Source: Thermodesulfobacteriaceae bacterium | GTDB lineage: Bacteria > Desulfobacterota > Thermodesulfobacteria > Thermodesulfobacteriales > Thermodesulfatatoraceae | Direction: 5' to 3' | NCBI GenBank assembly: GCA_015494065.1 | Contig: WGCA01000005.1 | Coordinates: forward strand, 1 to 34,486 | Length of the DNA stretch: 34,486 nt | Part shown: piece by piece, positions 1 to 34,486 of the stretch | Position numbering within the stretch: the stretch's first letter is position 1 | Layout: each line of letters opens with the position of its first letter | Made by a program: the position numbers and the translations under genes | Notes under the pieces: model-generated | Told to the model about the DNA's origin: nothing | Database searches by the model: none | The model's input: only the letters and a program-made list of their open reading frames with translations

Positions 1-30
1 AAATATCTTCATTTTTAAATTGAAATTTTC

Positions 31-59
31 TTGACATTTTCTAAAAATAAAATTCAAAT
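31..59 (+). promoter_or_regulatory. Candidate sigma-70 promoter of the channel-like gene
   Basis: A perfect TTGACA (31-36) is followed after 17 bases by TCAAAT (54-59), which matches four of six positions of the -10 consensus. The flanks are very AT-rich. Transcription would start near 66, leaving a leader of about 35 bases that contains the GAGGGGG ribosome-binding site just before the ATG at 101. Confidence 0.5.
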
Positions 60-100
60 TTAACTAAAAATAGGACTAAAAATTAGAGGGGGTGTGAGCC

Positions 101-1558
101 ATGGAAAATCTTTCTCTAGAAGCCTTTCGCAATTTTTTTGTCTCTTTAGCTAATCAATTGGGTCAGGCTTTACCGGGGATAATCGCTGCTATTTTTATTC
201 TCGTTGTTGGCTGGATCATAGCCAAGGTTGTTTCTGTGATAATAGACAAAGCTCTCAGACGACTGCAGTTAAGAAGGTTTTTGTTTAAAGATTTAGCAAA
301 AGATGTTGATATAGAAGGTTTGTTAGCAAGAGGTATTTACTATCTTATTATGCTTTTTGTTCTGGTAGCCTTTTTCCATAAGTTAGATCTTCCCGTAGTC
401 ACAGAACCTTTAACAGCTGTATTAGATGAAATAATGGCTTATCTTCCTAATTTGATAAGTGCATTTTTGCTTTTTGTGGTGGCTTTAGTTGTTGCGAGCT
501 TGGTACGTTTCTTTATTATAAAATTAGGTAATATGTTTAAGTTAGATGAAAAAATTTCTCAAGGAAAAGCTGAGGTTTCTGTTACTCAATCTTTGGCTGT
601 TGCTCTTTACTGGTTTGTAATTCTCTTATTTATCCCCGGTATCTTAAGCGCTCTTAAAATCGAAGGTCTAGTTGCTCCGGTACAGACGTTAGTGGGCGAA
701 ATTTTATCTTTCTTGCCTAACATTTTTGCCAGTATTTTGATTTTTGTTATCGGCTGGTTTGTTTCTCGTATTATACGACAGGTAATAACGAGCTTGTTAG
801 TGGCTATTGGTATTGACAAATTAACAGATAAATTGGGAATTAAAATTTCATTATCAAGTCTTATTGGAACGGTTGTTTATGTTTTGGTTCTAATTCCCGT
901 GCTAATTTCTTCTCTTGATACTTTACAAATAGAGGCTATTTCTGCTCCTGCTATTAAAATGTTGAATCTCGTATTAAATGCTATTCCCGTTATAATGGGC
1001 GCTATTATAATTCTCGCTATTTCTTATATTATTGGAAAACTTATTTCAGGATTGGTAAAAGAAATATTGCAAGGCTTAGGAATTGATTCGTGGCCTGAAA
1101 AGATAGGCGTCAAATTAAATATTTCTCTTTCTGATATAGTATCTTACATAGTAATGGGCGGTATTATGTTGTTTGCCTCAATGGAAGCAGCAGATATTTT
1201 GCAATTTGAATATTTAACGTTGTTAATAAGTAAATTTATCATTTTTGCTTCTCATGTATTATTAGCTTTGATTCTTTTGGCTTTGGGACTTTTTTTTGCC
1301 AATTTAACCTATCGTTTCGTTTTAACAACTATGGGAGAAAATCAGCGTACTTTAGCCAATTTAATAAGAATAGCTATCATCATTTTGGTTGTTTCTATGG
1401 CCTTGACTCAAATAGGGGTTGGAAAAGAAATAGTTATTACGGCTTTTACTATAATTATGGCAGCAATTGGTGTGGCGGTAGCGATAGCTTTTGGCATCGG
1501 GGGTAAAGACGCAGCGGCTAAACTTATTAATAAGTGGCTTTCAGAAGGAAAATATTAA
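101..1558 (+). CDS. Mechanosensitive-channel-type membrane protein with repeated TM-helix motifs
   Basis: An integral membrane protein of 485 residues, probably a small-conductance mechanosensitive-channel relative in the inner membrane. It contains at least four copies of a motif that starts with LP or IP and runs into a long hydrophobic helix, near residues 24, 115, 205 and 293. This is the pattern of the conserved TM-helix repeat family (PF05552). The C-terminal end has a glycine-rich AFGIGGKDAA stretch like the pore-side segment of these proteins. No soluble MscS beta domain follows, so gating by membrane tension is inferred, not shown. The start is supported by GAGGGGG eight bases upstream of the ATG. 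The gene is much more AT-rich than its neighbours, with many TTA, ATA and ATT codons, which may indicate transfer. It converges on the porin gene across a strong palindrome. Confidence 0.75.
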   Translation: MENLSLEAFRNFFVSLANQLGQALPGIIAAIFILVVGWIIAKVVSVIIDKALRRLQLRRFLFKDLAKDVDIEGLLARGIYYLIMLFVLVAFFHKLDLPVVTEPLTAVLDEIMAYLPNLISAFLLFVVALVVASLVRFFIIKLGNMFKLDEKISQGKAEVSVTQSLAVALYWFVILLFIPGILSALKIEGLVAPVQTLVGEILSFLPNIFASILIFVIGWFVSRIIRQVITSLLVAIGIDKLTDKLGIKISLSSLIGTVVYVLVLIPVLISSLDTLQIEAISAPAIKMLNLVLNAIPVIMGAIIILAISYIIGKLISGLVKEILQGLGIDSWPEKIGVKLNISLSDIVSYIVMGGIMLFASMEAADILQFEYLTLLISKFIIFASHVLLALILLALGLFFANLTYRFVLTTMGENQRTLANLIRIAIIILVVSMALTQIGVGKEIVITAFTIIMAAIGVAVAIAFGIGGKDAAAKLINKWLSEGKY

Positions 1559-1565
1559 GAAAACT

Positions 1566-1603
1566 ATTTCCCCCTCGACACTTATAAGTGTCGAGGGGGA
1601 AAT
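1566..1603. terminator. Perfect 38-base palindrome between convergent genes, likely bidirectional terminator
   Basis: A perfect inverted repeat is centred between 1584 and 1585. Each arm is 19 bases and runs from ATTTCCCCCTCGACAC into the central TTATAA. It begins eight bases after the channel-gene stop and ends 22 bases before the end of the porin gene on the other strand. The minus-strand exit has a short T-run (AGTTTTCTT); the plus-strand exit has none. It probably ends transcription from both sides, more efficiently for the porin. Confidence 0.8.
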
Positions 1604-1625
1604 CTGAAATTGGCTTTAAGAAAGT

Positions 1626-2417
1626 CTAGAATGAAAAACTTACACTGATCCCGCCATAAAAGTGATCGTGCTGGTTATCCCAGGAACCGTCTTCCAACAA
1701 GTCGTCCGCGTCGTCTGAAAGGGAAAAGCTATAATAGGCCTTGGGAGTGATGGTAAGGTATTGCCCCACCGGAATAGCAACCTCCGCCCCCAATTTAAGG
1801 TACAACCAGCTTGAGAATTCGTCGTTCGGGTCGTCTGGATCTGCGTAAGCTCCTTCGTCGTCAGAGGAAAGATACATTGCTTCCAGAGAGAGGTTGAGGT
1901 TTGCCTGATACCAGGGGAGGGCAAAATCTCTGCTAGCAGAAAACTCAAACCACCAGGAAGGATAATGGGAAACTTCCCGGTAGACGGTAACCCCCAGGGA
2001 AATTCCCGTTACTGGACAGGTGCCAGAAAGGCCGGCGTATATTTCAAAGGAATCATCACTGTTATCAAGGGCATAATAAATACTGCCTATATCCAGGGCT
2101 AAACCATAGGGTAACTTGTTATAAGAATATCCGAAGGTGAAATCGGTTTCAGTCCAATCGGCACCGTCTAAAGTGGGATCGTGTTCGTTATCCCTGTCTG
2201 TATCATAATTACCCCAATAGTTGACGTAAAAGCCAAGATAAGAAACCGTCATAGAAGGTTCTATAACTACGGAATCGTTAGAAAGGGCAAATCCACGCCA
2301 AATATATTGCGATAAAACATCAACCGTAAAGTCAGCTTCGGGTTTTTCGGCCGCCAAAGCGGGACTAAAAAACATCAACCCCAAAAAGACCACCAACCAA
2401 ACCGTTTTCCTGCTCAT
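1626..2417 (-). CDS. TorF-like putative outer-membrane porin (Gcw_chp family)
   Basis: A predicted outer-membrane beta-barrel protein of 263 residues. The N-terminus is a clear signal peptide: MSRK, a hydrophobic core, then a cleavage site after SPALA at about residue 22. The mature start contains SQYIWRGFALSND and a following block of alternating residues typical of the TorF/Gcw_chp family (TIGR02001, PF09694). The chain ends in SFSF with a terminal phenylalanine, as expected for barrel proteins inserted by BamA. Aspartate-rich stretches such as DADDPNDE-type loops look surface-exposed. The start is fixed by AAGGAGGG seven bases upstream. A sigma-54-like promoter lies upstream. The substrate is unknown; this family has no firmly established solute. 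Confidence 0.75.
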   Translation of the reverse strand: MSRKTVWLVVFLGLMFFSPALAAEKPEADFTVDVLSQYIWRGFALSNDSVVIEPSMTVSYLGFYVNYWGNYDTDRDNEHDPTLDGADWTETDFTFGYSYNKLPYGLALDIGSIYYALDNSDDSFEIYAGLSGTCPVTGISLGVTVYREVSHYPSWWFEFSASRDFALPWYQANLNLSLEAMYLSSDDEGAYADPDDPNDEFSSWLYLKLGAEVAIPVGQYLTITPKAYYSFSLSDDADDLLEDGSWDNQHDHFYGGISVSFSF

Positions 2418-2745
2418 ACTACCCTCCTTGCAAAATTATAGAGTATTTTGTGATTTAATAAGCATATTTTGTGCCAAGATTGGAAATTAAACATAACAAA
2501 AGATGCGGTTTTTAAATTTTACATTTTTGTCAAAATAAAAGAGGGAAAAAATAAGACATTTTTGTGTAAGTGGGGAGAAAAAGGGAGATTTTGGTAGGTA
2601 ACATTTTTTTAAAAATTTGTTTCATTTCTGTAAAAAAGAGAGCCTCTCTGTTCGGCGTTAATTTACAAAAATGAAACTTCTTCGTCCTTTGTTCTTTGTT
2701 ATTTAATGTGTTAAGGCTTAAGGAGGATTAAGAAAGGAGGAAAGG
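2418..2745. other. AT-rich divergent intergenic region
   Basis: This 328-base gap separates the porin gene (-) from amzA (+). It holds the sigma-54-like site at 2462-2476 and two SD-like runs before amzA (AAGGAGG at 2720-2726, AAAGGAGG at 2733-2740). The rest is AT-rich without an ORF that looks coding. I see no convincing -35/-10 pair for the amzA-selB transcript; a TATTTA at 2700-2705 lacks a good -35 element. Confidence 0.6.
2462..2476 (-). promoter_or_regulatory. Candidate sigma-54 (RpoN) promoter of the porin gene
   Basis: On the minus strand the sequence TTGGCAC, five bases (AAAAT), then ATGC matches the -24/-12 consensus TGGCAC-N5-TTGC with one mismatch. The invariant GG and GC pairs are correctly spaced. 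The predicted start near 2450 leaves a leader of about 33 bases that includes the strong SD site. No enhancer-binding-protein site was recognised in the AT-rich DNA upstream. Confidence 0.5.
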
Positions 2746-3291
2746 ATGTTCCGGGCGGTGTCCCTTGTCCCTTTGGGTAACGTGAGGCAGGACGTTATAG
2801 ACGCGGTAGCAGGTGGCATTTACGAACACCTAGAACTGGAAGTCTACTTTGAACCTCCGGCCCCGTTGCCAGAAAAATTCTTCGATCCCATGCGGGGGCA
2901 ATTTAAGGCTGACGACCTGATAACCTATTTTCAACAAAACGTGGAAACCCGCGCACGGCTAAAACTGGGGATAACCGCCGTAGATCTGTACGCCTGGGAT
3001 TTGAATTTTGTCTTCGGGATTTCCATCCTGAAACAGGGCACCTCCATCGTTTCTTACCGTCGGCTGGATAACACCTTTTATCATCTCCCTCCCAATGACC
3101 GGCTCCTTTACGAGCGGGTCACCAAGGAGGCCCTGCACGAATTGGGCCACGCCATCGGTCTTGTCCACTGTGAGGCTCCCTGTGTGATGCATTATTCTAA
3201 CAGCGTCCTGGAAGTGGACGCCAAACCTGTTAAATTTTGTCCTAATTGCTGGCGTAGACTCAATCTCCTCCTGGGACGACAGGGAGCGTAA
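2746..3291 (+). CDS. amzA: Archaemetzincin-type zinc metalloprotease
   Basis: A cytosolic zinc-dependent peptidase of 181 residues, the usual size for archaemetzincins. The signature [12 protein letters not shown] (residues 131-142) supplies three zinc-binding histidines (131, 135, 141) and the catalytic Glu132. A characteristic cysteine set follows: Cys142, Cys146 and the CPNC pair at 165 and 168, which in this family hold a second structural zinc. A methionine in CVMHY (148) corresponds to the metzincin Met-turn. There is no signal peptide. The start has GGAGG five bases upstream. The stop overlaps the selB start as TAATG, so the two are translationally coupled. Physiological substrates of archaemetzincins are not known. 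Confidence 0.88.
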
Positions 3292-5222
3292 TGGCAGAAA
3301 AAAGGGTTATTTTAGGGACCGCAGGCCATATCGACCACGGGAAAACAACTCTGGTCAAAGCCCTTACGGGGATCGATACCGACCGGTTAAAAGAAGAAAA
3401 AGAGCGGGGCATCACTATTGAACTTGGTTTTGCCCACCTCACCCTACCCAGCGGGATAAAGCTTGGCATCGTGGACGTTCCCGGTCACGAACGCTTTATC
3501 AAAAATATGGTAGCCGGGGCGAGTGGGGTGGATTTGGTGGCGCTGGTGGTAGCGGCGGACGAAGGGGTTATGCCGCAGACCCGGGAGCACCTTGAGATTT
3601 GCGAACTCTTGGGGGTTAAGGCCGGGGTGGTGGTCATCACCAAAAAAGACCTGGTAGAGGAAGACTGGCTTGAACTCGTCAAAGACGACGTGGCCCAGGC
3701 CCTTAAAAGCACCTTTCTTGAAGGGGCCCCGATGGTGGCGGTCTCAGGGGTTACCGGAGAAGGGCTCAGGGAACTTATTGAAACCCTGGATGCCCTGGTG
3801 CAGAAAATACCTGACCGACCGGCTAAAGGTCCCTTTAGGCTTCCGGTAGACCGGGTCTTTACCATCAAAGGTTTTGGTACCGTGGTGACGGGGACCGCCC
3901 TTTCCGGGCGAATAAAAGTCGGGGAGGAGGTTATAGTCTATCCCAAAGGGCTTTCTGGCCGGGTGAGGCGGATCCAGGTCCACGGGGAAGACCGGGACTT
4001 TGGGGAGGCCGGCCAGCGCACGGCCCTTAATTTACAGGGTATCGAAAAGGAAGAGATTGAGCGGGGAGACGTGGTGGCCCACCCCGGGGCCCTGCGGCCT
4101 TCCCTTGTTCTAGATGTAGCCCTGAAATATCTATCAAGCGCTCCCAAACCCTTGCTCCATAATACCCGGGTCCGTTTCCACATCGGTACCAGTGAGATCT
4201 TGGGCCGGGTGGTCCTCATCGGGAAAGACAAAGTAGAGCCCGGTCAGGAGGCGCTGGCTCAGATCAGGCTTGAAGAACCAGTAGTCTGTTGGCGGGGTGA
4301 CCATTTTGTCATTCGCAGCTACTCCCCCATGATAACCATCGGGGGTGGTTGGGTGCTCCATCCCGTGGCCCGGCGGCGCAAGCGTTCTCAACCCCGTCAC
4401 CTTGAGGAACTAAAACTCTTGCGAGACGGTTCGTTAGAAGAGATCATCCTTTATCACTTGGAACAGGCGAAAGAATTCGGTTTGCCCTTTGAGGAAATAG
4501 CGCTTAGGGTTTCCGTCTTTGGGGAGGAGCTGGAAAAACTCCTTAAAAAACTAAAAGAGGAGGGCCAAATAAAAGAGGTCCGCAGCGAAGGCAAAAGGCT
4601 TTTTTTGGCCCGCAAAATTTACGAAGACCTGAAGGGAGAGATCCTTACCAAGCTTAAAAAATACCACGAAAAATTTCCTTTAAAGCACGGCCTGGCCAAA
4701 GAGGATCTGCGCCAGCGTCTGCCTTCTGGCCTTGAGCCCCGCGTCTTTGAGACCATGCTGGAAGAACTAACGGGCGAGGGAGAGATAATCCAGGAAAAAG
4801 AGATAATAAGGCTTGCCTCCCATCGGATCGTTCTGGCCGAAGAGCAGGAGGCCTTGAAGAAAAAGATCGAACAGGCCTTTTTGAAGGCGGGCTTTCAGCC
4901 CCCAGATAAAGATGAAGTCCTTTCCCGTTTTCGGGATACCGCCCCGTTAAATGTGGAAATTTTTAATCTACTCCTGCAGGAAGGGACCCTGGTAAAATTA
5001 AAAGACGGGCTTGTCTTTCACCGCGACGTATTGGAGCAGGTCAAAAAGAAGGTGGTAACCTATCTTTCCCAGAACCAGGAAATGGCGGTTGGGGATTTTC
5101 GCAAACTGATCGGGGGAGCCAGCCGAAAGTATTTGATCCCTCTCCTTGAATATTTAGACCAACAAAAGGTCACCATCCGGGTGGGAGATAAGCGGGTGTT
5201 GCGCAAGGGCGGAAAAGGCTAG
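3291..5222 (+). CDS. selB: Selenocysteine-specific translation elongation factor SelB
   Basis: A GTPase that delivers Sec-tRNA(Sec) to ribosomes at UGA codons followed by a SECIS hairpin. The G domain starts at once: GHIDHGKTT (12-20) is the P-loop, DVPGHERF (about 61-68) is the G3 region, and TKKD is the guanine-specificity motif. EF-Tu-like barrel domains follow to about residue 350. The C-terminal 290 residues are charged, with repeated winged-helix-like segments, as in the SECIS-binding part of SelB. Length (643) is normal. It overlaps amzA by one base. Its presence implies that the organism makes selenoproteins; selA, selD and tRNA-Sec are not in this window. Confidence 0.95.
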
Positions 5223-5238
5223 GCCGTTTTGCTAGATC

Positions 5239-5967
5239 ATGACCCACCCGAAAGTCCTCCTCAGTCGCCGGTTCACTAGGGCCCTTGCCGCCTACGACCG
5301 CGAGGCCGTCATCCAGGCCGAGATGGCCGAAACCCTGGTCAAGGCCCTCTCATCCTACCGTTTTGAAAAAAAATATATCCTTGAGATAGGGGCGGGAACC
5401 GGGCTTTTTACCAAAAAACTTTTAGCTCACAAGAGACCGGCCTTCCTCATCACTTTAGATCTGGCACCCGCCTGCGCAAAATATTTACGCCCTCTCCCTT
5501 TTGTAGTGGCAGACGGGGAAAATCCCCCTTTTAAGCCCGAAAGTTTTGATTTTATCCTGGCAAACGCGGTGTTTCAGTGGTTTTTAAACCCGAAAAAGGC
5601 CTTCGTGACCCTGGCCGGTCTTTTAAAACCCGGGGGGATCCTGGCCTTTACCACCTTTGGTCCGGCCACCATGAAGGAATTTGGCCGTAAAGAAAGACCT
5701 CCCGGGCTGAACGCTCTAAGTGAGATAAAGGCTATGAAGCCCGCTTTTATGAAAGAGATAAAGGCCCTTAGCTGGCAGCGGGTCCTATATTTCCCTTCGC
5801 CTAGGGAGATCTTAAGGCACGTGCGACACACTGGGGCCATGGGTTTTTTAAGGCCTAACTGGTCGCCCAAAGAGATTAAAAGGTGGGAGATGGCATACGA
5901 AAGCCTCAAGACCCCTGCAGGATTCCCTTTGACCTTTGAACCCATTCTGATAGTCTGGCAGCGATGA
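5239..5967 (+). CDS. bioC: Malonyl-ACP O-methyltransferase BioC
   Basis: A SAM-dependent methyltransferase of 242 residues that caps malonyl-ACP as a methyl ester, so that fatty-acid enzymes can build the pimeloyl chain of biotin. The SAM-binding motif I is ILEIGAGTG (47-55). The acidic LDLAP after the second strand and DGENPPF fit motifs II and III. ANAVFQWF is the typical BioC block after motif IV, and the C-terminal FPLTFEPILIVW also fits. The stop overlaps the bioD start (ATGA). That neighbour makes BioC far more likely than another methyltransferase. No obvious SD precedes the ATG, which lies 16 bases after selB, so coupling to selB is possible. Confidence 0.85.
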   Translation: MTHPKVLLSRRFTRALAAYDREAVIQAEMAETLVKALSSYRFEKKYILEIGAGTGLFTKKLLAHKRPAFLITLDLAPACAKYLRPLPFVVADGENPPFKPESFDFILANAVFQWFLNPKKAFVTLAGLLKPGGILAFTTFGPATMKEFGRKERPPGLNALSEIKAMKPAFMKEIKALSWQRVLYFPSPREILRHVRHTGAMGFLRPNWSPKEIKRWEMAYESLKTPAGFPLTFEPILIVWQR

Positions 5968-6653
5968 TCTTTTTCGTGACCGGTACAGATACCGGCATAG
6001 GTAAAACCTACGGCACAGCGGTCTTGGCCCGGGCCTTTTCCGCCCTTGGCCAAAAGGTTATCACCCAGAAACTGGTCCAGACCGGGGCTAGGGAGCCAGA
6101 AGACCTCCTGCTCCACCGCAAGCTGGCCGGCCTTCCTGCCGATCCCCCGGAGCTTTTGGCCTTAACCTGCCCTTATATTTTTGCCTATCCCGCTGCCCCG
6201 GAGACCGCCGCAGCCCTTGAGGGCCAGGAGATTGATGTCCTCCACCTGAAAGAAACTCTAAAAATTCTTGAACAAAATTTTGACGTAGTCCTTACCGAAG
6301 GGGCTGGAGGGCTTTATGTACCTTTGACCGCCGCGTATACCATCTATGACTTTATTAACCTGGTCATGGTCCCGGTCTTCGTGGTCTCAGCGGCCCGCCT
6401 GGGCACCATTAACCATACGGTCCTCACCCTTAAGGCCCTAAAACAGCGCGGGCTATACGTAGCCGGCCTCCTTTACAACCTCCATTTTGCCGAGGACGAA
6501 TTCCTAGCTCAAAGGAGCCTTACGGACATCAAGCGTCTGACCGGGGTGGAAAACGTGCTTTTGCTACCCACGCTCAAAGATGAAATCCCTGCCTTCCTGG
6601 TCGAAGAGGCGGCCGAGTTCTTGACCAAAATCCTTTCCCGTCCCCGTTTTTAG
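5964..6653 (+). CDS. bioD: Dethiobiotin synthetase BioD
   Basis: An ATP-dependent carboxylase that closes the ureido ring of 7,8-diaminopelargonate to form dethiobiotin in the cytosol. The N-terminal P-loop VTGTDTGIGKT (5-15) is diagnostic. TEGAGGLYVPL near residue 110 matches the Mg-ATP region. The active-site loop reads QKLVQTG (35-41): the lysine is kept (Lys36), but the usual following proline is leucine. At 229 residues the length is normal. It overlaps bioC by four bases. Its TAG stop directly abuts the stop of rseP on the other strand, with no spacer and no visible terminator. bioA, bioB and bioF are not in the window. Confidence 0.92.
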   Translation: MIFFVTGTDTGIGKTYGTAVLARAFSALGQKVITQKLVQTGAREPEDLLLHRKLAGLPADPPELLALTCPYIFAYPAAPETAAALEGQEIDVLHLKETLKILEQNFDVVLTEGAGGLYVPLTAAYTIYDFINLVMVPVFVVSAARLGTINHTVLTLKALKQRGLYVAGLLYNLHFAEDEFLAQRSLTDIKRLTGVENVLLLPTLKDEIPAFLVEEAAEFLTKILSRPRF

Positions 6654-7721
6654 TTAGCTTTTCCCCAAAAGGCGCAGGATATCGTTATAAAAGACCACTA
6701 TCATCAGGACGATCAAGAGGGCCAGCCCCAGCTTCATAACGAATTCTTTGGTCTTTTCGGGAATGGGTTTGCCCCGCAGGCCTTCGATGGCGTAAAGGAA
6801 AAGATGCCCGCCGTCCAGCATAGGGATGGGAAGGAGATTTAAGACCCCGAGGTTTACCGAAAGTACCGCCATAAAGGATACCAGCGGCCAGAGTCCAGCC
6901 TGGGCCTGTTCTCCAGCCAGTTTGGCGATAAAGATAGGCCCTCCCAAGGTGGAAAGGGGCAGGACCCGTTCCACCAGCTTGATGACCGAGACCACCGTGA
7001 GTTTGATCATGGCAAGCACCATGAGGAAGGCCTCGGCCAGGGCCTTTACGGGATCGGTCTTTACGAACCGGGCCTTGCCCGCCGACATGATGCCGATCAA
7101 GGGGGTTTTGATGGTCTCACCGAAGATGTTTTTCACTTCCCTAAGCTGAGGGGTTACCGTAACCACGAGCCTTTCCTGGCCGCGTTTAATGGTTAGCTTT
7201 AGCGGTCGCCCGGCGCTTTTTTTGATAAGGGCGTTTAGTTCTTGCCAGCTTGAGATGGGCTGCCCGTTAACCGCTACGATCAGGTCCCCTGGCTTAAGGC
7301 CAGCCTGGGCCGCAGGACTGTCAGGCAAGACCTTTCCCACTTCTGGCAAATAGACGGGTTTTCCCTGAAAGACGAAGACCAGGACGAAAAAGAACCACGC
7401 CAGGACAAAGTTGGCCAAAGGCCCGGCCAATACGATCAGGGCCTTGTCTCTTAAAGGGCGGTGGGAGAAAGAGTAGGGTATTTCTTCAGGGCTAAGCCTT
7501 TCTCCCGGGTTTTCCCCTAGGAGTTTTACGTATCCTCCCAGGGGGATGGCCGAGAGGATATATTCGGTGTGCCCCCGTTTAAAGCCTACCAGTTTGGGGC
7601 CAAAACCTAAGGAAAACTTAAGGACCCTTACCCCAACCAGACGGGCCATCAAGAAATGGCCCAATTCGTGGAAAAAGATGAGCACCCCTAAGACGACGAT
7701 TACGGCCAAAACGGTATACAT
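6654..7721 (-). CDS. rseP: RIP (site-2) zinc metalloprotease RseP
   Basis: An inner-membrane intramembrane protease that cleaves transmembrane substrates such as anti-sigma factors or signal-peptide remnants. The active site FHELGH lies in the first transmembrane helix (near residue 20), and the partner motif LDGGHL lies in the C-terminal membrane part near 303. A single PDZ domain is visible between them (PDSPAAQAGLKPGDLIVAVNG). E. coli RseP has two PDZ domains and about 450 residues; this 355-residue form is the shorter bacterial type. The ATG at 7721 overlaps the dxr stop as TGATG; a TTG three bases upstream is possible but less likely. It is the last gene of the rpsB operon. Confidence 0.92.
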   Translation of the reverse strand: MYTVLAVIVVLGVLIFFHELGHFLMARLVGVRVLKFSLGFGPKLVGFKRGHTEYILSAIPLGGYVKLLGENPGERLSPEEIPYSFSHRPLRDKALIVLAGPLANFVLAWFFFVLVFVFQGKPVYLPEVGKVLPDSPAAQAGLKPGDLIVAVNGQPISSWQELNALIKKSAGRPLKLTIKRGQERLVVTVTPQLREVKNIFGETIKTPLIGIMSAGKARFVKTDPVKALAEAFLMVLAMIKLTVVSVIKLVERVLPLSTLGGPIFIAKLAGEQAQAGLWPLVSFMAVLSVNLGVLNLLPIPMLDGGHLFLYAIEGLRGKPIPEKTKEFVMKLGLALLIVLMIVVFYNDILRLLGKS

Positions 7722-8896
7722 CAAATCTTCTCCAGTCGGTCCACTATTTCTTGGGCTTTGATCCTTGCGAGTATATCGGCTTCGAGGACGTCTTCCAATG
7801 AGTTAATTTCTTTTTTCGGGCAGGCGGCCAGGGTTTCTTCCACCAAAGAGGGGATGAGGTCAAAACGGAGGCGGCCTGAGAGGAAGGCTTCCACCGCCAC
7901 TTCGTTGGCGGCGTTTAATATGGCAGGCGCCGTGCCCCCTTCCGCCAACACCTCGTAAGCCAGTTTTAGACAGGGGAATTTTTCCAGGTCTGGTTCTTCA
8001 AAGGTAAGGGGAGAGGCCGCTACCAGATCAAGGGGAGGAAGCCCTAGGGGAAGCCTTTCGGGATAGGAGAGGGCATAAGCTATGGGAATACGCATATCAG
8101 GGATACCTAGGTGGGCTATCACCGAGCCGTCAATAAACTCTACCAGGGAATGGACGATGCTTTGGGGGTGGATCTTTACTTTTATTTTTTCAGGGGGAAT
8201 ATCAAAGAGAAAGTGGGCCTCGATTACCTCAAGTCCCTTGTTCATCAAGGTGGCGGAATCAATGGTGATTTTGGCCCCCATCTGCCAGTTGGGGTGTTTT
8301 AAGGCTTCTTCTACCGTTACTCGGGCCAGCTCTTCCTTGGCCCGGTCCCGGAAGGGTCCTCCTGAGGCCGTAAGGATCAGGCGAGAGACCTCTTCTTTGC
8401 GACCCGCCTTTAAGGCCTGAAAAATGGCTGAGTGTTCACTATCCACCGGGAGGATTTTGACCCCCCGCCTCCTAGCCTCGGCTTTTACCAAAGGCCCAGC
8501 CATGACCAGGGTCTCTTTGTTGGCCAGGGCTACGTTTTTGCCCTGTCTTACGGCCTCATAGGTGGGCAGGAGCCCGATAGCCCCCACCAGGGCGGAAACC
8601 ACCAGCTCCACCTCCGGATGCACCGCACAGGCGACGGCCCCTTCTCTTCCGTAAAGAATTTCAACGTCGGGGGGGACTAATTCTTTTAATCTTTGGGCCA
8701 GGTTTTCGTTTTTGCAGGAGATGAGCCGCGGCTTAAATTTCCGGGCCTGTTCAGCCAAGAGGGTGATGTTTTCCCCGGCGGCCAGGGCGATTACCTGAAA
8801 TCTATCCGGAAAACGGGAGATGACGTCTAGCGTATTACGGCCTATGGAGCCCGTAGAACCCAGAACAGAAATCTTTTTGGCCTTTTTAGAAGACAT
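7721..8896 (-). CDS. dxr: 1-deoxy-D-xylulose-5-phosphate reductoisomerase
   Basis: Converts DXP to 2-C-methyl-D-erythritol 4-phosphate with NADPH, the committed step of the non-mevalonate isoprenoid pathway. The nucleotide-binding motif GSTGSIG is at residues 13-19. PVDSEHSAIFQ and LTASGGPF give the metal- and substrate-binding regions, and GLEVIEAHFLF is also typical. At 391 residues the length is normal. It overlaps cdsA by 11 bases and touches rseP. With uppS two genes upstream, it supplies precursors for the undecaprenyl carrier made in the same operon. Confidence 0.95.
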   Translation of the reverse strand: MSSKKAKKISVLGSTGSIGRNTLDVISRFPDRFQVIALAAGENITLLAEQARKFKPRLISCKNENLAQRLKELVPPDVEILYGREGAVACAVHPEVELVVSALVGAIGLLPTYEAVRQGKNVALANKETLVMAGPLVKAEARRRGVKILPVDSEHSAIFQALKAGRKEEVSRLILTASGGPFRDRAKEELARVTVEEALKHPNWQMGAKITIDSATLMNKGLEVIEAHFLFDIPPEKIKVKIHPQSIVHSLVEFIDGSVIAHLGIPDMRIPIAYALSYPERLPLGLPPLDLVAASPLTFEEPDLEKFPCLKLAYEVLAEGGTAPAILNAANEVAVEAFLSGRLRFDLIPSLVEETLAACPKKEINSLEDVLEADILARIKAQEIVDRLEKI

Positions 8897-9662
8897 AGTC
8901 CTTTAACACCAGGCCCCAATAAAGAAACGGGGCGGCAAAGATCAGGGCGTCGGTACGATCTAAGATACCACCGTGTCCCGGCAGAAGGCTACCCGAATCC
9001 TTGACCCCCAAACCCCTCTTGAAGATAGATTCGAGCAGATCTCCCAGCTGGCCGATTAATGATAAGAAGAAGGCCGCGGCCAGCAAAAACCCCGCCCCTG
9101 CCAAATTGGCGTAATAACCCCACAGGAGCCCCAGCGCCGTCCCGAGCAAGGTGCCCCCTACTGCTCCTTCCCAGGTTTTTTTAGGGCTCACGCGGGGGAT
9201 GAGGCGGTGCTTGCCCAAGGTCTTTCCCGCGTAAAAGGCCCCGGTATCCGTCCCAAAGACGCAGGCCATCAAGAAAAGGAGCCAGAATCTGCCTTGCGGC
9301 AGGGTGGTCAGGAAATAGAGGTGTATAAACCCCAGAAATACGTACGTGTAACCGGCAAAGGCCAGACACAGTTGTTTAAGCGTCTTTTGGGGATCGTAGT
9401 TTTTGAGATAAAAACACAAAAAGAAAAAGAGCCCCACCCAGAGCCCGGGCTCGGTCTGTTGAGCGGCGTAGCTCAGGGAAAGGGCCAGGGCGCCGGCCAC
9501 AAAGACAGGCCCGGGTAGCTGAGCCATCCGGGCCATTTCGTGCCACCCCAGGAGGGAACAGCCGCCCACGGTGATGAGGAGCAGGGTGGGTGAGCCTTTT
9601 AAGATAAGGAATAAAACCAGGGGAAGCAGTATAAGGGCGGTCAAAACTCGGGCGGCATGCAT
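8886..9662 (-). CDS. cdsA: Phosphatidate cytidylyltransferase CdsA
   Basis: A polytopic inner-membrane enzyme that makes CDP-diacylglycerol from phosphatidate and CTP for phospholipid synthesis. Several hydrophobic helices span the N-terminal two thirds. The family signature is intact near the C-terminus: S-IFKRG-(3)-KDSG-(4)-PGHGGILDRTD, which contains the catalytic Lys-Asp and the metal-binding Asp residues. At 258 residues it is a typical short form. It starts four bases after uppS ends and overlaps dxr by 11 bases, so the genes are probably cotranscribed and coupled. Confidence 0.93.
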   Translation of the reverse strand: MHAARVLTALILLPLVLFLILKGSPTLLLITVGGCSLLGWHEMARMAQLPGPVFVAGALALSLSYAAQQTEPGLWVGLFFFLCFYLKNYDPQKTLKQLCLAFAGYTYVFLGFIHLYFLTTLPQGRFWLLFLMACVFGTDTGAFYAGKTLGKHRLIPRVSPKKTWEGAVGGTLLGTALGLLWGYYANLAGAGFLLAAAFFLSLIGQLGDLLESIFKRGLGVKDSGSLLPGHGGILDRTDALIFAAPFLYWGLVLKDYVF

Positions 9663-9666
9663 TATT

Positions 9667-10404
9667 TCAAGACTTTAACTGTTCACTCAGCTTTCCGAAA
9701 CGTCTTTCCCTCCGCTGGTAATCTTTCAAGGCCTCCAGGAACTCCTTTTCACGAAAATCCGGCCACAACGTGGGGGTGAAATAGAGTTCAGTGTAAGCGC
9801 ACTGGTAGAGCAAAAAATTAGAGAGCCGGAGTTCCCCGCTGGTACGAATGAGGAGGTCTGGGTCAGGCAGGTCTTTGGTATAGAGATAGGAGGCAAAGAG
9901 CGCTTCGTCGACCTCTTCGATTTTTAGTTTTCCCGCCAGGCAGGCCCTGGCTATTTCCCGGGCGGCGTGGGCGATTTCAGCACGCCCCCCATAACTTAAG
10001 GCCAGGTTGAGGATCATCCCCTGGTTCTGGGAGGTTTTTTTGAGGGCCTGGACCAGGAGCTCGTAGACTTCTTTGGGCAAGAGTTCAATTTCTCCAATGG
10101 CCCTGATCTGGATGTCTTTTTGGTGGAGTTCATCCACTTCTTTTTGGAGGTATTCCGCGAGCAAACGCATGAGAAAGGAGACCTCATCCTGGGGCCGTTG
10201 CCAGTTCTCTTTAGAGAAGGCGTAGAGAGTGAGGACCTTGATGCCTAACTTGCGGGCCGTTTCCACCACGGCCCGGACGGATTTCATCCCCTCGCGGTGG
10301 CCCATAACGCGGGGCAGGCGCCGGGCTTTGGCCCAGCGGCCGTTACCGTCCATAATAATGGCCACGTGGGTGGGGATCTTCTCCGGGTCAAGCCCTTCCA
10401 ACAT
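9667..10404 (-). CDS. uppS: Undecaprenyl diphosphate synthase UppS
   Basis: A cis-prenyltransferase that extends farnesyl diphosphate with isopentenyl diphosphate to the C55 lipid carrier for cell-wall and surface polysaccharide export. The catalytic block IIMDGNGRWAKAR (17-29) includes Asp19, and MGHREG follows. The C-terminal signature RTSGELRLSNFLLYQ and the aromatic-acidic TELYFTPTLWPDF complete the family pattern. At 245 residues the length is normal. The ATG follows the frr stop codon with no gap, so translation is probably coupled. Confidence 0.96.
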   Translation of the reverse strand: MLEGLDPEKIPTHVAIIMDGNGRWAKARRLPRVMGHREGMKSVRAVVETARKLGIKVLTLYAFSKENWQRPQDEVSFLMRLLAEYLQKEVDELHQKDIQIRAIGEIELLPKEVYELLVQALKKTSQNQGMILNLALSYGGRAEIAHAAREIARACLAGKLKIEEVDEALFASYLYTKDLPDPDLLIRTSGELRLSNFLLYQCAYTELYFTPTLWPDFREKEFLEALKDYQRRERRFGKLSEQLKS

Positions 10405-10962
10405 CTAAACGGTCATTATGTCCTTTTCTTTCTGGGCCAAAATATCGTCTATTTTGTCGATATATTCGTCGGTAATTTTTTGGAGTTGCTCCTGGGCCCG
10501 GTAGAAATCGTCTTCGGAAATCTTTCCTTCTTTCTTGAGGTCTTTTAAATCGTTCAAGATATCCCGTCTTACGTTGCGTACTGCCACCCGGGCCTCTTCC
10601 GCCATTTTGCGCACCATCTTGACCAGCTCTTTCCGCCTCTCTTCGGTAAGGGGTGGCACTGAGATACGGATAATCTTTCCGTCGTTTACCGGGTTAAGCC
10701 CCAGTTCGGCCCGCTGGATGGCCTTCTCAATGGCGGAGATAGCGGAAACGTCCCAGGGTTGGACCACTATCAACCGGGCGTCCTGGACGGTGATAGTGGC
10801 CATCTGGTTTAGGGGCATCTGGGTGCCGTAATAGTCAACCTTGATGCCATCAAGTAACGCTACCGAGGCCCGGCCAGTGCGCACCCGGGCCACTTCGTTT
10901 TTAAAGGTCTCTACAGATTTGGCCATCCGCCGTTTAGCGTCTTCCAAAAGTTCTTTAACCAT
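10405..10962 (-). CDS. frr: Ribosome recycling factor
   Basis: Splits post-termination ribosomes together with EF-G. The chain of 185 residues has the canonical size and motifs: a long helical MVKELLEDAKRRMAKSVE start, RTGRASVALLDGIKVDYYG, PLNQMATITV and the C-terminal three-helix-bundle segment LKKEGKISEDDFYRAQEQLQKITDEYI. I chose the ATG at 10962 because GGGAGG (10971-10976) lies eight bases upstream. A GTG at 10971 in the same frame would sit inside that SD site and add only three residues. It overlaps the end of pyrH by eight bases. Confidence 0.96.
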   Translation of the reverse strand: MVKELLEDAKRRMAKSVETFKNEVARVRTGRASVALLDGIKVDYYGTQMPLNQMATITVQDARLIVVQPWDVSAISAIEKAIQRAELGLNPVNDGKIIRISVPPLTEERRKELVKMVRKMAEEARVAVRNVRRDILNDLKDLKKEGKISEDDFYRAQEQLQKITDEYIDKIDDILAQKEKDIMTV

Positions 10963-11689
10963 GGCGCTCACCTCCCACGAGCGTACCCACTTTGTCCCCC
11001 AAAACCGCCCTTTTTATGTTGCCCGGCACCTGAACGTTGAAGACCAGGATGGGTAAGTTATTGTCCCGTGCCAGGGCAATGGCCGTAAGGTCCATCACCC
11101 TCAACTTGCGGGAAATCACTTCGTCATAAGAAAGATAATCATATTTTCGGGCCTCAGGGTCCTTTTGAGGATCTGCACTGTAGACTCCGTCCACCTTGGT
11201 GGCCTTAAGCATCAACTGGGCCTTGATCTCAAGGGCCCTCAGGGTGGCCGCGGTATCCGTGGTGAAAAAGGGGTTTCCCGTTCCGGCGGCAAAGATTACG
11301 AAATAACCCTTATCAAGCAGGGAAAGGACTTCTTCCCGGGCCACCGGAGCCACCACCCCCTTTATTTCGTAAGCGGAAAAAACCCTGGCCGGCACCCCGT
11401 GCTCTTTGAGGGCCTCCTCAAGGGCTATGGCGTTGATCACCGTGGCCAGCATGCCCATCTGGTCCGCGCGAACCCGGTCAAAACCCTGGGCTACTCCGGC
11501 CAGACCACGAAAGATATTTCCTCCGCCGACCACCAGGCCTACTTCTACGTTTAAGGTTTTTAGACTGGCAAGTTCTCTGGCCAGTGAGGATAAGACGGCA
11601 GGGTCAATGCCGTGGGCGGCGGAGCCCATCAGGGCTTCGCCGCTTAACTTGAGAAGTATTCTCCGGTATTTCGGGGCCTCCTCCGACAT
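10955..11689 (-). CDS. pyrH: UMP kinase PyrH
   Basis: Phosphorylates UMP to UDP in pyrimidine nucleotide synthesis. It belongs to the amino-acid-kinase fold, not the P-loop kinases. KLSGEALMG near residue 14, GGGNIFRG near 57, a DQMGMLATVINA block and TGNPFFTTDTAA near 139 are the family motifs. At 244 residues the length is normal. The SD is GAGGAAG ahead of the ATG, which directly follows the tsf stop. Position between tsf and frr is the classical order in many bacteria. Confidence 0.96.
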   Translation of the reverse strand: MSEEAPKYRRILLKLSGEALMGSAAHGIDPAVLSSLARELASLKTLNVEVGLVVGGGNIFRGLAGVAQGFDRVRADQMGMLATVINAIALEEALKEHGVPARVFSAYEIKGVVAPVAREEVLSLLDKGYFVIFAAGTGNPFFTTDTAATLRALEIKAQLMLKATKVDGVYSADPQKDPEARKYDYLSYDEVISRKLRVMDLTAIALARDNNLPILVFNVQVPGNIKRAVLGDKVGTLVGGERHG

Positions 11690-12292
11690 TTATTCTTCCT
11701 CGCCTACCTGATAGCGGGTAAAACGTCTTATCTGAATGCGCTCTCCGGTCTTGGTCATAAGTTCGTTTAACAGGTCCTGGATGGTGAGGTCAGGGTTTTT
11801 CACGAAGGGCTGTTCCAAAAGGACGGACTCCTTGAAGAATTTTTCCAGTTTACCTTGGACGATCTTCTCGATTACGTTTTCCGGTTTACCACTTTCTCTG
11901 GCCTGGGCGATATAGATTTCTTTTTCGCGGTTTATTATCTCTTCCGGCATGTCTTCCCGGGCGACACAGACGGGGTTTGTGGCGGCGATATGCATGGCCA
12001 GGTCGTAAGCAAACTTTTGAAACTCTTCGGTACGGGCCACAAAATCCGTCTCGCAATTTACTTCCACCATGGCCCCCAGTTTTTTGGTAGCGTGGATGTA
12101 GGCTGCCACCACCCCTTCTTTGGTAGCCTTGCCGGCCCTTTTGGCAGCCACCGCCAGGCCTCTCTGGCGCAGAATATCAACGGCTTTTTCCAGATCGCCC
12201 CCGGCTTCTTCTAAGGCCTTTTTACAGTCCATAAAGCCTGCCGCGGTCTTCTCACGCAGCTTTTTTATCAGGTCTAAGGTGACTTCCGCCAT
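11690..12292 (-). CDS. tsf: Elongation factor Ts (short form)
   Basis: The nucleotide exchange factor for EF-Tu. The UBA-like N-terminus contains LREKTAAGFMDCKKALEEA, the classical EF-Ts signature, followed by GDLEKAVDILRQRG. The core keeps EVNCETDFVARTEEFQ, the second family signature. At 200 residues it is the short form, like that of Thermus, rather than the 283-residue E. coli form. The SD GAGGAGGG lies just before the ATG. It is cotranscribed with rpsB, 25 bases upstream. Confidence 0.96.
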   Translation of the reverse strand: MAEVTLDLIKKLREKTAAGFMDCKKALEEAGGDLEKAVDILRQRGLAVAAKRAGKATKEGVVAAYIHATKKLGAMVEVNCETDFVARTEEFQKFAYDLAMHIAATNPVCVAREDMPEEIINREKEIYIAQARESGKPENVIEKIVQGKLEKFFKESVLLEQPFVKNPDLTIQDLLNELMTKTGERIQIRRFTRYQVGEEE

Positions 12293-12317
12293 TTTTCCCT
12301 CCTCTGCTATTTGGTGG

Positions 12318-13172
12318 TTATTCTTGGTTTTCGGCCTGGGTTACTGCTTCCGATTCTTCGGTAGCGCTCAAGGCTTCGCTGACGATTTCTTCAGCGAGCT
12401 TCTCGGCCTCTTCTTCCGAGGAAGCCTCAGCGGCTTCCAGCATTTCGGCCTCTATCTCTTTGTCGGTTTCGGCCTGGAGTTTTTCCTCCCAGAGGCTCTT
12501 TCCTTCCAGACAGGCGTCGGCGATTTTGCTGGTCAGAAGCTTGATGGCGCGGATGGCGTCGTCATTGCCAGGGATGATGTAATCGATGAGATCCGGGTCA
12601 CAGTTGGTGTCCACGATGGCCACGATGGGAATCCCCAGCTTCCGGGCCTCAAGGACGGCGATGTGTTCTTTCTTGGGGTCCACGATATAAATGGCCTGGG
12701 GAAGATCTTCCATTTCTTTAATACCCCCCAGGTTACGCTCTAGTTTCTGTCTCAGTCTTTCCAGCTTGAGCCGTTCTTTTTTGGGAAAACGTTCAATGGT
12801 GCCGTCCTCAAACCAGCTCTCGATTTTTTTGAGCTTTTCGATACTGCGGCGGATGGTGCGGAAATTGGTAAGGGTGCCCCCCAGCCAGCGATGATTGACG
12901 TAAAACATGCCACAGCGTTCCGCCTCTTCCTTGATGGTGTCCTGGGCCTGCCGCTTGGTCCCCACAAAAAGGACCTTTCCTCCGTTGGCTACGGTGTCTA
13001 CGAGGAAATCATAGGCCACGTCAAAGAGTTTTACCGTTTGCTGAAGGTCAATGATGTGGATGCCGTTTCTTTCCCCAAAGATAAAGGGTTTCATTTTGGG
13101 GTTCCAGCGACGGGTCTGGTGCCCGAAATGGACCCCGGCTTCTAAAAGCTGCTTCATGGTAAGTCTTGACAT
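12318..13172 (-). CDS. rpsB: 30S ribosomal protein S2 with acidic C-terminal tail
   Basis: A small-subunit ribosomal protein. [19 protein letters not shown] at the start, the [23 protein letters not shown] block and [19 protein letters not shown] are diagnostic. I place the start at 13172 because AAGGAGGT lies just upstream. An open frame extends another 69 bases, but it only crosses the structured leader. The 284-residue product is longer than E. coli S2 (241) because of an acidic, Glu/Ala-rich tail from about residue 235 to the end. Such tails occur in several phyla and have no assigned role. It is the first gene of the operon. Confidence 0.96.
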
Positions 13173-13207
13173 GGGATACCTCCTTTTGGGTTTTTCCTCC
13201 GCCCCTA

Positions 13208-13243
13208 AAGTGGCCAATCCGCCCTGCGGACACCCGGCCACTT
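13208..13243 (-). promoter_or_regulatory. Structured rpsB leader RNA, candidate S2 autoregulatory site
   Basis: On the minus strand the leader folds as an 8-bp stem, AAGTGGCC (13236-13243) with GGCCACTT (13208-13215). It encloses a 5-bp TCCGC/GCGGA hairpin with a three-base loop (13218-13230). The asymmetric internal loop has five bases on one side and two on the other. It lies about 36 bases before the rpsB start. In E. coli, S2 represses its own operon through a structured leader, so an analogous role is plausible; this is inference from position and folding. Confidence 0.5.
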
Positions 13244-13273
13244 CCGCGAGAGGGCGTGCGTTTTGCTCGCCAA

Positions 13274-13302
13274 ATTTAACACTAAAGAAGGATTGAGGGC
13301 AA
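13274..13302 (-). promoter_or_regulatory. Promoter of the rpsB-tsf-pyrH operon
   Basis: Reading leftward, TTGCCC (13297-13302) and TTAAAT (13274-13279) are separated by exactly 17 bases. Transcription would begin near 13267, giving a leader of about 95 bases that contains the nested hairpin and the rpsB SD. It is the only strong promoter seen upstream of the eight-gene operon. Confidence 0.6.
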
Positions 13303-13315
13303 CCAGATAAAGAGG

Positions 13316-13342
13316 GGAGGGAGGACTAAAAGTCCTCCCTCC
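13316..13342 (-). terminator. Terminator downstream of ppsA
   Basis: A 12-bp perfect stem, GGAGGGAGGACT (13316-13327) with AGTCCTCCCTCC (13331-13342), has a three-base loop. It starts three bases past the ppsA stop on the minus strand, and the exit sequence CCTCTTTATCT is moderately T-rich. It separates ppsA from the rpsB promoter 14 bases further on. Confidence 0.8.
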
Positions 13343-13345
13343 TTT

Positions 13346-15781
13346 CTATTCGGCTTTGATCCCCAGTTCTTTTTCTTTTTCCGCCACCAAAAGCCAGGTC
13401 CTAACGATGGTATCCGGGGTAAGGCTCATGGAGTCGATGCCGCACTCTACCAAAAAGGCGGCAAAGTCCGGAAAATCACTAGGAGCCTGGCCGCAGATGC
13501 CTACTTTGCGGCCGGCCTTTTTGGCCTCCTGAATGACCTGGCGGATCAGCTTTTTCACCGCAGGGTTACGTTCGTCATAGATGTGGGAGACAAGTTCTGA
13601 ATCCCGGTCTAGCCCGAGGGTGAGCTGGGTAAGGTCATTTGAACCTATGGAGAAACCGTCAAAAATCTTGGCAAATTCGTCTGCCAGCACCACGTTGCTC
13701 GGAATCTCACACATCACGTAGATTTCAAGCCCGTTTTCTCCCTGTTTCAGGCCGTATTTTTCCATGACCTTGATGACCTTTTCTCCCTCCTCAACTGTGC
13801 GGCAGAAGGGGATCATGACCTTCACGTTGGTAAGGCCCATTTCATCCCGTACCTTTTTGAGGGCTTTACATTCCAAGGCAAAGGCCGGTTCAAAACGCGG
13901 GTCATAGTAACGGGAGGCCCCACGCCAGCCGATCATGGGGTTGTGTTCTACCGGCTCGTAAAGATAACCCCCTACTAGGTTGGCGTATTCGTTACTCTTG
14001 AAATCAGAGAGCCTTACGATCACGTCCTTCGGATAAAAGGCCGCCGCAATCATGGCGACCCCTTGAGCAAGCTTGTCCACATAAAAATCGGCCTTGTTGG
14101 CGTACATTGGAGCCTTTTCGTCGATTATCCGGATTATCTTCTTGATTTTGGCGTCTTTTTTTGCTTTTTCTTTGAGCTCTTCGTAATTAAGCAGGGCAAG
14201 TGGATGGATGGCGATGTGGGAACCGATAATAAATTCCAGCCTGGCCAAGCCGACCCCGTCGTTGGGGAGCTGTCCTTGGGAGAAGGCCTGTTCGGGGATG
14301 CCGACGTTCATCATGATTTTGGTCTTGGTGCGGGGGATCTTAGTAAGGTCGATCCTTTCTACCTCAAAGGGCACCAGCCCTTCGTAGACGTAACCCTCTT
14401 CTCCCTGGGAGCAGTCAACGGTCACTTCCATGCCGGTCTCAATAACCTCGGTAGCGTTATTGGTCCCCACGATACAAGGGATTCCCAGTTCCCGGGAGAC
14501 GATAGCGGCGTGACACGTCCGCCCGCCCCGGTTGGTTACGATGGCCGCGGCAATCTTCATGATGGGTTCCCAGTCGGGGTCCGTCATATCGGTGACCAGG
14601 ACTTCCCCTGCCTGGAATTCGTGGATCTTGGAGACGTCTTCTATGACTCGGGCCTTTCCTTGGCCAATCTTGCTTCCTACCGCTTTACCAACGGTAAGGA
14701 CCTTGCCCTGTCCCTTGAGTTTGTAGATCTCATAGTATTGTTCCTTTTTGACCCCGTGGACTGTTTCGGGACGGGCCTGGACGATGAAGAGATCTCCGGT
14801 GCCAACTTCTTTTCCGTCACCGTCTTTGGCCCACTCGATATCCATGGGGCGGCCGTAGTGTTCTTCGATGATGATGGCCCATTCGGCAAGTTTTAGGATC
14901 TCGTCATCTTCAAGACAGAACTTTTGTCTCAATTCTTTGGGGGTTTTGAGGTTGCGGACCGGACACCGCGGGCTTTTACCGTAGACCATGCGGTATTCCT
15001 TAGATCCCAGCTTCTTGGAAAGGATGGGCCGGAATCCTTGCTTTAACGTGGGCTTGAATACGTAAAATTCATCCGGGTTCACCGCACCCTGAACCACGTT
15101 TTCCCCAAGACCCCAGGCCCCGGTAATGTAGACCACGTCACGGAAGCCGGATTCGGTATCCAGGGTAAACATCACGCCGGAGGAGGCGGCGTCACTGCGG
15201 ACCATCTTTTGGATGGCCACGGAAAGATAGACGTTAAAATGGTCAAAGCCCTTGTCCTGACGGTAGGAAATAGCCCGGTCAGTAAAAAGGGAGGCGAAGC
15301 ATTTTTTTACGTGTTTGATTACATTTTCCGCCCCCTGAATGTTGAGGTAGGTCTCTTGCTGACCGGCAAAAGAGGCGTCCGGCAGGTCTTCAGCGGTGGC
15401 AGAAGAACGGACCGCTACGTCTACGTCAGGGTAATATTTTTCTTCCAGCCGGTGGTAAGCCTCCTTGATAGCGCTGGCCAGGTCTTCTGGCATCTCGGCT
15501 TTGAGGATCAAGTCCCTTACTTTTTTGCCCCGGCGCTGGAGGTCTTTTATGTCGTGGGTATCAAGGCCTTCTAAAATCTGGCGGATCTGGTCGTCCAGGT
15601 GGTTTTCGCGAATAAAGTGTCGGTAAGCAGCGGCGGTCACCGCAAAGCCGTCAGGCACCTTGACCCCTTTCGGAGTCAGATTACGAAACATTTCCCCTAA
15701 AGAGGCGTTTTTGCCGCCTACGAGAGGCACGTCCTTGATCGAAATTTCTTCAAACCACATAATAAAGGGCTCGCTGGGCAT
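13346..15781 (-). CDS. ppsA: Phosphoenolpyruvate synthase PpsA
   Basis: Makes PEP from pyruvate and ATP (releasing AMP and phosphate), a gluconeogenic step suited to an autotroph or a grower on small organic acids. At 811 residues it matches PEP synthase rather than the longer pyruvate phosphate dikinase. The ATP-grasp N-terminal region has VGGKNASLGEMF and AVRSSATAEDLPDASFAGQQ. The swivelling phosphohistidine domain has GGRTCHAAIVSRELGIPC with His424. The C-terminal PEP/pyruvate barrel has FSIGSNDLTQLTLGLDRDS. GAGGAGG seven bases before the ATG fixes the start. It is transcribed alone, with its own promoter and terminator. Confidence 0.94.
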   Translation of the reverse strand: MPSEPFIMWFEEISIKDVPLVGGKNASLGEMFRNLTPKGVKVPDGFAVTAAAYRHFIRENHLDDQIRQILEGLDTHDIKDLQRRGKKVRDLILKAEMPEDLASAIKEAYHRLEEKYYPDVDVAVRSSATAEDLPDASFAGQQETYLNIQGAENVIKHVKKCFASLFTDRAISYRQDKGFDHFNVYLSVAIQKMVRSDAASSGVMFTLDTESGFRDVVYITGAWGLGENVVQGAVNPDEFYVFKPTLKQGFRPILSKKLGSKEYRMVYGKSPRCPVRNLKTPKELRQKFCLEDDEILKLAEWAIIIEEHYGRPMDIEWAKDGDGKEVGTGDLFIVQARPETVHGVKKEQYYEIYKLKGQGKVLTVGKAVGSKIGQGKARVIEDVSKIHEFQAGEVLVTDMTDPDWEPIMKIAAAIVTNRGGRTCHAAIVSRELGIPCIVGTNNATEVIETGMEVTVDCSQGEEGYVYEGLVPFEVERIDLTKIPRTKTKIMMNVGIPEQAFSQGQLPNDGVGLARLEFIIGSHIAIHPLALLNYEELKEKAKKDAKIKKIIRIIDEKAPMYANKADFYVDKLAQGVAMIAAAFYPKDVIVRLSDFKSNEYANLVGGYLYEPVEHNPMIGWRGASRYYDPRFEPAFALECKALKKVRDEMGLTNVKVMIPFCRTVEEGEKVIKVMEKYGLKQGENGLEIYVMCEIPSNVVLADEFAKIFDGFSIGSNDLTQLTLGLDRDSELVSHIYDERNPAVKKLIRQVIQEAKKAGRKVGICGQAPSDFPDFAAFLVECGIDSMSLTPDTIVRTWLLVAEKEKELGIKAE

Positions 15782-15916
15782 AAAAATCCTCCTCTCTTAA
15801 GATTAGAAATTTGGCGCCTGTGTGGTATTTTGAGCAAAGTTTCCTGAGGTTGCCTGAAGAAGAGTTTTCCATGGCGAACAGAAAAAACAGCTTTTAAACA
15901 CCGCGCCTTAGAAAGC

Positions 15917-15945
15917 TTTTAACAAGATAGTATTTTGCGTGTCAA
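15917..15945 (-). promoter_or_regulatory. Promoter of ppsA
   Basis: On the minus strand a perfect TTGACA (15940-15945) and TTAAAA (15917-15922) are 17 bases apart. The transcript would start near 15910 and carry an untranslated leader of about 128 bases, longer than most here. The leader includes the direct repeat AGCTTTTAA also found around the -10 element. No known riboswitch was recognised in it. Confidence 0.65.
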
Positions 15946-16003
15946 GTTTGTTTCGTGCCCGTGATGGCTAATTACAAGAGATTTTCAGGGGGTAGAGAAG
16001 TTT

Positions 16004-16309
16004 ATGGCGGTTTTGCCCTGGGGGGTACTTCAGGAAAAAGACTGGCGTATTCTTAAGGACCTTTACGCCACCGCACCGGATTGTGCCAAATTTCTGGCCC
16101 GCAGGCTACGCATGGACCTGGGCGAGACCATGCAACGGTTGCGGGAGCTCGAAAATATGGGGTTTTTAGAAAGGGTGGAGGGGAGGTTTCTCAAAAAGAA
16201 GGGGCTGCGCCGGCCCAAACATATGAACCATACCTATTACGAACTCAGCCGGGCGGCAAGACTGTATCTTCGCAAATTATTGTTTGAAGAACGTGACATG
16301 TGTAAATAA
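16004..16309 (+). CDS. Small winged-helix protein upstream of lon
   Basis: A basic protein of 101 residues with the layout of a winged helix-turn-helix. A helix, DWRILKDLYATA, is followed by DCAKFLARRLRMD and the probable recognition helix LGETMQRLRELENMGFLERVEG. Then come a basic wing (RFLKKKGLRRPKH) and a final helix, YELSRAARLYLRKLLFE. It resembles single-domain MarR/DUF2250-type proteins of thermophiles, but the exact family is uncertain. The SD is weak: a GGGGG about 13 bases before the ATG. It lies 65 bases upstream of lon on the same strand, so it may regulate or be cotranscribed with lon. It has no cysteine cluster or ligand domain. Confidence 0.6.
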   Translation: MAVLPWGVLQEKDWRILKDLYATAPDCAKFLARRLRMDLGETMQRLRELENMGFLERVEGRFLKKKGLRRPKHMNHTYYELSRAARLYLRKLLFEERDMCK

Positions 16310-16374
16310 CCAGATCCAAATTTTTTATAAATGACCTTTTCAAATTAACGAAAACTTTTTAAAAAGGGGTGCGC

Positions 16375-19783
<3,409 letters not shown>

Positions 19784-19802
19784 TCATTAACCGAGCTAGT
19801 CT

Positions 19803-20951
19803 TTAGAGGTCAAGTTTGTTCTGCTCCTCGGGAGGGTCTATTTCCTTCGGAGGTTCTATCCTGTCTGTGGAAATTTTGAAATCTTCAAAGCGTTTGGCCG
19901 CCGGCAAAAGCCTTTTTTTGAAAGAGGTTACGGTCTGGTTGAATTGGTCCACGCTCCGTTCCAGGTTCCGGCCCAACTGGCTTAAATGGCGGGCAAAGAT
20001 CCGTAGCCGGTGGTAAAGGTCCTGGCCGGTGCGGATGATCTCTTCGGTATTTTTGAGAAAGGCCTCTTCGCGCCAGCTGAGCGCCACCGCCTTGAGCATG
20101 GAAAGGAGGGTCAAAGGGGTGGCCAGGATTATCCTTTTGGCCGCCGCGTATTCCAAAAGGTTCTGGTCTTCGGCGTACGCCTGGGCCAAAAGGCTTTCCG
20201 CCGGTAAAAAGAGGACCACGAATGCCGGGCTTTTAAGCGAGGCGGCGTTTACGGCCTCCCAGTAAGCCTTTTTGGCCAGGGCGTCTATGTGGCGTTTGAG
20301 GGTTTTAGCAAAACCTTCTTTTTCGTTGGGAAGGGGGGCTTTGGCGTCTATTATGATCAGGCGTTTCCCAGGCAGATAAACGATGAGATCAGGCCTGGTC
20401 CCGTCTTTCAAAACGGCTTGTGGTGCAAAATCACAGTGCTCAAGCAAACCAGCCAGTTCTATTAAGCGCTTTAACTGGATCTCTCCCCACTGGCCCCGGC
20501 TTTGAGGGATCTCAAAGAGCTTTTTAAGGAGTCTGGTCTCTTCTTCCAGTCGGGGCAGGTGTTCCTGAACCAGGGTCCTCAGTTTTTCCTCAAGTTGCCC
20601 GTAGGCCTTTTCTCTGCGCCGCTCAAGGCGATTGATCTCCTCTTTGAGGGTGGCGAGGTTTTCCTCCAGGGGTCTGGTCAAAGAAGCAAACGCTTGTTCT
20701 TTTTCCTGGAATATTTCCCGGGTAAATTTCAGAAAATAGGAGGTATTTTCTTTTAAGACCTCGTTAACCATCAATTTCAGGTTCTGATTTATCTTCTCTG
20801 AAAATTCTTCGTAAAATTTTTGTCTTTCCTCGGCAAGCCTCAATCGTTCTTCCAGGAGGGCACGCTCTTTGCGGGCGGTAAGCGTGCGCAGGTACCACCC
20901 GCCGCCCAGTCCGGTCAAGAAAATGCCTGCTCCGACCAAAATTTCGTACAT
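19803..20951 (-). CDS. rmuC: RmuC family DNA recombination protein
   Basis: A membrane-anchored protein of 382 residues. It begins with one transmembrane helix (about 4-22), followed by a long charged coiled coil to about residue 125. The nuclease-like core then contains SRGQWGEIQLKRLIELAGL and RPDLIVYLPGKRLIIIDAKAP, where the D-(x)n-DxK arrangement fits the PD-(D/E)XK-like fold proposed for RmuC. In E. coli RmuC limits inversions at short inverted repeats; its biochemical activity is poorly known. The SD is weak (ACAGG). It precedes hemB and diverges from the gene at 21004, with only 52 bases between the starts. Confidence 0.88.
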   Translation of the reverse strand: MYEILVGAGIFLTGLGGGWYLRTLTARKERALLEERLRLAEERQKFYEEFSEKINQNLKLMVNEVLKENTSYFLKFTREIFQEKEQAFASLTRPLEENLATLKEEINRLERRREKAYGQLEEKLRTLVQEHLPRLEEETRLLKKLFEIPQSRGQWGEIQLKRLIELAGLLEHCDFAPQAVLKDGTRPDLIVYLPGKRLIIIDAKAPLPNEKEGFAKTLKRHIDALAKKAYWEAVNAASLKSPAFVVLFLPAESLLAQAYAEDQNLLEYAAAKRIILATPLTLLSMLKAVALSWREEAFLKNTEEIIRTGQDLYHRLRIFARHLSQLGRNLERSVDQFNQTVTSFKKRLLPAAKRFEDFKISTDRIEPPKEIDPPEEQNKLDL

Positions 20952-21003
20952 AAACCTGTAAAAAAGACTAGACGAAAGCCTTAAAAAAGCATAATAAAAA
21001 ATT

Positions 21004-21876
21004 ATGACCCAGGTAACCGCATGTTACACCCTTCCCTGGCCCCTTGATCTCGGAAAGGACAAACCAAACCAAATTTACCTGCCAGGCAGCAATTTGGTCT
21101 TTGATTTCCACGGTGATCCCTGTAAGGCTGAGCTTACCATCGTGATGGAAGGGAACCAATTTATGGTGATCCCTGATCTCCTGGAGGCCTTTTTTGCCTT
21201 TGTCGGCCGGCGGCTAAATTGTTTCTACGTGACGCTTCCTCCACCGAGGTTTCGCGGGGTTTTGAAGGGAGAGCCTCTAGCCATCGGGAATTTAGTCCTT
21301 TCCTTACACCCCCAAATTGTCATGGCCCCCCCTGAATTCATGGCCAAGGTGGAGGGGGAAGTGGTGGCGCCCAAAACCTTTATGAGAAATAAAGGGGTAG
21401 TCCTCATCGTTAAACGGGGAAACCCCAAAAACATCAATGGGCCGGAGGATCTTTTGCGGCCGGAAGTCAAAATTGCCATCTCAAACCCCAAAACCGAGGT
21501 CAATTCTTTCCGCTCCTACCTGGCGGCCCTTTCTCACGTGCCGGGTCTAGCGGAAAAAATCGAAAAAGAGGCTTTATTCAGCAGGTTGATCCATCACCGT
21601 GAGGTACCGGCTTTGGTCTACCACGGCCTGGCAGACGTAGCCCCGCTCTATTTCCATTTTGCCTATTATTACCAGAATCCCCGGTTTTTCCCTGAGCCCC
21701 TTTTCGATTATCTATCCTTTCCTGAAGGGGAAAGGGGGGTTAGTACGTATCAGGTGGCCCTGGTGAAAGGGCACGAAGAGGACGAGCTGGCTAGGGCCTG
21801 GTATGAATTTCTGGGTACCGCTAAGGCGCGAGACATTTACGCCCAACACGGCTTTCCAAAAATTTCACAAATTTAG
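21004..21876 (+). CDS. ModA-like solute-binding-fold protein without signal peptide
   Basis: A 290-residue protein with the features of a type II periplasmic binding fold. The stretch GVVLIVKRGNPKNINGPEDLL, then VKIAISNPKTEVNSFRSYLAAL, resembles the hinge and second lobe of molybdate/tungstate-type binding proteins (ModA/WtpA). The N-terminus, MTQVTACYTLPWPL, is not a signal peptide or lipobox, and a stop codon lies nine bases upstream in frame, so a longer form is excluded. It is probably cytosolic, for example a sensor or storage protein, unless exported otherwise. No SD precedes the ATG; a CATAAT at 20990-20995 would place transcription start almost at the ATG. No ABC transporter genes are adjacent. 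Ligand unknown. Confidence 0.6.
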   Translation: MTQVTACYTLPWPLDLGKDKPNQIYLPGSNLVFDFHGDPCKAELTIVMEGNQFMVIPDLLEAFFAFVGRRLNCFYVTLPPPRFRGVLKGEPLAIGNLVLSLHPQIVMAPPEFMAKVEGEVVAPKTFMRNKGVVLIVKRGNPKNINGPEDLLRPEVKIAISNPKTEVNSFRSYLAALSHVPGLAEKIEKEALFSRLIHHREVPALVYHGLADVAPLYFHFAYYYQNPRFFPEPLFDYLSFPEGERGVSTYQVALVKGHEEDELARAWYEFLGTAKARDIYAQHGFPKISQI

Positions 21877-21965
21877 AAAAATACGTTTTAGTCGTAGGTT
21901 AGGTTAAATTTATGAAGAGAAATTTCTGGATAAAAATAATCTTTTGTGTAAAAATTAACTAGCGC

Positions 21966-21992
21966 TTGACATGTTTGCGATCCGCATTAAAT
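21966..21992 (+). promoter_or_regulatory. Promoter of the DUF465-ilvB-ilvN transcript
   Basis: A perfect TTGACA (21966-21971) is followed by TTAAAT at 21987-21992 (spacer 15) or TAAATA one base later (spacer 16). It starts a compact leader that leads directly to AAGGAGGGG and the ATG at 22022. No attenuator or leucine/valine-rich leader peptide is visible ahead of ilvB. Confidence 0.5.
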
Positions 21993-22021
21993 AGTCCAAT
22001 TTACTTGAGCAAGGAGGGGTT

Positions 22022-22255
22022 ATGGATAAAGACAAAGAATTGATCGCTAAATATGCGGCCCAGGACGAAGAGTTGCGGAAACTGGTAGAGGAGCACCGGG
22101 CCCTTGATGAACGGCTGGAAGAATTTCATCGTCGTCCTTATCTCACGGCGGAGGAAGAGGTGGAAAAGAAAAAGATTCAGGTGCGTAAATTGGCCCTGAA
22201 AGACCAAATCATGGTTATCGTAGAAAAATACCGCAAGATGGAGGAGGGTAAGTAA
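22022..22255 (+). CDS. YdcH/DUF465 family small protein
   Basis: A 77-residue, highly charged helical protein. The pattern of an N-terminal helix, [48 protein letters not shown], matches the YdcH/DUF465 family (PF04325). Its two helices pair as a short coiled coil, with a turn at RPYLT. Function is unknown in all members. AAGGAGGGG precedes the ATG. It ends two bases before the ilvB start, so it is the first gene of the ilvBN transcript; a role in branched-chain amino-acid synthesis is not implied by the family. Confidence 0.85.
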
Positions 22256-22257
22256 GC

Positions 22258-23961
22258 GTGGCTACCAAAATGACAGGTGCGCAAATCATTGTTGAAGCCT
22301 TAAAACGAGAAGGGGTTGAAATAATTTTCGGTTACCCCGGGGGAGCGGTAATTGATATTTATGACGAGCTTTACCGTACCCCAGAAATCAAACACGTGCT
22401 GGTACGGCACGAGCAGGGGGCGACCCATGCGGCAGACGGCTTGGCCCGCTCAACCGGAAAAGTAGGGGTTTGCCTGGTGACATCCGGCCCAGGGGCCACC
22501 AATACGGTCACCGGGATTGCGACGGCTTACATGGACTCTATTCCCCTAGTAGTGTTGACCGGCCAGGTACCCACCAAGCTTATCGGTAACGACGCCTTCC
22601 AAGAGGTAGACATTACCGGTATTACCAGACCGTGCACCAAGCATAATTTTTTGGTCAAGCGGGTGGAAGATCTGGCCTGGACCCTTAAGGCCGCTTTTCA
22701 CATCGCCCGCACTGGTCGTCCGGGTCCAGTCCTGGTGGACCTTCCCAAAGACGTCCAACAGGCCAAGACCGAATTTCACTGGCCGGAAGAGATCCGCCTG
22801 CGCAGTTACAACCCGGTCTATGAACCCAATAAGCGCCAGGTGGAAAAGGCCTACCGTCTTTTAGAGGCCTCTACCAGGCCGGTTATCCTGGTAGGTGGTG
22901 GGGTGATCGCCTCCGGGGCCCACGAAGAAGTACGGGAGCTAGCTGAACTTTTACACATCCCCGTCACCATGACCCTCATGGGGCTTGGAGGGTTTCCCGG
23001 TACCCACGAGTATTCTTTGGGGATGCTGGGGATGCACGGTACCTATTACGCCAATATGGCGGTGGCCAACAGCGACCTTATCATCGCCGTGGGAGCCCGT
23101 TTTGATGACCGGGTGACGGGCAAGGTGGACGCCTTTGCCCCCATGGCCAAGATCGTGCACATTGATATTGACCCCACTTCTATCCAGAAGAACGTACGGG
23201 TCGACGTGCCTATCGTAGGCGATTGTAAACGTTCTCTGGCCAGACTCCTTGAAATCATCAAAGAGGTCGGGCGTCCCTCAAAGCTCTGGAAAGAGCAATT
23301 TAAGGAATGGTGGGAGCAGATCGACATCTGGAAGCGGCGTTACCCCCTGACTTATAAGCAGGACGGGAACCATATCAAACCCCAGTTTGTTATCGAAAAG
23401 TTGTATGAGCTCACCAAAGGGGAGGCCATCGTCTGCACCGAAGTAGGGCAGAACCAGATGTGGACGGCCCAGTTTTATAAATTCGACAAACCCCGAACCC
23501 TTCTTTCCTCCGGTGGTTTGGGGACCATGGGTTACGGATTTCCGGCGGCGATTGGGGCCCAGATGGCCAACCCGGACAAGTTGGTCCTGGACATCGCCGG
23601 TGACGGTTCCATTCAGATGAACATCCAAGAAATGGCGACCGCCATGGATCAACGCTTGCCCATCAAGGTAATCATTCTGAACAACGGTTACCTGGGTATG
23701 GTGCGGCAATGGCAGGAGCTCTTTTATGATCGGCGCTATTCGGCCGTCCAGTTTGCTACCATTCCCGACTTTGTAAAACTGGCCGAAGCTTACGGGGCGG
23801 TTGGCTTCAGGGCCACCAAGCCGGAAGAAGTTGAGCCTACCCTTAAAAAGGCCCTTGAGACCAATAACCTGGTCCTGGTTGATATCCATATTGCCCCGGA
23901 AGAGGGTGTTTTTCCGATGGTCCCGGCAGGGCGGGCGACGACGGAAATGATTTTGGTCTAA
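22258..23961 (+). CDS. ilvB: Acetolactate synthase, large (catalytic) subunit
   Basis: A thiamine-diphosphate enzyme that forms acetolactate or acetohydroxybutyrate, the first common step of valine, leucine and isoleucine synthesis. The catalytic glutamate is Glu52 in [13 protein letters not shown]. The ThDP motif is [29 protein letters not shown] in the C-terminal domain. A central FAD/transhydrogenase-like domain has [13 protein letters not shown]. Length (567) is standard. The GTG at 22258 has GGAGGG ten bases upstream; an ATG four codons on is the alternative. The small subunit follows 11 bases later, supporting the biosynthetic rather than the catabolic form. Confidence 0.95.
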
Positions 23962-23972
23962 GGGGAGGAATT

Positions 23973-24467
23973 ATGGAGAGAAAACACACCCTATCTGTGT
24001 TGGTAGAAAATACTCCTGGGGCGCTGGCGCGTATCGTGGGGCTTTTTTCCGGGCGTGGTTTCAACATTGACAGCCTCTGTGTGGCTGAAACCCTGGACCC
24101 CACGCTTTCCCATCTTACTCTTGTCACCCATGGCGACGACATGATTATCGAGCAGATCATCAAACAGTTGCGCCGGCTGATCGACGTTTACAAGGTGGTA
24201 GACGTTACGGAAGAGGGAGAATTTGTCGAGCGGGAAATGGCCCTCATCAAAGTGCGCGCGGAAAAGGAAACCCGGGCCGAAGTCCTGCGGATGTGCGATA
24301 TCTTCCGCTGCAAGGTGGTGGACGTGAGCCCTCGCACCTACACCGTAGAAGTCACCGGGCCGGAGAGTAAAATCCAGGCCGTAATCGAGTTGCTGAAGCC
24401 CATCGGGATCAAGGAGATCGTGCGCACGGGCCTCATCGCCATGAAAAGAGAGAAGAAAACCACGTAA
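23973..24467 (+). CDS. ilvN: Acetolactate synthase, small (regulatory) subunit
   Basis: The regulatory partner of IlvB, which binds feedback inhibitors such as valine. The N-terminal ACT domain reads HTLSVLVENTPGALARIVGLFSGRGFNI (5-32), with the glycine pair typical of the effector site. A second, C-terminal domain follows (EREMALIKVRAEKETRAEVL). At 164 residues it is the usual bacterial form. AGGGGAGG lies just ahead of the ATG. A hairpin terminator comes straight after the stop. ilvC does not follow, unlike in many genomes. Confidence 0.95.
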   Translation: MERKHTLSVLVENTPGALARIVGLFSGRGFNIDSLCVAETLDPTLSHLTLVTHGDDMIIEQIIKQLRRLIDVYKVVDVTEEGEFVEREMALIKVRAEKETRAEVLRMCDIFRCKVVDVSPRTYTVEVTGPESKIQAVIELLKPIGIKEIVRTGLIAMKREKKTT

Positions 24468-24468
24468 A

Positions 24469-24495
24469 AAAGCGGCCGGATCCTCCGGCCGCTTT
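24469..24495 (+). terminator. Terminator after ilvN
   Basis: A 12-bp perfect stem, AAAGCGGCCGGA (24469-24480) with TCCGGCCGCTTT (24484-24495), has a TCC loop. It begins two bases after the ilvN stop. The T-run is short (TTT, then CCCG), so termination may be partial. The next gene starts only six bases beyond it. Confidence 0.75.
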
Positions 24496-24501
24496 CCCGA
24501 T

Positions 24502-27159
24502 ATGAGACCCCCTAAAGTCCCTTATAGCCTCCCACCTACAGATCTTTTTAAAATTTTTGAGACCGACCCCGTTAGGGGGTTAAGTTTTGAGGAGGCCCAA
24601 AGGCGTCTGGCCCAATTTGGCCCCAACGAGATAGAAACCGCCCCTCCGCTTTCTCCTTTTAAGCTCTTTTTGTCCCAGTTCGCCAACCTCCTGATCGTAA
24701 TCCTTCTCATCGCCGCAGGGGTCTCTTTTTTTGTGGGAGACGCCCTTGAGGCGGTGGTCATCCTTTTGATCGTTTTGGCCTGTGCGGTATTGGGTTTTGT
24801 GCAGGAATGGAAGGCGGACCAGGCCCTTCAGGCCCTCAAAAGAATGGCGGCGCCTGAGGCGGTGGTTTGGCGGGAGGGGAGACCCAAAAAGATTCCCGCC
24901 CGGGAGGTGGTCCCGGGAGATATTCTGCTCCTGGCCGCTGGAGACAAAGTAGCGGCGGACGCCCGCTTGTTTGAAAGTATAAACCTCAAGGTAGACGAAG
25001 CCGCCCTTACAGGGGAGTCCGTAGCGGTGACCAAGGAGGCGGAGGTCATCCTTCCAGAAGATACTCCGCTTCCGGAGCGCAAAAATATGGTTTTTGCCGG
25101 AACCACGGTGCTCAACGGCCGGGGTCGGGCCCTGGTGGTGGCTACCGGCAAGGCCACGGAGTTCGGGAAGATTGCTGGCCTCATCAAAGGGGTTGAGGCA
25201 GAGAGGACCCCTCTTGAGCGGAGGCTTGCGGTAATTGGGCGCTGGTTAGGCGGGCTTTCTCTGGTTTTAGCGGCTGTAGCCGCGGGGGTAGGGGTGCTGC
25301 GCGGCTATCCCTGGCTGGAAATGTTCATCTGGGGAGTCTCACTGGCGGTGGCCGCGGTCCCTGAGTCCTTACCAGCGGTGGTTACGGGGGCCCTAGCGAT
25401 CGGGGTCTCCCGGATGGCCAGGAGAAACGCCATCGTCAAACGGCTTCCTGCGGTGGAAACCCTGGGCTCCACCACCGTCATCTGTACCGATAAGACCGGT
25501 ACCCTGACCAAAAACGAGATGACGGTGCGCAAGATCTGGGCCGGAGGCTCTTTTTTTGAGGTCACCGGTACGGGTTTTGTCCCCCAAGGCGAATTCTTGC
25601 GCGAGGGACGCCTCATAGATCCTCAGAAAACCGAAGCCCTGAGATTGACCCTCCTGGCCGGTCTCCTGTGCAATGACGTCGAAATAGAGGAAGGAAAATT
25701 TATCGGTGATCCCACCGAAGTGGCCCTGCTGGTGGCGGCATTGAAGGCCAGGCTCACCAAAAGCGGTTTTGTGCGGGTGGCCGAAATCCCATTCGATAGC
25801 AGCCGTAAAAGGATGTCCGTCTTGGTAAAAGATCAGGCGGGAGATTACTGGGTCTTTACCAAGGGTTCCGTAGAAAGTGTGCTTTCCGCCTGTAGCCGTT
25901 ATCTGACCCCTGAAGGAGAAAGGCCTTTAACCTCGACCCTCAAAGAAGAGATCTTAAAGGTTACCGAGCAGATGGCGGAAGAGGCCTTAAGGGTGCTGGC
26001 CTTTGCCTACCGGCGTATGTCCTCGCCGGTACCCCCGGAGGAGATGGAAAAAGACCTGGTCTTGGTTGGCCTCCAGGGAATGATAGACCCCCCTCGTCCG
26101 GAGGCCAAGGCCGCCATCAAAGAGTGTTTTGAGGCGGGCATAAGAGTCATCATGATTACCGGTGACCACGCCAAAACGGCCCTTGCCATCGCCTATGAAC
26201 TGGGGCTGGTCCCGGAAAAGGATGTCGAGTACGTTATCACCGCTAAGGAACTTGATCGTCTGAGCGACGAAGAACTGCTGGCCCGGCTCAAAAAGACCGC
26301 CATCTTCGCGCGGGTTTCACCGGAACACAAGCTGCGCATCGTAAAACTCCTCAAAAAAGAAAAGGAAATCGTGGCCATGACCGGAGACGGAGTAAACGAC
26401 GCCCCGGCCCTCAAGATGGCTGACATCGGGGTGGCCATGGGAGTTACTGGTACGGAAGTGGCCAAAGAGGCGGCAGATATAATCCTTGCAGATGACAACT
26501 TCGCCACCATCGTGGCGGCGGTTGAGGAAGGGCGGACTATATTTGATAACATAAAGAAATATCTGCTGTTTCTCTTGAGTTTTAACCTTTCAGAAATCCT
26601 GGTCCTAATAGCTGGCTTTTTGGCCGGTCTTCCCCTTCCCTTGACCGCTATTCATATCCTCTGGATCAACCTGGTCACCAATGGGCCTCCAGCCCTGGCG
26701 CTCGGGGTGGATCCTCCGGCCCCGGATCTGATGAAAAGGCCCCCGCGGCCTCCAGAAGAAGGGGTTTTTACTAAGCGATTGGTTATGCTCCTGTTTTCCT
26801 TTGCCGTGCTCCTCTTTTTGATCCTCTTCCCCCTTTACGCTTACGCCTTAAAGTTGGGCTTTCTCTTAAGAGAGGCCCAAACCATTCTTTTCAGCGGCTT
26901 TGTCATTTTAGCCATAGCCGTAGCTTACGTTTCGCGTTCCGAAAGGATCCCCATCTGGAAGATTTCTCCCTTTGCTAATAAGTGGCTTAATCTGTGTGCT
27001 TTGGGGATGGTTATCTCTCAGCTTTTGATCGTCTACGTCCCATTTCTTAACTACTATCTTCAGACCGCCCCCATCCCTTATTATTGGTGGTTCTTACTGA
27101 CCCTTTGCGCCCTGATCTATATCCTCCCCGCCGAACTCTTAAGAAAACTGATATATTAG
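24502..27159 (+). CDS. P-type cation-transporting ATPase, Ca2+-ATPase-like (P2)
   Basis: An 885-residue inner-membrane ion pump driven by ATP. An N-terminal cation-ATPase domain is followed by the actuator motif TGES (170-173), the phosphorylation site DKTGT with Asp330, and the hinge GDGVNDAP (from 628). Membrane helices match SERCA-type pumps: M4 has PESLP with Glu288, M5 has Asn695 and Glu698, and M6 has Asn723 and Thr726. The residue aligned with SERCA Asp800 is Asn727 ([13 protein letters not shown]). Ca2+ or Mn2+ export is likely, but this change could alter ion choice or stoichiometry. No SD precedes the ATG, which lies six bases after the ilvN terminator. It converges with the queC group. 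Confidence 0.88.
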
Positions 27160-27372
27160 ATCTATTAGATCTACAAATAGCCGGTTCTTATTTTTTGAAG
27201 AGATCGCTTTCCTGACACCGTAGGAACACGATGATTTTTGGTTAGTCGTGGTAAGGGCGGCTAATGGTCGTCGTGGCGATTTCGTGACCTATCTTCGGAG
27301 ATCGCGAACTCCGGTGGTGGTTAAGCATCACAGCTGAGCGTGGTAATGTCTGGCCCCTCTAAGATCCCAATT

Positions 27373-27786
27373 TTATTCCTGCTTGAAATTAGAGAGTTTT
27401 GGGGAGGGTTGAAGTAGTTTTTTTACGTCCTCCCAGGAGGCTTCGGGTGAAAAACCAGGGCAGGTGCGGCGTATGATCTCAAAACTCTCCCTGTCTTTTA
27501 GGATACTCGGATGGAGGGGCCATTGCTTACAATGGAAGGGTTTTACGGGATGGATGAGGCAGAGACTTTCTTTTTCGTGATAAAAGATACAGTGTCCGGC
27601 CACCGTTTTCATCTCCACCCGGCGCCCCAGCTTTACGGTATATTTTTCCAAAAATTCCTCTAGTTTAAGCCCCAGATAGGAAGCGATTTGCTCCTGCTCT
27701 TCAGGGGACAGAGAGACCGTGCTCTCTCCCTGGCAACAAAAGCCACATCTCTTACATTCAAAGACCTTAGCTTTATCCGTTTTCAT
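27373..27786 (-). CDS. YkgJ family cysteine-cluster protein
   Basis: A 137-residue cytosolic protein with the CxxCxxCC cluster at Cys11, Cys14, Cys17 and Cys18, and further cysteines in AGHCIFYHEKESLCLIHPVKPFHCKQWPL. This is the layout of the YkgJ/UPF0153 family (PF03692), thought to bind zinc or an iron-sulfur cluster; the activity is unknown. It overlaps the end of queC by 14 bases and ends the metK-ahcY-queC operon. No clear SD is seen, so it may depend on translational coupling. Confidence 0.85.
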   Translation of the reverse strand: MKTDKAKVFECKRCGFCCQGESTVSLSPEEQEQIASYLGLKLEEFLEKYTVKLGRRVEMKTVAGHCIFYHEKESLCLIHPVKPFHCKQWPLHPSILKDRESFEIIRRTCPGFSPEASWEDVKKLLQPSPKLSNFKQE

Positions 27787-28443
27787 AAGGGATTGGGTCT
27801 TTCAGGCCGGCTTCGCGGAAACCTTTAAGACGCAGGATGCAGGATTCACAGCGTCCACAGGCCACGTCTTCTCGTTGGTAGCAGGACCAGGTCAGGTGGA
27901 GGGGGGCCCCTAATTTTTGCCCGAGTTTTACGATTTCCGCCTTGGTCAGATTAATGAGCGGGGTCTCAATGAGGATTTCCGTCTCCGGTCTGGTCCCTTC
28001 TTTAATGACCTGGTTGTAGGCGGCAAAAAAGGAGGCGCGACAGTCCGGATACCCGGAGAAATCCACCTGGCTGGCCCCGATAAAAATCCGTTTGGCTCCC
28101 AGGACCTCCCCCCAGGAAACAGCGATAGCCAGAAAATGGGCGTTTCGGAAGGGGACATACGTAATGGGAATGCGGTCTGGCGAGGGCTTGTCTTCAGGTA
28201 TAGCGATGTTAGGGTCAGTGAGGGCCGAGCCGCCTATCTGTTTGAGGGCGGGAACCTCGGTGACTAAACGATGTTTGACCTTATAAAAATCAGCGATTTC
28301 ATGGAAAGCACGCAGTTCCCGGGCCTCGGTGCGCTGGCCGTAGTTGACGTGCAAAAAGGCAAGCTCGTAATCCTGGGCGGCTACGGCCGCGGCTACGCAG
28401 GAATCAAGCCCCCCGCTTACCAGGCATACCGCTAGTGGTTTCA

Positions 28444-28444
<1 letters not shown>
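27773..28444 (-). CDS. queC: 7-cyano-7-deazaguanine (preQ0) synthase QueC
   Basis: Converts 7-carboxy-7-deazaguanine to preQ0 with ATP and ammonia, for the queuosine modification of tRNA. The PP-loop motif SGGLDS is at residues 10-15. The C-terminal zinc site is intact: CYQREDVACGRCESC, with four cysteines. The 223-residue length is normal. The ATG at 28444 overlaps the ahcY stop (TGATG); a TTG just upstream is less likely. queD, queE and queF are not nearby. Later queuosine steps use SAM, which gives a loose link to metK and ahcY. Confidence 0.94.
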
Positions 28445-29712
<1,268 letters not shown>

Positions 29713-29726
29713 TTATTTGTGGGCCT

Positions 29727-30887
29727 TTAGTCCAAACCAGCCAGCTCTTTGATCTTTTCCACCATATCGAGCCTTTCCCAGGTAAACTCCGGTTCCGGTC
29801 GACCAAAATGTCCGTAAGCCGCTGTTTTCCGGTAGATAGGACGTCTCATGTCGAGATATTCGATCATGTGACGGGGACGGAAATCGAAAAGTTCTTTGAT
29901 AATTTCAACGATCCTTTCAAGCGGGATATTGTTAGTCCCGTTAGTGTTGACGTTGATGGCTATGGGTTCCGGCACACCGATGGCATAGGCCACCTGGACT
30001 TCAAGCTCCCTGGCCACCCCAGCGGCCACCATATTCTTGGCCACGTAACGGGCATAGTAAGAAGGAGTACGGTCCACTTTAGTGGGATCCTTCCCTGAAA
30101 AAGCTCCCCCGCCGTGATGGCCCCGGCCACCGTAAGTGTCAACGATAATTTTACGTCCGGTCATGCCGCAGTCAGCCAAAGGCCCCCCGATGACAAAGCG
30201 CCCGGTAGTATTGACCAGGAATTTGGTTTCTCCAGTAAGGTGTTCAGGGGCGATAACTTTCTTGATGACTTCGTCTATAATGGCTTCCCGTAATTCCTTG
30301 TACTCTACCCAGGGTTCGTGCTGGGCGGCGATTACCACGGTGTGGATGAATTTGGGCCTGCGGTCTTCATAGGCCACCGTGACCTGGGTTTTACCGTCCG
30401 GGCGCAGGAAAGGTAAGATGCCCTTTTTGCGCACCTCTGCCAGCCTCATGGCCAGGCGGTGGGCGTACCAGATGGGCATCGGCATGTAATCGGGCGTCTC
30501 GTCACAAGCGTAGCCGAACATGAGCCCCTGGTCCCCGGCACCTATTTCTTCGCCACGGTCAACGCCCATGGCAATGTCCGGGCTTTGACGGTCAATACTG
30601 GTAAGCACCGCACACGTCTGCCAGTCAAAGCCCAGGTCTGAATGGTTGTAGCCGATTTCTTTCACCACCCCGCGGGCGATCTTGGAATATTCCACCCGGG
30701 CTTCGGTGGTTATTTCTCCGGCAATCAGGATCATCCCTGTATTTACCATGGTCTCACAGGCCACCCGGGCGTAAGGGTCTTTTTCTATGATGGCGTCCAG
30801 GATGGCGTCTGAAATTTGATCCGCTACCTTGTCAGGATGTCCCTCGGTGACTGACTCGGAGGTAAAAAGAAAATTTGCTAAGCTCAT
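29727..30887 (-). CDS. metK: S-adenosylmethionine synthetase MetK
   Basis: Forms SAM from methionine and ATP in the cytosol. The N-terminal [45 protein letters not shown] (the adenine-binding hexapeptide region) and [16 protein letters not shown] (the phosphate loop) are all intact. At 386 residues the length is standard. GGGGGAG precedes the ATG. It is the first gene of metK-ahcY-queC-ykgJ. The leader is only a few tens of bases, too short for a SAM riboswitch. Confidence 0.97.
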
Positions 30888-30915
30888 ACTGCTCCCCCTT
30901 TTTCTTTGTGGCCGC

Positions 30916-30944
30916 TAGGTAACCAGGTATTGCCTATGTGTCAA
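30916..30944 (-). promoter_or_regulatory. Candidate promoter of metK operon
   Basis: On the minus strand a perfect TTGACA (30939-30944) is followed after 17 bases by TACCTA (30916-30921), a weak -10 match. Start of transcription near 30909 would leave a leader of about 22 bases with the GGGGGAG site. The upstream gene ends only 19 bases before the -35 element, so some read-through from the tRNA transcript is also possible. Confidence 0.4.
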
Positions 30945-30962
30945 GACGTTTCGGCGCAAAAT

Positions 30963-31829
30963 TTAATTTTTTCTACTAGCCTTATAACGCTCTTTGCGCA
31001 AGGCTTCTAAAAGCAGGGGTTCCTTGTTCATATATTCCGCCGCCGTGAGAACTCGGGTGCCCCGTTGCACGGCCACTTCTAAAACGGGCTCAGCCCAGTT
31101 TTTCCAGGCAAGATCACGCAAGGTGTGATGGTCAATTATTAAAGTCTTGAGGGGTAATTCAAGCAGTAGTTCCCGCAGCTTCTTTTGGGCCAGCTTAAAA
31201 AAGTCTAGGCCGTATCTGGGTCCCAAATAAGTAGCCGGTCCGTCTAGAAAAAGGACCTGAGGCCGCATTTCTTTGATAAATGAGACGGCCTTTTCCTCAA
31301 CCGGACCATTGAGGTCAGAAGAATGAAGAAACCCGAATCCGTCTTCTTTGATAAAGACGCTCACCACGCTGCCGAAACGCCTTTCCGGGCCGTGGGTGAG
31401 GGAAGGGGAGAGGGTGATCTGGGTGGAGCCGGAGATGATTTCCTTCCCCTCGGCTGTTTCCCAAAAAATCTGGTTACTTTCAAGGCGTTTTAAAAGTTCC
31501 CGGGCACGCTGGGCCTGGTTTCGGTTTATGGCGTGAAAGGGATCTTTTAAAATGACCCTTTTACCCTTGAAATCCTTGGCCCACTCTGGATCATAATGAT
31601 CGTAATGATAGTGGGTGATCACTACCAGGTCGCACTCTTTGAGTTTTTGGCGAATTTTATCTTTCAGTTCCCTAAGCCTTTGCCATTCGACCTCATCTGG
31701 GGGTAAGCCGTATCTTTTAGGGCCCAGGGCGGCACCAGGGTCTATCATCATGGTTAGATCTCTGGTGCGGATAAAAGTGGCCATGGAGCGGACGCCAAGA
31801 CTTTCGGCGGCTAGGATTTCTATTTGCAT
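30963..31829 (-). CDS. UPF0282-type metallo-beta-lactamase-fold hydrolase
   Basis: A 288-residue cytosolic protein of the metallo-beta-lactamase fold. The metal-binding motif HYHYDH (73-78) lies in ITHYHYDHYDPEW, and later metal ligands are likely in SLTHGPE, LHSSDLNGP and IDHHTLRD. The overall pattern, with MIDPGAALGPKRYGLPP after the first strands, fits the UPF0282 family, best known from archaea and some thermophilic bacteria; no function is established. No SD is seen. The ATG lies only 14 bases past the 3' end of tRNA-Glu on the same strand, so the mRNA may be made by tRNA processing. Confidence 0.8.
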   Translation of the reverse strand: MQIEILAAESLGVRSMATFIRTRDLTMMIDPGAALGPKRYGLPPDEVEWQRLRELKDKIRQKLKECDLVVITHYHYDHYDPEWAKDFKGKRVILKDPFHAINRNQAQRARELLKRLESNQIFWETAEGKEIISGSTQITLSPSLTHGPERRFGSVVSVFIKEDGFGFLHSSDLNGPVEEKAVSFIKEMRPQVLFLDGPATYLGPRYGLDFFKLAQKKLRELLLELPLKTLIIDHHTLRDLAWKNWAEPVLEVAVQRGTRVLTAAEYMNKEPLLLEALRKERYKASRKN

Positions 31830-31843
31830 AAGGAAGGGAAAGA

Positions 31844-31921
31844 TGGCGTCCCCGAGGGGATTTGAACCCCTGTTGCCGGCGTGAAAGGCCGGTGTCCTGG
31901 ACCTGGCTAGACGACGGGGAC
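31844..31921 (-). tRNA. tRNA-Glu (UUC)
   Basis: The 78-base gene includes an encoded CCA. The acceptor stem pairs GTCCCCG with CGGGGAC. The anticodon arm is CCGGC-CTTTCAC-GCCGG with anticodon TTC. The T arm has GGTTCAAATCC. The discriminator base is G, as usual for bacterial tRNA-Glu. It follows tRNA-Lys by 11 bases in the same transcript. Confidence 0.95.
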
Positions 31922-31932
31922 ACCTTTTAATT

Positions 31933-32008
31933 TGGTGGGTCGGGCAGGACTCGAACCTGCGACTCTCGGCTTAAAAGGCCGATACTCTACCAACTGAGTT
32001 ACCGACCC
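31933..32008 (-). tRNA. tRNA-Lys (UUU)
   Basis: The 76-base gene ends in an encoded CCA. The acceptor stem pairs GGGTCGG with CCGACCC. The anticodon arm is TCGGC-CTTTTAA-GCCGA with anticodon TTT. The D arm CTCAGTTGGTAGAG and T arm GGTTCGAGTCC are canonical, and the discriminator is A. It is the first gene after a consensus promoter. Confidence 0.96.
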
Positions 32009-32018
32009 AGCGGCTCTA

Positions 32019-32047
32019 AAAATAACGGGGGCATGAGACACTGTCAA
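32019..32047 (-). promoter_or_regulatory. Promoter of the tRNA-Lys/tRNA-Glu/UPF0282 transcript
   Basis: On the minus strand a perfect TTGACA (32042-32047) and TATTTT (32019-32024) are 17 bases apart. The predicted start at about 32012 lies just before the 5' end of tRNA-Lys. This is the best -35/-10 pair in the window. Confidence 0.75.
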
Positions 32048-32173
32048 CCCCCTTTGTTATTGCTTGTTATTGCTAAGCAATTTTGTCACCCCCCTCCCAC
32101 GCATTTCAAGGCGAGGGGGGCCCTTGCGACGACTAACGAAAGATTCCGTATCGATTAAGCGCGTCGGCTAAAA

Positions 32174-32607
32174 AATGCTCCCGTTAATAGTCAGGCTGCA
32201 AATTTGTCCCGCAGGAGAAAGGAGAACTCGGCAAGCCCCAGTTTCCATTCCTTTTAGTTAGGCTGCAAACTCGAGAAAACGCATCTGGAGTTACCTCACT
32301 CAAGAAAGAGTTTCCATTCCTTTTAGTTAGGCTGCAAACTTTTGCTAGACGTTCTTTAAGAATCCTGCCGATATCCAGTTTCCATTCCTTTTAGTTAGGC
32401 TACAAACAGGAGAAAGTTAAAGAAGCCCCCGCTGCGCCGCATGAGTTTCCATTCCTTTTAGTTAGGCTGCAAACTCGTGATCCTGGGTAAGTGGCTCCTT
32501 TTCAGGTACAGTTTCCATTCCTTTTAGTTAGGCTGCAAACGGAGCTTTCTAAAACAGTCTGCAACCTGAAAATATTCGTTTCCATTCCTTTTAGTTAGGC
32601 TGCAAAC
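32174..32607 (-). CRISPR. CRISPR array 1: six full repeats plus a degenerate terminal repeat
   Basis: Six 30-base repeats begin at 32241, 32310, 32378, 32445, 32511 and 32578. On the plus strand they start GTTTCCATTCC and end GGCTGCAAAC. Spacers are 36-39 bases. All full repeats are identical except the third, which has CTACAAAC for CTGCAAAC. A degenerate copy at 32174-32203 keeps most of the last 16 bases and is followed by a normal 37-base spacer, so it marks the old, leader-distal end. The minus-strand repeat ends in ATGGAAAC, close to the ATTGAAAC handle of type I/III crRNAs, so transcription is probably leftward. No cas gene is in the window, so the subtype is unknown. Confidence 0.95.
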
Positions 32608-32634
32608 GCTACTTTCTCAAAGAGCGTTACATAT

Positions 32635-32663
32635 TGTGTAGCAAGGGATTGGGAGGGTGTCAA
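32635..32663 (-). promoter_or_regulatory. Candidate CRISPR leader promoter of array 1
   Basis: On the minus strand TTGACA (32658-32663) and TACACA (32635-32640) are 17 bases apart. The predicted start, near 32628, lies about 20 bases before the first transcribed repeat. Position and direction fit the leader inferred from the degenerate repeat at the other end. The -10 match is only moderate. Confidence 0.45.
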
Positions 32664-32685
32664 ATTCTTGGAAACGGGCGATTTT

Positions 32686-32731
32686 GCCGCTGGACCTCCA
32701 ATAATGCAAAAATTCCGGGGGGTCCAGCGGC
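32686..32731. repeat. 14-bp inverted repeat in the leader region of array 1
   Basis: GCCGCTGGACCTCC (32686-32699) pairs with GGGGGTCCAGCGGC (32718-32731) around an 18-base AT-rich loop. The outer 11 pairs are perfect, then one T-G wobble and two further pairs follow. There is no T-run, so it is not a classical terminator. It sits just upstream of the candidate leader promoter for leftward transcription. Role unknown: a protein-binding site, a cruciform or a remnant element are all possible. Confidence 0.7.
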
Positions 32732-32794
32732 TGTGAAATATTACACAAAAACATGGCTTGATTCGGCTCAGAATCAACAAGGAATCCCGGCACG

Positions 32795-32819
32795 AAAAAT
32801 GGGAACGGATCCCGTTTTT
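32795..32819. terminator. Terminator-like hairpin, copy A
   Basis: AAAAATGGGA (32795-32804) pairs with TCCCGTTTTT (32810-32819) around the loop ACGGA, with one wobble. The T-rich arms make it terminator-like on both strands. The 14-base core TGGGAACGGATCCC recurs in copy B 97 bases further on. On the minus strand it would stop transcripts from the nucleotidyltransferase gene before array 1. Confidence 0.55.
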
Positions 32820-32891
32820 TAACTCTACCGGTCTTCTCACTTGGTAAAAGGGGGAGGTTTGGGCCTTTTTATAACCCTGATGGGGACATCG

Positions 32892-32916
32892 AAAATTGGG
32901 AACGGATCCCATTTTT
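32892..32916. terminator. Terminator-like hairpin, copy B
   Basis: AAAATTGGGA (32892-32901) pairs with TCCCATTTTT (32907-32916) around the same ACGGA loop as copy A, with one mismatch. It lies 97 bases downstream of the nucleotidyltransferase stop on the minus strand. With copy A it forms a tandem pair of near-identical palindromes. Confidence 0.55.
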
Positions 32917-33012
32917 GGTGGCCGCAAATATTTTTAACTCACCATCTGGAGTGGGCGTGCTTCTGTGCGGGGAGCCTACAGGGCCAGTAAATCCCAACTT
33001 GTCGCAAGGTTT

Positions 33013-33660
33013 TCAGGCATTTTTACAAAAATTTTTTACGAGCTCTTGAAAAAACTTTTTGATTTCTTTCCACTTTTCTTCTTCAAGGGGTTCATTTTCT
33101 CTTAAAAATACGGTTTGGGCATCCGCGTCTTCAAAGTAAACCAAGCTCCGTAGAAAGAGGTTTTTCTGGTTAGAAGAGATACCGTATTTTTGTCGGCAGA
33201 GTTCAAGAAGAAAGGAAAGATCCCAGGCGTATTTTTGACACAGGAACCATAAGTCGAAAAAGTCCTTTTTCTCTCCTCTCTGCGCGATGGAGACTAGCTT
33301 TGAGGCTGCGATGTCTTCGTCAGATGCACATGGAAATTCACAGATTTTGAGAACCGGTTTTAAAAGGGGGTATGGATAAGAAAAGAAGGAGACCTTAATA
33401 CCTTTTATCCGTCCCCAGACAGTTCCCTTTTCAATCCCGCTGATTTCTCCGCTAACTTTTTGGAAAAGAGAAATGGTTTTTTCCAGGGGAAACCTCTTTT
33501 CCGCAAATTCCGGAAAGGAAAAAAAATCTAAATCCTCGGAGATACGGTGTTGGTAACGAAGGCTTAAGGCTGTGCCTCCGGTGAGGTAGAAAAATTCAGC
33601 GAGGCCAGATTTTGAGAGCTTCTCTAGGATTATTTTTTGTTGCTCGATTAAGCTTTTCAT
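33013..33660 (-). CDS. AbiEii/AbiGii-type nucleotidyltransferase (toxin-like)
   Basis: A 215-residue cytosolic protein of the AbiEii/DUF1814 nucleotidyltransferase family (PF08843). Near the N-terminus FYLTGGTALSL gives the GG-T motif, and HRISEDLDFF gives the two metal-binding aspartates in the S-x-D-x-D motif. Further on, DIAASKLVSIAQRGEKKDFFDLWFL matches the conserved lysine and K-D-F-x-D-L segment of the family. In AbiE systems this partner is a toxin that transfers nucleotides to tRNA or another target. I chose the ATG at 33660 because GAGG lies eight bases upstream; an in-frame TTG at 33672 is the alternative. It overlaps the small upstream gene by 65 bases. Its position between two CRISPR arrays suggests a defence or stabilising role. 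Confidence 0.82.
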   Translation of the reverse strand: MKSLIEQQKIILEKLSKSGLAEFFYLTGGTALSLRYQHRISEDLDFFSFPEFAEKRFPLEKTISLFQKVSGEISGIEKGTVWGRIKGIKVSFFSYPYPLLKPVLKICEFPCASDEDIAASKLVSIAQRGEKKDFFDLWFLCQKYAWDLSFLLELCRQKYGISSNQKNLFLRSLVYFEDADAQTVFLRENEPLEEEKWKEIKKFFQELVKNFCKNA

Positions 33661-33880
33661 CTTCAACCTCAAGCATAAGCTTCCAGAAAGCCCGGTTGGG
33701 CCCCCGAAAGAGGTGAATTTTTTTAAGAAAAATTTTTTCTAGATATTTTTTAGGAAACTTCTGGAGCAAAAAACAAGGATCGCCATAAAGCATGGCCCGA
33801 ACTAAGATGGTCATTTCATCTCCACAACGGTCCCAGTTAAACTGCTCGAGCTCAGGTGGAAGCGTTGGCCTTTTAGCCAT
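33596..33880 (-). CDS. Small partner protein of the nucleotidyltransferase (antitoxin candidate)
   Basis: A 94-residue protein encoded just upstream of, and overlapping, the nucleotidyltransferase gene. Its core, LPPELEQFNWDRCGDEMTILVRAMLYGDPCFLLQKFPKKYLEKIFLKK in outline, then FRGPNRAFWKLMLEVED, has the shape of the small helical proteins often paired with such enzymes in thermophiles: an initial FxWD, a YGD, and a late FW (compare DUF6922-like proteins). The family match is from memory and tentative. No SD precedes the ATG. The long overlap of 65 bases suggests coupled translation. If the pair is a toxin-antitoxin system, this would be the antitoxin, but AbiEi homology is not evident. Confidence 0.55.
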   Translation of the reverse strand: MAKRPTLPPELEQFNWDRCGDEMTILVRAMLYGDPCFLLQKFPKKYLEKIFLKKIHLFRGPNRAFWKLMLEVEDEKLNRATKNNPREALKIWPR

Positions 33881-34244
33881 ATTTAGTTAGACCGTGTTTT
33901 TGAGTGTAAATTACATTTACATTTTCGTTAAAGCTTAGAATTTTCCCTTCTGTTTTACACTTTGAACATAAGATATTAAGCAAATAAAACCCAAGTAAGA
34001 ATCTTTTGTCTTTTGTTTACCATAATTTGTAGGGGATATCACTATGTGGAATTGTAGAAAGATTTTTGGATTCGTTGGACAGTAAAAGTGTGGAAGATAA
34101 GAAATGTACAGGGAAGGTTTTAAAAGAGGTTACGGAAAGGGGCCCGCTGTCAGCTAAAATAACACCCATCCTGTCAAAACCATAGGCCCGAATCCTTAAC
34201 TTGAAGGCCAGCCTATGGAAAGTGCCTAGGTTTAGGTCAAAGCC
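33881..34244. other. AT-rich non-coding interval between the module and CRISPR array 2
   Basis: About 364 bases hold the module promoter and inverted repeat at 33903-33931. A 78-codon minus-strand frame starting inside the CRISPR repeat region shows no recognisable domain and is probably chance. No terminator was seen between array 2 and the module, and both read leftward, so array transcripts could enter the module. Confidence 0.5.
33903..33931 (-). promoter_or_regulatory. Promoter and possible operator of the nucleotidyltransferase module
   Basis: On the minus strand TTAACG (33926-33931) and TACACT (33903-33908) are 17 bases apart, each matching four of six consensus bases. The perfect inverted repeat TGTAAA-ttaca-TTTACA (33905-33921) overlaps the -10 element and spacer. 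A further TTTTACACT occurs at 33953-33961. This arrangement suits autorepression, which is common for toxin-antitoxin modules, but it is inferred. Confidence 0.4.
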
Positions 34245-34245
34245 C

Positions 34246-34420
34246 TTTTCCATTCCTTTTCCATTCCTTTTAGTTAGGCTGCAAACCTTCGGAATCGGTT
34301 ACCGGTACACCTATACCGGAACCGGTTTCCATTCCTTTTAGTTAGGCTGCAAACCGGGCTCAAGGAGGGGCGCTACCGCCGCCTCTGGAAGTTTCCATTC
34401 CTTTTAGTTAGGCTGCAAAC
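34246..34420 (-). CRISPR. CRISPR array 2: three repeats, same repeat as array 1, probably continuing rightward
   Basis: Repeats lie at 34257-34286, 34325-34354 and 34391-34420, with spacers of 38 and 36 bases. The repeat is that of array 1 and in the same direction. The first copy has T instead of G at its first base, and is preceded by a duplicated TTTTCCATTCC (34246-34256), which suggests the leader-distal end. The third repeat is followed by 66 bases to the window end, with no leader resembling that of array 1. The array therefore probably continues beyond the window, or is interrupted at 34460. Confidence 0.92.
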
Positions 34421-34486
34421 TGTTCGTGCTGGGTGTGCTGATTCTAGGAAGCAGTCCATGTTTCCACCGCCTGTCACCATTTCACC

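Follow-up and report, generated by a model that had tools for sequence, protein, structure and literature searches.

A pseudoknotted leader upstream of rpsB in a Thermodesulfobacteriaceae bacterium, a candidate site of feedback by ribosomal protein S2

The rpsB locus

The window analyzed here, the whole 34,486-nt stretch of DNA from a Thermodesulfobacteriaceae bacterium, carries the gene for ribosomal protein S2, rpsB, on its minus strand (12318..13172, with the start codon ATG at 13172-13170; Pfam PF00318, E=1.5e-104). All features described below lie on this strand, and their coordinates are those of the window. Among the nearest named records, the S2 protein is 100% identical over 265 residues to that of a Thermodesulfatator atlanticus MAG and 92% identical to that of T. 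autotrophicus. Open reading frames and Pfam matches 3' of rpsB (6654..12292) identify tsf, an AA kinase gene (pyrH by position), frr, and genes encoding an undecaprenyl diphosphate synthase (uppS), a cytidylyltransferase (cdsA), Dxr (dxr) and an M50 protease (rseP-like); these names are inferred wherever they are finer than the Pfam family. A gap of 25 nt separates rpsB from the next gene, and in the list of open reading frames the later same-strand gaps are at most 4 nt or are replaced by overlaps. The first-pass annotation had proposed that the operon also controls pyrH, frr and lipid and isoprenoid genes. The presence of these genes is borne out by Pfam, but their common control is suggested by the tight same-strand gene order, through which repression of rpsB could reach them.

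The probable rpsB promoter, TTGCCC-17 nt-TTAAAT with TG in front (13274..13302), was recognized as a pattern recurring in leaders of the same family: TTGC...GTGTTAAAT is present in 10/10 of them (L001 and L082-L090, L001 and L083 being near-identical). A simple consensus promoter scan listed no promoter in the rpsB upstream region. Transcription probably starts near 13267, which would give a leader of ~95 nt. Farther upstream, following a gene for a PEP-utilizing enzyme, a terminator scan found a terminator-like hairpin of the intrinsic type (13316..13342; 12 pairs and then a T-rich tail) that putatively sets this gene apart from rpsB; it was the one site found, against a shuffle mean of 1.3, a count that is by itself not significant. 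The palindrome at 13316-13342 is shared by L001 and the near-identical L002 and L083 and is absent from the other same-family leaders over the 170 nt compared. Seven permissive Rfam matches in the window (microRNAs, sraA, XIST) fell mostly on this palindrome and were taken as chance.

Helices of the leader and their covariation

The leader contains three helices. The lower helix, P1a, pairs CGCCC (13252..13256) with GGGCG (13200..13204), 13204 being the first paired position of the 3' strand and 13200 the last; the 5' strand is invariant in 17 type-A leaders (defined below), and the matching helix shows compensatory changes in the type-B leaders. P1b pairs AAGUGGCC (13236..13243, read from 13243 to 13236) with GGCCACUU (13208..13215, read from 13215 to 13208) over 8 bp and is supported by covariation on both strands. 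P3 (13218..13230), supported by the fold and by the type-A alignment, pairs UCCGC (13230-13226) with GCGGA (13222-13218) over 5 bp around the loop AGG. P1b and P3 are joined by an asymmetric loop with 5 nt (GGGUG) on one side and 2 nt (UU) on the other. P1a, an internal loop and P1b together make up one long interrupted helix P1, which has P3 as its cap. The first-pass annotation had described P1b and P3 as a nested hairpin, with an 8-bp outer and a 5-bp inner helix and an asymmetric internal loop; all of these parts lie at the minus-strand position it gave, but the element was incompletely described, P1a and the pseudoknot having been missed.

The second component is a predicted pseudoknot, in which GGGU (13232..13235), followed by an invariant G, is complementary to ACCC (13188..13191), with further support from covariation of the flanking pair. 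Two nucleotides from the 3' strand of the pseudoknot lies the Shine-Dalgarno sequence AAGGAGGU (13178..13185). The crossing loop, GAGGAAAA (13192..13199), is A-rich and conserved in the alignments; the final G of P1a and the beginning of the loop spell GGAGG. This second Shine-Dalgarno-like GGAGG (13200-13196) in the crossing region is situated 23 nt 5' of the start codon, and inspection by eye found GGAGG or GGAAG at the same place in 59/66 leaders. An automated tally of GGAGG was set aside, since fragments of the actual Shine-Dalgarno sequence may have entered it.

Free energy supports the fold weakly. Among 200 shuffles, 23 were as stable as the native sequence for 13170-13280 (z = -1.23) and 8 for 13173-13267 (z = -1.85), and folding energy was dropped as sole evidence. 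These z-scores are what can be said for reading the hairpin as a chance fold of a GC-rich stretch, a reading that covariation refutes and to which we assign next to no probability. The evidence comes from an alignment, A1, of 17 distinct type-A leaders from the same order (family f1 and genera g7, g8 and g10), among them that of the window. L094 (family f2), which cannot be assigned clearly to either subtype, is omitted from both A1 and the alignment A2, and L083 was removed because its leader duplicates that of L001. Within A1, eight of the nine tested outer-helix pairs have changed on both sides, 88.2% of cells pair, and the pairs swap among G-C, C-G, A-U, U-A and G-U with pairing kept. The covariation score of the whole structure is 0.380 against 0.171 in shuffles, which leave the relatedness of the leaders in; none of 500 shuffles reached 0.380. 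Cells changed on both sides numbered 43, against 18.8 in shuffles, and the observed number of pairs with changes on both sides was reached by 8/500 shuffles. Furthermore, six slid versions of the structure all scored lower than the actual register. Compensatory change thus strongly supports the predicted helix P1b, and the check that the first-pass annotation had suggested, covariation among related rpsB leaders, comes out in its favor. Some A1 pairs are weak, partly through gap placement: 30-56 is standard in 7/17 leaders, 38-51 in 8/17 and the pseudoknot pair 33-84 in 11/17. RNAalifold added GG/CC pairs (77-86 and 78-85) between invariant columns of A1; these were rejected because the Cs belong to the pseudoknot strand and the pairs show no covariation.

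The order contains a second form of the leader, type B, represented by 22 leaders (L095 and L100-L120; genera g5, g6 and g9). Here the helix matching P1a is extended to 9 bp, with compensatory changes in 7/9 pairs, and P1b is absent. The expectation that the stem would be kept in close relatives therefore holds within type A but fails in type B. The type-B pseudoknot spans 4-8 bp; in 11/22 leaders it is 7-8 bp, up to UUUGGGGU/ACCCCAAA, and 0-2 nt separate its end from the GGAGG of the Shine-Dalgarno sequence.

Homologous leaders and the pseudoknot

A covariance model, R1, was built from type-A leaders only, with the Shine-Dalgarno sequence and AUG included, and was run against 60 genomes, among them that of the window. 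The best 35 matches (E<=0.0022) all adjoin rpsB; 18 are training leaders or an identical copy and 17 are independent. The first match away from rpsB follows at E=0.0038. At E<=1, with coordinates compared by eye, R1 matched at rpsB in 36/41 genomes of the order and in 4/19 other genomes of the phylum, and the window's own genome gave a single match, at rpsB and not at tsf. R1 had no match at rpsB in five of the 41 order genomes (G014, G028, G034, G036 and G037; stricter filters), in whose leaders P1, GGGUG and ACCC or ACTC are present by eye. Because 3/52 R1 matches in 78 loci fell away from rpsB starts (L018:3087, L024 and L025), a second type-A-only model, R2, was made without the Shine-Dalgarno sequence and AUG.

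R2 was searched in 90 loci (458 kb), outside the order as far as titles and similarity tell and all chosen for holding rpsB. By eye, 39/39 matches at E<=1 lie directly upstream of rpsB on the same strand. Loci of 2-7 kb, long enough to allow matches at other places, account for 27 of them, and 351-nt pieces cut around the rpsB start for the other 12. At this threshold R2 had no match in 51/90 of these distant loci. The matches include Desulfobulbus relatives, Companilactobacillus and the rpsB leader of Escherichia coli K-12 (L137:274-353, E=8.2e-7), where the match overlaps the annotated tff and an Rfam t44 match (261-347). In L130 (G047), L016, L024 and L028, which have no R2 match, GGAGG and an in-leader start, AUGGAA..., occur shortly upstream of rpsB. 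Comparison by these models establishes that the predicted element is specific to rpsB and homologous to the E. coli leader. The first-pass annotation had doubted that E. coli could serve as a guide for so distant a lineage, a doubt that the K-12 match does not bear out. Its proposal of a candidate S2 site in the rpsB leader is supported by homology, since R2, trained on this lineage alone, finds the S2-responsive E. coli leader, and by the best 35 R1 matches, all of which are at rpsB.

These searches also bear on the reading that the pseudoknot makes the 5' UTR a structural or translation-enhancing element, such as a stability element or a docking site for 30S or S1, with no feedback by S2. 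In the predicted fold the Shine-Dalgarno sequence is paired by a weak 3-bp stem alone, so that the default state could be 'on', as such a reading would have it. A general enhancer, however, should turn up in front of other genes as well, and neither the placing of the 35 best R1 matches in the 60 genomes, all at rpsB, nor the homology to an S2-responsive leader fits it well; we consider this explanation unlikely.

Curated Rfam models did not recover these leaders at their cut-offs. In the window, neither the t44 nor the rpsB model gave a match, whether at gathering thresholds or at permissive E-values. A search of the window's whole genome with t44 (RF00127, cut-off 44 bits) likewise gave no match up to E<=10. 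Below its cut-off it matched 4/20 leaders of relatives (L123, 36 bits; L121, 35.1; L129, 25.3; L127, 21.8); since sub-threshold matches were also obtained in control genomes, one of them an archaeon, these weak matches alone are no proof. With the rpsB model (RF01815, cut-off 40 bits), 0/41 order genomes exceeded the cut-off and no match fell at the window's leader; sub-threshold matches at rpsB leaders reached 25.2 bits in L121 and 30 bits in G032, and the own genome's only weak match was on another contig. Thus, the leaders of the order escaped the Rfam models, whose cut-offs were not reached where tried.

In 40/41 order leaders (39 with ACCC, and L101 with ACTC), an unbroken run of 4 bp or more, starting from the U of GGGU, can form with the stretch before the Shine-Dalgarno sequence; in this set L083 repeats the leader of L001. 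In the remaining leader, L094, a machine-made pseudoknot match proved spurious, and GGU/ACC alone is left by eye. The S2 leader pseudoknot is therefore present in 41/41 sampled genomes of this thermophilic order, with three pairs left in L094. The distance from the pseudoknot to GGAGG or AGGAGG is 0-7 nt in 40 order leaders. Within the order the GGU/ACC core is nearly invariant and so yields no covariation there, and the pseudoknot of the window's leader comprises 4 bp.

Leaders from across the bacteria were aligned with R2, a model that itself contains no pseudoknot, and the base pair flanking the core was scored. An R2 match at E<=0.05 was obtained in 66 of 72 loci, six order leaders having none; 8/66 lacked usable anchors, leaving 58 parsed leaders. 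The flanking pair is Watson-Crick in 49/58, against 29.7 in shuffles, with G-C in 35, U-A in 13, C-G in 1 and no pairing in 9. When leaders were thinned to <80% identity, 28/33 retained a Watson-Crick pair (0/20000 shuffles as high); at <70% identity the figure was 14/19 against 7.6 (16/20000), and at <65% it was 9/12 (140/20000). An earlier, looser parse of 66/76 leaders had given 50 Watson-Crick pairs against 30.5, and stricter anchors were adopted after some were found misplaced (L089, L011, L027, L010 and L132). In that looser parse the second and third pairs outward from the core were weaker, 46 and 1153 of 10000 shuffles being as high. Pseudoknot complementarity and the predicted fold are thereby established by sequence comparison.

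Proposed control by S2 and comparison with the rpsB motif

According to a 2024 review (PMC10931766), the rpsB-tsf leader of E. coli mediates repression by S2, and S1 is needed for this to be effective; S2 control of this leader is also stated in the motif section of Meyer et al. (2009, BMC Genomics 10:268, PMC2704228), citing Aseev 2008. By homology, we think it probable that the leader described here is an rpsB-motif pseudoknot by which surplus S2 lowers its own production. We infer S2 as the ligand and repression, not activation, as the outcome, and the step that would be blocked and the effects on distal genes are proposed on the same basis. Once more S2 is made than there are assembly sites on 16S rRNA, the unbound protein, possibly joined by S1 as it is in E. 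coli, would bind the leader fold and stabilize its pseudoknotted form, blocking loading of the 30S subunit. Translation of rpsB would then fall, and expression of the rest of the operon could follow through coupling or mRNA decay. Since the 3' strand of the pseudoknot lies next to the Shine-Dalgarno sequence, a stabilized pseudoknot should hinder 30S loading directly.

The terminator scan found no terminator-like site between the promoter and rpsB, which favors translational control and argues against a transcription attenuator. An RNA thermometer might be suspected from strong stems in the 5' UTR of a thermophile, but the conserved parts are loops and the pseudoknot, not a stem sequestering the Shine-Dalgarno sequence, and either of these functions appears very improbable. 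The leader could also be read by EF-Ts, by S1 alone or by an S1:S2 complex instead of S2 itself. Both the few rpsB-motif copies that precede the EF-Ts gene, as mentioned in the section by Meyer et al. (PMC2704228), and the need of S2 for S1 in E. coli would accommodate such a partner. The same passages of the review (PMC10931766), however, name S2 as the repressor, and the single R1 match of the own genome is at rpsB and not at tsf; we regard another partner as quite improbable.

Under control by S2, the S2 operator of Thermodesulfobacteria might act as a direct steric switch, the S2-stabilized pseudoknot and 30S loading being mutually exclusive, unlike in E. coli, with the GGAGG or GGAAG of the crossing loop serving as a 30S standby or decoy site. 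We offer this reading tentatively and with considerable doubt; it is suggested by a pseudoknot strand that reaches to 0-7 nt from the Shine-Dalgarno sequence and, in leaders of the subtype without P1b, attains as many as 8 bp. The S2 leader pseudoknot stands before an eight-gene cluster that includes genes for cell-envelope precursors. The compact versions of the leader suit structural work on the feedback loop; for E. coli, the passages of the review place the ribosome binding site outside the operator and describe the mechanism and the blocked step as unclear (PMC10931766).

As defined in the motif section of Meyer et al. (2009, PMC2704228), the rpsB motif consists of a long P1, an optional P2 that is missing from several taxa, P3, and a pseudoknot that links the P2/P3 junction with a 3' extension following P1. 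Its range as given there covers most Alpha- and Gammaproteobacteria, a few Beta-, Delta- and Epsilonproteobacteria, Cyanobacteria and some Firmicutes. Like this motif, the window's leader is a 5' UTR just before rpsB with a long P1 (P1a and P1b), P3 and a pseudoknot, of 3-5 bp in the motif, from J2-3 to the 3' extension; the optional P2 is absent here. Because its position, long P1, P3, pseudoknot and R2 homology to the E. coli leader all agree, the leader is, by sequence, a member of the rpsB motif, and is filed under this wider motif and not as an Rfam t44 hit, the curated RF00127 model having no match here though the E. coli leader is homologous by R2. The kind of element is thus already known, and its thermodesulfobacterial members appear to be new as far as seen: the order is unnamed in that motif section, which has 'a few' Deltaproteobacteria, and we found no report of the motif in the order among the open-licence PMC papers listed, although the supplementary alignment of Meyer et al. 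may hold members. As to likeness to 16S rRNA (h26/h35-h37), the section by Meyer et al. finds none obvious (PMC2704228), whereas the review passages describe a common architecture in enterobacteria (PMC10931766).

The E. coli rpsB-tsf operator (t44, tff) has the same order of parts, CAC-P1, GGGGUG, P3, GGAGG and AACCCC. In E. coli 11 nt separate ACCCC from AGAGG, whereas in the order leaders 0-7 nt precede GGAGG or AGGAGG. Relative to the motif as defined in the section by Meyer et al., one subtype of the order has an internal loop that divides P1 into P1a and P1b, and type B (g5, g6 and g9) lacks P1b and has a pseudoknot lengthened to 7-8 bp in 11/22 leaders. Beyond simple membership, therefore, the leaders of this order are distinguished by the short distance between pseudoknot and Shine-Dalgarno sequence and by the type-B form, with its longer pseudoknot and no P1b.

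Follow-up and report, generated by a model that had tools for sequence, protein, structure and literature searches.

The window, by which we mean the whole stretch of DNA analysed here, is a complete contig (C5) of 34,486 bp with two CRISPR arrays near its right end. Both arrays are built from the same 30-nt repeat, GTTTCCATTCCTTTTAGTTAGGCTGCAAAC, and one of the six copies in the left array carries a single change. Repeat positions and open reading frames confirmed the original prediction that the two arrays enclose a two-gene operon on the minus strand (33013-33880). The features of the region are collected in Table 1.

Table 1. Features at the right end of the window
Feature	Position	Strand	Remarks
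Putative antitoxin: small helical protein, divergent relative of DUF6922	33596-33880	-	94 aa; profile comparison and conserved pairing
AbiEii/DUF1814-family nucleotidyltransferase, putative toxin	33013-33660	-	215 aa; start ATG 33660
Overlap of the two genes	33596-33660	-	65 nt, from the first ATG of the large gene to the end of the stop codon of the small gene
Perfect inverted repeat TGTAAAT-GTA-ATTTACA	33905-33921		Possible operator ahead of the small gene
Left CRISPR array	32190-32607	-	Six repeats (32241-32607) and a terminal half repeat (about 32190-32203)
Leader of the left array	32608-32820	-	82-83% identical to DNA next to the arrays on C27 (to 32820) and on C43 (to 32751)
Right CRISPR array	34257-34459	-	Three repeats (34257-34420); array cut by the contig end
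Insertion-sequence-end relic by the tRNA genes	32065-32092		Identical to C33:2304-2331; same place in G397
Another relic of that insertion-sequence end	34152-34223		84% identity to C33:2221-2294
Dispersed repeat	32124-32189		Adjoins the incomplete last repeat of the left array; further copies on C30, C42, C45, C56 and other contigs
Two REP-like palindromes, GGGAACGGATCCC	32793-32916		97 nt apart, between the AbiEii gene and the leader

The leader-like DNA on C43 adjoins an array beside cas2, and the C27 copy adjoins the array of that contig. Because the homologue of these leaders sits on the right side of the left array, this array is read leftward, as had been predicted; the right array would be read in the same direction, judging from the orientation of its repeats. 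Since the window is a complete contig, its end cuts the right array short before any leader is reached. The final 26 bases (34461-34486), which follow directly on a repeat broken off after seven bases, are identical to a stretch of contig C6 inside an EF-G-like gene, so the right end of C5 is probably chimeric.

The original prediction stated that no cas gene is present, which holds for the window but not for the genome. Contig C43 carries a partial cas3, cas4, cas1 and cas2 together with the leader and the same 30-nt repeat. Inserted among the genes of this cas operon (L029, 1-7246) are two AbrB/MazE-PIN (VapBC-like) pairs and two AAA_14/DUF4143 ATPases, giving the order cas3C, MazE-PIN, AAA, cas4, MazE-PIN, AAA, cas1, cas2, leader and array. 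The cas operons of the same genus lack these inserts, yet they keep remnants: in G180, a fragment of MazE follows cas3, and in G227, one of AAA precedes cas1. That PIN and AbrB/MazE genes are loosely associated with cas loci has been noted since 2006 (PMC1462988). On contig C31 (L031, 7613-7643), a lone CRISPR repeat, without an array, is accompanied by a REP-like palindrome and a short stretch resembling a leader.

To the left of the left array lies a conserved block with tRNA-Glu and tRNA-Lys at its end, beyond which relatives carry different DNA; beside the tRNA genes, the same-genus genome G397 shows 95% DNA identity. Relics of one insertion-sequence end lie on either side of the module, by these tRNA genes and again to the left of the right array, and the related stretch C33:2221-2294 adjoins a transposase-like ORF of 354 aa. 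The two REP-like palindromes are terminator-like on the minus strand. Mobile-element reworking is the simplest explanation of the neighbourhood. Across the genome, the dispersed repeat (~40-100 bp) occurs at more than 10 sites, for example L032 230-300 and C43:1460-1496, and it follows the C30 array. The palindrome GGGAACGGATCCC has ~14 genome copies, often in clusters with spacings of ~97-110 nt, and it accompanies three CRISPR leaders; besides the window, copies lie at C22:1640-1853, C54:63804-64383, C60:1798-1926, C27:481 and C31:22461. An ORF for a REP-type transposase, Y1-like by reading, is located at C33:68-709.

The product of the large gene matched Pfam PF08843 at 1.4e-22 and 81.2 bits, well above the curated cut-off of 22.5, and PADLOC gave the same assignment, bearing out the predicted AbiEii-family identity. 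The start distance is identical in every homologue among eight homologous pairs, which places the start at the ATG listed in Table 1 and not at the TTG at 33672. The AlphaFold2 model of this protein (pLDDT 95) found its nearest folds in the PDB in JHP933 from Helicobacter pylori, ANT(2'') and MenT1. In the alignment of AbiEii homologues, R39 and S41 are invariant and D43 and D45 near-invariant, together forming an R39-x-S41-x-D43-x-D45 site. Alignment and model agree with a nucleotidyltransferase fold, having the R-x-S/T-x-D-x-D site as well as the downstream K and D motifs; the catalytic site could be aligned with that of JHP933 in what is a weak alignment. In Thermosulfurimonas dismutans S95 (L081, 2204-2876), the AbiEii frame is intact, with SKNLAFF in place of SEDLDFF and the D-x-D lost. 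This natural loss of the metal-binding D-x-D implies that some copies cannot be active as enzymes.

The small gene was harder to place. Its 94-aa product had no direct match among the Pfam (DUF6922 included), NCBIfam and PADLOC models. All 15 distant partners tested matched DUF6922 (PF21956; best 2.6e-17), and hhalign of the close-clade profile against the profile of the DUF6922-matching partners gave 96.3% with an E-value of 1.8e-9 over 73 columns. On the basis of this profile alignment, we regard the 94-aa protein as a divergent relative of DUF6922. It had been described as an unknown protein overlapping the AbiEii gene; the overlap stands, and the assignment through profiles replaces the unknown. 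The predicted structure is all-helical (pLDDT 78), and a fold search with this model returned no solved relative. PDB sequence searches with the AbiEii alignment and with the small-protein alignment likewise returned nothing significant. Family-model searches found no match to AbiEi, the winged-helix regulator of AbiE, for the small partner.

The two genes are tied together by their overlap, which is exactly 65 nt in all eight close pairs (the window and seven related genomes). Between genomes, the third codon positions of the large frame show an identity of 0.556 within the overlap versus 0.369 just downstream, as would be expected if both frames are translated and under selection. Upstream of the small gene, the perfect inverted repeat might serve as an operator, but this is doubtful because the palindrome is not obvious upstream of homologous pairs. 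A scan for consensus promoters and terminators gave no excess over shuffled sequences.

Within the phylum, an AbiEii match was present in 82 of 395 genomes and a close relative of the small protein in 11. A search of GTDB genomes that used only the AbiEii alignment yielded 80 distant loci, and a small ORF matching the small-protein profile lay directly upstream of AbiEii in 51 of them at E<0.01 and in 69 at E<0.3. The DUF6922-AbiEii pair is scattered over many phyla, including candidate phyla and thermophiles. A conserved, overlapping two-gene operon with such a patchy spread is typical of toxin-antitoxin (TA) systems. We also considered a viral origin and rejected it, since no relative was confirmed in viral contigs and the phage matches amounted to two weak ones.

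Among known systems, AbiE (AbiEi-AbiEii), a type IV TA and abortive-infection system, shares with the window the AbiEii toxin family and the two-gene operon with the partner upstream. However, AbiEi is a larger transcriptional regulator with a winged helix, whereas the partner in the window is the small helical DUF6922-like protein with its 65-nt overlap. A further likeness is to MenAT1 of Mycobacterium tuberculosis, whose nucleotidyltransferase toxin MenT1 has an R-x-S/T-x-D-x-D site and is bound and silenced by the antitoxin MenA1. Like the putative antitoxin in the window, MenA1 is small (7.4 kDa) and has no winged helix (PMC11375011). The site in the window corresponds to R37-x-T39-x-D41-x-D43 of MenT1, in which T39 is the phosphorylated residue (PMC11375011). 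The fold match between MenT1 and the AbiEii protein is moderate (TM 0.45-0.52), and a kinship of MenA1 with DUF6922 was not among the results. MenT enzymes alter tRNA acceptor ends, and AbiEii proteins are suspected of doing likewise (PMC10435456, PMC7725324). The plasmid ece1 of Aquifex aeolicus carries the same two genes in the same order with the same overlap of exactly 65 nt, annotated as a hypothetical protein (AQ_RS08840) and an AbiEii/AbiGii toxin family protein (AQ_RS08835). None of the papers we searched treated neighbouring DUF6922 (PF21956) and AbiEii genes as a system, and DUF6922 was named nowhere in that literature.

We infer from these observations a coherent module of a nucleotidyltransferase toxin and a small antitoxin. 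The AbiEii/MenT-type enzyme would modify RNA, with the 3' ends of tRNA as the most likely target, and so arrest growth. Its DUF6922-like helical partner, whose gene comes first on the shared message, would bind and silence the toxin, possibly by promoting phosphorylation at S41, and the fixed overlap would couple the small gene to the toxin gene. The module would have come to lie between the arrays most likely through mobile-element traffic beside the tRNA genes. Our preferred reading, to which we assign a probability of roughly 0.75, is a self-contained and horizontally spread TA-like module whose array neighbourhood is a by-product of mobile elements rather than the sign of a CRISPR-specific job.

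The purpose of such a module could be phage defence, and a stand-alone, AbiE-like role is a tentative alternative. Infection would disturb the complex and the freed enzyme would halt translation, independently of CRISPR in a region rich in defence genes. AbiE family systems do give phage resistance (PMC7725324), the cas operon of the genome also holds TA-like pairs, and one copy of the pair lies on a plasmid. However, the defining AbiEi partner is absent, and plasmid maintenance or selfish persistence would fit the same facts. This alternative is compatible with a self-contained TA-like module and differs from it in the purpose claimed. We consider it unlikely that the nucleotidyltransferase instead serves in housekeeping or as a modifying enzyme, with the partner as its small subunit. 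The aminoglycoside-modifying ANT(2'') is among its nearest folds and the toxicity of the large protein is a prediction, but the patchy spread, the plasmid copy, the fixed two-gene overlap and the AbiEii family itself are all typical of TA systems.

The position of the pair between two same-repeat arrays could also mean that it guards them. Loss of an array segment would then remove the source of the antitoxin and leave toxin behind to stall the cell, or a crRNA-like RNA would repress the module in the manner of CreTA. CreTA comprises an RNA toxin that is repressed by Cascade through a degenerate repeat-spacer. CreTA and VapBC-type genes at CRISPR loci resemble the window in that TA genes stand beside CRISPR elements, but no degenerate repeat or spacer match was found in the module of the window. 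Neither the spacers nor the repeat matched the module (32608-34256) above shuffled controls, including the pairing of a spacer- or repeat-derived RNA with its promoter that had been proposed as a check.

The comparison with related genomes, also proposed at the outset, mostly revealed no array near the pair. In seven close relatives, the flanking DNA retrieved contained no array. Three same-genus genomes, G180, G227 and G345, contain the pair as well as arrays of this repeat, but at separate places, and in the closed genome among them the distance exceeds 0.7 Mb. In G397 and G400, both fragmented assemblies, arrays are present and the pair was not detected. With a detector that requires three exact 20-mers, an array was found within 10 kb in three of the 80 distant loci, at 187 bp (L178), 0.9 kb (L232) and 3.1 kb (L202). 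The resulting density of four arrays in 1.17 Mb around the distant pairs equals, at small counts on both sides, the two that this detector gave in 0.62 Mb of background stretches from 49 of these genomes, and we rejected an enrichment of CRISPR around the pair. A cas1 survey of 49 genomes found the gene in 28.

The exception is an Aminicenantes contig, JALVQI010000160 (G421:C160; L300 14905-19901; L178 8324-11924), in which a close-clade pair with a 50-nt overlap lies between cas2 and an array. AAA ATPases, cas3, cas4, cas1, cas2, the pair and the array all run in one direction; cas1-4 were identified by tblastn, and apparent type III genes by reading only. The order of pair, leader and array is common to this locus and the window, the pair in both being directly upstream of an array and running the same way, and a purely accidental reading must take the presence of the pair inside a CRISPR-cas locus as coincidence. 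Because two loci share this order, we leave a small residual probability on a functional link, although two cases make no rule. It is improbable, in our estimate, that CRISPR loci of some lineages recruited the DUF6922-AbiEii pair, which could stall cells when immunity fails or the locus is lost. With the pair scattered over distant genomes, its flanks usually free of arrays, and the arrays of the same genus far off or present where the pair is not, a guard of the arrays is very unlikely. Since relatives keep the pair and arrays apart, their neighbourhood in the window is probably accidental, and among the options raised by the original prediction, that of a chance neighbour stands, the homologues being scattered and largely free of any CRISPR association.

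Our comparison indicates that array adjacency should not be read as function without examining relatives. The value of the analysis lies in identifying the partner, not in a link to CRISPR: a DUF6922-like family is the habitual companion of AbiEii across phyla. The DUF6922-like proteins thus form a candidate antitoxin family, amenable to testing, for a toxin fold that ranks among the commonest, as part of a widespread and unstudied DUF6922-AbiEii module found here in a heat-loving bacterium of the Thermodesulfatator type.
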